Of a DNA stretch of 64,000 nt, positions 1 to 64,000 are shown in pieces (within the stretch, counting starts at the first letter, position 1; the number at the start of each line of letters is the position of its first letter). This DNA is from Streptomyces flaveolus (GTDB lineage: Bacteria; Actinomycetota; Actinomycetes; Streptomycetales; Streptomycetaceae): assembly GCF_000716535.1 (NCBI RefSeq), contig NZ_JNWV01000024.1, positions 62,001-126,000 of the forward strand. Direction: 5' to 3'. The notes below the pieces were generated by a model. The model did no database searches, was not told where the DNA came from, and saw nothing but the letters and a program-made list of their open reading frames with translations. The translations under genes and the position numbers were made by a program.

Positions 1-812
1 ATCGGCCACAGCCAGGCCGAGTCGATGTGTGCGTGGCCCACGCCGGAGATGCGGTGGGCGCTCGCGTGTGCCGGCTTCGACAGCACCGGCTTCAGTACCT
101 CGCGGACGGCGGGCGCGGAGCCGGAGATGTCGTCCAGGTCGAGCAGGTCCATCGCGTGGTCGAGGGCGTGCGTGATCTCGTGCCGGCGCGGGTCGTGCTC
201 GCCGAGCTCCAGCATCAGCTCGCGCAGCACCTGAAGGTCCAGGTCGAGGTGCCAGACCTCTTCGTCGAGGACGGCGATGTCGGCGCGCTTGAAGGTGTAG
301 AGCGGCTTGTCGCCGGCCGTCAGGACGTCGCCGAGCGGGGTGGGGGCGGCGAAGTCGCCTGCGAGGATGTCGGGGTTGGAGGCGGCCTCGAGCAGGTAGT
401 CGACGACCTCGCCGCCGGTTGCCGACTTGGCGATCGGCACGTACTGGTTGAGCGGGTTGACCGCCTTCAGCGGGGTCCCGTCGGTGAGGTGGACCAGGGC
501 CTCGGCCTGGTTGCCGGGCCAGTCGCCGACGAAGCCGAGGTCGATGACGGCCTCGACGCGGCGACCCGCGAACTCGGCGGGCACCCGGCCGTGCAGCCGG
601 AACCAGGTGGTGCCCCAGGGCGGGCCCCACGGGGTGTTCATGGCGAACGGCTCGTACGGGGCGGCCGCGGCTTCCTCGAAGGGCACCGGCTCCCCGGGCG
701 CCTGCCAGGCCGCCACCTCGAAGGGGACGGTGGCCGCGTGGATCGCGGGCTTGATGCGCTGGTTGTGGAGGCGCTCTACGCGCTCCTCGATCCGGCGGCG
801 TTCGTCGTGCAT
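1..812 (-). CDS. GH38 alpha-mannosidase, N-terminal part (runs off left edge)
   Basis: About 270 N-terminal residues of a glycoside hydrolase family 38 enzyme, which removes alpha-linked mannose from oligosaccharides or glycans. The visible part is the N-terminal beta-sandwich (WGPPWGTTWFRLHGRVP, then DLGFVGDWPGNQAEALV). It ends exactly at GHAHIDSAWLWP, the start of the GH38 catalytic domain, whose His and Asp bind the active-site metal. The catalytic nucleophile lies outside the window. The ATG is preceded by GGAG about ten bases upstream. It is last in a minus-strand operon, 45 bases after the GH4 gene, so it probably shares the DeoR-controlled promoter. No signal peptide is seen, which points to a cytoplasmic enzyme acting on imported sugars. 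Confidence 0.88.
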   Translation of the reverse strand, partial: MHDERRRIEERVERLHNQRIKPAIHAATVPFEVAAWQAPGEPVPFEEAAAAPYEPFAMNTPWGPPWGTTWFRLHGRVPAEFAGRRVEAVIDLGFVGDWPGNQAEALVHLTDGTPLKAVNPLNQYVPIAKSATGGEVVDYLLEAASNPDILAGDFAAPTPLGDVLTAGDKPLYTFKRADIAVLDEEVWHLDLDLQVLRELMLELGEHDPRRHEITHALDHAMDLLDLDDISGSAPAVREVLKPVLSKPAHASAHRISGVGHAHIDSAWLWP

Positions 813-856
813 GGAGGTCTCCAGAAGAGGGCTGGAAGCGCTTGCTGAGCGGCTGG

Positions 857-2194
857 CTAGGTGAGGTAGGCGAGGCCGGGGTGGACCGCGGTGTAGCCCT
901 CGACCAGCCGGCGTGCGACGTTGACCGAGTCGACCAGTGGGTGCAGTGCGAACGCCTTCACGGCCGTCGCGCGGGAGCCGGATTCGGCGGCCGCCAGCAC
1001 CTCGCGCTCGACGGCCTTCACCGCGCAGACCAGGCCGGTGGCGTGGTCGGGCAGCGGGTCGACGGCGACCGGGTGGGCGCCGTTGGCGTCGACGAAGCAG
1101 GGCACCTCGATCACCGCCTCCCCGTCGAGCACCGACAGGGTGCTGCGGTTGCGGACGTTGAGGATCAGGGTGGTGCGCTCGTCGCGGGCGATGGCGCGCA
1201 TCAGCGCCAGGGCGACCTTCTCGTAGCCGCCGGAGAGGTCGTCGGCGTCGCGTTCGCCGGCGCCCGCGGTCTCCCTGTTCTCGGCCATGTAGGTCGCCTC
1301 GCGCTCGGCGCGGGTGCGGTTCCAGGCGTCCAGGGCCTTCACGCCCGGATCGCCGACCTGCTGGTAGAAGTGCGCCTGCTGGTCGCGCAGGAAGGCGCCG
1401 CGGGTCTTCTCGGCCTGCTGGTAGGCGCGGACGGCCTCGCGGTTGAAGTAGTAGTAGTGCAGGTATTCGTTGGGGATCGCGCCGAGGGACCGCAGCCAGT
1501 CGGTGCCGAAGAGCTTGCCCTCCTCGAAGGAGCCGAGCAGGCCGGGGTCGGCGAGCAGGCGCGGGAGTTCGTCCCGGCCCGCGATGCGCAGTCCGCGCAC
1601 CCAGCCGAGGTGGTTGAGGCCGACGTAGTCGATCCAGGCCTCCCGTGGGTCGGCACCGAGGACCCGGGCGATGCGGCGGCCGAGTCCGACCGGGGAGTCG
1701 CAGATGCCGATGACGCGGTCTCCGAGGTGGCGGGACATGGCCTCGGTGACCAGGCCGGCGGGGTTGGTGAAGTTGATGACCCAGGCGTCGGGGGCGAGGC
1801 GGGCCACCCGCTGGGCGATGTCGACGGCGACGGGGACCGTCCGCAGACCGTATGCGATGCCGCCCGCGCCGACCGTCTCCTGGCCGAGGACGCCCTCGGC
1901 GAGCGCGACCCGCTCGTCGTTCGCGCGGCCCTCCAGGCCGCCGACGCGGATCGCGGAGAAGACGAAGTCGGCACCGCGCAGGGCCTCGTCCAGGGACGTG
2001 CTGACGGTCACGGTGGGGGCGTCGTCGACGGTCGACGCCTGTTCAGCGAGCACACGGGCGACCGCCCGCAGCCGGCTGTCGTCGAGATCGTGCAGGACGA
2101 CCTCGGTCACCCGCCCTTCGCCGCGGTCCGTCAGCAGTGCCCCGTACACCAGGGGCACCCGGAATCCGCCGCCGCCCAGGATCGTCAGTTTCAC
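857..2194 (-). CDS. GH4 family glycosidase (6-phospho-beta-glucosidase type)
   Basis: A 445-residue NAD- and metal-dependent glycoside hydrolase of family 4, near the usual 430-450 residues. The N-terminus KLTILGGGGFRVPLVYGALL is the Rossmann dinucleotide loop of the 6-phospho-beta-glucosidase branch. GICDSPVGLGRR (metal/substrate cysteine loop) and YVGLNHLGWVRGL follow, and the family's C-terminal segment ends NVARRLVEGYTAVHPGLAY. The GTG start overlaps the stop of the DeoR gene by four bases and has AGGAAAGG upstream, so the two are translationally coupled; an upstream start would lengthen the overlap without homology. The loop reads C-D-S-P where phospho-glucosidases often have C-N-x-P, so the true substrate (phosphorylated or not) is open. 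Cytoplasmic. Confidence 0.87.
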   Translation of the reverse strand: MKLTILGGGGFRVPLVYGALLTDRGEGRVTEVVLHDLDDSRLRAVARVLAEQASTVDDAPTVTVSTSLDEALRGADFVFSAIRVGGLEGRANDERVALAEGVLGQETVGAGGIAYGLRTVPVAVDIAQRVARLAPDAWVINFTNPAGLVTEAMSRHLGDRVIGICDSPVGLGRRIARVLGADPREAWIDYVGLNHLGWVRGLRIAGRDELPRLLADPGLLGSFEEGKLFGTDWLRSLGAIPNEYLHYYYFNREAVRAYQQAEKTRGAFLRDQQAHFYQQVGDPGVKALDAWNRTRAEREATYMAENRETAGAGERDADDLSGGYEKVALALMRAIARDERTTLILNVRNRSTLSVLDGEAVIEVPCFVDANGAHPVAVDPLPDHATGLVCAVKAVEREVLAAAESGSRATAVKAFALHPLVDSVNVARRLVEGYTAVHPGLAYLT

Positions 2195-2988
2195 GTCCGT
2201 ACCTTTCCTGCTCCTGCCATGACCACCTCGACGCCGGCCTCCTCCAGGGAGGACCGGGTCGCGGGGTCGATGGGAGCGTTGGTCACCACCATGTCCAGGT
2301 GCTCGGGGTCGCATACCTTCGCCATGCCCGTACCCGGGAACTTGGCCGCGTCGGCGAGCAGCACGACCTTGTCGCTCGCATTGATCATGGCGCGCTTGAC
2401 CGGCACCTCCACGACCGTCGTGTCCATCACCTGTCCGCCCGGACGGACCCCGCTGGTGCCCAGGAAGAGCCAGTCGGCGTGGAGCTGGCGCAGGTTGTCC
2501 TCGGTGAGGAAGCCGACCAGGGACCGGTACTCGCGCCGGACCATGCCGCCGAGGAGCACCAGTTCGATGCCCTCGTCGTCGGCGAGTTCCTCGTAGACCA
2601 CCAGGTTGCTGGTGATGACCGTGAGGCGGCGGCCGTGCAGCTGGCGGGCCAGCCGGTAGGCGGTGGTGCCGATGTCGAGCAGCACCGACTGGCCGTCGGC
2701 GACCATGGCCGCGGCACGCTCCGCTATGGCGTCCTTCTCGGCCACGCGCACCTCGGCGACCTCGGCGAAGGGCTGGTCGCCCTCCTCCACGACCGCGCCG
2801 CCGTGCACCCGCGTGAGCAGCCCGTCCTCCTCCAGCTTGACCAGGTCGCGCCGGATCGTGGCGGGGCTCACGCCCAGCTGCTCGGAGAGATCGGTCACGG
2901 CGGCGGGACCACCCGAGCGCAGGGCCCGCAGGATGAGTTGATGTCGTCGTTCTGCCAGCACGACGTGAACACTACTCTTCATCTTCAA
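2191..2988 (-). CDS. DeoR/GlpR-family transcriptional regulator
   Basis: A 265-residue repressor of sugar metabolism. The N-terminal winged helix carries the family signature around residues 10-60 (RRHQLILRALRSGG, then LSEQLGVSPATIRRDLVKLE). The rest is a DeoRC sugar-phosphate sensor domain with the usual LLDIGTTAYRLARQL and ITSNLVVYEEL blocks and a KVVLLADAAKFPG segment. It starts an operon with the GH4 and GH38 genes and diverges from the PfkB-led transport operon, so it probably controls both arms and itself. A phosphorylated sugar made by the neighbouring kinase is a plausible inducer (inference). A second in-frame ATG lies two codons further in. Confidence 0.92.
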   Translation of the reverse strand: MKMKSSVHVVLAERRHQLILRALRSGGPAAVTDLSEQLGVSPATIRRDLVKLEEDGLLTRVHGGAVVEEGDQPFAEVAEVRVAEKDAIAERAAAMVADGQSVLLDIGTTAYRLARQLHGRRLTVITSNLVVYEELADDEGIELVLLGGMVRREYRSLVGFLTEDNLRQLHADWLFLGTSGVRPGGQVMDTTVVEVPVKRAMINASDKVVLLADAAKFPGTGMAKVCDPEHLDMVVTNAPIDPATRSSLEEAGVEVVMAGAGKVRT

Positions 2989-3088
2989 TCAAATCCATGC
3001 TCACTTCTGCTCGACTATTGACCAATCTCGGCAAGCGGCGCACGATTCCGGTCATCGAAATTGACGACTTCTGACGAGAGGGTGGCGT
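2989..3088. promoter_or_regulatory. Divergent promoter region of the sugar locus
   Basis: One hundred bases separate the DeoR start from the PfkB start. The stretch is clearly more AT-rich than its surroundings and contains ATTGACCAAT (about 3017), whose ATTG/CAAT arms are inverted, and a second ATTGAC at about 3059. It must hold both promoters and is the best place for a DeoR operator. The exact elements cannot be assigned by eye. Confidence 0.5.
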
Positions 3089-4111
3089 GTGGACGACGAC
3101 AGGCCCGATGTGCTGCTGACCGGGCTGCTCTTCTACGACCTCGTCCTCACGGGGCTCGCGAAGCCGCCGACACCGGGTGAGGAGATCTGGACGGCCGGCA
3201 TGGGCTGCGGCCCCGGCGGGATCGCGAACCTCGCGGTGGCCGCGTCCCGGTTCGGTCTGCGCACCTCGCTGGCCACGGTCTTCGGCGACGACTTCTACGG
3301 CGAGCACTGCCGGGGCGTCCTGCGCGACCAGGAGGACGTCGACCTCTCGCTCTCCCGCACCGCGGACGGCTGGCCCACCCCGGTCACCGTCTCCCTCGCA
3401 CACGGCGGCGACCGCGCCCTGATCACCCACGGTCAGGAGCCGCCGTACTCGCAGGACGCGCTGATGGGCGACCCGCCCGAGGCGCGCACCGCCCTGGTGC
3501 ACCTCGAGGCCGAGCCCCGCGAGTGGATCGCCAAGGCGGCCGCGAACGGCACCCGCGTCTACGCGGACGTCGGCTGGGACCCCACCCAGCAGTGGTCCCG
3601 CGACCTCCTCGACCAGCTCGCGCTGTGCCACGCCTTCCTCCCCAACGAGCAGGAGGCCATGGCCTACACCCGCACCGACACCGCGGCCGCCGCGCTGCGC
3701 GCCCTCGCCGAGCTGGTCCCGGTGGCGGTGGTGACGCGCGGCGGTCACGGCGCGGTGGCCGTCGACCAGACGACCGGCGAGTACGCGGAGGTCCCGGCCC
3801 TCGACGTGGACGTCCTCGACGCGACGGGCGCCGGGGACGTCTTCGGGGCGAGCTTCGTCGCCGCCTCGCTGGGCGGCTGGCCGCTGGCGGAACGGCTGCG
3901 CTTCGCCGTCCTCGCCGCCGGACTGTCCGTCCGGCACCACGGCGGCGCACTCGCCGCCCCCGGCTGGTACGGCGTCGACCGCTGGTGGCGCTGCCCGCCG
4001 GCCGACCCCGACCTGAGGCGCGCCTACGGCTTCCTCGCGGACCGGCTGCCCGCCGACCCCGGACCACCGGTGCGGTACGCGCCCGTCACTCCCCCCGCAC
4101 GGCAGCACTGA
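3089..4111 (+). CDS. PfkB-family carbohydrate kinase
   Basis: A 340-residue ribokinase/PfkB-fold sugar kinase, which transfers phosphate from ATP to a sugar hydroxyl. The N-terminal signature region is GMGCGPGGIANLAVAASRFG. The C-terminal signature DATGAGDVFGASF carries the anion hole GAGD with catalytic Asp250. Middle segments LPNEQEAMAYT and VVTRGGHGAVAV are typical. The GTG start is chosen because GAGAGGG lies just upstream and the divergent regulatory region ends there. It is first in an operon with an ABC sugar importer and a GH2 enzyme, so it probably phosphorylates a monosaccharide released from the imported sugar. Substrate is not deducible. Confidence 0.9.
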   Translation: MDDDRPDVLLTGLLFYDLVLTGLAKPPTPGEEIWTAGMGCGPGGIANLAVAASRFGLRTSLATVFGDDFYGEHCRGVLRDQEDVDLSLSRTADGWPTPVTVSLAHGGDRALITHGQEPPYSQDALMGDPPEARTALVHLEAEPREWIAKAAANGTRVYADVGWDPTQQWSRDLLDQLALCHAFLPNEQEAMAYTRTDTAAAALRALAELVPVAVVTRGGHGAVAVDQTTGEYAEVPALDVDVLDATGAGDVFGASFVAASLGGWPLAERLRFAVLAAGLSVRHHGGALAAPGWYGVDRWWRCPPADPDLRRAYGFLADRLPADPGPPVRYAPVTPPARQH

Positions 4112-4165
4112 CCCATCCCCACGCTCATGCGAAGTCACGAAAACACCCGAAAGGCGGTGGGAGCT

Positions 4166-5452
4166 GTGCGGCTCTCACGTAGAGGCCTGCTGCGCGCGGG
4201 CCTGGCCGGTACGGCCGCCACGGCGCTCGGCGGCCTGGCGTCCGGCTGTGCCGTTCCGACCGGTTCCACCGGCCGGAACATGGTCCTGTGGTACTGGGAC
4301 GGCGGGCTCAGCGACACAGTCGTCCAGAAGGCGACGGCCCGCTACGACGCGAAGGTCGACCTGCAGGCCATCAAGATCGGCGGCTACTACCGGTCGAAAC
4401 TGCTCACCACCATGACCGGCCGGGCCCACATCCCCGACATCGCGGGCCTCAAGGGCGAGGACATGGCGTCCTACCTGCCCAACGCCGACCAGTTCGTCGA
4501 CCTCAGGACCCTGGGCGCCGACAAGTACAAGAGCCGGTACCTGTCATGGAAGTGGGAGCAGGGTCTCGCCGACGACGGCACGATGGTCGGGTTTCCGATC
4601 GACTGCGGGCCGGTCGCGCACTTCTACCAGTACACCGTCTTCCAGAAGGCGGGGCTGCCCTACGAGCCCGACGACGTCTCCCAGCAGCTGAACACCTGGG
4701 AGAAGTTCTTCGCGGCCGGCGAGCAGCTGCGGAAGAGGATCCCGGGGACCTGTCTGCTCACCGACATCACGTCCGTCTTCACCAACGTGGTCCAGCAGGG
4801 CAGCAAGCGGTACGTCGACAAGGACCGGCACTTCATCGGCGACCAGGCGCATGTGCGCGACGCCTGGGCGCTGGCCGTGGAGGCCAAGCAGCGGAAGATC
4901 GTGTCCGACCTGGTCACCGGCACACCGGACCAGCTGTCGGCCGTGCAGGACGGCAAGCTGCCCAGCCAGCTCGGCGCCTCCTGGGCGACGTACGACCTCA
5001 AGAGCGGGGTGCCGAAGACCAAGGGCAAGTGGCGCGTGGCGCAGATGCCGGTCCGGCCCTCCAACAGCGGCGGATCGTTCCTGTCGATCACCAAGGCGTG
5101 CCGGGAGCCCGAGCAGGCGTTCCAGATCATCACCTGGATCCTGGACGCGGCCAACCAGGCGCAGGGGTACGTCGACGCGGGTCTGTTCCCGTCCACGCCC
5201 GCCACGTACGACATGAAGCAACTGCGGGATCCGGACCCCTTCTTCGGCGGTCAGGTCACCACCGACGTCTTCGGCCCCGCCGCACAGAAGATCGCGGTCG
5301 CCTACAACAGCCCGTACGACGTGGCGCTCTCGCAGCCCCTCCTCGACGAGATCAAGAACGTCGGCGTCCTCGGCAAGGACCCGAAGAAGGCCTGGAGTGA
5401 CGCCATGAGCAAGTGCCGCCGGATCGCCAAGCACCTGGGGGTGAGCTACTGA
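4166..5452 (+). CDS. ABC sugar transporter substrate-binding lipoprotein (Tat type)
   Basis: A 428-residue extracellular solute-binding protein of the CUT1/MalE type. The N-terminus has a twin-arginine motif (SRRGLLRAG), a hydrophobic stretch and the lipobox LASGC, so it is predicted to be exported folded by Tat and lipid-anchored. LWYWDGGLSD marks the beginning of the mature binding domain. The GTG start is preferred over an ATG 13 codons upstream because GGTGGGAG sits directly before it and the signal peptide then begins properly. The stop overlaps the next start (TGATG), so it is coupled to the permease genes. No ATPase gene is present; such importers in streptomycetes commonly share the MsiK ATPase encoded elsewhere (established knowledge). 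Confidence 0.9.
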   Translation: MRLSRRGLLRAGLAGTAATALGGLASGCAVPTGSTGRNMVLWYWDGGLSDTVVQKATARYDAKVDLQAIKIGGYYRSKLLTTMTGRAHIPDIAGLKGEDMASYLPNADQFVDLRTLGADKYKSRYLSWKWEQGLADDGTMVGFPIDCGPVAHFYQYTVFQKAGLPYEPDDVSQQLNTWEKFFAAGEQLRKRIPGTCLLTDITSVFTNVVQQGSKRYVDKDRHFIGDQAHVRDAWALAVEAKQRKIVSDLVTGTPDQLSAVQDGKLPSQLGASWATYDLKSGVPKTKGKWRVAQMPVRPSNSGGSFLSITKACREPEQAFQIITWILDAANQAQGYVDAGLFPSTPATYDMKQLRDPDPFFGGQVTTDVFGPAAQKIAVAYNSPYDVALSQPLLDEIKNVGVLGKDPKKAWSDAMSKCRRIAKHLGVSY

Positions 5453-6408
5453 TGGCCACCGCACTCGAGAAGCCCGCGCCGACCGTGGAAAGCCTCCCGG
5501 CCGGCCGCCCCCGCACGGGTCTGCGCAAGTACTGGCACCTCTACGCCGCGATCTCCCCCTTCTACCTCCTCTTCCTCTGCTTCGGCCTGATCCCCGTCGG
5601 CTTCTCGCTCTACGTCTCCCTCCACCGCTGGGACGGCCTCGGCTCGATGGAGTGGGCGGGTCTGTCGCAGTACCAGTACCTGCTGAGCGACAGCGACTTC
5701 TGGCAGTCGGTCGGAAACACCATCGTCATCTGGGCACTGGCCACCTTTCCCATGATCTTCCTGGCGATGGTCACGGCCGTGATGCTGAACTCGGCGGTCC
5801 GCTTCAAGAACGTCTACCGCTTCGCCTACTTCCTGCCGAACGTCACCTCGGTGGTGGCCATCGCGATCGTCTTCGGCTCGGTCTTCTCCACCAACTTCGG
5901 CCTGGTGAACGCCCTCTTGCAGGCGGTCGGCCTCGATCAGGTGGCGTGGCTGAACACGCCGTGGGGGATCAAGGTCGCCATCGCCACGCTGATGACCTGG
6001 CAGTGGACCGGCTACAACGCGATCATCTTCCTCGCCGGCCTGCAGACCATCCCGAGCGAGCTGTACGAGGCGGCCCGCGTGGACGGCGCCGGTCCCGTGC
6101 AGACCTTCTTCCGGATCACGCTGCCGATGCTGCGGCCGGTGCTGCTGTTCGTGCTCGTGGTGTCCACGGTCACCGGCCTGCAGAGCTTCTCCGAACCGCA
6201 GGTGCTGCTGCAGAACACGGCCAACGAGTCGACGTTCTCCGGTGGTCCCGGCCACGCGGGCCGGACGATGGTCCTCTACTTCTTCCAGCAGACCTTCGAC
6301 AACAACGACTTCGGCTACGGAGCCGCCGTGGCGTGGGGCGTCTTCCTCGTCGTCATCCTCTTCTCGATCGTCAACTGGCGCCTGGTGCAGCGTCGGGGCG
6401 AAGACTAG
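5452..6408 (+). CDS. ABC sugar transporter permease, MalF/UgpA type
   Basis: A 318-residue inner-membrane permease with about six transmembrane helices. The first helix is in LYAAISPFYLLFLCFGLIP. The cytoplasmic EAA loop that contacts the ATPase is present as ELYEAARVDGAGPVQTFFRI. The ATG shares its A with the stop of the binding-protein gene. With the following permease it forms the membrane channel of a CUT1 sugar importer. Substrate is unknown, but the operon's glycosidases suggest an oligosaccharide. Confidence 0.92.
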   Translation: MATALEKPAPTVESLPAGRPRTGLRKYWHLYAAISPFYLLFLCFGLIPVGFSLYVSLHRWDGLGSMEWAGLSQYQYLLSDSDFWQSVGNTIVIWALATFPMIFLAMVTAVMLNSAVRFKNVYRFAYFLPNVTSVVAIAIVFGSVFSTNFGLVNALLQAVGLDQVAWLNTPWGIKVAIATLMTWQWTGYNAIIFLAGLQTIPSELYEAARVDGAGPVQTFFRITLPMLRPVLLFVLVVSTVTGLQSFSEPQVLLQNTANESTFSGGPGHAGRTMVLYFFQQTFDNNDFGYGAAVAWGVFLVVILFSIVNWRLVQRRGED

Positions 6409-6422
6409 GAAGGCCGGTCACC

Positions 6423-7286
6423 ATGGCATCCATCCAAGGAATCCGCAGGCCCAAGCGCATCCGGGGAACCCGCACCCGGGGCATCGCGCTGCACGCGGTA
6501 CTCATCGTCGGTCTGCTGCTGTCGGCCTTCCCGTTCTACTGGGCCGTCATCATGTCGACGCACACGTCGTCGGAGATCTTCGCCTACCCGCCGAAGCTGC
6601 TGCCGGGCTCGCACTTCCTCCAGAACGTCCGCAACCTCTTCCACAGCGTCGCCTTCTTCGGTTCGATGGGGAACTCGCTGCTGGTGGCGGGCTCGGTGAC
6701 CTTCCTGGTCCTGTTCTTCGACTCGCTGGCGGCCTTCGTCTTCGCCAAGTTCCACTTCCCCGGCAAGAACGTGCTGTTCGCACTGCTCATGGTCATCTTC
6801 ATGGTGCCGGCGCAGCTGTCGGCCATACCCCAGTTCGTGATCATGGCGAAGCTGGGCTGGATCGGCACGATGACCTCGCTGATCGTGCCGGCCGCGGCCA
6901 ACGCGTTCGGCATCTTCTGGATGCGCCAGTACATGAAGGGCGCCATCCACGACGAACTCCTCGACGCCTCCCGCATCGACGGCGCGAACTTCCTCCGCCA
7001 GTACTGGCACGTCGCCCTGCCGGTCGTCCGGCCCGGCCTGGCCTTCCTCGGCATCTTCACCTTCATGGGCCAGTGGAACGACTACGCCTGGCCCCTGATC
7101 GCCCTCACCAACCCCCGCAACGTCACCCTCCAGGTGGCCCTGTCCCAGCTCAACGGCACGCACGGCACCACCGACTACGGAATCGTCGTGACCGGCGCGC
7201 TCCTCGCCCTCATCCCCCTGCTGATCGTCTTCGCGATCGGCGCCAAGCAGATCATCGGCGACCTCGGCAAGGGAGCCATCCGATGA
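6423..7286 (+). CDS. ABC sugar transporter permease, MalG/UgpE type
   Basis: A 287-residue permease, second half of the transporter channel. The N-terminal helix follows GIALHAVLIVGLLLSAFPFYW, and the EAA-type loop reads ELLDASRIDGANFLRQYW. The ATG lies 14 bases after the previous stop with GGAAGG between. A much longer open frame upstream in the same frame is antisense or out-of-frame to the first permease and is ignored. The stop overlaps the start of the GH2 gene (ATGATGG), so transporter and enzyme are coupled. Confidence 0.92.
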   Translation: MASIQGIRRPKRIRGTRTRGIALHAVLIVGLLLSAFPFYWAVIMSTHTSSEIFAYPPKLLPGSHFLQNVRNLFHSVAFFGSMGNSLLVAGSVTFLVLFFDSLAAFVFAKFHFPGKNVLFALLMVIFMVPAQLSAIPQFVIMAKLGWIGTMTSLIVPAAANAFGIFWMRQYMKGAIHDELLDASRIDGANFLRQYWHVALPVVRPGLAFLGIFTFMGQWNDYAWPLIALTNPRNVTLQVALSQLNGTHGTTDYGIVVTGALLALIPLLIVFAIGAKQIIGDLGKGAIR

Positions 7287-10210
7287 TGGACCCGCTTCTG
7301 GCCCTCCGCCCCTGGCAGGCACCCGAGGTGACATCCTGGGGGCGGCTGCCGATGAACGCCGTCGACCGGCGCTCCGGCGCCCTCTCCCTGGACGGCGAGT
7401 GGCGCTTCCAGCTGCTGCCGACGCCGGAGGCGCCGGTCCACGGCACCTGGTCGACGGCACACGTCCCGGGCGCGTGGACCATGCAGGACACCGGCGACCT
7501 GCCGCAGTACACCAATGTCCGCATGCCGTACCCGGAATTCCCGCCACAGTCACCCGCCGCCAATCCCACCGGTGTGTACGAACGACACGTGGACGTCCCC
7601 GCCGACTGGGCCGGCCGCCGGATCGTCCTCCAGGTCGGGGCCGCCGAGAGCGTGCTGCTGGTGCACGTCGACGGACGGCCCGTCGGGATCTCCAAGGACT
7701 CCCACCTGGCCGCCGAGTTCGACCTGACCGACGTCGTACGCCCCGGTGAGCCCTCGGTCGTACGGCTGACGGTGGTCAAGTGGTCCGACGCCACGCACAT
7801 CGAGGACCAGGACCAGTGGTGGCACGGCGGGATCACCCGTTCCGTGCTGCTGTACACGACCGACCCTCTGCACCTCGCGGACGTGACCGTGCGGGCACGC
7901 CAGGACGGCGACCTGCGAGTGGACTGCCTGGTGCGCAACGCGGCGGGCGACCGGGCGCTGCCCGAGGGCTGGTACGTCACCGCTGATCTGGACGGTGACC
8001 TCCTCGCCCAGGACGCCGAGTTCGACCGGCTCAACGCCGAGGACGAGCGGGTCTCCGACTTCCTGAGCGAGGCCCGTATCCACGCCGTCGTGCCCGAGGT
8101 GCGCACCTGGAACGCGGAGCAGCCCGAGCTGTACGGGCTGACCGTCCGGCTGCACCGCTCGGACGGCACGGTCGCCGACTCCTCGTACCACCGCATCGGC
8201 TTCCGTGACGTCGACATCGTGGGCCGGAACCTGCTGGTCAACGGCGAGCGGGTCTTCATCCGGGGCGTCAACCGGCACGACTTCCACCCATTGACCGGGC
8301 GGACGGTTTCGTACGACGACATGCGCGCGGACCTGGTGCTGCTGAAGCGGTTCGGCTTCAACGCGATCCGCACAGCGCACTACCCGAACGACCCGTGGCT
8401 GTACGACCTCGCCGACGAACTGGGCTTCTACGTCGTCGACGAGGCGGACATCGAGTCCCACGACCACGCCCATGAGATCGCCGACGACCCTCGCTACCTG
8501 AACGCCTTCGTGGACCGCGTCGCGCGCATGGTGCTGCGCGACAGGAACCACCCCTCGATCATCGTCTGGTCGCTGGGCAACGAGTCCGACTACGGCGCCA
8601 ACCACGACGCGGCGGCGGGCTGGGTGCGCCGGCACGATCCCACCCGGCCGATCCAGTACGAGGGCGCGGCCAAGCGAGGCTGGGCGGACCCGGACGTGGC
8701 ATCCGACATCGCCTGCCCCATGTACGCGCCGCTGGAGGACTGCCTGGCACACGCGCTGTCCGGGCAGCAGACCAAGCCCCTGATCCAGTGCGAGTACTCG
8801 CATGCGATGGGCAACAGCAACGGCACGCTGGCCGACCACTGGGCCGCCATTGAGTCGACTCCGGGCCTCCAGGGCGGATTCATCTGGGAGTTCTGGGACC
8901 ACGGAATCCTCCAGCGCCTGAGCGACGGCCGGCCGGCCGGGCGCGCGGGCGCCGGACTCTACGACAATGGTGTCGCCGCACCCGGCCACCGCTGGGCGTA
9001 CGGCGGTGACTTCGGCGAGACCGTGCACGACGGGGCGTTCGTCGCGGACGGGGTCGTCTTCCCCGACCGCACCGCCAAGCCCGCGATGTACGAGCACCGG
9101 GAGATCGCGGCGCCGGTCCGCATCCGATCCTTCGGGCACGAGGGCATCGTTCTCGCCAACCATCAGCACTTCCGCGGCCTGGACTGGCTGAGCGGCACCT
9201 GGGAGCTGGCGCTGTCCGACGGCCGTACCCTGACCGGCCCGGCCGAACTGCCCGATCTGCGGCCGGGTGAGACTGCGGCCGTACCGCTGCCGTTCGTGGT
9301 GCCTGCCGACGGCGGCGAGGCGTGGCTGACGCTTCGGGTGACGACGGCCGGGGACCAGGCGTGGGCACCGGCCGGTACGGAGGTGTGCGCGCCCCGGATC
9401 CGATTGCGGGCGGCGGACTCGCCGAGACAGCCGGTCGTGGCCGGGCCGGCCGTCGAGGTGGACGCCGAGGGCCTGCTGCACCACCCGCTGCTGACCAGCG
9501 CCCCGACGCTGTCGCTGTGGCGGGCGCCCACCGACAACGACGAGCTGGGCGGGATGGCGCTGCGCTGGCGCGCCTGGGGCCTGGACCGGATGGTGCGCAA
9601 GGTCGTCTCCGTGCACCGGGACGGCGAACGGGTGACCGTGGAGGCCGCATACGCCTGCACCCTCGGCGTGGTACGGCACCGGCAGGAATTCACGCCTGTC
9701 GAGGGCGGCGTACGGGTCGACGAGTCGGCCGAGCTGCCCGAGGAGTTCCACGACGTCCCCCGGATCGGCTCGGTCTTCGAGACGGTGGCCGGGCTCGATC
9801 TGATGGAGTGGTTCGGACAGGGTCCCTGGGAGTCGTATCCGGACCGGGCCGCCGGGGCACCGGTCGGCCACCACGCACTGCCCGTCGACGACCTCTTCAC
9901 CCCGTACCTGCGGCCCCAGGAGAGCGGCGGCCGGCACGGCGTACGGCGGTTCACGCTGTCGTCCTCCTACGCCACCGGACTCGCGGTCGAGCTGGACGAG
10001 CCCCGCCAGGTCTCCGTCACCCGCTACCGCGCCGACGACCTCACCGCCGCCACGCACCACGACGAACTCACGCCGCGGACCGGCTGTGTGGTCCACATCG
10101 ACGCCGCACACCGGGGCCTCGGCACGGCCTCCTGCGGCCCCGACACCTTCCCGGCCTACCTCGTCACACCGGGGGTGCACCGCTGGAGCTGGAGTCTGCG
10201 CATGGTGTAA
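7283..10210 (+). CDS. lacZ: GH2 beta-galactosidase (LacZ type)
   Basis: A 975-residue family 2 glycoside hydrolase, close to the length of E. coli LacZ. In order: a jelly-roll sugar-binding domain (SLDGEWRFQLLPTPEAPV), immunoglobulin-like domains, and a TIM barrel with the GH2 signature GVNRHDFHPLTGR and IIVWSLGNESDYGANHD carrying the acid/base Glu434. The nucleophile Glu504 sits in PLIQCEYSHAMGNSNG. A C-terminal small-chain domain contains LSLWRAPTDNDELGG and EWFGQGPWESYPDR. It hydrolyses beta-galactosides or a related beta-glycoside in the cytoplasm. The start ATGATG overlaps the permease stop. No signal peptide, consistent with action after import. Confidence 0.92.
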   Translation: MMDPLLALRPWQAPEVTSWGRLPMNAVDRRSGALSLDGEWRFQLLPTPEAPVHGTWSTAHVPGAWTMQDTGDLPQYTNVRMPYPEFPPQSPAANPTGVYERHVDVPADWAGRRIVLQVGAAESVLLVHVDGRPVGISKDSHLAAEFDLTDVVRPGEPSVVRLTVVKWSDATHIEDQDQWWHGGITRSVLLYTTDPLHLADVTVRARQDGDLRVDCLVRNAAGDRALPEGWYVTADLDGDLLAQDAEFDRLNAEDERVSDFLSEARIHAVVPEVRTWNAEQPELYGLTVRLHRSDGTVADSSYHRIGFRDVDIVGRNLLVNGERVFIRGVNRHDFHPLTGRTVSYDDMRADLVLLKRFGFNAIRTAHYPNDPWLYDLADELGFYVVDEADIESHDHAHEIADDPRYLNAFVDRVARMVLRDRNHPSIIVWSLGNESDYGANHDAAAGWVRRHDPTRPIQYEGAAKRGWADPDVASDIACPMYAPLEDCLAHALSGQQTKPLIQCEYSHAMGNSNGTLADHWAAIESTPGLQGGFIWEFWDHGILQRLSDGRPAGRAGAGLYDNGVAAPGHRWAYGGDFGETVHDGAFVADGVVFPDRTAKPAMYEHREIAAPVRIRSFGHEGIVLANHQHFRGLDWLSGTWELALSDGRTLTGPAELPDLRPGETAAVPLPFVVPADGGEAWLTLRVTTAGDQAWAPAGTEVCAPRIRLRAADSPRQPVVAGPAVEVDAEGLLHHPLLTSAPTLSLWRAPTDNDELGGMALRWRAWGLDRMVRKVVSVHRDGERVTVEAAYACTLGVVRHRQEFTPVEGGVRVDESAELPEEFHDVPRIGSVFETVAGLDLMEWFGQGPWESYPDRAAGAPVGHHALPVDDLFTPYLRPQESGGRHGVRRFTLSSSYATGLAVELDEPRQVSVTRYRADDLTAATHHDELTPRTGCVVHIDAAHRGLGTASCGPDTFPAYLVTPGVHRWSWSLRMV

Positions 10211-10334
10211 CTGATCGTTTCAGAATGAGGTTCGCGGGCGGCGAAGGAGCTGGCGAGACATCTCCAGTGTCCGCGAATCCTCCTGCGCGGAAAGTGTCAG
10301 CAGCACCGCTGGCCGTTCCGGTACAACGATCGCT

Positions 10335-10739
10335 ATGAGTTGGGTGGCGAACGTGATGATCTCGGTTGACATGGCCGACAGCGCGAGTGTTGAGGCGCTG
10401 AGCGAGTGGTTGCGGACTGAAGCGCCTCGGCGTGCTCAACCGGAGGTCCGTGGGGTGGGTTTCCTGAAGCTGATCACCAGCACGGAGACCAACCAGTGGG
10501 GCGGCTGGAAGCAGCCCGAGTGCGAGGTATGGGCGGGTGCCTTGAATCATGCCGACCTCAACGCCCTCAAGCGGCGAGTGTTCGAGACGCCATGGCGCGA
10601 GCCGAACCGGGTCCAGCTCTTGGTGATGGATCAGGAAGAGGCGTTCTTCCGCATGTGGATGATCCGAGGCAACGAACTCAGGCAGTTTGCACCGCTGCAG
10701 CCGAACGAGGAGGACGAGGGTTTCTACCTGGAGTCGTGA
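10335..10739 (+). CDS. Hypothetical protein, 134 residues
   Basis: An intact small acidic protein with strong GC bias at third codon positions and no recognised domain. It opens MSWVANVMISVDMADSASVE and ends with an acidic tail (PNEEDEGFYLES). It contains many tryptophans (ETNQWGGWKQPECEVW). No signal peptide or membrane segment. It lies alone after the GH2 gene with a 124-base gap, so it is probably not part of the sugar operon. Proteins of this general look occur in other streptomycetes, but I assign no function. Confidence 0.7.
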   Translation: MSWVANVMISVDMADSASVEALSEWLRTEAPRRAQPEVRGVGFLKLITSTETNQWGGWKQPECEVWAGALNHADLNALKRRVFETPWREPNRVQLLVMDQEEAFFRMWMIRGNELRQFAPLQPNEEDEGFYLES

Positions 10740-11118
10740 GCTGGGCCAGCGGCGTCCTGCCGGCCTGCTCACGGCCGGCGAGCGGCGAGGACTTGGGGCC
10801 GGGCTTCGTGCGCGTCGAGGCTGGACGGCACACCGTGTCCCCGACACGAACGACCGCATTGACGGAACCCCCGGGCAAGGACGACTCGTGCATCCTCCCA
10901 CCCTGCCTGATCGCTACCTCTGCTGCGGAGTAGATCATTTGGCGGAGTTGCCTGGGGGCTGATCAAGCGTCGGGACAAGTTATTGATCACAGCCGTCCAC
11001 GACCAGCGCGAGCACCCCGGCAGACGGGCGCACCAGCCCCTCGGTCTGCGACTTCGAGTCGGCGGAGGCTCACTGAACCACCGGGCGCCCGAGTCAGCCT
11101 CGTCTGGATACTGAGGGC
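10740..11118. other. No gene recognised
   Basis: Open frames here lack codon bias and recognisable motifs on either strand. The stretch carries the promoter of the downstream DUF6191-like gene; nothing else could be identified. Confidence 0.5.
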
Positions 11119-11439
11119 ATGACGTTTCTCGTCTTCATGACCTTGCCCGGACTGGTCATCCTGCTGACCGCCCTGGCCTTCGTCGATCAGGTTTTGTTGC
11201 GTGCGGGCAGGGCCGGCGTCCTTCCGTGGCGCAACGGAGCACGTCAGGGCCAGATATCGGCGACCGGGTTCGAGCAACTGCACGCGAGCCTCTCGCCTGG
11301 CAAGCAGAACGAGCTCAAGGAGCGCCAGTCGGCACTCCTGATGCGCGACGACGAGGACGACGGGGCGCCACCGAACCGGACAACGGTGGATCTGGACGGA
11401 GGGACCGCGGTGGTCCGGATGCCACCGGCCGCCCGGTAG
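11119..11439 (+). CDS. DUF6191-like small membrane protein
   Basis: A 106-residue protein with one N-terminal transmembrane helix (FLVFMTLPGLVILLTALAFV) followed by a charged cytoplasmic tail. The tail has GFEQLHASLSPGKQNELKER and TVDLDGGTAVVRMP, which I associate with a small actinobacterial membrane family (DUF6191; from memory). GAGGG lies directly upstream of the ATG. Function is unknown. It stands alone between two non-coding or degraded stretches. Confidence 0.7.
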   Translation: MTFLVFMTLPGLVILLTALAFVDQVLLRAGRAGVLPWRNGARQGQISATGFEQLHASLSPGKQNELKERQSALLMRDDEDDGAPPNRTTVDLDGGTAVVRMPPAAR

Positions 11440-11886
11440 GACCTTCGACGGCACGTACTCAAGGTTTGCTGTCACACCACCACCGGCACCACGCCGACGA
11501 AAACGCCCCCTTGCCCACCACCACCCCGCCGGGGTGCTGAGCGTGCGGCGTGGTCGGCGCCGGGGCGTGCTCTGGTCGGGGGCCGTGGGCGACGGCGCCC
11601 TCCCGGACACCGTCCTGGAGCTTGACGGCCAGCTCGGCGGCGGCCTCGAACGCCCGGCGGTTCAGCTCCAGCGTCGCGACGTCAGTCGTCCGCTCCTGGC
11701 CGCGGCCGGCCTTCCGGTCCGTGCGGGATGGCCGCGGGCGGGGCCTCGGGGCGGCGGGCACGGCGGCGGTGTGCCCCGGTTGCGAGAGCCCAGACGGTCC
11801 GAACGGCACACCGCGTGAACCCGGGCGGTCAACGCGCCGGAGGCGAGGCGGCCCGCTCGTACGGCGCGGCGGCCCGGTAGCGGGTT
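11440..11886. other. Degraded DNA, possible minus-strand remnant
   Basis: The only coding-looking piece is on the minus strand near 11.62-11.69 kb (ELNRRAFEAAAELAVKLQDG), inside an open frame that otherwise looks random. Nothing else is recognised. Confidence 0.35.
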
Positions 11887-12009
11887 CAGCCCGGCCTCGA
11901 CCAGATCACCCTGGCGGTGAAACGCCGGCTCAACCAGACCCAGTACCGCCCGCAGCTGGTCGACGGCTGCCTCGCCGGCGCCGGCCTGATCCTCGATCCG
12001 GCCTGTTGA
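11887..12009 (+). pseudogene. C-terminal fragment of an unrecognised protein
   Basis: A 40-residue tail in frame with a stop (LDQITLAVKRRL, then YRPQLVDGCLAGAGL), immediately preceded by a stop codon in the same frame, so the N-terminal part is gone. The block QPQL-DGCL-G--L recurs in another remnant near 52.6 kb on the minus strand. It is likely a relic of a family present in several copies. Function unknown. Confidence 0.4.
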
Positions 12010-12068
12010 CGGATGCGGTGGCCCTTGTGCCCGACGCTGGCTGCGGCAGGTATGGCAGCATCACCGTC

Positions 12069-12380
12069 ATGTCTTTGCTGACCTGGGACTACGACGGTGA
12101 TCTGTACTGCGCTCTGACCACCGAGACTGGTGCGGGCGAGGGCCGGACCATTCATTTCGAGCTCAGCGAGGCCCGCATGGTTCCGGGCGGAGCCCCTTCC
12201 ACTCCTGTGTCACCCGCTGCCGGGCCGGCCGCCGTGACGGTGGTTGTCTACGCCCCCGAGGAGGAAAAGCCGGCAGAGGTCTTCTTCGACGACACACAGA
12301 CTCTGCCGTTCGCCGTCTTGCAGCACTTCGTGGCGACCGTCACTTCGCGGTTGGCAAAAACAGGAGTTCAACGTCAGTAG
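12069..12380 (+). CDS. Hypothetical protein, 103 residues
   Basis: A small protein with good codon bias starting MSLLTWDYDGDLYCALTTET. It has a proline/alanine-rich middle and VTVVVYAPEEEKPAEVFFDD towards the end. No known domain, signal peptide or membrane segment was recognised. The ATG is the first that gives consistent codon bias; the longer open frame upstream does not look coding. Confidence 0.55.
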   Translation: MSLLTWDYDGDLYCALTTETGAGEGRTIHFELSEARMVPGGAPSTPVSPAAGPAAVTVVVYAPEEEKPAEVFFDDTQTLPFAVLQHFVATVTSRLAKTGVQRQ

Positions 12381-12573
12381 CTCGGCCCCAGAAGCCGAAG
12401 CCCTGGTCGAACGGGCCCGCCGCTTCTCCACAACCGTCACGACAGCCCCACCGAAGCTTTCTCGAACGAATGCTCTCGTGAGGTCACTCGGAACAATGGA
12501 TCCCGCGAGCCGCGATGAGTCTTGCGGCGTCCGGAAGTCGTACCGTCGAACCGGTTACCGAGGAGGACTTCTG

Positions 12574-13137
12574 ATGCGCAGCGTGACCTATTCGATGAAC
12601 GTCTCACTCGACGGCTACATCGTCGGGCCGGACGGCGACTTCAACTGGACGGAGCCCGACGGAGAGGTCTTTCGCTTCTGGATCGACGAGATTCGAGGGG
12701 TCGATGTCCACCTCTTGGGACGACGGCTGTACGAGACGATGCTGTACTGGGAGACCGCCGACCAGAATCCATCACTTGACGAGGCAGAACTCGAGTGGGC
12801 CGCGCTTTGGAAGCCGCTCCCCAAGATCGTGTTCTCGACCACGCTGTCAGCGGTGCAAGGCACCGCCCGCCTCGCCTCCGGCGGCCTGGCGGAGGAGATC
12901 GAGCGGCTGCGAGCCGAGCCGGGGGAAGGCGACATCGCGATCGGCGGCGCGACTCTCGCCGCCGAGGCGGCCGCGTTGGGCCTGATCGACGAGTACCGGG
13001 CCGTGGTCCACCCGGTGCTGGTCGGCGGTGGCATTCCGTTCTTTCCCCGACACGAGCGCCGGGTGGCTCTGGAACTCGTCGAAACCCGCACCTTCAGCTC
13101 AAGAGTCGTCTACGTCCGCTACAGCGTGGCGCGTTGA
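12574..13137 (+). CDS. Dihydrofolate reductase-fold protein (RibD C-terminal family)
   Basis: A 187-residue cytoplasmic oxidoreductase of the RibD-C/DHFR-like family. The N-terminus (MNVSLDGYIVGPDGDFNW) and HLLGRRLYETMLYWE in the first third are characteristic. GEGDIAIGGATLAAEAAALG forms the NADPH-binding region, and DEYRAVVHPVLVGGGIPFF the C-terminal signature. A strong AGGAGGA precedes the ATG. Members of this family are usually of unknown substrate; no riboflavin genes lie nearby, so a biosynthetic role is not implied. Confidence 0.87.
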   Translation: MRSVTYSMNVSLDGYIVGPDGDFNWTEPDGEVFRFWIDEIRGVDVHLLGRRLYETMLYWETADQNPSLDEAELEWAALWKPLPKIVFSTTLSAVQGTARLASGGLAEEIERLRAEPGEGDIAIGGATLAAEAAALGLIDEYRAVVHPVLVGGGIPFFPRHERRVALELVETRTFSSRVVYVRYSVAR

Positions 13138-13273
13138 CCTGCTCGCCTGCCGAGCCCTGGCAAGAGCGGGCCAGTCAGTGAGGTCTGCTCAGGGAACAGA
13201 AGCGATGCGGCGTTCCTCGTTCGAGGGCATCCACGCTTGCGCATGAGCGGCCGGGGCATCGCTTGTACAGGCG

Positions 13274-14104
13274 CTAATTCGGAAGGGTTTCGAGGAACCT
13301 GACCAGGAGGGCGTCGAACTCGGTCGGCGCCTCCATATTGGGGAAGTGCGCGGTGTTCTCCACGGACACCGCGCGCCCGTCGGGTACCGCGCGGACCAGA
13401 CGCTCGGCCATCGCGATGTGATCGCTCACGTCGAGAGCACCGTTTATTGCCAGGACAGGAACGTCGATGGACGCCGCGCGCCGCCAGGTCTGCGGAACCG
13501 GTACACGATGGTCCGGTTCCCCGGCCGTGTGCTTGGAGATCGTCCGGAACGCCATCGCGCGCAGACGGTTCGCAATGTCCGCATCGACATCACCGAGCGA
13601 GCGGTGCGGGCCTGCCGCGAAACGCACGTGCCCGTTCAGCCAGCCCTCGATGTCGCCGGCTGCCAGCGCACCGTTCTGCCTCCCGGAGAACCTCCAGGCT
13701 CCAGGGATTTTCGAAGTACGGCTCGCTGGTCCCCACACCGCTGACGACCACGGCACGAACCAGTTCCGGATGCTCGAGCGCAGTGTCGACCGCGGTGCCC
13801 CCACCCATCGAGACCCCGACGAGCACCGCCGGCCCGACATCGAGATGACGCAGCAGCGCTGCCAGATCGTCGGCCGGGCGGAACGGACGGGTCGCGTTCG
13901 AGGAGGCTCCGTGTCCGCGGGCGTCCGGTGCGATGACCCGGTAGTGCGGGGCGAACGCCCGCATCTGTTCGTCCCACATGCTGTGATCGAAGAACCGGCA
14001 TGAAGCAACACCAGCGGCCGCCCCTCGCCGGCGTCGCGATAGGCGAGGGAGCCGTCGCAGGTCGTGAACGAACGCGTCTCGGAGTTCTCCGCGAAAGCAG
14101 ACAT
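13274..14104 (-). pseudogene. Alpha/beta hydrolase, interrupted by two compensating frame shifts
   Basis: The pieces of one alpha/beta-hydrolase lie in two frames. The N-terminus FTTCDGSLAYRDAGEGRPLV and LLHAG are in one frame. The middle is in another: MWDEQMRAFAPHYRVIAPDA, then the nucleophile elbow GVSMGGG (Ser) and EHPELVRAVVVSG. The C-terminus, with the acid region INGALDVSDH and the catalytic His in ENTAHFPNMEAP, returns to the first frame. The breaks fall near 13989-13995 (one base missing in an A run) and 13677-13684 (one base extra near a G run). Restoring them gives a continuous protein of about 277 residues. It diverges from a MarR gene whose operator-like repeats overlap its start. 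Confidence 0.82.
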
Positions 14105-14180
14105 GACAACCAAGGTGTCATCATCGTCGAAAGTTGGCAACCGAGGTGTCATTCTTGTGGCATGACAGGCACCGACACCC
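14103..14180. promoter_or_regulatory. Operator-like repeats between hydrolase and MarR genes
   Basis: CAACCAAGGTGTCAT (14107-14121) and CAACCGAGGTGTCAT (14138-14152) are 15-base direct repeats differing at one position, 31 bases apart (about three helical turns). TGTCAT and its complement ATGACA recur four times, giving inverted pairs ATGACA-N7-TGTCAT and TGTCAT-N9-ATGACA, the latter overlapping the MarR start. This is the expected layout for MarR autoregulation plus control of the divergent hydrolase. Confidence 0.6.
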
Positions 14181-14635
14181 CACTGCCGCCCGACGAACTC
14201 GCCGACCGACTGACGGAGGTATTCGCCCTGGTGGGGCCGCTGTACCGGCGGGTGCACCGCAAGGTGGAGCAGGCCGAGCCGATCGAGGGGCTGTCCGTCG
14301 GCGTACGCGCGGTGCTGGACATGCTGCGCCGGCACGGGCCCATGACCGTCCCTCAGATGGGCCGCGCCCAGACACTCAGCCGGCAGTTCGTGCAGCGCAC
14401 GGTCAACGATGCCGCCGCGCAGCATCTGGTCGAGGCCATCCCCAACCCCAGCCACAAGCGGTCCTCGCTGATCCGGCTGACCGCCGACGGCACGGCGGCC
14501 ATCACCGCGGTACACGCCCGCGAACACGCGGCCTTGCGGAAGGTGAGCGGCAACCTCACGGGCGCGGACGTGGATGCGTGCGTACACGTCCTGACCCGGA
14601 TGCTCGCGCTCTTCGACGATGTAGACGTGCCCTAG
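14162..14635 (+). CDS. MarR-family transcriptional regulator
   Basis: A 157-residue winged-helix dimer. LSVGVRAVLDMLRRHGPMTV opens the DNA-binding domain, MGRAQTLSRQFVQRTVNDAA is the recognition-helix region, and NPSHKRSSLIRLTADG the wing. C-terminal helices (LTGADVDACVHVLTRMLALF) dimerise. The ATG follows the operator region directly with no clear ribosome site, so the message may be leaderless. It probably represses the divergent hydrolase and itself; ligand unknown. Confidence 0.88.
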   Translation: MTGTDTPLPPDELADRLTEVFALVGPLYRRVHRKVEQAEPIEGLSVGVRAVLDMLRRHGPMTVPQMGRAQTLSRQFVQRTVNDAAAQHLVEAIPNPSHKRSSLIRLTADGTAAITAVHAREHAALRKVSGNLTGADVDACVHVLTRMLALFDDVDVP

Positions 14636-14649
14636 CAGTTCAGGAGCTG

Positions 14650-14815
14650 TGCCGCGCCGCTTGCAGTGGCTGGTGCAGGCCTGGTGTTGTCGCGGTCGGC
14701 GCCAGGTCGACCAGCGCAGGATGTGCTCGACGGGTGTGGGTCGGCGGTCGGTGAGGGGCGTGATCAGGCGTCGTATCTGGGCGAGGCCGGGGTGGATGAG
14801 CTGGGAGGGGGACGG
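14650..14815 (-). pseudogene. Transposase C-terminal remnant (IS701-like)
   Basis: One minus-strand frame reads LAQIRRLITPLTDRRPTPVE, then HILRWSTWRR, resembling the C-terminus of actinobacterial IS701-type transposases (I-RRL, W-S-WRR). There is no start, no catalytic DDE part and no visible element end. Identification is from memory of the family. Confidence 0.4.
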
Positions 14816-14879
14816 TCAGTCTTCCTGTCCGGTGCGTAGGCTTTGCACGGCTTCCCGGTGTCCGCACGGACGATGGGCA

Positions 14880-15155
14880 TGGTGCGGCTGGTCGTCAGCG
14901 AGACGGTCACCAGCGCCCGCGAGTACGCCCCCGGCCCGTGCCTGCTGAGCTTGGAGATCCGCGAGGGTGTTGTGGAGGCCACTGTGTGGGACAGCAGCGC
15001 CCCGCTCCGGTCGATCTTGGCCGCCGACTCCGACTGCCACACCACCGAACACCGTTCAGAGCGTCATCACCAATCATCAACGGCCCCAGGGCCCCAGCTA
15101 CCGTCTGAGGGAACGCTTCACCGCCATCGAACGCGATGACACCGACGCGGCCTGA
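14880..15155 (+). pseudogene. HATPase (anti-sigma-like) remnant
   Basis: RLVVSETVTSAREYAPGPCL and LEIREGVVEATVWDSSAPLR match the N-box and following strand of the small ATP-binding RsbW-like proteins abundant in streptomycetes. The N-terminal third and the G-box with its GxGL are missing, and the reading frame changes before the end. Not expected to be functional. The remaining downstream stretch reaches the end of the next minus-strand gene. Confidence 0.55.
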
Positions 15156-15176
15156 GCCGAGGGCTTCTCACAGGCC

Positions 15177-15743
15177 CTACTCGTCCAGGAACCGATACTC
15201 CCCGCTCGGGGCTCCGATCAGCACGATGCCGTCGCGGACCCGCCACTCACTCATGCCATCGGACTCGAGGCTGACGAGGAACAGGCCGGTGATCAGGTCA
15301 TTGTCGTCGTCGGAAGCTGGGACCCGCGCCACGCGGTGCAGTTGATCCAGGAACCAGTCGGCGGACTGCGCGTGCATCTCGGCCCCGAAGAAGACCCAAT
15401 TGGTGAAGTTGTACTGCCTCGCGGGAAAGGCCCAGCCCCCGCCATACGTCCGATCGGGATCGTCCGCTCCGACTATCTCCTTGACTTGAACGAGCTGCCG
15501 GTCATCGCACTCCAGCCAGCCCCTGATCCGGACAAACACGCCCACGACGACCGCCCCCGTACTCCAGGCGCCGCTCGCTGGGCGCCGACTCGACGTCGTC
15601 GCACCGTAGGCGAGGTCGGATCGTTCCAGCAAAGCTTTATGGACCTCCATGCAGTGGTCAGATCCCAGACCAGAGCTGAGCACATGCATCTGCACTTGGC
15701 TGCGAAACGCCCGCTGATCGTCTGCACGAGCTGACTGGTTCAC
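15177..15743 (-). CDS. Hypothetical protein, 188 residues
   Basis: A minus-strand protein with good codon bias over its C-terminal two thirds: VVVGVFVRIRGWLECDDRQL, WAFPARQYNFTNWVFFGAEM, SESDGMSEWRV-type segment and RDGIVLIGAPSGEYRF. No signal peptide or known domain was recognised. The N-terminal 40 residues are less convincing, so the true start may lie further in (for example at MEVHKALLERSD). It begins eight bases after the stop of another short minus-strand frame, suggesting a two-gene unit. Confidence 0.6.
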   Translation of the reverse strand: MNQSARADDQRAFRSQVQMHVLSSGLGSDHCMEVHKALLERSDLAYGATTSSRRPASGAWSTGAVVVGVFVRIRGWLECDDRQLVQVKEIVGADDPDRTYGGGWAFPARQYNFTNWVFFGAEMHAQSADWFLDQLHRVARVPASDDDNDLITGLFLVSLESDGMSEWRVRDGIVLIGAPSGEYRFLDE

Positions 15744-15750
15744 CCTCGTA

Positions 15751-15957
15751 TTACTTGGGATCCTCGCTCTCCCAGGGGTGGACGAAGAGACCAGGCCGGA
15801 CGCCCCACGCGTCGCGCACAGTGATCAGTCCGGACTCGTCCGTGACGTCAGCGGACCTCAACATGGCGACCGAGGCCTCATGACCCAGTCTGGTGCTGAC
15901 CTGGGGTACCGCGCCGAGTGCGCCGCCGTCGACGGCGAGGCTAGCGGTGACGCCCAC
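15751..15957 (-). CDS. Short hypothetical protein, 68 residues
   Basis: A small frame starting with GTG (TASLAVDGGALGAVPQVSTR) and ending RPGLFVHPWESEDPK. Codon bias is acceptable and the stop lies eight bases before the next minus-strand start. It may be the C-terminal piece of a longer lost gene rather than a complete protein. No function can be given. Confidence 0.4.
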   Translation of the reverse strand: MGVTASLAVDGGALGAVPQVSTRLGHEASVAMLRSADVTDESGLITVRDAWGVRPGLFVHPWESEDPK

Positions 15958-16003
15958 CGGGACAGGCCGTGCCGTCAGGGTGAACGAAACTGACTGGCCC
16001 TCG

Positions 16004-16117
16004 TCACAGAGACCTCGTTGGGAACTGACTGATCATCGGGGCACCGGGAGGTATCCCGAAGTGGTCTTGGATGTGGCTCTTCCCGCCGCTGACGACGATG
16101 GTGATGTCCGGGGACAT
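16004..16117 (-). CDS. Possible 37-residue peptide
   Basis: A tiny frame beginning MSPDITIVVSGGKSHIQDHF, with almost every codon ending in G or C, GAGAG just upstream of the ATG, and a clean stop. There is no signal peptide or cysteine. It could be a genuine small protein or the tail of a lost gene. The rest of 15958-16548 shows no recognisable gene. Confidence 0.3.
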   Translation of the reverse strand: MSPDITIVVSGGKSHIQDHFGIPPGAPMISQFPTRSL

Positions 16118-16548
16118 CAGGTCTCTCTCGGTCGATCGACTCGTCGCGCCGGCCGGCACGACGCCCGCCGACGCTGCCAACGGCCGCCTTGGCGGGGCGG
16201 CGGACCGACCGGGGGCCGGGGCATGTGGGTCACCGGCGGCGGCACCCGATGCGCCATAGATTGGACCAACATGCCAAGCGTCGACGCATAGGAAGTGCTG
16301 GTGGAAGACCCACCGGCTTCGACCCTGACCGCTGCCGCTGCCGCGATGTCTTCCACGACGCCGTCATCCTCGCCTCGATCAGACTCTGGCCGCAGCCCGA
16401 CGGGACGGCCCCGCCGAATCCCATCACTCCCGGCTGCTTTTCCTGGGCATGACATAGAACGGTTCGCGCCGGGCACACGGCTGACCAAGAGACAACCAAA
16501 GAGGGCTAAAGAGTGTTGAGCCCGATCGTCATCAGCGCGGGAGCAACT
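16118..16548. other. No gene recognised
   Basis: No frame on either strand has convincing codon bias or motifs. The last 50 bases form the upstream region of the DUF4190 gene. Confidence 0.45.
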
Positions 16549-16836
16549 ATGACAAGTTACGGCGGGTCTTCCACCGCACCCACTCGTTCTCGCACCAACG
16601 GCCTGGCGATCGCCGGTCTGTGCTGCGGCATCGTCGGACTTTTCCTGCTGAACATCATTCTGGGCCCGCTGGCCGTCGTGTTCGGCGCCGTCGGACTGCG
16701 GCAGTCGGCTGCCAAGGGCGGGGCGGGCATGGCGAAGGCCGGCATCGTTCTGGGCATAGTCGACGTCGTCCTGTGGCTCGTGCTGCTCGCCGTCGCCGCC
16801 AACACCGGCGGCTTCAGTTGGCACGTGGGCGGCTGA
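16549..16836 (+). CDS. DUF4190-domain small membrane protein
   Basis: A 95-residue protein with a short polar N-terminus (MTSYGGSSTAPTRSRTNG) and two transmembrane helices. LAIAGLCCGIVGLFLLNIIL, then GAVGLRQSAAKGGAGMAKAG and LGIVDVVLWLVLLAVA, is the DUF4190 pattern. GGGAG lies about eight bases before the ATG; an earlier start in the same frame lacks this. Role unknown. A perfect hairpin follows within 30 bases. Confidence 0.82.
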   Translation: MTSYGGSSTAPTRSRTNGLAIAGLCCGIVGLFLLNIILGPLAVVFGAVGLRQSAAKGGAGMAKAGIVLGIVDVVLWLVLLAVAANTGGFSWHVGG

Positions 16837-16861
16837 CCGGCCCGAGGTGCCCCCATATGTG

Positions 16862-16884
16862 CGGCCCGCTGCACCGGCGGGCCG
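16862..16884 (+). terminator. Hairpin after the DUF4190 gene
   Basis: CGGCCCGC and its exact complement GCGGGCCG are separated by seven bases, giving an 8-bp GC stem. There is no T tract, as is usual for streptomycete terminators. Confidence 0.6.
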
Positions 16885-17414
16885 TACAGGTGTACCCACC
16901 ACGATCTCCGATATCAGTGGGGCTGCCGACCACCGGAGGGTACGGGCGCGGCCCAACTCGGGGCAGGCGCCAGCGGCTCGACGAGGGCACTCCCTCGGCG
17001 ACCGCCCGAGCGCCGATTCAGGGCAGCGCCGCAATGGAAGCCGCGCGTGGTGGGGGGTGCACACGGAGTCCTGCGGGAACTGCGGGACGCGTGCGCTGTC
17101 AGTTCCGCGTCCGTACGCGCCGACGCTCTTCGGTGGCGCCGTCGACTTGCACGGCGCTTCCGGGGAGCGCCAAGTGGGCCGGTGGAGATGCGCTTACGGT
17201 CCTTGCCCGGACGGGAAACGGCGACGACGGAGCGAAGAGGATCTGCAACCCGTTGCGGACACGCCTGCCCGTTTCTGCCCGGGTGGCGCGGTTCCCGTGG
17301 ACCAGAGGACAGCACGCCCCGTGTCGGCGTCGGTGACACGGATGACGAGGTCGACCCGCGACCCGAAGGCCGGGCCGAGCGCAACCCCCCGGGGCGCGGC
17401 CTCCGGGAGAAGAC
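16885..17414. other. Non-coding or degraded stretch
   Basis: On the minus strand near 17.25-17.39 kb one frame reads ALGPAFGSRVDLVIRVTDAD with strongly biased codons and then fades, suggesting a fragment of a lost gene upstream of YceI. No start and no domain could be identified. The rest is featureless. Confidence 0.35.
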
Positions 17415-18320
17415 CTACTGCGGCGGCGTGGGCGTGTCGTGGGTGCGGTACATCGCCTGTACGTCCAGCTCCAGTTGGACGGTCGGACCGACGACGGCGA
17501 TGCCGCGGGCCAGCATGGAGCGCCAGTTGAGGGTGAAGTCCTCCCGATGGAGTTCCGCCTTCGCGAGAGCCGCGCAGCGCAGCTCCTGTTCGTAGCCTCC
17601 GTTGACCATCCCGAGGTAGGTCGTGTCGAGGCCGACGGAGCGGCTGGTGCCGTGCATGGTGAGTGTGCCGTGCAGGGTCCACTTGGAGCCGCCGCGGTGG
17701 GCGAAACGGGTGCTGGTGAAGTCGATGTACGGGTAGCGTTCGACGTCCAGGAAGTCGGCGGAACGCAGGTGGTTGTCGCGGGTGTTGTTGCCCGTGGTGA
17801 CGCTGGAGGCGTCGATGCGCACCGAGACACTTGAGTCGGCCATGTTCGGTGCGATGCGGATGCCGCCCTGGAAGCGGGTGAACCGCCCGTGGACATGGGC
17901 CATGCCCACGTGCTTGGCGATGAACCGGATAGCGGTGTGCGGGGGGTCGAACAGCCAGGTTCCGGCTGTCGGAAGTTCCATCTGGCGGGCCGGCTGGAGC
18001 GCGACGCGCACCGGGGGCAGAGCCACCCCGGCGGCGATGTCGAGGGTCTCGCGGGCAGGTGACAGGCCCTCGGCCGCGATCATCACGCTGTAGGAGCCCG
18101 GCGGCAGCGTCGCTATGAAGTAGCCGTGGGGGTCCGTGGTGCCGCGCGTCACGACCCTGTGGCTGTCCAGCGCGGTCACAGTGATCTCGGCTCCGCCCAT
18201 GGGCTGCTCGATCGGATCGACGACCTCGAAGCCGAACGCACCGGCACCGGGCGGCAGGGGGACCGAGATGCTCGGCCCGGCACCGTGGGAACGCCGACGT
18301 CGGAGCAGCCCGAGAGCCAT
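17415..18320 (-). CDS. YceI-family protein with N-terminal carboxypeptidase-regulatory-like domain
   Basis: A 301-residue two-domain protein. Residues about 20-115 look like a carboxypeptidase-regulatory/Ig-like beta domain (GAEITVTALDSHRVV, then DPHGYFIATLPPGSYSVMI). The rest is a lipocalin-like YceI domain (GTWLFDPPHTAIRFIAKHVG, then VHGRFTRFQGGI), which binds isoprenoid-type lipids. The ATG with AAGGG upstream is preferred to one 11 codons earlier. No clear signal peptide is seen, although many YceI proteins are periplasmic. Stand-alone gene. Confidence 0.88.
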   Translation of the reverse strand: MALGLLRRRRSHGAGPSISVPLPPGAGAFGFEVVDPIEQPMGGAEITVTALDSHRVVTRGTTDPHGYFIATLPPGSYSVMIAAEGLSPARETLDIAAGVALPPVRVALQPARQMELPTAGTWLFDPPHTAIRFIAKHVGMAHVHGRFTRFQGGIRIAPNMADSSVSVRIDASSVTTGNNTRDNHLRSADFLDVERYPYIDFTSTRFAHRGGSKWTLHGTLTMHGTSRSVGLDTTYLGMVNGGYEQELRCAALAKAELHREDFTLNWRSMLARGIAVVGPTVQLELDVQAMYRTHDTPTPPQ

Positions 18321-18809
18321 GGATTCACCCTTCTTCACCTGCGTCACCGTCACGCGATCCGCTCAGACGATTACGTTCGCGGTCGCCAAGAATCGTCGGC
18401 GACGGGAAGACGGACGCGGGGCCAGTAGTTTCCGTAGAAGATCATAAAGCCCCTCAGGCGCAGGCGACTCACCGCGACCTCAATGCTGCCCGCCTCCCCT
18501 GCCGGTGGACGTCGGATCACATATCAGGACATCGACCGGCCATATCGCCACACCTCGACAGCGATGCTTTGCAGCAATGCTGTGGTGAAGTAACGGAAAG
18601 GGACCGTGATATTCACAACCGCTCTGCGGCTTCACCACGGACCTGACACAGACAGCAGGCGACGCGCCCCGACCGCGGGCTCGGGAGAGCTGCGTACCTA
18701 CTGCTCGCGCCGGCGCCGCGGACCGGACGGACACGGCAGCGGTGATCACCCGTCCAGGCATCGACACGCACTTTCGCGGAGACATGTGGTGGCCAGGCCG
18801 GTAGAGACG
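18321..18809. other. Upstream region of YceI gene; no gene recognised
   Basis: The stretch lies between the YceI start and the end of the EamA gene. It is locally more AT-rich around 18.52-18.61 kb and must contain the YceI promoter. No coding signal is seen on either strand. Confidence 0.5.
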
Positions 18810-19829
18810 TCACCGGTGGTCGGTTCGTGCGGGGACGCGGCTGCTACTTGCGGAAGGGGGCGTGGCAGCGGCGTGTCCTGCCGACGGCCCGGGATGACCG
18901 GGTGGAGCGGAGGACTGCCCGCCCGGTCGCGTGGTGGGCCGGGTACGGGCCGAGGGCAGGCAGGCCGCGGCCAGTCCACCGAGCATCAGCAGGCTGCCGA
19001 GCGCGGCGGTCGCGGTGAGGTGTTCGTGCAGGACGAAGACGCCGAGGAAGGACGCCGCGAGGGGTTCGGCGAGGCTGAGGGTGCCCACGGCCACCGCGCT
19101 GGTGGAGGTGATGCCGATGGAGAACAGGCCGTACGGCAGGGCGGTGGTGGCCAACCCGAGCCAGGAGATGAGGCCGAGGGTGGCGGGTTGCCCGAGCGCG
19201 GCGCTGCCCGCGGCCATCCATGGCACTAGCGGAACGGCGCCGAGCAGCAGAGAGAGGGCGGACACCGTCGGCAGGTGGACGTCCGGGTGGTCGGTAGCCA
19301 GTTGCTTGGCGTACACGGTGTAGACCCCGTAGCAGACACCCGAGACGGTGGCGGCCAGTAGTCCGGAGGCGTCGACACCGGTTCCAGTGGGGGCCATCAG
19401 CAGGGCGCAGCCGGTCACGGCGGCGGCGGTGGAGACCATCCATGTCCGGGTGAGGTGTTCACCGCATACGGCCCAGGCGATCAGGCCGGTGGCGACGGGG
19501 GCGGTGCCCAGGGCGACGACGGTGGCCAGCGCGGCGCCGGTGCGGGCGGTCGAGTAGAGGAACGCCGCCTGGTAGACGCCCGTGGCGATGGCGCAGACCA
19601 GCACCGGCCGGGCCAGACCGTGTCGCAGCGCGGGGAGCAGGGCGGGCAGGTGGCGACGGGCGCAGGCGGCCAGAACCGTGCCGCCGACGACCAGCCGCCA
19701 GCCGCCGAGGGCGACCGGGCCCATGGAGGTGCCGACCAGGGCCTGCGCGGGTCCGACGGTGCCCCACAACAGCGCGGCCCCGAGGATCAGCCCGGCACCG
19801 TTGGAGAAACCTCGCTTTTGTTGCCTCAT
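18810..19829 (-). CDS. EamA/DMT-family transporter
   Basis: A 339-residue membrane exporter of the drug/metabolite transporter superfamily, with ten predicted helices in two EamA repeats. The first starts NGAGLILGAALLWGTVGPAQ, the second GLLAATVSGVCYGVYTVYAK. The C-terminus after helix ten is a proline-rich tail of about 45 residues. Such proteins export amino acids or metabolites. It diverges from an Lrp-type regulator across 73 bases, the classic arrangement for an Lrp-controlled exporter, so an amino acid or analogue is a plausible substrate (inference). Confidence 0.9.
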   Translation of the reverse strand: MRQQKRGFSNGAGLILGAALLWGTVGPAQALVGTSMGPVALGGWRLVVGGTVLAACARRHLPALLPALRHGLARPVLVCAIATGVYQAAFLYSTARTGAALATVVALGTAPVATGLIAWAVCGEHLTRTWMVSTAAAVTGCALLMAPTGTGVDASGLLAATVSGVCYGVYTVYAKQLATDHPDVHLPTVSALSLLLGAVPLVPWMAAGSAALGQPATLGLISWLGLATTALPYGLFSIGITSTSAVAVGTLSLAEPLAASFLGVFVLHEHLTATAALGSLLMLGGLAAACLPSARTRPTTRPGGQSSAPPGHPGPSAGHAAATPPSASSSRVPARTDHR

Positions 19830-19845
19830 GTCGGCACACGCTAGA

Positions 19846-19860
19846 CAAAGATTCGCTTTG
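19846..19860. promoter_or_regulatory. Candidate Lrp operator
   Basis: CAAAG-ATTCG-CTTTG is a perfect 5-base inverted repeat in the EamA/Lrp intergenic region. ATTCG and CGAAT, 11 bases apart, form a second overlapping inverted pair reaching about 19871. Lrp-type proteins bind such imperfect palindromes; the assignment is positional. Confidence 0.5.
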
Positions 19861-19902
19861 AAGGATCGAATAGCGCACACCATAAGGCAGAGGGGAAGAA
19901 GT

Positions 19903-20400
19903 GTGGAACTTGATGCGGTGGACAGGGCTCTTCTGCGGGAACTGCAGAACGATGCACGGCAGACCAACCGGGACCTCGCCGCGAAGACAGGTGTCTCGCC
20001 GTCGACGTCACTGGAGCGGGTGCGGCTGCTGCGGGAGCGCGGTCTGATCACCGGCTATCACGCCGCCCTGGACCTGGAGGCGGCCGGACGGCCCGTACAG
20101 GCGCTGATCTCGGTACGGATCCGTCCTCCGGCCCGGCCGGTCATCGAGGGGTTCCGGGAGTGGGCGCAGCGACTGCCGGAAGTCATCGCCATGTTCGTCA
20201 CCTCCGGCGCCTACGACTTCCTTCTGCACATCGCGGTGCCGGACGTGAACGGGGTCTACGCCTTCGTCATCGACCGGCTCACCGAACGGCGGGAGGTGGC
20301 CGACGTCCAGACGACCATGGCGTACGAACACGTCCAGTCACGCGTCATCGAACCGGCTACCGCCCCCGAACAGACCCGCCCTACCCGACGACACCGCTGA
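19903..20400 (+). CDS. Lrp/AsnC-family transcriptional regulator
   Basis: A 165-residue regulator. The N-terminal helix-turn-helix is DAVDRALLRELQNDARQTNR, then LAAKTGVSPSTSLERVRLLR. ERGLITGYHAALDLEAAG links to a RAM/AsnC effector domain (ALISVRIRPPARP, then TSGAYDFLLHIAVPDVNGVY). GTG is chosen because AGGGGA precedes it. It diverges from the EamA exporter, which it probably activates or represses in response to an amino acid. Confidence 0.92.
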   Translation: MELDAVDRALLRELQNDARQTNRDLAAKTGVSPSTSLERVRLLRERGLITGYHAALDLEAAGRPVQALISVRIRPPARPVIEGFREWAQRLPEVIAMFVTSGAYDFLLHIAVPDVNGVYAFVIDRLTERREVADVQTTMAYEHVQSRVIEPATAPEQTRPTRRHR

Positions 20401-21119
20401 AGTCACGGGGCTGATCGTCGCGGCACCGTGCAGCCCTCTCCTCAGTCGGCCGGCTGGGCGTCGATCAGCTGACGCGCGCCCGGGCCGGCCGGCAGGAACG
20501 GCATCACGTTCTCCGGGCGGAGCGGGTTCGGCGAAACCGGTGAGACCGGGTTTCAGGTCGTGCCGTCGGAGAGGGGAGGTCGTGCAGGTTGCCGGGGCAG
20601 GTGTGCGGACGTGGTGGATGGTCGTAGGAGGAACGTCGGCGGGGAGGCAGGCAGCGCTGGAGTTGCCGGCGCAGCGGGAGGTGCGTCCCAGCCCGACGCA
20701 CCCTTCAGCCGCTCGCGCCGTGGTGACGGTGAGCGGCTCTCCGGGCAGCCTCACCGCCTTGCCCCGGACCGCCGGGGAGGGGCCCGGCGGCGCGGGGCCG
20801 AGCTCTGGCCGGTGCCGGCCTGGGAGCCGCCCGGCGGGGAACTCGCCGCGCGCCGCACTCCGGCCGCGGCGATCACGATCGACGTTTGGGCAGGCCGTTC
20901 GAAGCCTGAGCTCTTCAGGTACGGCCGTCCGGCTGCTGTGGACACCGCTGCGGTGCCGTCCATACAGCGGGCGCCAAGGTCAGGCCGCCACGGGGTGTTC
21001 TCGGCGTCGAGCGCGCCGCCGATGGCCTCGGCGTAGTCGCGGGCGCCCGTCCGGCCAGAGCGGCGCCGCGGGGCGAGTCGCCGTGGTGCTGGACACGGTG
21101 GGGCTCGCGGCGTACCGCG
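20401..21119. other. Degraded region between Lrp and SpoIIE phosphatase genes
   Basis: Around 20443-20530 the minus strand reads PLRPENVMPFLPAGPGARQL with biased codons and ends at a stop, which looks like the C-terminus of a lost protein. The remainder has no coding signal on either strand. Confidence 0.35.
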
Positions 21120-22538
21120 TTACTGCGACCGCGGCCGCCATTCGAAGAGCAGGATGGTCGCGTCGTCCCGCAGTTGGTTGCGCTGGTAGTCGAGGATGGC
21201 GTGGATGAGCAGTCGCAGTACCTCGGCCGGGCGCTGACCTGCGGCGTTGGAGTGGATGATGAATTCGGTGAACCGGTCGAGCCCGAACTCCGCACCATGC
21301 GCGTCCCTGGCCTCCACCACACCGTCGGTGTAGAGAAGAACGCAGTCGCCCGGTTCCAGTTTCGTCTCGTGGATCTGCCGGGCCGCCGGGGCGAGTGGGC
21401 CGACAAGGCCGAGCGGCGGCTGCGGGGCACTGTCGAGCGCCCCGCAGAGCACCCGCTCGTCACGGATCAGCAGCGGTGGGGGATGACCGCAGTTGACCCA
21501 GTGCAGCACCCCGGTCTCAGCATCGAGCCGACACAGCACACCGGTGCAGAAGTGGTCGGGCAGCCACTGGGCGAGCGCCTGGTCGACGGAGCCGACGATG
21601 TCGGCCAGCTCACCACCGCCGCGGCGGGTGTTGCGGGCCGCCGCCATGGCGACCGACGTGGTCAGGCCGGCGGTCAGATCGTGGCCCATGCCGTCGAGGA
21701 TCATGGTGTGCAGCACGTTCTTGACCACCGAGTGGTCGAAGGCGTCGCCGGCGATGTCGTACGCCGGTTCCAGGACCGCGGTCGAGACGCACCTGCTGCT
21801 GCCGATGGTGCGCGGCGGCAGGAAGGCCCGCAGCATCTCGGCGGGCAACCGCATGGGAGCGGTGCGGGTGCGGGCTGCGAGCCAGTCGCTGTAAGTACGC
21901 TTGGAAGTGATCAGCATGGCGAACAGATGGGCCAGCATCCGACTGCGACGCATCAGCGGCCCGTCGAGCGAGGCGGCACGCACCGCGAGCACGCCCAGCC
22001 GCTCCGCACCGTCCACAAGAGGCATCCAGACGATCAAGCCGTCCCCTGCATCGTCCACCCGCGAGGAGACCGTACGGTACGCCCATCCGGCCGACGAGTG
22101 GTCCACCGAAAGCGGCTCCAAGGCTTCGTCGAGTGGGACGAGCAGCCGTTGTTGCAGGTCGGCGAGGTAGATCAGTGCGGTGTCCAGGCCGAGGGCCGAG
22201 GCGCATCGATCGGCCAGGACGGGCAGTTCGACCGGCAGGGCCGTTTGCGCCTCGGTGATCAGCTGTTCGAGCCGGCTCTCCTCGACGGCGGGGTCGTGAG
22301 CGGAGGGCTCGCGCGGTGGGCCCGACACGGGGATCACTCCTTCCATGCCCGTTCTCACACTGATCCTGTCCTCCACGCCCAGCCGCTGCCACCGCTCCAC
22401 GCTCCCCCGGTCCGCGGCCGGTGGGCCGTCCCGCCATAGGTGCACTCGGCGTCCGGCATCGGCCGCGACCAGTGGTACACCTCCTCGAACAGCTTCTCCC
22501 CGGGCGGCTTCGATCGCCGTGGTGAGCAGCTCGTTCAT
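21120..22538 (-). CDS. SpoIIE-type PP2C phosphatase with GAF-like domain
   Basis: A serine phosphatase that likely acts on anti-sigma-factor antagonists. The central region (LDTALIYLADLQQRLLVPLD, then DGLIVWMPLVDGAERLGVLA) is a GAF-like sensor. The C-terminal SpoIIE domain has YDIAGDAFDHSVV and HTMILDGMGHDL (metal-binding Asp residues), CGHPPPLLIRDERV, LYTDGVVEARDAHG and LRDDATILLFEW. The start is uncertain. From ATG 22538 the frame is open, but between about 22495 and 22408 the codon bias moves to another frame (EKLFEEVYHWSRPMPDAECT), bounded by a G4 and a G5 run. This suggests two compensating one-base indels. ATG 22346 is the conservative alternative. Confidence 0.82.
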   Translation of the reverse strand: MNELLTTAIEAARGEAVRGGVPLVAADAGRRVHLWRDGPPAADRGSVERWQRLGVEDRISVRTGMEGVIPVSGPPREPSAHDPAVEESRLEQLITEAQTALPVELPVLADRCASALGLDTALIYLADLQQRLLVPLDEALEPLSVDHSSAGWAYRTVSSRVDDAGDGLIVWMPLVDGAERLGVLAVRAASLDGPLMRRSRMLAHLFAMLITSKRTYSDWLAARTRTAPMRLPAEMLRAFLPPRTIGSSRCVSTAVLEPAYDIAGDAFDHSVVKNVLHTMILDGMGHDLTAGLTTSVAMAAARNTRRGGGELADIVGSVDQALAQWLPDHFCTGVLCRLDAETGVLHWVNCGHPPPLLIRDERVLCGALDSAPQPPLGLVGPLAPAARQIHETKLEPGDCVLLYTDGVVEARDAHGAEFGLDRFTEFIIHSNAAGQRPAEVLRLLIHAILDYQRNQLRDDATILLFEWRPRSQ

Positions 22539-22564
22539 GTGAAGCTCGTGCACAGCGGTTGGTC

Positions 22565-24031
22565 TTACGGTCTTGATGCATCCGTCAGGGGCTGCGCGTC
22601 CACCTCGGTCTGCTTCGACGCGGCGGAAGCCATCTGTGCCGAGCCGCCGCCACGGCTGAGGTGCACACCGAACGCGGATGTCACCAGGCCCAGTACGGCG
22701 GCGACGCACCAGACGACCCGGAAGTCGTGGAGGGACGCGGCACCGACGTGGGAGCCGACCACAGCGACCAGGACCGCGACGCCGACCGAGGTGGAGATCT
22801 GACGGACGGAGTTGACCAGCGCCGACCCGGTCGCCGCACGGTGCCCTGGAACGGCGTGCACACCGGCGGCCACCAGAGTGCCCAGGGCCAGACCGACACC
22901 CGCACCCGTCAACAACTGGCTGGGCAGCATGCCACGCCAGTAGTCCGGGGTGACGGATGCGAAGTACGCGAACCACACCATGCCGCCGGCGAACAGCAAG
23001 CCGCCCGTGGCGACCAGCGGACCGTGTCCGAAGCGCTGCGCGGCGCGGGCGGTCAGAAGGGTGACGATCGGTACGAGGGCGGGACCGGGGACCAGGGCGA
23101 GACCGGTGCGCAGTGCACTCCAGTGCCAGAGTTCCTGGCACCACAGCACATTCGACAGCAGCATGATCGCGAAGGCGACGCCGAACACGAAGCTGCCCGC
23201 GTTCGCCGCTCCGAAGCGCGGCAGCCGTAGCAGGTCCAGCTCGAACAGCGGCCGGGGGTGTCGCAGGGACCTGAGGACGAACGCGGCGCCGCTGATCACG
23301 GCAACGGCCAGGAGCAGTACGGTCCTGCCGCTCGTCCAACCCCAGTCCGACGCCTGGACCAGTGCCCCGGACAACGCAGTGACCGAGGTGACGACCAACA
23401 GGGCGCCGAGGAGGTCGGGCAGCGGGCCGGCCTCCCGTGCGGCCGGCTTCGGCAGGACCGATCGGCCGGCGACGAGCGCCGCGATCCCGATGGGCAGATT
23501 GACGGCGAACACCCACCTCCAGTCCACCTCGGTCAGGAGACCGCCGGCGACGGGTCCCGCGGCCGCGGCGAGTCCGCCGACCGCAGCCCAGCTCCGGGTG
23601 GCATGGGTACGACGCTCGGCCGGCACGGTCGCCAGCAGCAGGGCCAGGGACGTGGGAATCTGGGCGGCCGCCCCGACGGCTTGCACGATCCGGGCCACGA
23701 CGAGGGTCTCCAGGTTCGGGGCGAGGGCGCAGCCCAGCGACGCGAGGGTGAAGACGCCGATTCCGGTGAGGAAGACCGGCCGCTGGCCTATGCGGTCACC
23801 GACGCGCCCGGCCACCACCAGCAACGCGGCGAAGGTGATCGCGTAGGCATTCAGGACCCAGGACAGCGAACCGAGGCTCGCGCCCCCGCCGCCCCCACCG
23901 GAGAAGGTCTCTCCCATCGCCGGAAGTGCGACGTTGACGATCAGCAGATCAAGGTTGGTCATGAAAACGGCCACCAGGACAACGATGACGGCCGTTCGAG
24001 AGTGCTTTGAAAATCCAAGCATTGCAGCCAT
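22565..24031 (-). CDS. MFS multidrug efflux transporter (EmrB/QacA, 14-helix type)
   Basis: A 488-residue membrane pump. Helix 1 carries the family motif FMTNLDLLIVNVALPAMGE. Motif A follows (GRVGDRIGQRPVFLTGIGVF), then motif C-like GGLAAAAGPVAGGLLTEVDW with WRWVFAVNLPIG. Fourteen helices are predicted from the hydrophobic pattern. Several ATGs are possible at the N-terminus. It diverges from an HxlR regulator, and a 15-base element is repeated at both starts, so expression is probably inducible by a drug or electrophile. Substrate unknown. Confidence 0.9.
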   Translation of the reverse strand: MAAMLGFSKHSRTAVIVVLVAVFMTNLDLLIVNVALPAMGETFSGGGGGGASLGSLSWVLNAYAITFAALLVVAGRVGDRIGQRPVFLTGIGVFTLASLGCALAPNLETLVVARIVQAVGAAAQIPTSLALLLATVPAERRTHATRSWAAVGGLAAAAGPVAGGLLTEVDWRWVFAVNLPIGIAALVAGRSVLPKPAAREAGPLPDLLGALLVVTSVTALSGALVQASDWGWTSGRTVLLLAVAVISGAAFVLRSLRHPRPLFELDLLRLPRFGAANAGSFVFGVAFAIMLLSNVLWCQELWHWSALRTGLALVPGPALVPIVTLLTARAAQRFGHGPLVATGGLLFAGGMVWFAYFASVTPDYWRGMLPSQLLTGAGVGLALGTLVAAGVHAVPGHRAATGSALVNSVRQISTSVGVAVLVAVVGSHVGAASLHDFRVVWCVAAVLGLVTSAFGVHLSRGGGSAQMASAASKQTEVDAQPLTDASRP

Positions 24032-24069
24032 GGCGCAAGCCAAGCACAGGCCGGTTTGGAAATCAAACC
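24005..24069. promoter_or_regulatory. Pair of HxlR operator-like sites
   Basis: GGTTTG-GAAAT-CAAACC (24053-24069) is a perfect 6-base inverted repeat just before the HxlR start. CTTTGAAAATCCAAG (24005-24019) matches its core at TTTG-N-AAATC-N-AA and lies over codons 2-7 of the MFS gene, 49 bases away. Two similar sites between divergent genes are typical for HxlR/MarR-type control. Confidence 0.6.
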
Positions 24070-24090
24070 ACTTGGGGGGACAATGGGGTC

Positions 24091-24570
24091 ATGACCACGC
24101 GCATCGACCCCCAGGACATGCCCGGCCGGCCCTGCTCGCTCGCTGCCGCTTTGCAGGTCATCGGCGACCGATGGGCCTTGCCGGCGATCCGCGAGGTCAT
24201 GCTCGGCAACCACCGGTTCCGACAGATCGCCAGGAACACCGGGGCCCCCACGGACCGGCTGGCGGCGCGCCTGAAGGCGCTGGTGGAAAGCGGCATCCTC
24301 GAACGGCGCCCGCTTCCGGACGGCACACACCACAACGGCTACTACCTGACAGAGGCCGGGCGCGATCTGGGAAACATCACCCGCGAGCTCATCGGCTGGG
24401 GTGACCGCTGGGCCGTCACCACTCCGCCCAGCCGGATCCGTCACCGAGACCACGAACTCGTCACGCACACGGTCTGCGAGACCTGTGGTGAGCAGGTCCA
24501 TGGCGAGGACATCCACCGGGAGGAGCTCACCCCCGGCTGGGACCAGTCCGGCCCGGTGCAAGCCCCGTAG
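24091..24570 (+). CDS. HxlR-family transcriptional regulator
   Basis: A 159-residue winged-helix regulator. RPCSLAAALQVIGDRWALPA is the defining HxlR start, with the Cys before helix 1 that senses electrophiles or oxidants in several members. NHRFRQIARNTGAPTDRLAA is the recognition region, then LVESGILERRPL and YYLTEAGRDL. A C-terminal extension holds a CETCGEQVHGEDIH pair of cysteines. It probably represses the divergent MFS pump. Confidence 0.9.
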   Translation: MTTRIDPQDMPGRPCSLAAALQVIGDRWALPAIREVMLGNHRFRQIARNTGAPTDRLAARLKALVESGILERRPLPDGTHHNGYYLTEAGRDLGNITRELIGWGDRWAVTTPPSRIRHRDHELVTHTVCETCGEQVHGEDIHREELTPGWDQSGPVQAP

Positions 24571-25114
24571 ACCGTGCGGCGGTCGTCGGTCCCGCCCCGG
24601 AACGGGGCGCGTGACCTCGGTGCGGTCGGTCGTCGGCCGGAAGTCTCGCGGATCTCCCGGTGGCTTCCCAGGAGCCGGGCGGGTGGTGGCATGGGAGACG
24701 CAGGGTGGCGGCACGTCGACGGCCGATGACCGACTCTCTCCCCCGGAACGGCGCCGGGGAAGGGTGCAGATCGAACCACGCCGAGGCGAACATCGCCACG
24801 GCGGGTGGTTGACTGGCGTCCCGGTACCTCGCCACCTGGATGATCGCCCGGGCGCTCGGGGAAACGGCCGCACGCGACGCCCTGACTACGTGGCTCCGGT
24901 CGGCGAAAACCAGGAGACCAGACCCCCGAACGCGCTCTGCGCGCCATCCACACGGGCGAGGCCGCATTGCACTGACGCCGCCGCCCCTGCCCGTAGATTT
25001 CGGTGGGTAAGGCGCTTTCCCCTCCGCACCCGTCGACGAACTGCCTGTCGACCGCCTCATCCATCAGCCTTGAGCCCGCGGCTGTCCGCGGTCGCCGCAC
25101 CTCTGGAGACACAG
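24571..25114. other. No gene recognised
   Basis: Open frames here on both strands lack codon bias and motifs. The last bases (TCTGGAGACACAG) are the ribosome-binding site of the next gene. Confidence 0.5.
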
Positions 25115-25834
25115 ATGCACGAACTACTAGCCGAGGCAGTCGAAGCCCACGGCGGGATCACACGTTGGCGTGAGTTGACCCAAGCGCGTGCCACCCTGGT
25201 CAGCGGCGGTCATCTGTTCGCCGTAAAGGGCTTGCCACAGGATCCCGCGCCGCGCGAGATGACCATTCTTCTCCACGAGGAGCACGCCTCGGTCAGGCCC
25301 TTCGGGGCCCCCGACCAGAAGACCGACTTCACGCCCGGACGCGTGAGCATCGACAAGCTCGACGGGCGCGTGGTGGCCGAACGCCAGGACCCACGATCAT
25401 CCTTCAGCGGCCATACTCTGCAGACCCCCTGGGACCCGCTGGATCGCGCGTACTTCAACGGCTACGCCCTGTGGACCTACCTCACAACCCCGTTCCTGCT
25501 GGCCATGCCCGGTTTCACAGTTACCGAGATCGAGCCGTGGCGGGAAGGAGACGAACTCTGGCGAGGACTGCGAGCCACGTTTCCACCCGAGATCGCCAGC
25601 CACAGCACTCACCAGGACTTCTACTTCGGCCACGACCGGTTGCTGCGCCGACACGACTATCACGTCGACGTCGCAGGCGGATTCGCCGCCGCACAGTACG
25701 TCTACGACTGCGTGGAAGCGGACGGCATCGTGCTGCCCACCAAGCGCCGGGCCTACCGCCGCGATGCTGATGGCCGTCCCGTCCTCGATCAGGTCATGGT
25801 CTCGATCGACCTCGACGATCTGCACTTCAGCTGA
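25115..25834 (+). CDS. Conserved hypothetical protein, 239 residues
   Basis: A soluble protein starting MHELLAEAVEAHGGITRWRE. DPLDRAYFNGYALWTYLTTP, EPWREGDELWRGLRATFPPE and LRRHDYHVDVAGGFAAAQYV follow, ending in LPTKRRAYRRDADGRPV. It resembles a family of uncharacterised bacterial proteins with an LolA/LppX-like beta-sheet pattern (from memory; function unassigned). GGAGA lies nine bases before the ATG. No signal peptide. Monocistronic. Confidence 0.75.
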   Translation: MHELLAEAVEAHGGITRWRELTQARATLVSGGHLFAVKGLPQDPAPREMTILLHEEHASVRPFGAPDQKTDFTPGRVSIDKLDGRVVAERQDPRSSFSGHTLQTPWDPLDRAYFNGYALWTYLTTPFLLAMPGFTVTEIEPWREGDELWRGLRATFPPEIASHSTHQDFYFGHDRLLRRHDYHVDVAGGFAAAQYVYDCVEADGIVLPTKRRAYRRDADGRPVLDQVMVSIDLDDLHFS

Positions 25835-26074
25835 CCCCAGGAGCTCAACACCTGCTCGGTGAGATGACGCGGACTGATGAGCCAAGGGACGTGCGAGCAC
25901 AGACTGGTCTGAGGTCATCGCTCGCGAAGAGGAAACCTGTGGGTGTAGCTGCGTCTCGGGTCAGCCGATCTGGGGTGTTGCGATGACTGTGACCACCTCG
26001 GGGCGTTGTTATGGGCGGCGCTCTGTCGGGATATTTGCTGGTCGCCGCTTGTTGATGGTGGTCATACTGCCGCG

Positions 26075-26605
26075 ATGGATCCAGTGACTCTCGAGACCGA
26101 CCGTCTGGTGCTGCGGGCCTTCACACCTGCCGACGTGGATGCGGTGTACGAAGCCTGCCAGGACGAGGACATCCAGTTCTACACCCCGGTGCCGGTGCCG
26201 TACCGGCGTGCGGACGCGGAGAAGCTCGTCGGCGAGAAGCTGCCCGCTCAGTGGGCCGAGGACAAGGACTACACCCTCGGCGCGTTCCGCAAGGACACCG
26301 GCGCCCTGGTCGGCTCGTACTGCCTGACCCTCGTCAGCCGCGGCGTCTGGGAGCTCGGTTACTGGGCGGTCAAGGAACAGCGCGGACGCGGGTACTCGGT
26401 GGAAGCCGCTCGGACCCTGTGCGACTGGGGCTGGGCCACCCTCGATGTCCACCGCATCGAGTGGTGGGCCATGGCCGGGAACACCGGATCTCGTGCCGTC
26501 GCCGAGAAACTCGGCTTCACCGTCGAAGGGACACTGCGCCATCGCGGCATCGCCAACGATGGCAAGCCGCACGACTGGTGGGTGGGCGGACTGCTGAGGC
26601 CCTGA
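26075..26605 (+). CDS. GNAT-family N-acetyltransferase (RimJ/RimL type)
   Basis: A 176-residue acetyl-CoA-dependent acetyltransferase. TLETDRLVLRAFTPADVDAV is the RimJ/RimL N-terminus. WELGYWAVKEQRGRGYSVEA is motif A with the acetyl-CoA pyrophosphate loop (QRGRGY), and NTGSRAVAEKLGFTVEGTLR is motif B. The target (protein N-terminus, amino-sugar or drug) cannot be told. Stand-alone gene. Confidence 0.9.
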   Translation: MDPVTLETDRLVLRAFTPADVDAVYEACQDEDIQFYTPVPVPYRRADAEKLVGEKLPAQWAEDKDYTLGAFRKDTGALVGSYCLTLVSRGVWELGYWAVKEQRGRGYSVEAARTLCDWGWATLDVHRIEWWAMAGNTGSRAVAEKLGFTVEGTLRHRGIANDGKPHDWWVGGLLRP

Positions 26606-27106
26606 CGCTCGGGCCTGTGCTCGGCCGGCCACGTTCGCTCCTGCGCGGGCAAGTTCCCAGCTCGGACAGCCCCCACAGAAGGGCCACACCTATTGATCAC
26701 CGGCGGGCAATCCTGATCTGGCACTGGCCGCACAGGTTCTTCGCATGTGACCAAGACGAAGTCGCCCCGTGCTGCCTTGACCCATCCTGCCTTCTGCAGC
26801 GCATCACATGCACAACTCAGCTGTCTGGCCGAAGAGTTGGTCCAGCTGCGGCTCGCCCGGCGCGGGTCGGAGCCTAGTGAGCGGCGTGGGGCGGGGCAGC
26901 CGCGGGAGGCCGGTGCCGACCCGAAGCACGACCTGGTCTTCACCGACCCCCTGCTCGTCACCCCCGGTCCGCCTACGCACCAGGGTGGAACCCGGCGTAC
27001 CCGTCGCCGCATACCAGGTGCGGGTCCCCTGGCCGGTGGCCGACATGGTGCCGGCCACCGTCTGGCGCAAGGGCTGCGGTTCGGCTGACTGGAGATTGGC
27101 GTGGCG
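26606..27106. other. No gene recognised
   Basis: A plus-strand frame near 26.79-26.97 kb (LAEELVQLRLARRGSEPSER) has moderate codon bias but no start, motif or context. It may be debris of a lost gene. Confidence 0.4.
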
Positions 27107-28363
27107 TCAGGCGGTCGGGCTGCCCGCGACCCACTGCTCCCACGGCATGTTCCAGTCGCTGAGGCCGTTGTCCGGGGCCAGCCTGGTCTTGTCGTCGGAG
27201 TTCTTGACGATCACGACGTCGCCGATCATCGACTGGTCGAAGAACCACGCGGCGGGCTGTTTGCCGTCGCCGCCGTCCCTGTCGTCCTTCAGGCCCACGC
27301 AACCGTGGCTGGTGTTCACCTTGCCGAAGACCGAGTCGGCAGCCCAGTAGTTGCCGTGGATGAACGTGCCCGAGTCGGTCAGGCGCATGGCGTGCGGTAC
27401 GGCCTTGATGTCGTACGAGGGCTTGCCGTCCTTCTCCGTGAGGCCGACGCTCGCACCGTTCATATGGACATGCTCGAACTTCTCGGAGATCACCATCTGA
27501 CCGTTGTACGTCGGGTGCTCGGTGCTGCCGGACGAGATCGGGATGGTCTTGATCGTCTTGCCGTCCCGTACGACGGTCATCTGCTTGGTCTTGGCGTCGA
27601 CCGTGCTGATCTGGCTCCGGCCGATCTTGAACGTGACCGTCTTCTGGATGCCGTGGCGGTTGAGCGTGACGGTGACGGTGGAGCGGGGCTTCCAGTACTT
27701 CTCGGGGCGGAAGTCCAGGCGGTGGGCGTTGAGCCAGTGCCCGACGACCTGCTGGCCGCTGCTGGAGCTGACGTGGATCTCCGACTCCACGGCGGCCTTG
27801 TCGCTGTCCCCGATCGCCTTGTCGAAGTTGACCGTCACTGGCATGCCCACGCCGACGGTCGAGCCGTCTTGAGGAGAGAGGTGCCCGATGAAGTCGTTCG
27901 GGGAGACCGTGGTGATCGTGGCGTTACCGGTGACGGAGCGACCCTTGGCGTCCTCGGCCTCTGCGGTGATCTGATACCGGGTGGCACGCTCCAGCCGGCC
28001 GTTCGGCTTCCAGGAAGTACCGTCCGCGGACAGAGCGCCCGGGGTCTCGGCACCGGTCGCGATGGCGGTCATGGTCACCTTGGTGAGCTTGCCCTTGCTG
28101 ACGGTCACACTGACCGGACCGTTGATCGCGACACCGTAGGCGCCTTGCCCCGGCGTGATGTCTATTCGCGCGTCTGAAGCTTCCTGGGTGCCTGCCTGAC
28201 TGGCCGACGCCTGCGGTTTCGGCTGGTTCCCGGCGTCGTTGCCGCTGGCGGCGGCGTTGCTTGTACCCGCGAGGGCCGTGACTGCGAGTACGCCGCCGAG
28301 TACGCCGGTCGTAGCCACCAGGCCGGTGCGACTTGTGAACAGCGTGATCAAGCGCTTCTCCAT
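27107..28363 (-). CDS. L,D-transpeptidase (YkuD) with Ig-like domains
   Basis: A 418-residue exported peptidoglycan cross-linking enzyme forming 3-3 bonds. A signal peptide (TGLVATTGVLGGVLAVTALA, then GTSNAAA) precedes two beta-sandwich domains of the actinobacterial LdtMt2 type. The C-terminal YkuD domain has MRLTDSGTFIHGNYW and NTSHGCVGL with catalytic Cys355 and the preceding His. WFFDQSMIGDVVIVKNS and a terminal DWNMPWEQWVAGSPTA complete the usual shape. No lipobox is seen. The ATG is chosen to begin the signal peptide properly. Confidence 0.93.
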   Translation of the reverse strand: MEKRLITLFTSRTGLVATTGVLGGVLAVTALAGTSNAAASGNDAGNQPKPQASASQAGTQEASDARIDITPGQGAYGVAINGPVSVTVSKGKLTKVTMTAIATGAETPGALSADGTSWKPNGRLERATRYQITAEAEDAKGRSVTGNATITTVSPNDFIGHLSPQDGSTVGVGMPVTVNFDKAIGDSDKAAVESEIHVSSSSGQQVVGHWLNAHRLDFRPEKYWKPRSTVTVTLNRHGIQKTVTFKIGRSQISTVDAKTKQMTVVRDGKTIKTIPISSGSTEHPTYNGQMVISEKFEHVHMNGASVGLTEKDGKPSYDIKAVPHAMRLTDSGTFIHGNYWAADSVFGKVNTSHGCVGLKDDRDGGDGKQPAAWFFDQSMIGDVVIVKNSDDKTRLAPDNGLSDWNMPWEQWVAGSPTA

Positions 28364-28619
28364 GTCACTGGTCTGTGCATTCCTGCGCTGATCGCCGAGG
28401 GGGTGCAACCAGCCATGCCATCACTTATAGGCATACCGATACCCAAAAACAGGCAAATTGTGGTGAAGACCACGCATTGTCGCGGCCCCGATCGGGACGC
28501 TTACGGGCGTCACGCTGAGGTCACCGGCGCCCGGTGCAACGGCACCGGACCGATGACATTCCGCCTGCGCGAGAGCCTGATCGCCGACCTCCGCACCGGC
28601 TGACCCGCACCGAACGGCG

Positions 28620-29519
28620 CTACACCGCGGCCTTCTCCGCCTGGCCCGGTGCCTCCTCGTCGGCGTTCAGGCACTCAGCCAGGCAACGCGTCCGGGAGAG
28701 CCGGAGGACACCGTAGGTGAGCAGGCCGAAGCCGAGCAGGGCCGACGGGATCCACGGCCCCGTGCGGGGCTGCTCGGCGTAGAGCGTCACTCCCAGCACG
28801 ACACCGGTCACGGCGTCGGTGAGGGTCAGAGCGGGCTGTGAGCCGATGAGCGGTCCGGCCTGCATCGCGGCGCCCAGCAGGAAAAGGGAGGTACCGCCGA
28901 TCACCGCGAAGCCGTACGTCTGCCAGGACAGGAGGAACGCCACGAGTCCCTGATCGCCCAGGACGTCCATGGCCGTCTTCATCAGTGCCGCGGCGAGCGC
29001 GTTGCCGAGAGCAGCGCCGGCGGCCAGGGCGGCCGCCCGCGTCAGGCCGAAGGGCCGACGCAGGGCGGAGAGCACGAGTGCCGTTCCGATGGCGCCGATG
29101 ACGACGAGGGTCGGCAGCCACCAGACCACCGGTACCCGCTCACGTCCCCCGGAAGGCGCGAGCGAGAGCAGGAAGACGGCGAGCCCGACGGCGATGTACG
29201 CCACCGAGGCCCAGGACCTGCGTGATCGACGCACGTGGAAGACCATCCCGCCGATCACGAGCGCCAGTGGCAGTTCCAGGATGAAGACCGGCTGCACGAC
29301 GGCCAGCGAACCGGAGGCCAGCGCCAGTGCCTGGAGGATCGCCGACAGCGTCACACCGGCTATGCCCGCGAGCCAGACCGGCGTCCGCAACAGGTCGGCC
29401 AGCAGCCCGATACGCAATGACGTCGACGCGGGCACGGTCAGCGCCGCACGCCGCTGCAGCACCGTTCCCAGCGCATTGCTGCAGGCCGCGAGAACGGCGA
29501 GAACGACGGAAAGGATCAT
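28620..29519 (-). CDS. DMT-superfamily transporter
   Basis: A 299-residue membrane protein with about ten helices, starting MILSVVLAVLAACSNALGTV. Helices 3-4 contain SGSLAVVQPVFILELPLALV, and a later one SWQTYGFAVIGGTSLFLLGA. The pattern fits DMT proteins (DUF-type, magnesium/EamA-like) widespread in actinobacteria. AAGGAGAG precedes the ATG. It is distinct from the EamA protein at 18.8 kb. Substrate unknown. Confidence 0.83.
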   Translation of the reverse strand: MILSVVLAVLAACSNALGTVLQRRAALTVPASTSLRIGLLADLLRTPVWLAGIAGVTLSAILQALALASGSLAVVQPVFILELPLALVIGGMVFHVRRSRRSWASVAYIAVGLAVFLLSLAPSGGRERVPVVWWLPTLVVIGAIGTALVLSALRRPFGLTRAAALAAGAALGNALAAALMKTAMDVLGDQGLVAFLLSWQTYGFAVIGGTSLFLLGAAMQAGPLIGSQPALTLTDAVTGVVLGVTLYAEQPRTGPWIPSALLGFGLLTYGVLRLSRTRCLAECLNADEEAPGQAEKAAV

Positions 29520-29639
29520 GGCCGCTGCTCTCCTTACCAGCCCCGGGGTACCGTCCACCGCTGTGGCTGAGAACAACCAACGCAGTCGGCATGGCATTCC
29601 GCGGGCGTTCTGTTCCGTACCGTGCCATCGCGGAATCTC

Positions 29640-29890
29640 CGGCGTCACCCGTTCGGCCAGGTCGGCGGGCTCGGCGTGCCGGGACATGTACTTCTCGACG
29701 TACGTGCGCACGGGCGCTCGGCGACGACGCGCTTGCCCGCCGCCCGTGCGTCGGTCGGGGCGTCGTGCACCAGCCGGGGCGCGCTGGCCCGTCCGGTGAG
29801 TTTCCCGGCGACCCCGGTGGGGGGATCGAAGATCGGCTGGTCGCCATGATCGTGGTGGTCGTGACGCCGGTCCTGCCGTCGGCCTCGACC
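29640..29890 (-). pseudogene. Remnant of an unrecognised gene
   Basis: Minus-strand frames read IFDPPTGVAGKLTGRASAPR and, after a frame change, YVEKYMSRHAEPADLAERVT followed by PEIPRW. Together they look like one damaged protein. There is no start or known domain. It lies immediately downstream of the IclR remnant, with which it may once have formed a pair. Confidence 0.35.
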
Positions 29891-30049
29891 TCGTGACGCT
29901 GCCGGTCCGGCACGTGCTGAACGGCGGGCGTGGCCGGGTCCGTCACCGCGACTCCTTGGTGGTCGGGGCGGGCTTCGTGGCGGCGGGCTGTGCGGGCACG
30001 GGGAGGCGTGGCCGTGCGGGCGACGGTCTGCCCGGCTCGGCCTACGGGT

Positions 30050-30560
30050 GGCGGGTGAGCCGCCGCCCGCATCTCCGCGATCCGGCGGAGGCATCCCGGG
30101 AGCCCGCGGTCGGTGCGATGTCCAGCTCGGGCGTGGAGGTGGCGCGGTGTCCGGGCAAGCGAGGCGCCCGTGGGCGCGGGGCTCGGCACCCGCCTGATGC
30201 CGCGGCCCGGCCGGCACGGCTGCATGGGCCGCCGAGCCTCGCCGACCGGGACGACGACACCGATCGCCGCGACCGGCCGGGCGTTCCTCCCCCGTACGGG
30301 GACGGCGATGCCCGTCACCCGAGCGTCGATGAACCCGTCACCCCCGGCGTAATGCCGTCCGGGCATGCACCCACAGGCGGCGCGGGTCGTTCGGTCCGTC
30401 GGGTTCGGTCGCTCAGCCTCATCAGCCCTCCGGCGAGCACCTCCTGCGGGGCCCGGGGCTCGGGGTGCGCAGGCAGCACGGTGACGGCCCTGAGCCACGA
30501 GCGCGTCGGTCCGTCGAGCACGGTGAGCTGGGTGTGCTGCGGCGCCGACGCGGGGACATC
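30050..30560 (-). pseudogene. IclR-family regulator remnant
   Basis: Three blocks of an IclR effector domain are recognisable in order on the minus strand: QLTVLDGPTRSWLRAV, then VTGIAVPVRGRNARPVAAIG followed by VVVP, then LPGCLRRIAEMRAAA. The helix-turn-helix N-terminus and the connecting part are missing or out of frame. Not functional. Confidence 0.55.
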
Positions 30561-31180
30561 CTCCGGGAGGGGGTGGGTGTGGCGGGCCGGCTGACCTTCA
30601 TCGGCCGCATGGGCGCCGGCAAGATCCGCGACCAAGCTCCGGTGCGACGGTGGCCCGGGGGGCCGAGCCGCCCGGTGCGGCGATCTCTCTGCCACAGATG
30701 AGGGGCTTCGTAGCCCTCGTCGACCACCCTGGGTGCGCTCCCTGTGCACCGCCGTGCTCGGCCCGGACTACCGCACATCGTCGAGATCGGCGAAGTCGCA
30801 CTACGACCGCTATGTGGAGCGTGCCGTGCGCAAGTACGCGCAACGAGGTGACATCTCCGTCCGGACCGCTCCGACGGTCCACCGCGACACCACAAACCGC
30901 TCTCCCCAGCCCCGCCCCGCCCCGTCCTCGGCGTTGACTGCCCCGATGCGAACAACGGGGAGCGCCACGACCTCGCCGTCACCTCGACTGCCCCCATCCT
31001 CACCCCAACCGACCCATCGTCGCGTCGCAGCCCACCGCGTCCACCACATCCACCACGTCAGCACCCTCACACCTGGCTGCGACCCGCTGCCCGAGCTCGA
31101 CGTGCAGTCAGATCGCCATCGGTGACCCCGGCTACGCTTTAGCCAGGAAGCTGAACAGGGACGTACCGAAACTCCGGCCC
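30561..31180. other. Degraded region
   Basis: A plus-strand frame near 30.73-30.87 kb (RSAKSHYDRYVERAVRKYAQ) looks coding over about 45 residues and then degenerates. Nothing else is recognisable. Probably debris from rearrangement. Confidence 0.35.
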
Positions 31181-31982
31181 CTAGGTTTCGCCGCTGCCGC
31201 CGGGCAGCGGACGCTCCATCAGCGTGGAAGCCGGCTGGTGAAGGTCTAATATCTGGCCCACGGCACTGTTCAACAACTCCTTGGCCTTCGCCGGCAGATC
31301 GGTCTGCCAAGCCGCTTCCAGGAACCGCAGCATGTCGCTGTAGGAGCGGTTGAAGTCGTCCAGGAGTCTCCTCGTGACAATGTCGGGCGCCGATGGGCCC
31401 GTTGTTCCCCAGCCACCGGACGGCACGGTGGCCATGGGCCGGCAGCGAGGCATGGGGATCTCGTCGCCGACGAACTCCCACCGGTCCGGGTTCTCGGCGG
31501 TCTTGACGAGCTTGTGGCCGTGGTAAATCTCCCGGAAGACATAGAAGTGGGCCAACTCGTGGGCCTCCCCGGGATGGGGATTCTCCGGCGACGCCGAGGT
31601 GCCTCGCCCTGTTCCTTGATCACGCCGATCGCGTGGTCGCCCTGGCGGCCGTGATCGGGTGATCGGGTTCCTCGATGCGCGCGTACATGTCCAGGTCGGC
31701 GAGGCGGGGGACGCCGCCAGTGGTGGTGAGCAGATTGTCAGCGAGGCCCAGGTGCGACATCTCGTCGAAGGCGATCTCTCGAATGGCGTGGAAGACGCCC
31801 TCGTCCTGGCTCGGGTCCTCGATCGACCACAGTCCGCACAAGTAGGGTGGGAGCGTGGCGAGTTCCAGCAGAACGGCTTGCTGCAACGACTCCCTCAATT
31901 GGAGAGCCCCCGGACACGAAGTCCGCTTCGACTTCCGTAAGGTTCGTTTCGGTATCGGGCTTCGAATCACAGCCCTTTTCAT
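31181..31982 (-). pseudogene. Ferritin-like domain protein, frameshifted and internally deleted
   Basis: Two parts of a VioB/ferritin-like (PF12902-type) protein lie in different frames. The N-terminal part has LRESLQQAVLLELATLPPYL and FHAIREIAFDEMSHLGLADN (metal-binding E-x2-H helix), and ends near EEPDHPI. The C-terminal part has HELAHFYVFREIYHGHKLVK and TRRLLDDFNRSYSDMLRFLE. Between them the frame changes twice (about 31650 and 31600), and roughly 30 residues usual for the family seem absent. It diverges from the amidase-like gene. Confidence 0.7.
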
Positions 31983-32122
31983 CGTACGTCGCAGAGCCGC
32001 ACACTGCCCCGCTCAAGCACAACGCCATGGGTGGCGCAAATCGGCGTGCAGGCGCAGGCTGAAAAGGGGGAAGAAAAACGGTGACGTCATTACGGCAGTG
32101 CATTGTTGAGAAGGAAATCAAT

Positions 32123-32980
32123 ATGGCCGAGAACATTATGAAGGCGCAACAAAGCGATCTCACTTCGCTGATGGAACGCGCCGCGCGGCGTAATACGACC
32201 GTCCCCTTCGAGGGCTACAGCCGGGAGGACGGCAACATCCCGGGGAACATCATGGTGGCGTCGTCCGACGAATGCGTCTACTCGTTCGCCAAGTCCGACA
32301 TCATGGAACGTGAGCAACTCGGCGAGGACCGGGTCAGGGTGTGGGTGCGGGCGGGAGCCACCGCCTTCCGCCTGAGCCGGATACGCGCCGGTGAGTCCCA
32401 GGACTCGTTCACGGTCGCCATGGAGAACATCGCGCCGCCGGCTTCCCCGCGACTGGCGGGGGACCCGATCCCCGCGAGCGGGGCGGTGACCGCCGAGCAG
32501 ATGGAGCACATCGCCCCTCCGCCGACCGAGGAGCCGGCGGGCGCCCCGCGTTACGCCGGCGGAGACACGGCCCAGGTGACGGTGCCCAGGGTCCTTCCGT
32601 CCCTGTCTTCCGTGGGGAGCTGTTGGACGGCCAGTTGCCTGGGCGGCGACATGTTCGCCAACAACTGCGCCCATTTCCTCTCCGACGCCTTCATCCGCGC
32701 GGGTTACACGGAACTCGCCATGGCCAACCCGTACATCCACGCTCGGTGCTACACCCCCGCCCGTCGGCCGATCCGGGCGCGGGACATGTGGGCCTGGTTC
32801 CAGAACCGAGCCGTGCGCACGAGCCGCACCCCGATGCGCAACACCGGATGGTGGTCCGTCTTCCAGCTCGACGAATCGGTGTACTGGGGTGGCCACGTGC
32901 TGCTGCTCGACACCGACACATGGACGTACTACGGGACCGGGAACCACACCACCTGGCAGCAGTACCTCTACCAGTGGTGA
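32123..32980 (+). CDS. Putative amidase/peptidase-like protein of unfamiliar type
   Basis: A 285-residue protein I cannot place in a named family. The N-terminal 100 residues form a beta-rich domain (VPFEGYSREDGNIPGNIMVA, then RVWVRAGATAFRLSRIRAGE). A proline-rich linker follows, then a C-terminal domain with NNCAHFLSDAFIRAGYTELA, a Cys-bearing helix as in NlpC/P60- or LRAT-like amidases. GGHVLLLDTDTWTYYGTGNH supplies a possible catalytic His. AAGGA precedes the ATG. No signal peptide is obvious. The first 60 codons and the promoter are more AT-rich than neighbouring genes, which may indicate recent arrival. Its divergent neighbour is a broken ferritin-like gene. Confidence 0.65.
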   Translation: MAENIMKAQQSDLTSLMERAARRNTTVPFEGYSREDGNIPGNIMVASSDECVYSFAKSDIMEREQLGEDRVRVWVRAGATAFRLSRIRAGESQDSFTVAMENIAPPASPRLAGDPIPASGAVTAEQMEHIAPPPTEEPAGAPRYAGGDTAQVTVPRVLPSLSSVGSCWTASCLGGDMFANNCAHFLSDAFIRAGYTELAMANPYIHARCYTPARRPIRARDMWAWFQNRAVRTSRTPMRNTGWWSVFQLDESVYWGGHVLLLDTDTWTYYGTGNHTTWQQYLYQW

Positions 32981-32995
32981 TCCGTGCAACCGTCT

Positions 32996-33240
32996 CATGA
33001 GGCGCATAGTCAGGCTCACCGTCGAGGACGTGATCCAAGACGGCGGACCATGCAGCTACGGCTCGGGGAGCCAGCCTGACCCGGCACCGCGCCGGTCGCC
33101 GCCCTGCTGCTGGAGCACATCGCCGGCCGGGACCACATGAACACCGCCACCCAACCCGGCATCCCGCCGGCTCTTCCCCGACCGCCGCGCCGGTCAGCCG
33201 TCCCGCCCCGACCACCTGTGCGCACACCTCAACGTGGGCG
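32996..33240 (+). pseudogene. Site-specific recombinase (integrase-like) remnant
   Basis: In order, across two or three frames: RRIVRLTVEDVIQDGG, MQLRLGEP, then VAALLLEHIAGRDHMNTAT and SRRLFPDRRAGQPSRPDHL. This is the middle part of a streptomycete tyrosine-recombinase-like protein I recognise from memory. One frame change is at an extra C near 33145. The catalytic Arg-His-Tyr region is not present. It sits between the amidase-like gene and the end of the sialidase-like gene. Confidence 0.5.
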
Positions 33241-33269
33241 GTCGGGTCGGCCGACGGTGAACGCGTCGG

Positions 33270-34742
33270 TCAGCCGGTGCGGAGACTGCTGGTGTACACG
33301 TCCGTACGGTTCTGCGGTGCGCCGGAGTGGGTCTCGGTGAGCACCGCCCGTACTCCCTTGCCGTCCGCCACCAGGCCTTGGTAGTCGCCGAGGAAGTGGC
33401 CCCCGGCGAACGGCGCTTGCAGCCAGTCGAAGACGCGCGAGATCCGTCGTTCGGTCCGGAGCTTCGGGTTTCCGTGCCGCAGCGTGGCCAGTTGGTAGGC
33501 GGTGGGCAGGGTGGTGGTGTTCCCGGGCTTGAGGAAGCGCAGGTCGTAGTACGTGAGCGCGACCGTGCCGCGCTCGGCTACCGCGATCGACGGTGAGAAG
33601 GCCGGAACCCCCTTGGGGCTGATCAGCTCCGGGGACCCCCAGGTGCGTCCGCCATCGGTGGACCGCACCAGCTGGACGGAGTCGAACTTTCCACCGGAGA
33701 AGTCCGAGCCCTCGTAGGCCATGTACAGCGTGCCTGTCCTGGGGTCGACGGCCGGGCTCGGCAGGGTGGCCGCGGCGCGCAGCAGTTTGGTGGGGTCGTT
33801 CGGGTCGACCTCCGGTACGGCAGTGTCCCGGGCCACGGTGACCGGGGCGCTCCAGGTCTTTCCGGCGTCGGTCGAGGTGACCACCTCGTAGCGGGCTTCG
33901 ACGACGGTGCTCAGGTCGTCGGAGTAGGTGATCCGGTCGAAGAAGTCGTACAGGGTGCCGGTGCGCCGGTCGGCGACGATCAGATGACCGATGGTCTGGG
34001 TGTTGGGCACGGTGCTGGTGTCGACGAACCGCCGGGCCTTGCTCCAGGTGCGGCCGCCGTCGCGGGTGAGGGAGATGTAGCCGGGACCGTCGAGGGAGCT
34101 GGGGCCGGGTGGGTCGTTGTCGAGGCGGTTCCAGACCTGGTAGGCGGTGCCCCTGCGGATCGGGTCGGCGGTGAGTGAGGGCTTGTCGTTGAAGAACGGC
34201 TGCTCGTCGACGTGCGTGGTGGTGAGGTTCTGCCAAGTGCGGCCACCATCGCGGGACGTGACTGCCAGGAGGGCACTGCGTGTGCTCTTCGTGAAGTCGA
34301 CGCCCTCTCCCCCGGCGTAGACCGTGCCGTCCGGTCCGGTGCTCACCCAGGGGTCGGAGGCCCGTTCGTAGTCCGCGCCACCGGGGGCGCACAGGCTGAA
34401 CGGCAGCGTGCTCCGGCGGAAGGTGTGGCCGTCCGTGGTCCAGCCGGCCGCCAGGCCACGGGCGCCGCCGTCGTTCCAGCGGTCCTGCTGGAACACGGTG
34501 ACCACACGCTTGGGGTCGCGCGGATCGACGGACAGATACGGCTCGACCTCGGTGCCCGGGTAGACGACGCTGTCGGGGGACCTCGCTCCGATGGTGCACT
34601 TCGCGTACGGGTCGCCGTGGGACACCTTGACCAGTGGGGTGCCGTCGGGGTTCCGGTCTGCTGCGGCGGGAGTCGCGCCGGTGACCGTGACGAGTAGGAG
34701 CGCGGCGGTGGTGACGGCGGTCAGGGGCAGGAAGACGCGCAT
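33270..34742 (-). CDS. Secreted Asp-box (sialidase/BNR-repeat) protein
   Basis: A 490-residue exported beta-propeller. A Sec signal peptide (FLPLTAVTTAALLLVTVTGA, then TPAAA) is followed by four clear Asp boxes: SRDGGRTW, TRDGGRTW, STDAGKTW and STDGGRTW. The repeats fit a six-bladed sialidase-like fold, possibly an exo-alpha-sialidase or another carbohydrate-binding propeller. ATG with GGAGG at ten bases upstream is chosen; longer starts would bury the signal peptide. Catalytic residues cannot be confirmed, so enzymatic activity is uncertain. Confidence 0.85.
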   Translation of the reverse strand: MRVFLPLTAVTTAALLLVTVTGATPAAADRNPDGTPLVKVSHGDPYAKCTIGARSPDSVVYPGTEVEPYLSVDPRDPKRVVTVFQQDRWNDGGARGLAAGWTTDGHTFRRSTLPFSLCAPGGADYERASDPWVSTGPDGTVYAGGEGVDFTKSTRSALLAVTSRDGGRTWQNLTTTHVDEQPFFNDKPSLTADPIRRGTAYQVWNRLDNDPPGPSSLDGPGYISLTRDGGRTWSKARRFVDTSTVPNTQTIGHLIVADRRTGTLYDFFDRITYSDDLSTVVEARYEVVTSTDAGKTWSAPVTVARDTAVPEVDPNDPTKLLRAAATLPSPAVDPRTGTLYMAYEGSDFSGGKFDSVQLVRSTDGGRTWGSPELISPKGVPAFSPSIAVAERGTVALTYYDLRFLKPGNTTTLPTAYQLATLRHGNPKLRTERRISRVFDWLQAPFAGGHFLGDYQGLVADGKGVRAVLTETHSGAPQNRTDVYTSSLRTG

Positions 34743-35153
34743 CCGGGACCTCCTCCGGGCCAGTCGGCCGGGGTACGGGACCGCCGTCATCAGGGCGGCC
34801 TGGGGCACGGAGGCGTACCGGAACACGAGGGTGGGGTGACTCCGCTTGGTCCTTTTCGGCGTTGCGGCAGGTGCCCTTGATGGGCCGAACGACGGAGTCA
34901 TCCCCGGGGCCGTCGAGGAGCACGGCGGAGCCGACCGGCGGGGGCACCGTGCCGGTCGGCTCCTTGGACTTGCCGTGACGGCGCGGTCGTCGCCCGCGTC
35001 AGAAGGACGACTCCGTCACCGTCGGCACATCCGGGCTCGAGGCAGGCGGAACGCTCGTTACTGTGAGCCTGTTCGAGACCTGCCGAGTGTCAACAACGCT
35101 CGTGATCAAATCAGCTGGGAAATCCGAAAATGGATACAGCTAAATCAATACAG
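34743..35153. other. Intergenic region left of the IS630-type element
   Basis: No gene is recognised. ATACAGCTA occurs twice (35134-35142 and 35148-35156); the second copy ends in the TA at which the insertion element begins. Confidence 0.5.
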
Positions 35154-35220
35154 CTAGTGGCTCGTCTCGCATCGTTGACCGAATAATCGACGTGCTGTCC
35201 GGCGGACAGCACGCTGTCTC
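35154..35220 (+). repeat. Left terminal inverted repeat
   Basis: Begins CTAGTGGCTCGTCTCGCATC. The first 29 bases are identical to the complement of the far right end, and about 30 of the next 38 also match. The TA at 35155-35156 is the presumed target duplication. Confidence 0.85.
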
Positions 35221-35244
35221 CAGTGATCGATCTTGGAGGTGGTC

Positions 35245-36341
35245 GTGGGGCGTCGACCGAGTGTGTTCGTCCCGCCGGTCAGCATGGAGGAGGGCCGCAG
35301 GCTGCAACGGGTCAGCCGGACGTCGAAGGATCCGGTGCGGCTGCGGCGGGCGATCGTGGTGCTGATGTCCGCCCAGGGCCAGACGGTCAAGGACATCACC
35401 TCGCTGATGCAGGTCAGCGAAGACTACGTCCGTGACGTGATTGACGCGTTCAACGAGCGGGGGTTCGACGCCCTGGACCCAAAATGGAGCGGGTGACGCC
35501 CGAAGGGGATCAGTGAGCGGGTGCGTGAGCACATCCGTCTGATCGCCCGGACGTCCCCCGCCGACTGGGGCATCACCGGCTTCGCCACCTGGAGCCTGGC
35601 CAAGCTCGCCGACCACCTGACCGAACGGCACGTGGTCCCCCGCATCAGCCGTGAAACACTCCGGCGGATCCTGCGCGAGGGCAAGGTCTCCTGGCAGACC
35701 ACGACCACCTGGAAAGCTTCCACCGACCCGGACTTCATCGCCAAGATGCACCGGATCCTGGCCTTATACGACACCCCGCCCACCGACTGCCGGGTGATAT
35801 GCGTCGATGAGTTCGGCCCGCTGAACCTCCAGCCACGCAAAGGCAAGGCCTGGCGCCCGGCCGGCAGGCCCCACCGCCTGCGGGCGACCTACAACCGTTA
35901 CGGCGGGGTGATGCACATGCTCGCCGCCCTCGACCTGGCCACGGGCAAGATCTACTACCGGATCCGCGAGCGCAAACGGTGGCGCGAGTTCCTCGGCCTG
36001 CTCAAGGCCCTGCGGAGCGCTGGCCTGGGGAGAAGCTCTACATCGTGCTCGACAACTTCTCCCCACACCGGCACGCCGAGGTACGCGCCTGGGCCGCCGA
36101 CAACGACGTCGAGCTGGTCTTCCTGCCGACCTACGGATCCTGGCTGAACTGGATCGAATCCGAGTTCGCAGCCCTGCGCTACTTCGCGCTGAACGGCACC
36201 GATCATCGCACCCACGACGAGCAGAACGCCGCCATCGCCGCCTACATCCGCTGGCGGAACAGCCGGGCCGAGCCGAAGACCCGCTTCGCGCCCGAGTCAT
36301 CGATCCGTCAGTGGACCGAATACCCGGCCAAGGCTGCGTGA
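35245..36341 (+). pseudogene. IS630-family transposase, disrupted
   Basis: The full-length frame would encode about 365 residues. N-terminal helix-turn-helix: LRRAIVVLMSAQGQTVKDIT, then MQVSEDYVRDVIDAFNERGF. The DDE catalytic residues are in VICVDEFGPLNLQP (Asp), LYIVLDNFSPH (Asp) and YGSWLNWIESEFAALRYF (Glu). It is broken twice. An in-frame TGA at 35494-35496 follows DPKWSG where Gly would be expected, and a one-base loss (short G run) near 36016-36020 moves the last third to another frame (ERWPGEKLYIVLDN). GTG with GGAGG upstream is the probable start. Confidence 0.88.
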
Positions 36342-36349
36342 CAAGCCAC
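36326..36349 (-). repeat. Imperfect right end of the IS630 element
   Basis: Its complement starts GTGGCTTGTCACGCAGCC, matching the left end (GTGGCTCGTCTCGCATCG) at 14 of 18 positions and 19 of 24 overall. It contains the transposase stop codon, as is common in this family. No TA follows it. Confidence 0.55.
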
Positions 36350-36455
36350 GAGCTCAGTCGATTGCCCCACGGCGGCAACGTGCACCCTGCCATGGCGAAG
36401 GGGCCGATAGTCTCGGGGAATCTTGGTTCGGATATCGCTACGCACGGAGGCCATG

Positions 36456-36965
36456 ATGATGCGGTTGGCGCGGGGTTCAAGCCGACTGTACGGCGTGATG
36501 CTCATACTGGCGGCGGTAGTCCTGCTCGCGGACCAGCTCACCAAGCTGTGGGCGGTCTCCGCGCTGTCCGACGGCGAGCGCGTCGCCGTGATCCCGCCTT
36601 TGATCTACTTCCGGCTGCTGTACAACCCTGGCGCCGCGTTTTCCATAGGCATCGAGGCGACATGGGTGTTCACCCTGGCAACGGCAGCGGCAGTGGCCGG
36701 CATTCTCTACACCGCACGCCGACTGGCCTCGGCGAGCTGGGCGCTCGTGCTGGGCGCGCTGCTCGGCGGTGCGGTATCCCACCTGGGCGACCGACTCCTC
36801 CGCGAGCCCGGCCTGGGCCGCGGGCATGTTGTGGACTTCATCGACTACGGCCCGTTCGTGGGTAACGTCGCCGACATCGCGCTCGTCTGCGGGTGCGCTG
36901 GGTTGGTGCTGCTCAGCCTGCGTGGTGTGCAACTCGTTAAGGTGCCGGGCGAAGAATCCGCCTAA
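36456..36965 (+). CDS. lspA: Signal peptidase II (lipoprotein signal peptidase)
   Basis: A 169-residue, four-helix membrane aspartyl protease that removes signal peptides from diacylglyceryl-modified prolipoproteins. YGVMLILAAVVLLADQLTKL is helix 1 with the family D-Q-x-T-K. LLYNPGAAFSIG is the N-P-G-A-A-F loop. LLGGAVSHLGDRLL supplies the first catalytic Asp (HLGDR instead of the usual NLIDR), and DFIDYGPFVGNVADIAL the second (NVAD). Three successive ATGs follow GGAGG; the second or third has better spacing. It lies between the IS630 transposase and an IS1380 fragment, inside the inverted ends. It is probably an accessory paralogue rather than the housekeeping gene, which is normally beside pseudouridine synthase and ileS. 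Confidence 0.88.
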   Translation: MMRLARGSSRLYGVMLILAAVVLLADQLTKLWAVSALSDGERVAVIPPLIYFRLLYNPGAAFSIGIEATWVFTLATAAAVAGILYTARRLASASWALVLGALLGGAVSHLGDRLLREPGLGRGHVVDFIDYGPFVGNVADIALVCGCAGLVLLSLRGVQLVKVPGEESA

Positions 36966-37119
36966 CCTCCCTGTTTCGCTTCGAGTGGCTGAGCCGGTCT
37001 GAGCTGGTGTGCAGTGGTGGTTCGGCTGCTTTTCGTCGGCGGGCATGGCCGTGGCCCGACGCGCGGGTCGGGTGCTCCAGGGTTCCTCGGGTGGTGGGCG
37101 GGCAGGGGCGCTGCATGCT

Positions 37120-37287
37120 TCAGGTGGCTGGCCGGGGCAGGGCTGTGAGGCCTACGAACGCGCTGGTCAGGTCGTTTCGCCAGGGCCAGGTTGCGGAGAT
37201 GCGCAGATGGAAGCGGCGACCGCCCCGGGTGATGCGAGCGGCTGCATGCAGCAGCCGGTAGCGGAGCTTGTTCGGCTCGGCGAGATA
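37120..37287 (-). pseudogene. IS1380-family transposase C-terminal remnant
   Basis: The minus strand reads LAEPNKLRYRLLHAAARITR, then GGRRFHLRISATWPWRNDLT and ALPRPAT before a stop. The RYRLLH-AAR, GRR and TWPW blocks are typical of the end of IS1380 transposases. Its 5' side stops where similarity to the IS630 left end begins (about 37285), so the two elements are fused there. Confidence 0.65.
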
Positions 37288-37348
37288 GTCTGCTGGCCGC
37301 CGGGCGGCACGTCGGTTACTCGGTCAACGATGCGAGACGAGCCACTAG
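37282..37348 (-). repeat. Inverted second copy of the IS630 left end
   Basis: The last 29 bases are the exact complement of the left end, and matching continues with gaps in identity to about 37282. TA at 37346-37347 borders it. Confidence 0.85.
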
Positions 37349-37582
37349 GAAATGTGAACGACCTCGTCGGTCACAGGCGGCAAGCGCGGTGTTCAGCACG
37401 GCGCGGACCGTCGCGTAGCGGTGACGGCCTTGGCTTCGAGACGGTCGGTGTCCACCACCGCGAGTGCCGCGGTGTCGGGACGGGCGGAGGCGACCCGCCC
37501 AATGGTGACCGGGTGCCGTCACCCCATACCCACCACCCCGGGTGCACCGGCCGGACTGGTTGCCCAGCCGCGCGCCGACCGG

Positions 37583-37789
37583 TCAAGTGATCGCTTGCGT
37601 GGTCCCGTCAGGCAGCGCGCAGGCCTCACCGGCGTAGGGGCGTGAAATGATCTGTCCGCCGGCGGCCGTGCAGTCGTCTCTGGAGATGTTCGGAGACGAG
37701 GCGGCACCGGCGCTGACAGCGCCGACGGTGCTCACGCCGGCAAGGGTCGCCGCGGCCAGGACCAAGCCCAGGATTCTGCGGATGCGCAT
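37583..37789 (-). CDS. Small secreted peptide with two cysteines
   Basis: A 68-residue protein with a perfect AGGAGGAAGTC-ATG start. The Sec signal peptide is ILGLVLAAATLAGVSTVGAV, then SAGAA. The mature part of about 38 residues contains two cysteines (DDCTAAGGQIISRPYAGEAC) that can form a disulfide. No known toxin or bacteriocin motif was recognised. Similar short secreted peptides are common in streptomycetes and mostly uncharacterised. Confidence 0.75.
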   Translation of the reverse strand: MRIRRILGLVLAAATLAGVSTVGAVSAGAASSPNISRDDCTAAGGQIISRPYAGEACALPDGTTQAIT

Positions 37790-38134
37790 GACTTCCTCCT
37801 CCTCTCAGGCGCCTTCGTTCGGCCTGCGGGAAGGACAAGTCTCAAGACGACGGCGCCCTCTTACTCAGCATGGGCGCTCCGCATGAGGCCCGCGAGGCGA
37901 GGTTGGGCGCCGCGCCCGGGCAGTGACTGCCCGGCCCCGAAGAGGCATGACGTCACCGACCTCGAGTGGCCGCATCGGTACGCCGCGTGCGCGTCGCTGG
38001 GAGCAGGGCGACGTCGATGTCGTTGGCGTCGGGACTGCCCACCGGGGCCGTGTTGTGTCCGGGCAGGCCGGGGGTCGGGGGCGGTCCGTACTGCCTTCGA
38101 CCGATGCCGGCGGACGGTTGCGGCGCGCGGTCCG
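37790..38134. other. Spacer between two small secreted-protein genes
   Basis: No coding signal on either strand. It should hold the promoter of the 68-residue peptide gene. Confidence 0.5.
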
Positions 38135-38410
38135 CTAACGCGGTTCGTGGGCCGCCGCCCGGCAGGCAGCGGTCGCGGCGCCGCCTGCCACTCCGGCCTC
38201 GGTCAGCCCGGTCACACAACTCTGCAGGTCTCCGACCACGCCACGGCTGCAGGCCGCTGTGACGGAGTCGGAAGCGGTGGCACCGGCCAGTTCGGCCATC
38301 TGTGTGCAGGCGGGGATGTCCGCCCGGACCGCGGGAGCGGCGAGGACCGCACCGCCGAGGGTGAGGGTCAGGCCGGTGAGGGCACCGGCGATACGGGTCG
38401 ACGTGCGCAT
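38135..38410 (-). CDS. Small secreted protein with four cysteines
   Basis: A 91-residue protein with signal peptide IAGALTGLTLTLGGAVLAAP, then AVRA. The mature helix-rich part has four cysteines (IPACTQMAELAG, AACSRG, LQSCVTGL, TAACRAA) spaced to give two disulfides. GGAAGGCAGG lies upstream of the ATG. Same orientation as the 68-residue secreted peptide 345 bases away, but no obvious sequence relation. Function unknown. Confidence 0.72.
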   Translation of the reverse strand: MRTSTRIAGALTGLTLTLGGAVLAAPAVRADIPACTQMAELAGATASDSVTAACSRGVVGDLQSCVTGLTEAGVAGGAATAACRAAAHEPR

Positions 38411-38689
38411 GGGACGCACCTGCCTTCCGGATCGGTCGCGCGGTCCTGGTCCCGGCGGGCCGGATCCGCGCGGTGGGCCGCCTGGCGACGCTCGGTGAGT
38501 GGGGCCCCGGCCGACGGGCTCACGGGCTGACCGCACGATTCCGCATCGCGTCCCATGAGCCGCACCGGGACATGGTTGCCAGGCCGAAGGGCACCGGACC
38601 GGACGACACGCACACGGACCTCCACTCGCGGGCCCCTCACTCCAGCGTCGCATCCTCTCCCCCGCCCGTCCTGGGCACCCGGGGGAGGC

Positions 38690-39090
38690 CGCGCCGAGCT
38701 TGTCGTGCTCGCAGCCGCGGTCGGCCGACAGTGCGTCCGGCCGTCGGCGTGGGCGGCCGACGTGACCGGCAACGGTGGGAACCTTGTCCAGCAAAGGCAG
38801 CAGTTGAGTGGCGTTCGTCGCGATTGCCGCCGGTCAGGAGCACCGCGAGCGGGATGCCCCGAGCGCCGCTGAGGACGTGATGCTTGCTTGGTGGGATGAG
38901 TCGATCAGCCATCGGGGCCAGTCGAGTTTGTCCGCCGACCGTAGCTTCGTCAGCAGCACAAGATCCCGAATGGGGCTTGCCAGTCCGCCACCCGTGGCCG
39001 GCCCGTGACCAGCCTCGGCCCGGCCGGCGACAACGGTTCGATCAGCGACCACAGTTCATCCGCGGTGATCCACGGTCGCGGCTGTAGCTT
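38690..39090 (-). pseudogene. IS5-family transposase remnant
   Basis: Minus-strand blocks in order but in several frames: ITADELWSLIEPLSPAGPRL (N-terminus), GARGIPLAVLLTGGNRDERH, and LLPLLDKVPTVAGHVGRPRR followed by RPDALSADRGCEHDKL. These are conserved segments of IS5/IS427-type transposases. The part between the first two is deleted and the C-terminus is gone. Inactive. The 280 bases before it hold nothing recognisable. Confidence 0.7.
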
Positions 39091-39207
39091 CCCGACGCCC
39101 GCACGAACGAGCAGGTAGCCCGACAGTCACATGATCAACGACTTCCTGTCAGAGCCAGTAAGAGCTGTCCCTCAATCACTTGTCACACAACCTGGCATGA
39201 TCGACGG

Positions 39208-39597
39208 GTGTCCAGTGAACCATCGCGGCCGAGCCGCATGAAGTACGTCCTGTTCGACGTCGACGGCACGTTGATCGACGCGGTGAGCAACCAGCGCACC
39301 GTCTGGAGAACTTGGGCGGAGCGGTACGGGCTGGACGCGGACGAGGTGTACCGGGTGGCTCTGCGGACGCGACCTACAGAGACGTTCGCCCAGGTCGCTG
39401 CGGGCCGAGATCCGCGCGAGTGTCTGGCCACGCTGCATGAATTGGAGGATGAAGACGTCCGATCCGGCGTCTACGCGGCGTTCGACGGTGCGTCGGAGCT
39501 GCTGCACGGCCTGCCACTGAAGTCCTGGCGCGTGGGGGGCACGTTCGCCGACCATGAGCACGGCGGTGAAGCGAAGGCCCATTGGTCGCCTTGGTAA
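39208..39597 (+). pseudogene. HAD-superfamily hydrolase, truncated
   Basis: The first 90 residues are a good HAD phosphatase: KYVLFDVDGTLIDAVSNQRT holds the nucleophile and acid Asp residues, and a helical cap follows (TWAERYGLDADEVYRVALRT, then FDGASELLHGLP). After that the sequence loses its family character and stops at residue 129. Motifs II-IV (Ser/Thr, Lys and the acidic pair) are missing, so no activity is expected. ATG at 39238 is an alternative start. Confidence 0.65.
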
Positions 39598-39835
39598 GCG
39601 GCGCAGTGGCCGTGTGCGGCCCGTGCGGGCTGCGCGGGACGGCAATGTGAGGAGGAACCCCTTGCCGCCGGACGCGGAATCGGGGTGGCACACGGGGCGC
39701 ATGCTGCACTGAGCCGTGAGCGCCGTATAGCGGGCGATGACCTGCGGTAGACCAGGTGGTCCGGGACCACCACCGGTCCAGTCAAAGCGAGCCGGCCGCC
39801 GAGGCGCGGGTCGTACGTCGCCCGACCGCCGGCAC

Positions 39836-40085
39836 CTAACCCTGCCCCAGCTCAGTGGTCAGCGCGGCGCCGATGTCCACCTCGTCCTGCGTCCAGCCGG
39901 TGATGTCGAACAGCGGTCCGTCCAACGGCCCATCGACCAGTTCGGCCTAGCACCCGCCCGGCCAGCATTCCCGGGGCGATGGAATGGACTGCGCGTGATC
40001 GACACCGGCGACATCGACGTCCTCCCCGGCCTGGACGCCGACACGGGCGAACACCACCCCACCCACCGTCGCCCCGACCGGAAGA
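39836..40085 (-). pseudogene. Remnant of an unknown gene with an in-frame amber codon
   Basis: One minus-strand frame reads VGATVGGVVFARVGVQAGED, then VAGVDHAQSIPSPREC. After a TAG at 39947-39949 it continues in the same frame as AELVDGPLDGPLFDITGWTQ and DEVDIGAALTTEL to a second stop. Both parts have strong codon bias. It looks like a C-terminal fragment inactivated by a nonsense change. No family recognised. The stretch from 39598 to here holds nothing else. Confidence 0.4.
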
Positions 40086-40095
40086 AGGCGTCCGC

Positions 40096-41103
40096 TCACT
40101 GTGTGACGAGGCGGAACGGGTGGTGCGGGTCCCGGGGACATACGGCGATGATCAGCCGACCCCGGCCCGGTGAGACGCCTGTCGGAACGTTGGCGCCCAT
40201 GACCCGGCTGTCCTGCCGGTCCTCGTAGGGGATCCAACTGGTGGTGCCGGGGTCCCATTCGCGCTGGTCGATGGTGAGCAGCGGGGTGAGCGCTGCGTCG
40301 CAGACCGGACAGGCCAGGCGCACGGGTCCGGTAAGGGCCCAGGCGATGTAGCCGCCGGCCTTCCAACCGGGGGCCGTGGACAGGTTGCAGACGTACTGTT
40401 CGTCCGGCTCCTCGCTCTCGTTCTCTTCCTGTCCCTCCCACGCTTCGATGCGCTCCTGCACGTCCTCGGGGAGCTCTTCGAACCATGGGTGCTCGATGAC
40501 CTCTTCGGGGTGCAGCACGCATGGCGAGGGGACAAGCTCGGGACGGCCTACGACCCCGGGAACCGGCTGCTCGGTCAGCGGTGTGCCGGTCTCCCCCGAG
40601 TGCCGCCACCTCAATTCCACGTGCATCTCGTGGCGGCTCTCGCCGTGCCGTTCGAAGGGGCACCAGAACACCTGGAGCAGGTCCCCTGCCCCGCTGTCGG
40701 GCAGACCGGGCACGTCCCGCCGGTACAGCTGGGTCACGCCGATCAGCGGGATGGGGTCGGTGTCGGCCAGGTGGGGTGCGTGCCGGCCTCGCTTGAAGCG
40801 GGAGAGCTCGTCGGCCTCCTCGGCGTTGGGGCCGGAGCGCGGATCGCGCCGCCAGGCCCGTTCCAGGATCTCCCGCTCGCGCAGCACATCGGCGTAGCGG
40901 TGGCCGCGGTCCCGCCTGTGGGGGAGGGTACACACGGGCCAGGGCTCGTCGGCGGGCCAGAGCATCGGGCCGCCGACGGAGCTTTCCAGGGCCGTGGGCG
41001 TGCCGCGGCGTGGGTGCAGCCGGGTCACGGTGCGGCGCAGCGCGACCAGTTCGGCGACGATCGCTTCCATGTCGACAGGGCGCGGTGGGGTCGTACGGGG
41101 CAT
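40096..41103 (-). CDS. YwqG/DUF1963-like protein
   Basis: A 335-residue cytoplasmic protein. SSVGGPMLWPADEPWPVCTL near residue 45 is the GG-x-x-x-WP pattern of the DUF1963/YwqG family. A later QVFWCPFERHGESRHEMHVE and an acidic stretch (EGQEENESEEPDEQYVC) follow. ACPVCDAALTPLLTIDQREW carries a C-x2-C pair, and VCPRDPHHPFRLVTQ ends it. Its ATG overlaps the stop of the Imm35-like gene by one base (TGATG), so the two are co-translated. YwqG-like proteins often accompany immunity proteins of polymorphic toxins (family knowledge). Confidence 0.7.
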   Translation of the reverse strand: MPRTTPPRPVDMEAIVAELVALRRTVTRLHPRRGTPTALESSVGGPMLWPADEPWPVCTLPHRRDRGHRYADVLREREILERAWRRDPRSGPNAEEADELSRFKRGRHAPHLADTDPIPLIGVTQLYRRDVPGLPDSGAGDLLQVFWCPFERHGESRHEMHVELRWRHSGETGTPLTEQPVPGVVGRPELVPSPCVLHPEEVIEHPWFEELPEDVQERIEAWEGQEENESEEPDEQYVCNLSTAPGWKAGGYIAWALTGPVRLACPVCDAALTPLLTIDQREWDPGTTSWIPYEDRQDSRVMGANVPTGVSPGRGRLIIAVCPRDPHHPFRLVTQ

Positions 41104-41726
41104 CAGCCGAGGTTTCCTACAAGAGGTGGGCGGGTCGGGGCGGCAGGGCCCGCGGCCGGACGGATTTGGCAGCATGCTGCATCGACGAGCTGCTCCGAAT
41201 CGTAGGAACGGGACCGGGTGCACGATCGGCATGCCCGACCGGCTTTCCAGTCATCCGTCGTGTCATCACCGTCCAGCAACGCCCTCACGTACTCGATGGC
41301 CTCCGCAGGCGAGAGCATGGGCAGCCACTGCCGCAGTGTCCGCACAGCATGCATGCGTCCGCGTGTAGCGGCGACTCCGCACAGCTCATCGTGTAGATCG
41401 TCTACTGCGGTACGCGCCGGCAACCCGCGTATCCGAGCCCGGTAGTCGGCCTCCCACTGCCCTGTTTTCACGGAGACGACGCCGACGCTGTGCAGTCCCC
41501 CGTCGACGCGGTCGACCAGATACGGCCCATTGCCGACCAGCGAGTGCTCCCATTTCCGAGTGCGTACGAACTCCTCGGACTGCCAGGAGACGATCCACAC
41601 CAGCTCGTGCTCCTCGACGTGGACGACAGCCATCCGCTTCGCGTCCGCACTCGCAGCCCGCCATTGCTGATAGTCGCGCTCCAACTGTTCTTCGACAGTC
41701 CGGACGGCGACTTCTCGCTCGATCAC
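41103..41726 (-). CDS. YrhB/Imm35-like immunity-type protein
   Basis: A 207-residue protein. The first 100 residues follow the Imm35/YrhB pattern: VWIVSWQSEEFVRTRKWEHS, then LVGNGPYLVDRVDGGLHSVG and WEADYRARIRG. The C-terminal half is helical (ALLDGDDTTDDWKAGRA) and ends in a Cys-rich, low-complexity tail. A GTG start is assumed; no good ribosome site is seen. Coupled by a one-base overlap to the YwqG-like gene. No toxin gene is adjacent. Confidence 0.6.
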   Translation of the reverse strand: MIEREVAVRTVEEQLERDYQQWRAASADAKRMAVVHVEEHELVWIVSWQSEEFVRTRKWEHSLVGNGPYLVDRVDGGLHSVGVVSVKTGQWEADYRARIRGLPARTAVDDLHDELCGVAATRGRMHAVRTLRQWLPMLSPAEAIEYVRALLDGDDTTDDWKAGRACRSCTRSRSYDSEQLVDAACCQIRPAAGPAAPTRPPLVGNLG

Positions 41727-42533
41727 GCGTGCAGCATCCCGTACCGGCCCCTCTGTAGACCAGCGAATTCGAACGGCTCAGCGCCACGGGCGAGAGCACT
41801 GGCGGACCTCGAGCCGGGGCGTCCGGGAGCCGGCGTGCGAGCCGGGCTTTCACGGTGGGCGGCTGGGGCAGCGCCGCGGCCAGGACCTCGTCGACCACGG
41901 CAGCTCATCCTCACCGGCCGACAGCACCTCGCTGCTGACCGGTGCACCGCAGAGCCTTCGGGCCGGTGGCCGGGCTGAAACCGGACAGCCCGGCCAACCG
42001 GATCGGATGTCCGCGCGGCGGGGGTAGCAGCCTGACGGCACGAGCGTGGCGGGCGGCAGATCGCTCCCCGTCCGGTCTCTCAAGAACTCTGTCGCCTGGT
42101 TGAGCAGCAACACCGCCGCTGCGAGGAACACCGCATCTTCGGGATGCCGGCAGTGGGCCGTCGGCGGGGCGGGTCAGAGCGGCAGCGAGTGCCGCCTGGT
42201 GCCGGTCAGGCGCGTGGCAGGGGGGCCGACCGCGGGTGCCAGGGGGCTGCGGGACTGACGGGACCGAGAGGTCGGCACTGTCACGGTGGCCGCGATCCGG
42301 CTTTGGCTGCGAGCGCGATGCGCCGACGACACCTCAGTTGATTCTCATACGGCGCCAGAACGCATAGCTACCGGTGCCCACTTCGGGCCAGTGGTTTCCC
42401 AGGGGCCACAAGCTTGCGCCTGGGCCGGAAAGTGGTCCTGGTCATCAACGCCGAGCCATCTCTGCCTAGTTGAGGCTGCGGTAATGAGCCTTCGGCATGG
42501 CCAATCGGCGTGCAGGCGATGCATCATGGATCG
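41727..42533. other. Long intergenic stretch with minus-strand debris
   Basis: Two coding-looking minus-strand pieces in different frames, VFLAAAVLLLNQATEFLRDR (about 42.08-42.14 kb) and VVDEVLAAALPQPPTVKARL (about 41.84-41.90 kb), suggest one broken gene of unknown type. The rest shows no signal. Confidence 0.35.
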
Positions 42534-44003
42534 ATGAGGTTCCGTCGGTGGCGCGCCAAGGAACGCGGTCAGGACGTGCTGGCTGCTGCACTCTACGAGG
42601 GCAACACCCGGGCCCGTGAGCGGATCGACCGGTGGTGGGAGGCCGGCGGAGCCCACCGCGACGAAGTCTGGCGTGGGGCGTGGTTCCTGCTGACGGCGGC
42701 GGACTTCAGGTTCGGCAACCACGAGCGGCCGGAGCGAGTCGTTCCGGTGCTGGAGTTCCTGCTCGAGGCCGACCCCACGTCCCCGTACCGGCCGCAGGTC
42801 CGGCTGACCGCCTGTCTCCCGCAGACCGCCGCCGACCCGCCGAAGGGCGTGTACATGGGCGATCCGCAGGTTCCGCTGCTGGTCGAAGCCGCGCTGAGGT
42901 TCCCCGATCCCAGCTTGCGCCAACGGTTGGCCGACCTGTTGTCCGTCACCGACCAGCCCGGCCTGCTGGACGCCCTGGAAACCGAGTTCCGGCCGCGTGC
43001 TCGGCTGGGCCCGACCTACATGGGCGCGGCACCGCCCGGCCACGAGACTCGGTGCGGCCTGTGGCTTGGGGGCGAGCCGAATGCGCTCCTGAAGATCGTC
43101 TGCGCCAACCCGAACCTGCCCCGGCCGCCCGCCCAGCCCGAGGACATCGACCTGTCCTTGCTCGCGCTCCTGAAGGACCGGCCCGATCTGCTGCCGGCAT
43201 TTGACCAGAACGCCCTGGCCGTACGGCTGTTGGAGTATCTCGGCACCTGGCTGCCGGAACAGGTCCACGACCGGTGCCGCCGCGCGTTGCGTCACCTGTC
43301 GGCCCGCGAGGGTGTCACGGCGGTGTGTGACCAGGCCATGCTCGGTGACGCCGAGGCGGTGGCCGCGGCCCGCGACGCCGGCTACCGGCCGGGCGACCCC
43401 GCCTTGACTCCCATCTTCCTGCTGCTCACCGGGCAGCTCTCGGCCTATCGCGAGGCCGATCCGAACGGGCGGGTCGTGCAACTGACGTGCTCCATCGACG
43501 GGTTGCGGATCAGGGAAGACGTCATCATCGACCGGATCCTGGCAACCCTGGACACGGACCTGCCGGACGACGTGGCCGCAGCCGTACGGCGGTCTCTGCG
43601 CGACCTCGGTCCCTTGGGCGAGCCCTCGGTCGAGGACCTCAGACGTTGGGCTATGCGAAGGGCCATCCTGGCCCGCGCGATCAAGCTCGAGCCGGAGGCG
43701 GTCGCGGCCGTGGTCGACGCGGGTTACCTGCCCGAAGACGACGACCAGGAGCTACTGCCGTTGCTCTTCCTCACCGAACAGTTCGAGCGGTACGACCGCG
43801 AAGACCCGAACGGCACGAGGCTACGCGCCGTCCTCGCCGAGAAGCGTTACCGGTATGAGCACGAGCATTTCCGGACCGTCGCGGAGCGGGCGGGGCGCCC
43901 GGACCCATGGCCGCCCGCCAAGCCGTCGCCGGCGGGTGACCGGAAGTCGACCCCGCACGCAACCACTTGGCCGACCAGCTTCGGCGTCGGCGGCCACTTC
44001 TAG
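42534..44003 (+). CDS. Large hypothetical protein, probable helical repeats
   Basis: A 489-residue soluble protein with even codon bias throughout. It begins MRFRRWRAKERGQDVLAAAL. The rest is alpha-helical with repeated motifs such as QRLADLLSVTDQPGLLDALE and LAREG-type turns. GDAEAVAAARDAGYRPGDPA recurs in altered form as LEPEAVAAVVDAGYLPEDDD, and READPNGRVVQ as REDPNGTRLRA, so the C-terminal half contains an internal duplication. This is reminiscent of HEAT/armadillo-like scaffolds, some paired with WD40 proteins. No catalytic motif. Confidence 0.72.
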   Translation: MRFRRWRAKERGQDVLAAALYEGNTRARERIDRWWEAGGAHRDEVWRGAWFLLTAADFRFGNHERPERVVPVLEFLLEADPTSPYRPQVRLTACLPQTAADPPKGVYMGDPQVPLLVEAALRFPDPSLRQRLADLLSVTDQPGLLDALETEFRPRARLGPTYMGAAPPGHETRCGLWLGGEPNALLKIVCANPNLPRPPAQPEDIDLSLLALLKDRPDLLPAFDQNALAVRLLEYLGTWLPEQVHDRCRRALRHLSAREGVTAVCDQAMLGDAEAVAAARDAGYRPGDPALTPIFLLLTGQLSAYREADPNGRVVQLTCSIDGLRIREDVIIDRILATLDTDLPDDVAAAVRRSLRDLGPLGEPSVEDLRRWAMRRAILARAIKLEPEAVAAVVDAGYLPEDDDQELLPLLFLTEQFERYDREDPNGTRLRAVLAEKRYRYEHEHFRTVAERAGRPDPWPPAKPSPAGDRKSTPHATTWPTSFGVGGHF

Positions 44004-44093
44004 GCCGGAGGTTCCGGCATCGGCACATGGGCGCGCCGATCGGCCCGATGGCCCGGCCGTTGTGGGAGCCGGAACCATCGCATGACCCAGTAG

Positions 44094-45269
<1,176 letters not shown>

Positions 45270-45789
45270 GCGGAGTCACATTACTTGGTGCCCGCGGAGG
45301 AGGCCCTCGTTCCTCGGGGGGTTCCACCTCCCCGACTGGAATCCCGAGCCCTCACGAAGGACCCACCGCCCAGCGACGCAGGCTGCGCCCGGTCCACCGA
45401 CCGAGGCAGTGAGTCGACCGCGTTCACGCCTGGCCGGGGATCACTCGACGTGGGCAAAAAATGCACACAGAGAACTGTGCCGCTGTATGACTCGGGAATG
45501 CCTCATGGTGACGACCTTCAGCCTCACCGGGCAGAGCGGCCTTGACCCTGTCGGGCGTACGGTCGGGCAGAGGGGCGCCGTTCGGTGCCGCCGCCTCCGC
45601 TCAGCGGGATCGGGGCTCCGGATGGGCGCCCCTGACCCGGAGCCCAGCAGGTCGCGGTGGAGGGCGGCGCGGTCGGCGGCGAGCCGGCCGTACCGCCGGG
45701 GTCACGATCCGTACTGCCGCCCGGGCACGTCCCGGTACGCCGCGGGTCCCGGGCTCCGCCGGCCCGGCCCCTCCGGTGCCCGGGACTGC
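45270..45789. other. No gene recognised
   Basis: Located between the ends or starts of two minus-strand genes. Frames lack codon bias; nothing was identified. Confidence 0.5.
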
Positions 45790-46677
45790 TCAGGCCCAGG
45801 GGGCGGCTGCTTCGCCGGGACCGGCCGGATGGGGGGCTGGGGCGGTGCCGGTGGTCCAGCTGCTGAGGATGCGCAGGGACTGGGCTGTGGTGGAACCTGG
45901 CTCGGGGATGTAGACGCACAGGGTCTGGTTGTCGTCGCCGGGCGGTTGCAGCGATTCGTAGGAGAAGTGCAGGTCGCCGACGAGTGGGTGCCGGTAGTGC
46001 ATGGTCCCGTGGCTGCGGCGCAGCACGCGGTGGTCGTTCCACCAGGTGCTGAACTCCGGTGATTTCAGGGTGAGTTCGCCGATCAGGTCGGCCAGTCGGC
46101 GATCCTGCGGGCAGCGGCCGGCCTCCAGGCGCAGCATGGCCACGGTCTCGGCCGCGATCTGCTCCCAGTCGCCGGTGCGCTCGCGCGCCTCGGGGTCGAG
46201 CAGGTAGTAGCGGGCGAGGTTGCGCCGCTGGACGGGCAGCGCCTCGAAGTCGGTCAGGACGGCGCGGGCCAGACGGTTCGAGGCAAGGACGTCGGTGCGC
46301 CGGCCGATGACGAATGCGGGCACCTGCTCCAGGGTCTGGAGCATCAGGTGCAGACCCTGGCGGACCCGCTGCGGGTTGACCGGCGCCCGGCGCCCGCCCG
46401 GGCGGGCGAGAAGGTTGGTGAGGTGTTCGCGCTCGGCGGCGTCCAGGCGCAGGGCGCGGGCCAGGGCCTCGACCACCTCGGGCGAGGGGTGCGCGGCCCG
46501 ACCCTGCTCCAGCCGGGTGTAGTACTCGGTGCTCACGCCCGCGAGGCGGGCGGCCTCCTCGCGGCGCAGGCCGGGCACGCGTCGGGGGCGCCCGTCGGCG
46601 GGCAGCCCCGCCGACTCGGGGCTCACCCGCGCACGACGATTGCGCAGGAAGGCGGCGATCTCGCTGCTGCGGTCCAT
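45790..46677 (-). CDS. XRE-family regulator with MmyB-like ligand domain
   Basis: A 295-residue regulator. The helix-turn-helix is RRVPGLRREEAARLAGVSTE, then YYTRLEQGRAAHPSPEVVEA, the hallmark of the actinobacterial MmyB type. DVLASNRLARAVLTDFEALP and NLARYYLLDPEARERTGDWE begin the PAS-like MLTR ligand domain (fatty-acid binding in MmyB). STWWNDHRVLRRSHGTMHYR, then HPLVGDLHFSYESLQPPGDD and QTLCVYIPEPGS complete it. It diverges from an SDR gene, the usual partner for this family, and probably controls it. Confidence 0.92.
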   Translation of the reverse strand: MDRSSEIAAFLRNRRARVSPESAGLPADGRPRRVPGLRREEAARLAGVSTEYYTRLEQGRAAHPSPEVVEALARALRLDAAEREHLTNLLARPGGRRAPVNPQRVRQGLHLMLQTLEQVPAFVIGRRTDVLASNRLARAVLTDFEALPVQRRNLARYYLLDPEARERTGDWEQIAAETVAMLRLEAGRCPQDRRLADLIGELTLKSPEFSTWWNDHRVLRRSHGTMHYRHPLVGDLHFSYESLQPPGDDNQTLCVYIPEPGSTTAQSLRILSSWTTGTAPAPHPAGPGEAAAPWA

Positions 46678-46865
46678 ACACCCAGTCTGAACCGCCCGCA
46701 TGCTGCTCGCCCCGCGCTGGGTGGCCCTGCCAGTACCTGTTTCGCCAGGGCCACCTCCGGGCCGTCCGGGTCGGTCCCGCGGTGGTGTGCTTGAAGGCAG
46801 AGGGACCGCGAGGCGACCTTCGAGGCCCCTGCCATACCCGCTCATCTTCCGGAAGGTGTCACCCC

Positions 46866-47654
46866 ATGACCACCGAGACCTCTGCCACGGCCTGGGCCGG
46901 GCCCCTGGACGGCCGGGTGGCCGTCATCACCGGCGCGTCCAGCGGCATCGGGGAGGCGTCGGCCGAGCACCTGGCGTCTCTGGGTGCGAAGGTCGCCGTG
47001 CTGGCACGGCGCGCGGAGCGGCTGGACGACCTCGTCGCGCGCATCGCCAAGAACGGCGGCACCGCCGTGGCCATCGCCGTCGACGTGACCGACGCCGCCG
47101 CGGTGCAGGCCGCGGCCGACCGCGTGGAAGCGGAGCTGGGCGGCGCCGACCTGCTCTTCAACAACGCCGGCGTCATGCTGCCCGGCCCCGTCGAGGAACT
47201 GCGCGCCGACCAGTGGCAGCAGCAGATCGACCTGAACATCTCCGGGCTGATGAAGGTCATCGGCGCGTTCACCCCGCAGCTGGTCCGGGCCGCCGGCGAG
47301 CGCGGCGTGGCCGACCTGATCAACACCTCGTCGAGCGCCGCGCAGAACCTCTACCCGACCTTCGCCGTCTACGCCGGCACCAAGGCGTTCGTCTCGCACC
47401 TGTCGAAGCACCTACGCATCGAGCTGGGCCCGAAGAACGTGCGGGTCTCCGCGATCGAGCCCGGCATCGTGGGCACGGAACTGCAGGACCACGTCACCGA
47501 CACCGGTGCCCGCGAGTGGCTGGAGGGGTCGAAGGACACCATCGACTGGCTCATGCCGGAGGACATCGCGCAGACGGTCGGCTTCATCGCCTCCATGCCG
47601 CTGCGGGTCAATCTGCCGCAGGTCTTCATCATGCCGACCGCCCAGCCCAGCTGA
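46866..47654 (+). CDS. Short-chain dehydrogenase/reductase (SDR)
   Basis: A 262-residue classical SDR oxidoreductase using NAD(P). VAVITGASSGIGEASAEHLA is the cofactor loop, LLFNNAGVMLPGP the N-N-A-G motif, and LINTSSSAAQNLYPTFAVYA ends with the catalytic Ser and Tyr169 followed by Lys173 (GTKAF). RVSAIEPGIVGTEL is the P-G loop. GGAAGGTG precedes the ATG. It faces an XRE/MmyB regulator across 188 bases, and a strong hairpin ends the unit. Substrate unknown. Confidence 0.93.
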   Translation: MTTETSATAWAGPLDGRVAVITGASSGIGEASAEHLASLGAKVAVLARRAERLDDLVARIAKNGGTAVAIAVDVTDAAAVQAAADRVEAELGGADLLFNNAGVMLPGPVEELRADQWQQQIDLNISGLMKVIGAFTPQLVRAAGERGVADLINTSSSAAQNLYPTFAVYAGTKAFVSHLSKHLRIELGPKNVRVSAIEPGIVGTELQDHVTDTGAREWLEGSKDTIDWLMPEDIAQTVGFIASMPLRVNLPQVFIMPTAQPS

Positions 47655-47669
47655 CACCGGGGCCCGTCA

Positions 47670-47703
47670 TGCCCGGCATGTACGCCGACGTCTGTGCCGG
47701 GCA
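47670..47703 (+). terminator. Hairpin after the SDR gene
   Basis: TGCCCGGCA and its exact complement TGCCGGGCA are separated by 16 bases, 15 bases after the stop codon. GC-rich stem without T tract. Confidence 0.6.
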
Positions 47704-48128
47704 CGGCAGGCTCACCGGGCGCGCGTGGTCCTGTCCGGCATGAGACGGTCGACCGGTGAGCCGGGCCCTCAGCCCGCGCCGCTCGTACATCCGCCTCCGG
47801 CACTGACGCTCCACCGACGCCCGCCCGCCCCCGAGGACGCATGCGCCCGCAGAGCTCAGCGCCGTGCGGGACACCCCGGCGGCCCTCCTCGGCCCTGGTA
47901 CCGACCCGGTTCCGGGCCCGCGGCCCGTCCACATCGCGCGCCGGACCTCCGCCCCGGCCTCCGCTTCGACCTGCCGCTCGGGCGGTCAAGCGGGTGGGAG
48001 TGGTCGCAGCGTCCCGTAAGTACATCCCTGTCATGTGAGGGGGACGATGCCGCAAGACCACCGGCCGGATCCTGCTTTCAGCAACCGGAGTGCATCCCTC
48101 GAGTACCACCTGGAATGGAGCGTGACTC
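47704..48128. other. Intergenic region before the alcohol dehydrogenase
   Basis: No coding signal. It ends with TGGAATGGAGCGTGACTC, the ribosome-binding site of the next gene. Confidence 0.5.
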
Positions 48129-49172
48129 ATGCGCGCAGCCCTCATGTACGGCGCCGGTGACGTCCGCGTCGAGAACGTCCCCGACTCCGTCATCAAGCTC
48201 CCGACCGACGCCCTGGTCCGGATCACCGCGTCCTGTGTCTGCGGCACCGATCTGTGGCCGTACGCCTCGATGAAGCCCGAGGACGGTCCCGCACGGATGG
48301 GCCACGAGTTCATCGGCATCGTCGAGGACACCGGCTCGGAGGTGACCAGTGTCAAGCGCGGCGACCTGGTCGTCTCTCCCTGGACCATCTCCGACAACAC
48401 CTGCGAGTTCTGCCGCGAGGGCCTGCACACCTCGTGTGCCCACCCGGAGGCGAACTTCTGGGACGGCGAGGCGGAGGAGGGCGGCCAGGCCGAGGCCATC
48501 CGCGTCCCTTTGGCCGACGGCACCCTCGTCAAGCTCCCCGTCGCCGCGGACTCGGCCCTCATCCCCTCACTGCTCACGCTCTGTGACGCCTTCGCCACCG
48601 GTCACCACGCCGCCGTGTCAGGCGGTGTCGACGGGCGCACCCGAGTCACCGTGATCGGTGACGGAGCCGTCGGCCTGATGGCGGTCCTGTCCGCCAAGCG
48701 GCTGGGCGCTGAACAGATCATCCTCATGGGCCGCCATCAGGTGCGCACCGACCTGGGCCGCGAGTTCGGCGCGACCGACGTCGTCGCAGCCCGCGGCGAA
48801 GCAGGCATCGAGGAGGTCCGTGAGCTCACCGGCGGGCACGGCTCACACGTGGTCCTGGAAGCCGTCGGCACCATGCCCGCCTACCAGCAGGCCCTCGGCA
48901 TCGTCCGGCCGGGCGGTGTCATCAGCCGGGTCGGCGCCCCCCAGTACGAGGAAGCACCCATCGGCTTCGGCAGCCTCTTCCGGCACAACATCCGCCTGGC
49001 CGGCGGACCCTCACCCGCCCGGGCCTACATCGAGGAGCTGATGCCCGACATCCTGGAGGGCACCATCGAGCCCGGGAAGGTCTTCGACGTCACCACCGAC
49101 CTCGACGGCGTCCCGGCCGGCTACAAGGACATGGCCGACCGCAAGAGCCTGAAGGTACTCGTCAAACCCTGA
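48129..49172 (+). CDS. Zinc-dependent alcohol dehydrogenase (MDR family)
   Basis: A 347-residue medium-chain dehydrogenase. The catalytic zinc ligands are Cys38 (SCVCGTDLW) and His59-Glu60 (GHEFIG). The structural-zinc loop CEFCREGLHTSC has Cys92, Cys95 and Cys103. VTVIGDGAVGLMAVLSAKRL is the NAD(P) Rossmann loop, and VVLEAVGTMPAYQQALGIVR the next block. It oxidises or reduces an alcohol/aldehyde; many relatives are annotated as threonine- or sorbitol-dehydrogenase-like. GGAG is ten bases upstream of the ATG. A terminator hairpin follows. Confidence 0.93.
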   Translation: MRAALMYGAGDVRVENVPDSVIKLPTDALVRITASCVCGTDLWPYASMKPEDGPARMGHEFIGIVEDTGSEVTSVKRGDLVVSPWTISDNTCEFCREGLHTSCAHPEANFWDGEAEEGGQAEAIRVPLADGTLVKLPVAADSALIPSLLTLCDAFATGHHAAVSGGVDGRTRVTVIGDGAVGLMAVLSAKRLGAEQIILMGRHQVRTDLGREFGATDVVAARGEAGIEEVRELTGGHGSHVVLEAVGTMPAYQQALGIVRPGGVISRVGAPQYEEAPIGFGSLFRHNIRLAGGPSPARAYIEELMPDILEGTIEPGKVFDVTTDLDGVPAGYKDMADRKSLKVLVKP

Positions 49173-49186
49173 CCCCGGACGCAGGC

Positions 49187-49213
49187 GGGGGTGCCGGCGC
49201 AGACCGCACCCCC
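49187..49213 (+). terminator. Hairpin after the alcohol dehydrogenase gene
   Basis: GGGGGTGC pairs perfectly with GCACCCCC across an 11-base loop, 15 bases after the stop. Confidence 0.6.
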
Positions 49214-49443
49214 GACCCCGCCGCGCTCCCGCACACGGAACCGGGAGGAGCACTGTAGGTCACCACCTGGCCCCGCCGCCGTCACCGTTCCCTTCAACAA
49301 CCCACCGGACGAGACTCCTTGCCGGCCGACCGGGAGGGACACGGGACGGACACGGGACGAAAGAACCTGGCACCCGAACCCGACGTACACCCGGGACCAC
49401 GACCAGGGGTGGGAATCAAACACAAACCTCAACCGCTGGACAC

Positions 49444-50469
49444 ATGGTGAAGAAGATCGGTTTTCTCTCCTTCGGTCATTGGTCGCCCAACGAGCACTCC
49501 CATGCCCGGTCGGCTTCGGACGTCCTGCATCAGTCCATCGACCTCGCCGTGGCCGCCGAGGAGATCGGCATGGACGGCGCGTACTTCAGGGTGCACCACT
49601 TCGCCCGGCAGGCGGCCAGCCCGTTTCCGCTGCTGGCCGCGATCGGTGCGCGGACCTCGAAGATCGAGATCGGCACTGGCGTGATCGACATGCGTTACGA
49701 GAACCCGCTGTACATGGCCGAGGACGCGGGCGCCGCCGACCTCATCTCGGCCGGGCGGCTGCAACTGGGCATCAGCCGTGGCTCACCGGAACAGGTGATC
49801 GACGGTTGGCGGCTGTTCGGCTACAGCCCCGCGCCGGGCGAGACGGACGCCGACATGGCCCGCCGCCACACCGAGGCGTTCCTCCAGGTCCTCACCGGCG
49901 AAGGTTTCGCCCGGCCCAACCCGCGGCCGATGTTCCCCAACCCGCCCGGACTGCTGCGGATCGAACCGTACTCGGAAGGACTGCGCGACCGGATCTGGTG
50001 GGGCTCCGCATCGAACGCGACCGCCGTCTGGGCCGCCGAGCTGGGCATGAACTTGCAGAGTTCGACCCTCAAGGAGGACGAGACCGGCGAGCCACTGCAC
50101 GTCCAGCAGCGCAAACAGATCGAGGCATACCGTGAGGCCTACCGCAAAGCCGGCCACACCCGCGAGCCACGGGTGTCGGTCAGTCGCAGCATCTTCGCCC
50201 TGACCAACGACCTCGACCGCGCCTACTTCGGCCGCGACCGCGACTCCCACGACTACGTCGGCATGCTCGACGACACCACCCGTTCCATCTTCGGCCGCTC
50301 GTACGCCGAAGAACCGGACGTACTCGTGAAACTGCTGCGGAACGACGAAGCCATCCAAGCCGCCGACACCCTCCTGCTGACCATCCCCAATCAGCTTGGA
50401 GTCGACTACAACACCCACGTACTGGAAAGTATCCTCACGCACGTGGCACCGGAACTGGGCTGGCGCTGA
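49444..50469 (+). CDS. Luciferase-like (LLM class) flavin-dependent oxidoreductase
   Basis: A 341-residue TIM-barrel flavoprotein of the bacterial luciferase superfamily. IDLAVAAEEIGMDGAYFRVH is the early helix-strand unit, and SKIEIGTGVIDMRYENPLYM and GRLQLGISRGSPEQVIDGW are characteristic. ARPNPRPMFPNP and RIWWGSASNATAVWAAELGM line the flavin pocket. It probably oxidises a substrate with reduced FMN; the reductase partner is not seen. Start ATG lies in a stretch without an obvious ribosome site. Confidence 0.9.
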   Translation: MVKKIGFLSFGHWSPNEHSHARSASDVLHQSIDLAVAAEEIGMDGAYFRVHHFARQAASPFPLLAAIGARTSKIEIGTGVIDMRYENPLYMAEDAGAADLISAGRLQLGISRGSPEQVIDGWRLFGYSPAPGETDADMARRHTEAFLQVLTGEGFARPNPRPMFPNPPGLLRIEPYSEGLRDRIWWGSASNATAVWAAELGMNLQSSTLKEDETGEPLHVQQRKQIEAYREAYRKAGHTREPRVSVSRSIFALTNDLDRAYFGRDRDSHDYVGMLDDTTRSIFGRSYAEEPDVLVKLLRNDEAIQAADTLLLTIPNQLGVDYNTHVLESILTHVAPELGWR

Positions 50470-50501
50470 CCACCATCACCGTCACCGGCCGACGCGCCAT
50501 C

Positions 50502-50518
50502 CCGCACCAGCGGTGCGG
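50502..50518 (+). terminator. Hairpin after the LLM oxidoreductase gene
   Basis: CCGCACC-AGC-GGTGCGG: a perfect 7-bp stem with a 3-base loop, 33 bases after the stop. Confidence 0.55.
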
Positions 50519-50964
50519 CCCCACCTCGGACACGGACTGTGCCCTTCGTGCGGGGTGCTCCGGCTGGTGATCACGCACATGTCGATCGGATGGTGTGCCC
50601 GCGAGGTGATGTCGACGTGGTGCTCAGCGACGCCTCTGCGGAAACTGCACCGGGCTCCTGTACGGGCCGGAGCCGGACGCCCGGCGAACAATCTTCAGCG
50701 TTACCACGGAGCGTGCGGCAGCAACGGTCACGGTCGGGCTCACTTCTCGGGCTTCCAGCGGCGGCGGGCAACGCGCACCAGGCCTACGACGGTCGCACCC
50801 AGCTCAATTCCCGAGCCCGAAGAACGAGTGCGGCCCGTTACATGCGGCGCGCCACACGTTGGTGGGACGGCAGGCCCAAGACCGTCCCACGCACACCGTG
50901 CCTTCGCAACATTCCCCACACCCAGCCCGTTGACCAGCACAAATACAGGACTTCGCCTGGAGTA
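50519..50964. other. No gene recognised
   Basis: Convergent intergenic space between the oxidoreductase and the uracil-DNA-glycosylase-like gene. No coding bias on either strand. Confidence 0.5.
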
Positions 50965-51606
50965 CTAGGACAGGGCCTCATTGAGTGCGGCGAGCTGGCT
51001 GGCGAAGACCCGTGCGCCGCCCTGGGCTGGATGACGCACGGTTTCGGCGGCGACGCCGCTGCGTTGCAATGCAGTCTGCGCTTTGCGGCCCACGGCGACG
51101 ATGGTGGTGACACCGAAAGCTTCGGCCAAGGCCAGGGCGACAGGCGTCCCGGCCGTGATCTCCTCGGCTCGTGGAGCGCGGTTGGTGGCGGGGTTCCCCG
51201 GCTCATGAGGGTGGTTCGGGTAGACCGGCCAGAAGATCGGCAAGGGACCGCGCCACCCTGCCATGGTTTTCCACACAGTGGCCGACGAGGACTCCCACTG
51301 CGCCGCGGGGGCTACGGGGAGTTCGAATCCATCACCCTCCTCGTTGCCGGTGATGAGACCCGGCCGGGCAGCAAGCTCGCGCACGCTCATGAACGGGATG
51401 CCCGTAACGGAGTGTCCTCGGTAGCCGGGGGCCTCGCCCACGAGCAGGATGCTGGACCCGGCTTCCTCCATGAGCTCTAGGTACAGGCGGAGGTTGCGCT
51501 CCCGCAGCTGGCCGTCCTCCTGCGGACCATAGAGGAATTCGGCATCGTCAGGGACAGGAAGACTATGCAAGAGCGTCCAGAATTCTTCGGTGTCGACCGT
51601 TTTCAT
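50965..51606 (-). CDS. Uracil-DNA glycosylase superfamily protein
   Basis: A 213-residue member of the UDG fold. SSILLVGEAPGYRGHSVTGI contains the G-E-A-P-G water-activating motif, and IPFMSVRELA follows. TTIVAVGRKAQTALQRSG and VRHPAQGGARVFASQL carry the C-terminal H-P motif near the leucine-loop position. It may excise damaged bases or be a divergent member of unknown substrate. The ATG with GGAGGAGGG upstream is preferred to a much longer frame. Confidence 0.85.
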   Translation of the reverse strand: MKTVDTEEFWTLLHSLPVPDDAEFLYGPQEDGQLRERNLRLYLELMEEAGSSILLVGEAPGYRGHSVTGIPFMSVRELAARPGLITGNEEGDGFELPVAPAAQWESSSATVWKTMAGWRGPLPIFWPVYPNHPHEPGNPATNRAPRAEEITAGTPVALALAEAFGVTTIVAVGRKAQTALQRSGVAAETVRHPAQGGARVFASQLAALNEALS

Positions 51607-51894
51607 GAAGCCCTCCTCCAGTGAGTCCACGTGGTACCGACGCGCCCTGCCGGCTATGCCACTGGCATGGGCAGAGGGCGCGGAATGTCGAGTGAGCGGG
51701 CTGCCTCTGAGCTGGGTGCCGTCGCGAACCCTCGTGAACAACACGCTGATGCAATGACGCTACCCCTCACTGATGTGGACGACCGGGTCTACTTGATGCT
51801 CTCCTCCCCGACGACCGTCTGCTCGTTGTCGCCGCCCACGGCCTCGTCGGCACCCTTGCCCGCGGCCTGGGGCCCCGTGACCGGGACGGCCGGG

Positions 51895-51960
51895 GTCCGG
51901 GGCGGTGCCGGTGGCCCAGCTGGTGAGGATGCGCAGGACCACGGCTATGGGCTGTGACGG
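51895..51960 (-). pseudogene. Tail fragment of an XRE/MmyB-type regulator
   Basis: VLRILTSWATGTAPDPG on the minus strand parallels SLRILSSWTTGTAPAPHP, the C-terminus of the XRE regulator at 45.8 kb. The matching DNA (GCGGTGCCGGTGG, then CCAGCTG and GAGGATGCGCAGG) is nearly identical. Nothing upstream of it is preserved. The rest of 51607-52031 shows no gene. Confidence 0.5.
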
Positions 51961-52031
51961 AGCCCGATGCCGAAAACGCACCACGCGGTGGCCGTTTCCA
52001 CCATGTCGGGTTCCTCGCGGGCTGACGTGCG

Positions 52032-52499
52032 TCAGATATGGGCCCTGACTTGCTGGACCGGATGTCCGAGTGCGTGCCCTATGGCAGTCAGTTCATCGTC
52101 GCTGAACCAGACACGCTCGGGGTTCCAGATGGCGATCTCGAATCGAGCAAAGCCACAAGGCCAGTCGTAGTCCAGTGCGTCCAGCGACGTCGCGGTGCCG
52201 CAGCAGGGGACCACTACGGCGAGTGTGGCGAAACCGTCGTCGCAGTGGGCTTCAAGCAGGTCGGCCCACCACTCGATGTCGATCGACGCGCCGCAGTGGG
52301 GGCAACCGATCTTCTGCAGATTCTGACCACAGTCGACAACGGTGAGTGTGTCGTGCCAGGTGACGTCGATCTCGACGTCGATGCCGTCAGGGAGCCCGGG
52401 GACCAGGTCCACCACGATCGACGCAGTACGGTCAGCCGCGGCCTGCTCGGGCTGCCAGTGCGGGTCGATCGGAATGACGGAGAGGACATCGTCACTCAT
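52032..52499 (-). CDS. Hypothetical protein with cysteine pairs, 155 residues
   Basis: A soluble acidic protein. IGCPHCGASIDIEWWADLLE and a later VPCCGTATSLDALDYDWPCG give C-x2-C and C-C clusters that could bind zinc. WFSDDELTAIGHALGHPVQQ ends it. No fold was recognised. The ATG following GAGTGAG is chosen; an upstream in-frame ATG adds 11 residues. Confidence 0.62.
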   Translation of the reverse strand: MSDDVLSVIPIDPHWQPEQAAADRTASIVVDLVPGLPDGIDVEIDVTWHDTLTVVDCGQNLQKIGCPHCGASIDIEWWADLLEAHCDDGFATLAVVVPCCGTATSLDALDYDWPCGFARFEIAIWNPERVWFSDDELTAIGHALGHPVQQVRAHI

Positions 52500-52559
52500 G
52501 GGCTCACTCGATTCGTCAGGCGGGAACAGCATCCAGGCGATGTGATGCTACTGAACGCG

Positions 52560-52760
52560 CGTTCGAATGACAGGCTCCCCAGCAGGTAACTCGTCGACGG
52601 CCAGGTCGGTGCCGGTAAGACAGCCGTCGAGCAACTGAGGCTGGAGTGCAACATGTTGAGCTTGCGTTTCACGGTCCTTGGCGATGTGCCCCAGGTCGGC
52701 GGCCAGCGAGGTTGCCAAGGTCCTGCTTGGCCAAAGACCACACGCCTTCCTGCGTGTTCG
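52560..52760 (-). pseudogene. C-terminal fragment related to the one at 11.9 kb
   Basis: The minus strand reads LATSLAADLGHIAKDRETQA, then LQPQLLDGCLTGTDLAVDEL before a stop. The QPQL-DGCL-GT-L block matches the plus-strand remnant at 11.9 kb. The N-terminal part is absent. The remaining bases up to the kinase gene show no signal. Confidence 0.4.
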
Positions 52761-52933
52761 TCCGGGGCCTAGGCAGGCAACTGGAACACCGTGAGCCAGT
52801 CGGTGTTCGCCGCGAACAACTCGCGCAAGTCCGCGGTCAGGACACACGCACTGAACCCGAGTGACCCCTGAGGCGGAGGAGTTCCCACATGCACGGGCCG
52901 GGCGCGACCGGGGCCCGTTACACGTAACTACGG

Positions 52934-53509
52934 GTGGGACTCCTCGTAAGCGCTGCTGGTTCCGGCGGGCGGGTGCGACCCGCCCGCCCAGGTGATCCGT
53001 CCCGTGTCGGCCCTTACCGGATCATCGGCCGCCTCGGCTCCGGCGGCATGGGGACCGTCCATGCCGGTCTCACCGCCGACGGGCTCAGGGTCGCTGTCAA
53101 GGTGATCCACCCTGCACAGGCCGAAGACCCGGAGTTCCGGGCCCGGTTCCGGCGCGAGGTGCAGCTGTCCGCGCGCGTGCAGGGGCCGTGCCTCCTGCCG
53201 CTGCTCGCCGCCGCCCCGGAAGCCGACGCGCCCTGGCTGGCGACCGCTTACGCTCCGGGCCCTACCCTCAACCAGTACCTGGCCGACCACGGCTCCCTGA
53301 CCGGCGGCACCTTGTACGCCTTCGCGACGGGCACGGCCCAGGCGCTGGCAGCCGTACACGAGACTGGCGTCGTCCACCGGGACGTGAAGCCGCAGAACGT
53401 CATCCTCACTCCTGCCGGCCCTCGCGTCCTCGACTTCGGGGCGTGGCGGAAGGCACGACGATCACGGGCGCGGTGCTCCTGGGGGAACCGCTGCCCATCG
53501 AGCTCATAA
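52934..53509 (+). pseudogene. Ser/Thr protein kinase, truncated after the DFG motif
   Basis: An N-terminal kinase lobe typical of actinobacterial PknB-like enzymes. YRIIGRLGSGGMGTVHAGLT is the glycine loop, RVAVKVIHPAQAEDPEFRAR the ATP lysine, and VVHRDVKPQNVILT the catalytic loop. VLDFG is followed at once by unrelated sequence (AWRKARR) to a stop. The activation loop, APE motif and C-lobe are missing, so it cannot be a normal active kinase. The DNA switches at about 53440 into the start of a CGNR-type gene in another frame. Confidence 0.85.
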
Positions 53510-53733
53510 ACACCGTGACACTCGACCGTGGCCACACCCGTGACGCTCTCGCCGGTGACATCGGCCCCACTGCCTGGCTGCGCGCGGTCGCGGACCGCTT
53601 CCCCCCGGTAAGCGGCCTCCAGGCGGATCAGATCGAGGAACCCTCGGCGCGGCCGGTCGCCGGGGAGCTGCGCGACGCACTGCGAAAGCTCGCGGCCGAG
53701 GCGACCAACGATCCGCGTCCGAGCAGTTCGTAG
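53443..53733 (+). pseudogene. CGNR/ABATE-type protein, N-terminal fragment
   Basis: From GTG: AEGTTITGAVLLGEPLPIEL, then INTVTLDRGHTRDALAGDIG and a helical ELRDALRKLAAEATNDPRP. The G-E-P-L-x-I-x-L-x-N-T start is typical of the ABATE domain of CGNR zinc-finger stress regulators. The protein stops after 96 residues without the CGNR zinc finger, so it is truncated. It overlaps the end of the cut kinase gene. Confidence 0.6.
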
Positions 53734-54230
53734 GGACGAACGACCAGGTGCTCCGCGCCCGTTCGCGCCTCAGCTTGGTCTGAAGGTCGCCCCACAAGTG
53801 ATTGGTGCGGCCGATCGCGTCCTGGGCGCCGGACTCCTCCCCACCACGGGAGTCGTGACGCCTGCCGGGCACGGGCCACGAAGTTCTCGGACTGCTCGAG
53901 GTGCCGTCCACGATCAGCACTGCCTGCCTCGGAACCTCGGCACACCCGACAGTGGCGCAAGTTGCCGCAACGTCAGGTTGGTCCGCCAGTCCGCGGCGGC
54001 CGGGCAGCACACGGCCCGCCAGCGGCAGCCTCCACGGCCACCCGCGACCCGGCGTGTCCGCACCCTCCCTACGCAGGGTCACCAGTCTGCTCACGGTGCG
54101 CGGGCTCGGCGAACCGAGCTACCCAGGATGGCTCCGCCGCCGTGATCATGCCAGCCATCCGGAGATCAATTCAGTTGCCGACGCCCTTGCCCACGACGAT
54201 CCTGGGCTACGAGCAACCAAGGGGGACACG
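53734..54230. other. Degraded region with minus-strand debris
   Basis: On the minus strand DAIGRTNHLWGDLQTKLRRE (about 53.78-53.83 kb) and VPRQAVLIVDGTS (about 53.90-53.94 kb) look like pieces of a lost coding region, possibly transposase-derived. No element ends were found. Confidence 0.35.
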
Positions 54231-54614
54231 GTGGGACTGATGCTCTTCCCGGGCGACGGCGACGTGGCGAGCCCGGACATCTCCTGGTCCTACACCGGCT
54301 TCAGCATGTTCAGGAAGTGGCTGGCCCAGGCCGAGGGGTTCACCCTCACCGAGATGGACGGCTTCGGCGGAGAGCGCCAGTGGGGCGGCGTCTCCACCAC
54401 GCTGGCGCCACTGCTCAACCATCCGGACGACCATGGCCCCGACCTCGCACCCGCTCAATGCGCGGCCATGTTGCCCCGGCTGGAGGCGATTCTCGTCCAA
54501 TGTCAGCCTGACGAAAACGACCCCGTCCTTCGACGGCGCATCGAAGACGTCAGGCAGCTGATCACCGTCCTTCGGCTCTGCGTGGACAAGGACGTTGAGC
54601 TCATCTTCGGCTAA
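54231..54614 (+). CDS. Conserved hypothetical protein, 127 residues
   Basis: A small acidic protein from GTG, preceded by GGGGGA. LMLFPGDGDVASPDISWSYT, then GFSMFRKWLAQAEGFTLTEM and LAPLLNHPDDHGPDLAPAQC are the main blocks; VLRLCVDKDVELIFG ends it. I recall similar uncharacterised proteins in streptomycetes. No domain, signal peptide or membrane helix. Confidence 0.72.
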   Translation: MGLMLFPGDGDVASPDISWSYTGFSMFRKWLAQAEGFTLTEMDGFGGERQWGGVSTTLAPLLNHPDDHGPDLAPAQCAAMLPRLEAILVQCQPDENDPVLRRRIEDVRQLITVLRLCVDKDVELIFG

Positions 54615-54888
54615 CCCCGGGAGCGCGGAGCGACCCGTCGTTGAGGGGATGGCCCGCGGTACCGGACAGTTTTCAGAGTGCCGTCCGACCATGTCCCTGC
54701 GGAAGCGCTGACGCTCACCATCAGCTTGCGGAAGGCACGCGGGGTCCAGGCCGGTGAACGGGGCTGTCCAAGACGGCTCCGACTCCGTGATCACGATCGC
54801 TGACTGCCAGGATTTCGCTGTGGGAGGCCGCCGAACGGCGCGACTGGCTGAGTGGGGGCTGCCGAACAAGCCGGTGTAACCGCTGCGG

Positions 54889-55119
54889 GTGTGGCCCCAC
54901 CCGGCTCACGGCCCGGCATGGGGCGCGCTCCTGGGACTGCCCGAGCTGCCCTTCATCGCCCCGCCATCGCCGCGGGGCGAGCCCGGGGGCGGTGCGTTCT
55001 GGAAGACCCCGGAGATCGTCGCGTGGGCGCAAGGGCAGGCGTTCGCCTGGAGCGATGACGAGATCGCCGACGCCGGCCGGCAATGGTCTGCCTGTTCAGA
55101 CCTCGGTCGCCCGTCTTGA
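54889..55119 (+). pseudogene. C-terminal fragment of a HAD-like hypothetical protein
   Basis: WPHPAHGPAWGALLGLPELP, then GGGAFWKTPEIVAWAQGQAF and AWSDDEIADAGRQW resembles the end region of a streptomycete HAD-domain protein, in which DDE is the metal-binding acidic pair. The N-terminal half with the nucleophile is absent and the frame runs out soon after. The bases from 54615 to here hold nothing else. Confidence 0.5.
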
Positions 55120-55125
55120 GGAGCG

Positions 55126-55144
55126 TGGTACCAACTAGGTACCA
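55126..55144. promoter_or_regulatory. Palindromic operator of the toxin-antitoxin pair
   Basis: TGGTACC-AACTA-GGTACCA is a perfect 7-base inverted repeat ending eight bases before the antitoxin ATG. Position and symmetry fit autoregulation by the antitoxin or the toxin-antitoxin complex. Confidence 0.7.
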
Positions 55145-55152
55145 TCGGCCTT

Positions 55153-55392
55153 ATGCCATCACTGAACGTGTCCTTCTCCGACGAGGAAATGGAAGGCGTC
55201 CGCGCCGCCGCCGCCGCCGAGGGCAAGAGTCTCAAGCAGTACCTGCACGACCTCGGCGTACGTGAGATGCACCGCAAGCGGTTCGTCGCCGGCGCCACCG
55301 CCTGGGCCGACAGGCTGCGCGGGGAGTTCGACGAGGCGTTCCCCGAGGAGATTCCGCCCTCTCGGCGCGGCGACGGGGCCGCGGCCGCCTGA
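55153..55392 (+). CDS. Antitoxin of a Fic/Doc-like toxin-antitoxin pair
   Basis: A 79-residue protein. MPSLNVSFSDEEMEGVRAAA, then AEGKSLKQYLHDLGVREMHR has the beta-strand plus two-helix pattern of ribbon-helix-helix antitoxins. The C-terminal part (DRLRGEFDEAFPEEIPP) would wrap the toxin. No ribosome site is visible before the ATG, so the message may be leaderless. The stop overlaps the toxin start (TGATG). Confidence 0.75.
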   Translation: MPSLNVSFSDEEMEGVRAAAAAEGKSLKQYLHDLGVREMHRKRFVAGATAWADRLRGEFDEAFPEEIPPSRRGDGAAAA

Positions 55393-55769
55393 TGGCTGTG
55401 CTCATCGACGTCTCCTGGCTCCTCGACGTCCAGGAGGCCGCCCTCGGGCACGAAGACGTGACCGTGACCGACTACTCCGCGCTGGTGGCGGCCGTCGCCC
55501 GGCACAAGACCCGGATGCCGACGCTCGAGGCCTCCGACCCGGATGCCGCCTGGCGCGCGGCCGCGCTCCTGCACACGATCGTGCGCCTGGAGCCACTCCC
55601 CCACCGCAACAGCCTCTTCGCCGCCCTCGTGGCCGCTCAGTACATGGATCAGTCCGGCGAAGGCATCGACCCCCCATACGGCGCCCTGTCCGACCTCGTC
55701 AGAAAGGTCCGGGACTCCCGGCTGAGCGTCTACGCCGTCGCCGAGGCCCTGCGGTCCTGGCGCATCTGA
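55392..55769 (+). CDS. Fic/Doc-like toxin component
   Basis: A 125-residue protein translationally coupled to the antitoxin. IVRLEPLPHRNSLFAALVAA followed by QYMDQSGEGIDPPYGALSDL resembles the core of the actinobacterial 'fic family toxin' group. The canonical Fic motif HPFxxGNKR is not intact (HRNSLFAALVA), so AMP- or phosphotransfer activity is doubtful. LIDVSWLLDVQEAALGHEDV is the N-terminus. Assignment relies on size, context and partial motif. Confidence 0.68.
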   Translation: MAVLIDVSWLLDVQEAALGHEDVTVTDYSALVAAVARHKTRMPTLEASDPDAAWRAAALLHTIVRLEPLPHRNSLFAALVAAQYMDQSGEGIDPPYGALSDLVRKVRDSRLSVYAVAEALRSWRI

Positions 55770-56189
55770 TCCAGGCGCGGCAGGCGGCGCGGCGGACCGG
55801 CGCGTGGTTCGTTCACGGAAGCAGCCGACACGTCTGAGCGCCGCTGGCGCCGGGCGTCGCCCCGCAGCCACCCCTCGACAAGCTCTACGAGACGCTCGCG
55901 GGGCAGCTCACGGCCGATCCGGTCGTGCTCAGCATCCCCGACCACGTCACGACACCGGACCGGCCGGCTTCGGGGAGAGCCACACGCATCGGGCCAACAT
56001 GCCCGCCCGCCTACGCCTACACCTACGGGCCGGCCTCAAGAACCCGTTTCCGGCTCGGCCGAGCGCGCGCCATGGCCCGATGTGTGGCCCACATGTCCGT
56101 CAACCGGGTCATCGCGGTACCGGCGCGCGTGGTTGTCACCAGTGCGCCGGGCGGAGCCCCCGCCCGGGCGGGCATACCTGGAGGCCGCC
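55770..56189. other. No intact gene recognised
   Basis: A plus-strand frame near 55.87-55.95 kb ([20 protein letters not shown]) has a coding look but no start or family. The end of the stretch (CTGGAGGCCGCC) is the ribosome-binding site of the next gene. Confidence 0.4.
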
Positions 56190-56655
56190 ATGTGGTCCAC
56201 TCCCCGTCAGGACGCGCGTGCATCCGTACAGACCGCCGCGGCAACGGACACCCCGGGCAGCCAGCTGGGGCCGCTCCCCCCGGGCTCGATCAGGGCAGTC
56301 GTGATCACGCTTCCCGCGGAGCCCGCCTCCGTGGGCCTCGCCCGTCGCTGGGCCGTCGGCGCGCTCGCCGCCTGGGGCCTGGACGCGGAGGACCGTGGCA
56401 CGGCGGCGCTGGTCATCGGTGAGCTGGCGGCCAACGCCGCCCTGTACGGTCACGCGGAGATGACCATCCGCCTCGCCCAGCGGAACGACCAACTGCGGGT
56501 GTGTGTGAGGGATTCCGGGGTGCCGTCAACGGCCCGGCACCTCGACTCGCGGGAGTTCGCGGAGCACGGTCGAGGTCTGGGCATCGTCCGTGCCCTGGCC
56601 GACTCGGCAGAGGTGGCTCGCGAGCCGGGAGGGTCGTGCGTGACCATGACCACGG
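56190..56655 (+). pseudogene. HATPase (RsbW-like) protein, C-terminus replaced
   Basis: An ATP-binding regulator of the anti-sigma type. [20 protein letters not shown], then [20 protein letters not shown] (N-box), VCVRDSGV (G1 Asp) and [20 protein letters not shown] (G2) are all present. GGAGG precedes the ATG. After [10 protein letters not shown] the frame stays open to 57353, but that sequence is merely the antisense of the ABC ATPase gene, so the natural end appears lost at a junction near 56645. The core fold may still be complete. Confidence 0.7.
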
Positions 56656-57274
56656 TCTGGTGCATGTCGTCGACGGCCCGGCGCAGCAGGGTGAGGATGT
56701 CGCCGGCCGTCCCGGGGTCCAGCGCACCGGTCGGCTCGTCAGCGAAGATCACCTCCGGCCCGGTGATCAGGGCGCGGGCGATCGCCACCCGTTGCTGCTG
56801 TCCGCCCGACAGCTGGCTGGGCAGGTGCTGGAGCCGGTCCTCGAGACCGACGCGTTCGGCCAGTCGACGCAGCCGTCCGGCGTCGGTGCGGCGGCCGGCC
56901 AGGCGCAGGGGGAGCGTGATGTTCTGCGCCACGGTCAGGGACGGGAGCAGGTTGAACGCCTGGAAGACGAAGCCGATCCGGGTCCGCCGCAGCGCGGTCA
57001 GGCGAGACTCGCGCAACGACGTCACCTCGCCGCCTCCGAGGAGCACCCGCCCCGAGGTCGGCCTGTCCAGGCCTGCCGCGCAGTGCAGGAGGGTGCTCTT
57101 GCCGGACCCCGAGGGACCCATGACCGAGATGAACGAGCCGGGGGCGATGGCCACGCTGACCCGGTCCAGGGCCGTGACTCGATCGGCCCCGTGTCCGTAC
57201 GTCTTGCTGACCTCCCGCAACTCCAGCGCGTGCGTGAGGTCGCCCATGGCGTGGGAGGGCTGGGCCAACTGCAT
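56450..57274 (-). CDS. ABC transporter ATPase (MacB/LolD type), C-terminus altered
   Basis: Nucleotide-binding protein of the lipoprotein/antibiotic exporter class. [20 protein letters not shown] is Walker [21 protein letters not shown] the Q-loop, [20 protein letters not shown] the signature, and [13 protein letters not shown]alker B with MVTHDP the switch His. AAGGAGAG precedes the ATG at 57274. Immediately after THDP the sequence becomes antisense of the HATPase gene, and the frame runs on about 65 residues to 56450, so about 35-40 natural residues are replaced. The usual FtsX-like permease partner is absent. Confidence 0.8.
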
Positions 57275-57427
57275 GTGGTCTCTCCTTCGACAGGTCTGCC
57301 GGACGGGGTTCTTCCATTGCACGTGGTGCCGTGGGCCGGGTTTCTCCTCATGAGGGGTGAGGTCCGCTCGCTCGGCAGGAGGAACCACTGCCGCGTCCGT
57401 CCTCCTCCGGCCGGACGGCCCCCAGGG

Positions 57428-58205
57428 TCATCGCGGCGTGACCGCGGCCGTCGTACCGCGTGTGGGCAGCAGGCGGGCGAGGGCACCGACCACGACCGCG
57501 GCGGCCAGCGGGCCGGCCAGATAAGGCCACGCCGGTCCTGGGCGGCCCGCCATGAGCCAGGGGCCGAACTGCCGAGCAGGGTTCAGACTCCCTCCGGCGA
57601 CAGGCGCCGTCAGGATGATCAGTACGGTGAGCGTCGCCCCGATGGTGGCCGGTGCCACCGCCTCGAGACGGGGATCACGGGCCAGTCGCACCACGACCGC
57701 CAGCAGCACCGCGGTGCCCACTGCCTCACCGATGCCGATCAGCGACGGTGGCTCGTCGAGGAGGGGGCGGAGCAGGGCGTAGCGGACCTGTCGGGTGGGC
57801 CACCGGGTCACCGAGCAGAACGCGTCCCAGCGCGGTGCCCGCGAGCGATCCGAACAGTTGCGCGGACACGTACAGCGGCAGCCGGACCAGGGGCAGCCGG
57901 CCGGCTGCGCCCAGCATCACGGTGACCGCCGGGTTCATGTGGGCGCCGCTGATGCGGCCCAGTGGAGAGGCGACCAGCCCGCCGACGACGGCTCCGCTCG
58001 CCACGGCGTCGGCGAGGAGCCGTCCGGTGTCCGAGGTGAGGTGCCGGGCCGGCCACGCCGCGGGGTGGAGCAGGTGGCGGAAGAGGACCGTCATGGCCAG
58101 CAGCATCACGAGCGTGGCGGCGCCTTCCGCGAGCCACACGCGGACAGGGCCGGGCCGGGGAACGGGAGCGGAGCGGTCGCGGGAGGCGTGCGACGAGGAG
58201 GACAC
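57428..58205 (-). pseudogene. Aquaporin (MIP family), frameshifted
   Basis: Both NPA motifs of a water/glycerol channel are present but in different frames. The N-terminal half has WLAEGAATLVMLLAMTVLFR and RISGAHMNPAVTVMLGAAGR. The C-terminal half has IGIGEAVGTAVLLAVVVRLA and VAGGSLNPARQFGPWLMAG. The frame changes by one base within 57787-57811, after LLGDPVAHP, in a C-rich run. Removing one base gives a single protein of about 258 residues with six helices. GTG with GGAG upstream is the probable start. Confidence 0.82.
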
Positions 58206-58503
58206 GGCGTTGACTCCTGGGCTCGGTTCGCCGGGGAATCCGGCGAGGTGCAGCTCGTCGAACACCGTCGCACCGGGGTGTCCTGGCACAGGTCCGGACG
58301 CGACGCCCTCGCCACGGGACACCTCCCGGCGCGTCGCGGCGGCTCCGGCCGAACGTGTCCCGATGCGAGGGTGTCCTGTCCCGCAGCACCTCATGGCCGG
58401 CTCGACCCGCGCAGTTGAGTGGGGTGTCCGCTGCCACGCAGGTGCGGACCGGCGTCAGCGCAGAGCACGGCGCCGAAGTCGTACGACCTTGAGGGAAGAC
58501 ATC

Positions 58504-59748
58504 ATGGACACGTTGGCTGCGGGCGCGGTCCGCCCGCGGACGGAGTACCTGACGGCGCTGGGTCTGGCGGCAGGACCCGTCGTGGCACTCGGGTTCACCC
58601 GCTTCGCCTACGCACTGCTGCTGCCCGCGATGCGCACCGAGATGGGGTGGTCGTACGCCGCCGCGGGCGGTCTGAACACGGCCAACGCACTGGGGTACAT
58701 CATCGGTGCCGGCAGCGGTGCCTGGTGGTCCAGGCGCTTCGGCGCGAGCCGGGCGTTCGTGTACGGCATGGTGATCAGCGCGCTGGCGCTTCTGGGCTCG
58801 GGTGCCACCGCTGACTTCACCGCCCTGGCGGTGCTCCGCTTCATCGGCGGGCTTTCCACCGCTGTGACCTTCGTGGTCGGCTCGGCACTGGCCTCCCGCG
58901 TCCACTCCGGCGGCCGTCAGGAACGCTCCGCCGCGCTCGTCGCCGTCTACATGGCCGGGGTGGGCATCGGTGTCGTGCTCTCCGGCATCGCCGTGCCCGC
59001 CGCGCTGAGCGCCCTCGGTGCCTCCGGTTGGCAGACGGGCTGGCTGCTGATGGGCGTCCTGGCGCTGCTCGCCCTGGTACCGGCCGCGTGGTCCGTGCGG
59101 GCGGTGCCGGCGGCACCGCCGGCGACGGCCGGACAGGGGGGTTCCGGCCTGCGCCGCATGTCGTGGTCCTTCGTCTGGTACGTGCTGTTCGGCGCCGGCT
59201 ACGTGTCCTACATGACCTTCGTGATCGCGCTGCTGCACGACCAGGGTCTGGGCACGTGGAGCACCGCGGCGTTCTTCATCGTGCTCGGCGCCGCCAGCGC
59301 GCTGGCCACCCTGCTGTTGTGGGGGCGCGTCATCGGCCGGCTGCGCGGCGGAACCTCCCTGGCCCTGGTGTCCGCGGTCGTCCTGCTCGGCGTGCTGCCG
59401 GTGCTGCTCGGCGACGGCCTCACCGCCGCCGTCGTGTCCGCGATCGTCTTCGGCTCGGCCTTCATGGCGGGTCCCACGGCCGTCACCGTCCTGGCCCGCC
59501 GGATGCTGCCCCCGCATGCCTGGGCCTCCGGCATCGCCTGGCTGACCGTCGCCTTCAGCGTGGGCCAGGCGGTCGGCCCGCTGGTCTCCGGTGTCCTGTC
59601 CGACTCCGACGGAGGCATCGCCAAGGGCCTGTGGCTGTCGGTGATCCTTCTCGCCCTGTCCGCGGTGGCCGCGCTCGTCCAGCGCGAGCACCCCGCCCAC
59701 GCGGCGGCGGGCTCACCCGAGGACGACCGGGCAGCCGTCGGGAAGTGA
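58504..59748 (+). CDS. MFS transporter, YbfB/YjiJ type
   Basis: A 414-residue 12-helix transporter. LGLAAGPVVALGFTRFAYAL, then LLPAMRTEMGWSYAAAGGLN is the distinctive N-terminus of the YbfB/YjiJ branch. GSGAWWSRRFGASRAFVYGM is motif A-like, and RRMSWSFVWYVLFGAGYVSY starts the second half. GAGGGAAG precedes the ATG. Substrate unknown. It lies upstream of a GlxA-type regulator in the same direction. Confidence 0.9.
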   Translation: MDTLAAGAVRPRTEYLTALGLAAGPVVALGFTRFAYALLLPAMRTEMGWSYAAAGGLNTANALGYIIGAGSGAWWSRRFGASRAFVYGMVISALALLGSGATADFTALAVLRFIGGLSTAVTFVVGSALASRVHSGGRQERSAALVAVYMAGVGIGVVLSGIAVPAALSALGASGWQTGWLLMGVLALLALVPAAWSVRAVPAAPPATAGQGGSGLRRMSWSFVWYVLFGAGYVSYMTFVIALLHDQGLGTWSTAAFFIVLGAASALATLLLWGRVIGRLRGGTSLALVSAVVLLGVLPVLLGDGLTAAVVSAIVFGSAFMAGPTAVTVLARRMLPPHAWASGIAWLTVAFSVGQAVGPLVSGVLSDSDGGIAKGLWLSVILLALSAVAALVQREHPAHAAAGSPEDDRAAVGK

Positions 59749-60133
59749 GCGCTGCGGCGATGCCCCGCCGTGCCGTCGTACCGGCACCCGGTTCCCCGGC
59801 CCGGGTCGTCGGCACCGGCCCGCGTCCCGTACGACGGGCCACCGGTCCCACCCCTGCCGGCCGGCCGCAGGCCGCGCTGCGACCCTGGCCACCATGACCG
59901 TGCGCGGGTCTGCGGGGGGAGCGTCGGATCCCGCGCGCTCGCCGGAACCTTGACCCTCCCGGGCGACGCCCGAGGAGCGCATTCTGAAGGAGCCCGCGAC
60001 GGCACGGCGCGGCGCCCGCACACCGCATTCGGTGACGTCGAGCCGGTCCGGCCCGAGTAACACCCTGTTCGTCCCGGGGGCTTCTGTCCTGCCTCCTCAG
60101 CCCCCGGGACACCGTCCCCTCCCCGAGGTACCC
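59749..60133. other. Intergenic region before the AraC-type regulator
   Basis: No gene recognised. GCGCGGG and CCCGCGC (59902-59936) form an inverted pair that could be a terminator of the MFS gene. The end (CCCGAGGTACCC) is the ribosome-binding site of the next gene. Confidence 0.45.
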
Positions 60134-61231
60134 ATGTCGTCCTCTCCCTCTCGTCCCGGCACCCTCCCGCAGGCGCCCCCGGGCTCCCTCGCCCTCGGGG
60201 CCGGCCGGCGGCCGAACGGGCGCTGCACCCGGCCCCGGTCCGGTCACGTGGTGGCGGTCCTGTTGTACGAGGGTGTGCAACTGCTCGATGTCGCAGGCCC
60301 CGTCGACGCCTTCACCACGGCCAACGAGCACGGAGGCCGCTACGTGCTGAAGACGGCCTCGCTGACGGGTGGCGCCGTCCACACCTGCTCGGGCCTCATA
60401 CTGGGGGCCGACTGCGCCGTGGCCGAACTCCCGCAGGACATCGGCACGCTGATCGTGCCGGGGGCGCCCGACTGGAGACCGGCCATCCTGGACCGGGACC
60501 TGCGGCGGAGCCTCACCGAACTCGCGATGGGCGCCCGGCGCACCGCGGCCGTCTGTGCCGGGGCGTTCCCGCTGGCGGCGACGGGGCTGCTCAACGGTCG
60601 CAGAGCCGCCACGCACTGGGAGTTCGCCCCGAGCCTGGCCCATCGCTTCCCCAAGGTCCGCGTGGACTCCGACTCGATCTTCGTCCGCGACGGCAACTTC
60701 TACACCTCCGCCGGGGTGACCTCCGGGATCGACCTCGCCCTGGCGCTGATCGAGGAAGACCTCGGAGCGGACACCGCCCGTGAGGTCGCCAGGCATCTGG
60801 TGGTCTTCCTCGCCCGGCCCGGCGGCCAGTCCCAGTTCAGCGTCCGCAGCCGGGTCCGCCACCCCCGCACTCCTCCGGTGCGCGCGGTGCTGGACCGGGT
60901 GACGGAGGACCCGGCCGGCGACCACACGCTCGAGTCCCTGGCCCGGCGCGCCGGAGTCAGTCCGCGCCACCTGACTCGGTTGTTCCGGGCGGAGACGGGA
61001 ACCTCGCCCGCCCGCTTCGTCGAGCAGGTGCGTCTCGAAGCCGCTTGCACGCTGCTGGTGAGCGGAACGGACGCGATGGACACCGTCGCCCGGCATGCCG
61101 GCTTCGGCAGCCCGGAGACCATGCGGCGTGTCTTCCAGCGTGAGCTGGGTGTGACGCCGGGTGCCTACCGTGACCGGTTCAGCACGACGGCCGCCTCCCC
61201 CCACCGCCCTTCCCCGGACTCCGCCGACTGA
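60134..61231 (+). CDS. GlxA-family AraC-type transcriptional regulator
   Basis: A 365-residue two-domain regulator. The N-terminal DJ-1/PfpI-like domain has VVAVLLYEGVQLLDVAGPVD and AAVCAGAFPLAATGLLNGRR with the nucleophile-elbow Cys. Two AraC helix-turn-helices follow: HTLESLARRAGVSPRHLTRL, then TVARHAGFGSPETMRRVFQR with ELGVTPGAYRDRF. The ATG after GAGG is chosen over an earlier start. It may regulate the adjacent MFS gene. Confidence 0.92.
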   Translation: MSSSPSRPGTLPQAPPGSLALGAGRRPNGRCTRPRSGHVVAVLLYEGVQLLDVAGPVDAFTTANEHGGRYVLKTASLTGGAVHTCSGLILGADCAVAELPQDIGTLIVPGAPDWRPAILDRDLRRSLTELAMGARRTAAVCAGAFPLAATGLLNGRRAATHWEFAPSLAHRFPKVRVDSDSIFVRDGNFYTSAGVTSGIDLALALIEEDLGADTAREVARHLVVFLARPGGQSQFSVRSRVRHPRTPPVRAVLDRVTEDPAGDHTLESLARRAGVSPRHLTRLFRAETGTSPARFVEQVRLEAACTLLVSGTDAMDTVARHAGFGSPETMRRVFQRELGVTPGAYRDRFSTTAASPHRPSPDSAD

Positions 61232-61247
61232 CCGCGCTTCTTCGCCG

Positions 61248-62522
61248 ATGACTTCGCTTGCGCCATTCTTCGTCCGCCGACGCGGGAAGCCGGTCGTGCC
61301 GGCGCCTTCGGACCCCTCGCCTGGCCCGCCCCGGCGCCTGCCACCCCTTGCCGCCGACGTGCTTCTCGCCGCCGTGTGCGCAGTGGGGGTGCTCACGCAG
61401 CCGGGCACTGCCGGCACGGGCGTTCCCCGGGCCCCGGACGTGGTCCACACGCTCCTCGCTGCGGGGGTCGCAGGGGCGCTGGCACTCAACCGCAGGCGGC
61501 CGCTGACCACGCTCACCGCGGTCCTGATCGCGGTGGGTGTGCTGCAGGCAGGCCACCGTGAGCCGCCGCTCGTCGACGCCGAGGGCATGGTGCACGTCGG
61601 CGTGGCCCACAGCGCGGCGGGCCTGGCGATGTTCCTCGCCGCCCTGCGCACGTCGCGGCGTGCAGCACCCGCCATCCCGGCAGCGGTCATCCCCGCCGCG
61701 GCCCTGGGCGAGTTCTTGACCGCGCAGTACCACCACCTCGCCTCGGCCGCCACCGCGGCACTGGTGCTGGTGACGGCCTGGGCGCTGGGGCGGCTCGTCC
61801 ACGGCCGCAGAACGCGGCGGGAGGACATCGTCGAGCGGCTCGCGGCCCTGGCCCGGGCGGAGGCGGCGACGGCGCGGGCCGCCGTGGCCGACGAACGCGC
61901 GCGCATCGCGCGGGAACTGCACGACATCGTCGCCCACAACGTCAGCCTCATGGTGGTGCAGGCCATCGCCGCCGACCGGGTCCAGGACCACGACCCCGTC
62001 AGGGCGCACGAACTGCACAGGACCATCGAGGAGACCGGCCGGACAGCCGTCGCCGAGTTGCGCCGGCTGCTGCACCTGCTCCGCACGGACGACGAGCCTG
62101 CCACGACTCCCCCACAGCCGGGGACGGCCCGCATTCCGGAACTGCTCGAGTCGGTCCGCGCCGCCGGGCTCACGGTCGGCTATGCCGTGCGGGGCACCCC
62201 GCGGTCGCTGCCGGCCGGCACCGAACTGGCGATCTACCGAGTGGCCCAGGAAGCACTCACCAACACCCTGAAGCACGCCGGTCGCACCACCGTCGACCTC
62301 ACCCTGCACTGGCAGACCCATCAGGTGACCGTCAAGGTGTGCGACCAGGGACCGGTCGGCGCCGCGGCCAGCCCCTCCCCCACCGCCCGTGGCGGCCACG
62401 GGCTGCTCGGGATGCGCGAACGGGTCGGCATCCTCGGTGGCACCCTGCACGCCTCACCACGCCCGGAGGGCGGCTACTGCGTCCACGCCTCCATCTCCCT
62501 GCCCGCCCCCTCGCCCATCTGA
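61248..62522 (+). CDS. NarL-type sensor histidine kinase (HisKA_3)
   Basis: A 424-residue membrane kinase. Hydrophobic segments in the first 170 residues (LAADVLLAAVCAVGVL, AAGLAMFLAALRT, ATAALVLVTAWALG) give four or more helices. RARIARELHDIVAHNVSLMV is the dimerisation/phosphoacceptor helix with His225. AIYRVAQEALTNTLKHAG is the N-box and GGHGLLGMRERVGILGGTL the G-box. It starts 16 bases after the AraC-type gene and is followed at 12 bases by its response regulator. Confidence 0.93.
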   Translation: MTSLAPFFVRRRGKPVVPAPSDPSPGPPRRLPPLAADVLLAAVCAVGVLTQPGTAGTGVPRAPDVVHTLLAAGVAGALALNRRRPLTTLTAVLIAVGVLQAGHREPPLVDAEGMVHVGVAHSAAGLAMFLAALRTSRRAAPAIPAAVIPAAALGEFLTAQYHHLASAATAALVLVTAWALGRLVHGRRTRREDIVERLAALARAEAATARAAVADERARIARELHDIVAHNVSLMVVQAIAADRVQDHDPVRAHELHRTIEETGRTAVAELRRLLHLLRTDDEPATTPPQPGTARIPELLESVRAAGLTVGYAVRGTPRSLPAGTELAIYRVAQEALTNTLKHAGRTTVDLTLHWQTHQVTVKVCDQGPVGAAASPSPTARGGHGLLGMRERVGILGGTLHASPRPEGGYCVHASISLPAPSPI

Positions 62523-62534
62523 CAGGGAACCACC

Positions 62535-63215
62535 GTGACCACCCCCTTGCGTGTCCTCCTGGTCGACGACCAGCCCATGATCCGAACCGGCTTCCGCTAC
62601 ATCCTGGAGGCGGAGCCGGGCCTCACCGTCGTCGGGGAGTCGGCGGACGGCCGGGCCGCGGTCCGAGACGCCCGAGCCCTGCAGCCCGACGTCGTCCTCA
62701 TGGACATCCGCATGCCGGGCACGAACGGCATCGACGCCACGCGACAGCTCCTCGACTCCACCTCCGACACCCGCGTCATCATCCTGACCACCTTCGACCT
62801 GGACGAGCACGTACTCGACGCCCTCCGAGCAGGCGCCAGCGGCTTCCTCGTCAAGGACGGCCCGGCCGAGTCCCTCGTCGACGCCGTCCGCACGGTCGCG
62901 GCGGGCGACGCCGTGATCGCCCCCCGCGTCACCCGACGCCTTCTCGACCGATTCGCCGCACTCGAGGTGGCGCCCCCGCAGCCGCCAGCGGGCCTGAGGG
63001 CCCTCACCGCCCGTGAGAGGGACACCCTCCACGCGATGGCCCGTGGACTGTCCAACGCCGAGATCGCCGCCGAGTTCTCGGTCGCCGAAACGACCGTCAA
63101 GACGCATGTCGCGAACGTCCTCGGGAAACTGGCGCTGAGAGACCGGATCCAGGCGGTGATCCTCGCCTACGAGACGGGGCTCGTCTCCCGGCGGTCCGGC
63201 ACCGGCGTCCGCTGA
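62535..63215 (+). CDS. NarL/LuxR-family response regulator
   Basis: A 226-residue DNA-binding partner of the upstream kinase. The receiver domain is VLLVDDQPMIRTGFRYILEA, with phosphorylated Asp57 in VVLMDIRMPGTNGIDATRQL and LTTF/K switch residues (GFLVKDGPAESLV). The C-terminal LuxR helix-turn-helix is LTARERDTLHAMARGLSNAE, then TTVKTHVANVLGKLALRDRI. GTG start 12 bases after the kinase stop. Targets unknown. Confidence 0.94.
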   Translation: MTTPLRVLLVDDQPMIRTGFRYILEAEPGLTVVGESADGRAAVRDARALQPDVVLMDIRMPGTNGIDATRQLLDSTSDTRVIILTTFDLDEHVLDALRAGASGFLVKDGPAESLVDAVRTVAAGDAVIAPRVTRRLLDRFAALEVAPPQPPAGLRALTARERDTLHAMARGLSNAEIAAEFSVAETTVKTHVANVLGKLALRDRIQAVILAYETGLVSRRSGTGVR

Positions 63216-63216
63216 C

Positions 63217-63271
63217 GACCGCGGCTCGCCCCTCCATCCCGACAGCCGGGGGCATGCCGGTGCCCGCGGTC
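63217..63271. terminator. Bidirectional terminator between convergent genes
   Basis: GACCGCGG (63217-63224) pairs exactly with CCGCGGTC (63264-63271), and GGGCA/TGCCC (63250-63265) make an inner hairpin. It fills the gap between the response regulator and the convergent NmrA-like gene. Confidence 0.6.
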
Positions 63272-63277
63272 AGCCTG

Positions 63278-64000
63278 TCAGGGGCGGGGCCAGTCGTTCC
63301 CGGACGCGGCCTCGGTGACGTACTCCCGGAAGGTGCGGGCCCGGCGCCCGGTCAGGCGGGGCACGGTGTCCAGAGGCTCGGTGTCGCCGAGGGAGCGGAG
63401 TGCCGCGTAGGCGGTGATGTCGCGTTCGACGGACTCCTCGGAGCGGCCGAAGGACGTCTGCGCGGCGCGGTAGGCGTCGTCGCCGCCGTGGAACCTCATC
63501 GGGCGGCCGGTGACGTCCTGGATGACGGCGCACGCCTCGCCGAAGGAGAGCGCCTGCGGCCCGGTCAGTTCGTACGTCCGGCCGGTGTGTCCGTCCTCGG
63601 TCAGAGTCCGGGCGGCAGCGGCCCCCACGTCGTCCAGGTCCACGAACCCCTGTCGGCAATCCCCCAGCGGCAGCGCCAGCTCACCGGCGCGGACCGCGTC
63701 GCGGAAGGGGCCCTCGTCGAAGTTCTGGTCGAACCAGTCGATGCGCAGGATCGTCCAGGCGGCTCCGGACTTCTTGACGGTGTCCTCGGCCGCGATCAGC
63801 CTCTGGTCTCCTATCACCTCGATGGCGCGGCTGGACAGCAGGACGATGCGTTCGACGCCGAGGTCCGCGGCCAGGCCGACGAGGTCCGGGTGGACGGGGA
63901 TGCCGTCGGGGGCCATCAGGAACATGCGGTTCGCGCCCCGCAGGGCCGGTTCCCACGTACTGCGGTCGTTCCAGTCGAATCGGGTGGCGCTGTGCCGGGA
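63278..64000 (-). CDS. NmrA-like NAD(P)-binding protein (runs off right edge)
   Basis: The C-terminal 240 residues of an atypical short-chain dehydrogenase/NmrA-type protein; its start and dinucleotide loop lie beyond the window. MFLMAPDGIPVHPDLVGLAA, then GVERIVLLSSRAIEVIGDQR and TILRIDWFDQNFDEGPFRDA are typical of the azoreductase/NmrA (QOR2-like) group. FVDLDDVGAAAARTLTEDGH and TYELTGPQALSFGEA follow. Probably an NADPH sensor or quinone reductase. An internal ATG at 63925 should not be taken as the start, because FDWNDRSTWEPALRGANR continues upstream in frame. Confidence 0.88.
   Translation of the reverse strand, partial: SRHSATRFDWNDRSTWEPALRGANRMFLMAPDGIPVHPDLVGLAADLGVERIVLLSSRAIEVIGDQRLIAAEDTVKKSGAAWTILRIDWFDQNFDEGPFRDAVRAGELALPLGDCRQGFVDLDDVGAAAARTLTEDGHTGRTYELTGPQALSFGEACAVIQDVTGRPMRFHGGDDAYRAAQTSFGRSEESVERDITAYAALRSLGDTEPLDTVPRLTGRRARTFREYVTEAASGNDWPRP

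Follow-up and report, generated by a model that had tools for sequence, protein, structure and literature searches.

A 2189-bp unit in a Streptomyces genome, bordered on each side by a TA dinucleotide, is very likely a cargo-carrying transposon of the IS630 (Tc1/mariner-like) family, with a left end (LE) and an inverted second left end (LE′) as its termini. It lies in the window (the whole stretch of 64,000 nucleotides that was analysed), which is part of contig C24 of a 10.35-Mb Streptomyces genome (G000). The order inside the unit is LE, broken transposase, former right end (RE), a gene for signal peptidase II (lspA), a relic of an IS1380-family element and LE′, as listed below.

35157-37345: inserted element, 2189 bp, with TA at 35155-35156 and 37346-37347
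35155..35156: TA target duplication, left copy, inside CTAG (basis: empty site in G039, locus L212)
35157..35220, + strand: IS630 left end (LE); outer 29 bases, from 35154, identical to LE′
35263..36341, + strand: broken IS630-family transposase, about 87% identical to the intact relative in locus L036, which is annotated as IS630 family
36325..36352, - strand: internal former right end (RE), 22/28 like LE, outer TA lost
36399..36962, + strand: cargo segment, lspA and its upstream region, about 93% identical to copies without IS630 ends on a plasmid of NBC_01240 and in genome G747
36456..36965, + strand: intact gene for an additional (accessory) signal peptidase II (LspA) of 169 aa; both catalytic Asp residues present, two conserved positions altered (Asn to His, Phe to Gly)
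36962..37282, - strand: IS1380-family relic, one end and the 3′ part of the transposase, beginning at the lspA stop codon
37282..37345, - strand: LE′, the second left end in inverted orientation, which forms the right terminus of the unit
37346..37347: TA target duplication, right copy (basis: empty-site alignment)

We compared LE (35154-35220) with the inverted copy (37282-37348) and found an 88% match over 67 bases, with the outer 29 bases identical; the original prediction had described perfect inverted copies of 29 bases with uneven similarity to about 67 bases. The TA that it had placed at each border was seen within CTAG at both outer ends. When a 20-base left-end pattern was searched in the unit's own genome with up to 3 mismatches, two matches were obtained, both exact and both at the ends of the unit, and the reversed control pattern gave 4 matches under the same threshold, so that only the exactness of the matches is informative. 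The original prediction had mentioned neither the breakage of the transposase nor the IS1380 relic between lspA and LE′.

Empty site and insertion as one block

We sought the right flank of the unit (37349-37810) in 199 genomes, of which 15 (the unit's own genome included) matched at 1e-6, and took the four with the longest matches (G039, G053, G116 and G032). The counterparts of window flanks 33233-35142 and 37376-38698 are separated by about 60 bases in G039 and G053, where the left flank ends at 35142 or 35140. The uninterrupted site in G039, which belongs to the same genus, reads ACAGC-TA-GGAAATG (aligned G039 letters ACAGCTAGGAAATG), and the window at the same site reads ACAGC-TA-(2189 bp)-TA-GGAAATG; in other words, ACAGCTA is followed by 2189 bases and then by TAGGAAATG. 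The corresponding site is CCAG in G053 and, with more change, also in G116, which has both flanks; G032 has the right flank alone within the 19 kb examined. The target duplication is therefore of the IS630 type (one TA in G039; CCAG in G053). An empty TA site in close relatives was one of the checks that the original prediction had proposed, and the empty site together with a single TA duplication indicates that a single insertion event, at one TA, had LE and LE′ as its termini. The alignment thus decides in favour of the earlier reading of the far end.

Approached from the left flank, no empty site was obtained from the plasmid of NBC_01483, since synteny with that plasmid ends at 35089. Two short differences from G039 and G053 were observed nearby: about 160 bases are missing from the window at 34979-34988, between a BNR-repeat (sialidase-like) gene and the unit, and a second short deletion lies directly to the right of the unit, before 37376. 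For a further unit, carrying SDR and LysR genes in genome G048, the right flank was matched in 3 of 149 genomes including G048 itself, and the matches in the other two begin only at base 118 or 123.

Recurrence of the layout in other genomes

We scanned one genome per species with the transposase of NBC_00846 as the query, which yielded 164 confirmed relatives, and used the best 80 of these 164. An inverted LE was called at up to 8 mismatches in 28 bases within 4 kb of the transposase, with the ordinary right end excluded. Of the best 80 of the 164 relatives, 20 have an inverted LE on the downstream side of the transposase and 1 has it on the upstream side; direct copies of LE were found downstream in none and upstream in 2. 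These two are probably the own left ends of copies with a truncated reading frame. Markov shuffles of the downstream flanks gave a mean of 0.25 inverted left ends, compared with the 20 observed. At 14 of the 20 positive loci, LE was also present at the expected place before the transposase (it is missing from L165, L173 and L193, and the downstream ends of L165 and L183 are doubtful). Adding three units from other searches (L040, L096 and L098) and the window unit brings the total to 24.

The hosts belong to Streptomyces, Kitasatospora and Nonomuraea, and ten cargo types were counted besides lspA, most of them either one enzyme, or a regulator paired with an enzyme or an exporter. The Pfam search covered one member in most of the cargo sets, and L119, L160, L098 and L193, with ambiguous cargo, stand outside the following tally.

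GNAT acetyltransferase: L117, L192, L096
second GNAT: L122
SDR and LysR: L118, L121
histidine phosphatase: L120
MFS and TetR: L133, L036, L110
NAD-epimerase-like protein and AraC/DJ-1 regulator: L140, L186
cupin: L161, L172
DUF4267 and TetR: L177
147-aa protein, no Pfam match: L129, L040
182-aa protein, no Pfam match: L141, L173
lspA: window

Three of the cargo sets occur with both ends at different sites, and two more show each end in separate pairs. The unit of S. durocortorensis (L129) and that on a plasmid of Streptomyces sp. WAC00288 (L040) share 98% identity from LE up to the second base beyond LE′ (flanks, 25% and 37%); for L117 and L192 the identity is 96.6% over a stretch that opens 24 bases before LE and closes with LE′ (flanks, 52% and 25%), and L140 and L186 are alike at both ends (flanks, 37% and 32%). 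In the pairs L141/L173 and L133/L110 the similarity ends together at LE′, and in L133/L036 it begins together at LE. CTAG was present at both ends in 13 of the 24 units, a tally in which several other units have a truncated frame or no LE that was found, and in which the left position of L186 is wrong. Thus, the original prediction held both for lspA as the cargo of an IS630-bounded unit, given the empty site and the like units elsewhere, and for the far end as a second left end, given the empty site, its single TA duplication and the same layout at sites in other genomes.

In the two SDR and LysR units, L121 and L118, the cargo is about 64% identical at the DNA level and the transposases are 83% identical; judging from these sequences, cargo and transposase may have long stayed together.

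We then looked for further copies of the lspA unit, as had been proposed with the original prediction, and this search came back without a second copy of the 2.2-kb unit in other genomes or plasmids: 116 plasmid records matched some part of the unit and none covered 80% of it. No second place with both LE and the window lspA was found in the relatives searched, among the matches listed, and in its own genome the LE pattern occurs at the two ends of the unit only. The window unit was accordingly seen to have inserted only once. Protein cluster P0001 groups 8 sequences from 4 contigs, and P0002-P0006 show 95-96% identity; the unit may thus have additional copies among the bearers of P0001-P0006.

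Transposase, internal right end and origin of LE′

The window transposase is interrupted by an in-frame stop codon at 35494 and by a frameshift close to the position of codon 252 in the intact relative. Its pieces scored 27.8, 96 and 68 bits against NF033545, for which the cutoff of 100 bits applies to a whole protein, and these scores, with the identity to the L036 protein, mark it as an IS630-type DDE transposase. It is nearest to the transposase of the SDR and LysR unit of S. cyaneochromogenes (89%). Because no whole transposase can come from this copy, and the only other IS630 matches seen in its own genome are fragments of a divergent relative on C76 and C21 (67-87% identity), the window copy is probably immobile now.

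The original prediction had placed a normal right end (19 of 24 positions) after the transposase. A right end is indeed present there, but it is no longer a normal one, reading CCACGAG where CCACTAG is expected. The unit is thus bounded by LE and the inverted LE′, with the native right end internal and lacking its TA, and since that end is not a terminus we filed the unit as an IS630 derivative and not as an ordinary IS. The same CCACGAG is common to L036, L103 and the window, which carry different cargo, and this hints at a shared ancestor before cargo exchange.

LE′ was closer to LE in 18 of the 24 units and closer to RE in 3, and the remaining 3 were tied. Where a unit's own LE is in place, as in 17 units, LE′ resembles it over 25 to 106 bases. 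Such varied lengths would fit remnants of second inverted IS copies, and the units would then be degenerate composite transposons. In the window, LE′ differs from LE at 8 of 67 bases and is therefore no recent duplicate.

A quick tree of the transposases, with 91 rows, placed 20 of the 23 cargo rows in one set of 30 rows, mostly from Streptomyces, and 3 in Streptosporangiaceae. The cargo label, assigned with L165 and L183 left out and L036 added, changed 10 times, compared with 20.6 times in shuffles. Ten changes indicate that cargo carriage does not form one clean lineage; it is clustered but was probably gained or lost several times.

The lspA segment and the IS1380 relic

We compared the cargo segment with other accessory lspA loci. 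A plasmid of Streptomyces sp. NBC_01240 matches window positions 36399-36962 at 92.7% identity, and genome G747 matches 36399-36964 at 92.8%; both matches extend into the region upstream of lspA. No IS630 end (up to 9 mismatches in 28) was found around these two genes, in 16.6 kb and 14.5 kb, respectively. The same lspA in relatives without either end had been named in advance as an observation against the unit, and it was literally found, on plasmids and in G747. An end-free lspA elsewhere provides a plausible source of the cargo and does not refute insertion as a unit.

The IS1380 relic starts at the lspA stop codon and leaves the LspA protein whole; its homology stops at 37282, and LE′ follows directly. 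Pfam gave no match for the relic or for an open reading frame of its relative L043, and the name IS1380 is therefore taken from annotated plasmid features under the match. A simple scan of 36340-37050 revealed no sigma-70-like promoter. Proteins of nearly the same length as the cargo LspA occur elsewhere at 95-96% identity. Among the neighbourhoods of accessory lspA genes, the plasmid copy L034 shares with the others only an open reading frame overlapping lspA and one for a histidine kinase, and L046, L237 and L238 have several neighbours in common. On a plasmid of Streptomyces sp. NBC_01108 (L035, 8106-8637), an insertion of 13 bases, which repeats the adjoining sequence, divides the same lspA into two annotated genes; NBC_01238 is listed likewise.

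Proposed mechanism and alternatives

In the mechanism that we propose, an IS630 transposase, now acting only in trans, would bind LE and LE′, and everything between them would move by cut and paste. LE′ would be the remnant of a second, inverted IS copy, one of the two copies having shrunk to its end, and with the decay of the internal right end such units would have become degenerate composite transposons. ISY100, a member of the same family, is described in the matched text of one report as a cut-and-paste element that requires the transposase alone and whose mini-elements with 30 bp per end moved (PMC2170065). By analogy, LE and LE′, with 29 identical outer bases, should suffice for movement.

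Two other histories of the window unit were weighed. A simple IS630 element might have landed beside lspA, the far repeat being an unrelated relic of a second IS630 copy and the block never having moved together; this would accord with the end-free lspA elsewhere, with the IS1380 relic between lspA and LE′ and with the 8 differences in 67 bases between the two ends. However, the empty site, with LE on one side of a single TA duplication and LE′ on the other, largely refutes such a history, and both the recurrence of downstream inverted left ends far above chance and the other units, whose similarity runs the whole way between LE and LE′ although their sites differ, add to its great improbability. 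Alternatively, an IS630 or mini-element could have entered at CTAG, and an lspA-bearing element could later have entered at the TA regenerated next to the right end of the first, followed by small deletions. IS630 elements do use TA and leave TA at each border, and the absence of TA at RE means that the junction there was altered. Nevertheless, this history requires two insertions as well as deletions, no second terminus was seen beside RE, the same CCACGAG stands in the MFS and TetR unit of NBC_00846, and other units appear to be mobile as blocks; we consider it most unlikely. A nested order of events, in which the cargo joined ends already in place, keeps a small probability. A single transposon with LE and LE′ as its termini is therefore the reading that we carry forward.

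The cargo LspA and signal peptidase inhibitors

The original prediction had noted an apparently intact lspA-like gene between the ends, and the protein fits the Pfam profile of the family (Peptidase_A8, 98 bits against a cutoff of 25), scoring 60 bits with NCBIfam TIGR00077, under the cutoff of 73.95. The catalytic aspartate pair is present, with HVVDFID and NVADIAL aligning with solved LspA structures. The housekeeping LspA of the same genome, on contig C6, is 43% identical to the cargo protein, and both have the catalytic aspartates; the housekeeping protein reads GGALGNLTDR and VFNLAD, compared with GGAVSHLGDR and VGNVAD in the cargo protein. In alignment with 6ryo and 5dir, the cargo protein is changed at Asn106 (to His) and Phe132 (to Gly), in the numbering of S. 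aureus LspMrs, and thus keeps 12 of the 14 highly conserved residues, as read from alignments. These 14 residues cluster around globomycin, according to the matched text of the report that describes them (PMC6952399). The Ser-His and Gly-Asn forms occur in all 18 aligned close relatives of the cargo protein. Among the accessory LspA proteins of L217-L227, Ser/Thr-His likewise replaces Gly-Asn in 10 of 11, with no motif read in L227, and Gly-Asn replaces Phe-Asn in 11 of 11 (18 of 18 for each change in the alignment of close relatives), at conserved positions of the active site.

The cargo LspA may be a functional additional signal peptidase for lipoproteins, perhaps with lower sensitivity to inhibitors of the globomycin type. 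Such lower sensitivity, suggested in the original prediction, would agree with the two altered residues among those conserved around globomycin, and an inhibitor bypass by the cargo LspA is plausible from the sequence. The globomycin cluster holds an LspA homologue of its own, GlobF, in the matched text of a study that also names LspA3/LspA4 as LspA paralogues of the myxovirescin cluster (PMC9943842), and a spare LspA near such antibiotics therefore has precedent; for GlobF and the other LspA of its producer, that text reports no difference at the 14 conserved residues. There is an even chance, in our estimation, that the cargo protein has no role in inhibitor tolerance and instead processes lipoproteins of a particular plasmid or niche, or of metal resistance. 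A distant lspA of Citricoccus adjoins an ArsR regulator and a P-type ATPase, and in genomes of the Streptosporangiaceae type close accessory LspA proteins occur widely, which would suit a function of this kind. However, no metal gene adjoins lspA in the two nearest plasmid contexts viewed, and the ArsR/SmtB regulator of NBC_01108 is about 7 kb from lspA; the changes around globomycin and the presence of a homologue in the globomycin cluster, as given in the matched text (PMC9943842), also speak against this alternative.

Comparison with known systems

IS630 elements are usually regarded as bare insertion sequences, and the recurring form with a duplicated left end provides a simple route from a cut-and-paste IS to a gene carrier. 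It may explain how small genes travel among Streptomyces chromosomes and plasmids, and the lspA case bears on whether signal peptidase II can spread as a mobile resistance gene for natural inhibitors, which are products of Streptomyces themselves. A broader view, which we hold to be possible but doubtful, is that actinomycete IS630 transposons became gene carriers by exchanging their right end for a second left end, repeatedly took up different cargo, of which eleven kinds were seen, and in one case mobilised an lspA variant with altered residues at the inhibitor site, as a transposable target bypass against antibiotics of the globomycin type.

IS630-family insertion sequences such as ISY100 and IS630 share with the window unit the transposase family (NF033545, DDE_3), short terminal inverted repeats and TA duplication. 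In contrast to them, the right terminus of the window unit is an inverted second left end beyond the cargo and the native right end is internal; in cargo units, that end is either missing or a decayed internal remnant. Composite transposons of the Tn10 type contain inverted IS copies. The window unit resembles these in that its cargo is enclosed by two left ends that face outward and belong to one IS family, but a single IS body remains, the other being reduced to an end alike over 25-106 bases; in the window, the second copy is 67 bp only, not a second complete IS. An IS630-type IS has been named as a possible former of composite transposons in the matched text of one paper (PMC3606827).

Transporter IS (tIS) are IS derivatives with passenger genes, as outlined in the matched text of PMC9330008, and the window unit is like them in having one transposase, a passenger gene unrelated to transposition and one pair of ends. 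It differs from the tIS of that text in that its far end is a duplicated left end, not the native right end. A passenger in a single IS-like unit that moves whole is indicated here by sequence only (the empty site, and units with the same cargo elsewhere), and on these grounds the window unit is filed as a cargo-carrying, transporter-IS-like variant of IS630. No literature on cargo-carrying IS630 elements, or on IS630 with a duplicated left end, was found among the full-text matches listed, with ISfinder outside the scope of the search. Passenger-carrying IS are thus already known, and the IS630 form with a duplicated left end appears new among the matches listed. Mobile insertion cassettes and TIME-COMP elements likewise have cargo between ends that are movable in trans, and the window copy is now of this kind; unlike those in the matched text (PMC4133298, PMC3913671), it belongs to IS630 and not to Tn3, and some of its relatives keep an open transposase frame. 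Finally, the cargo protein is comparable to GlobF and LspA3/LspA4, which in the matched text are extra LspA proteins beside a housekeeping one (PMC9943842), but it is encoded on a transposon and differs at two of the 14 conserved residues.
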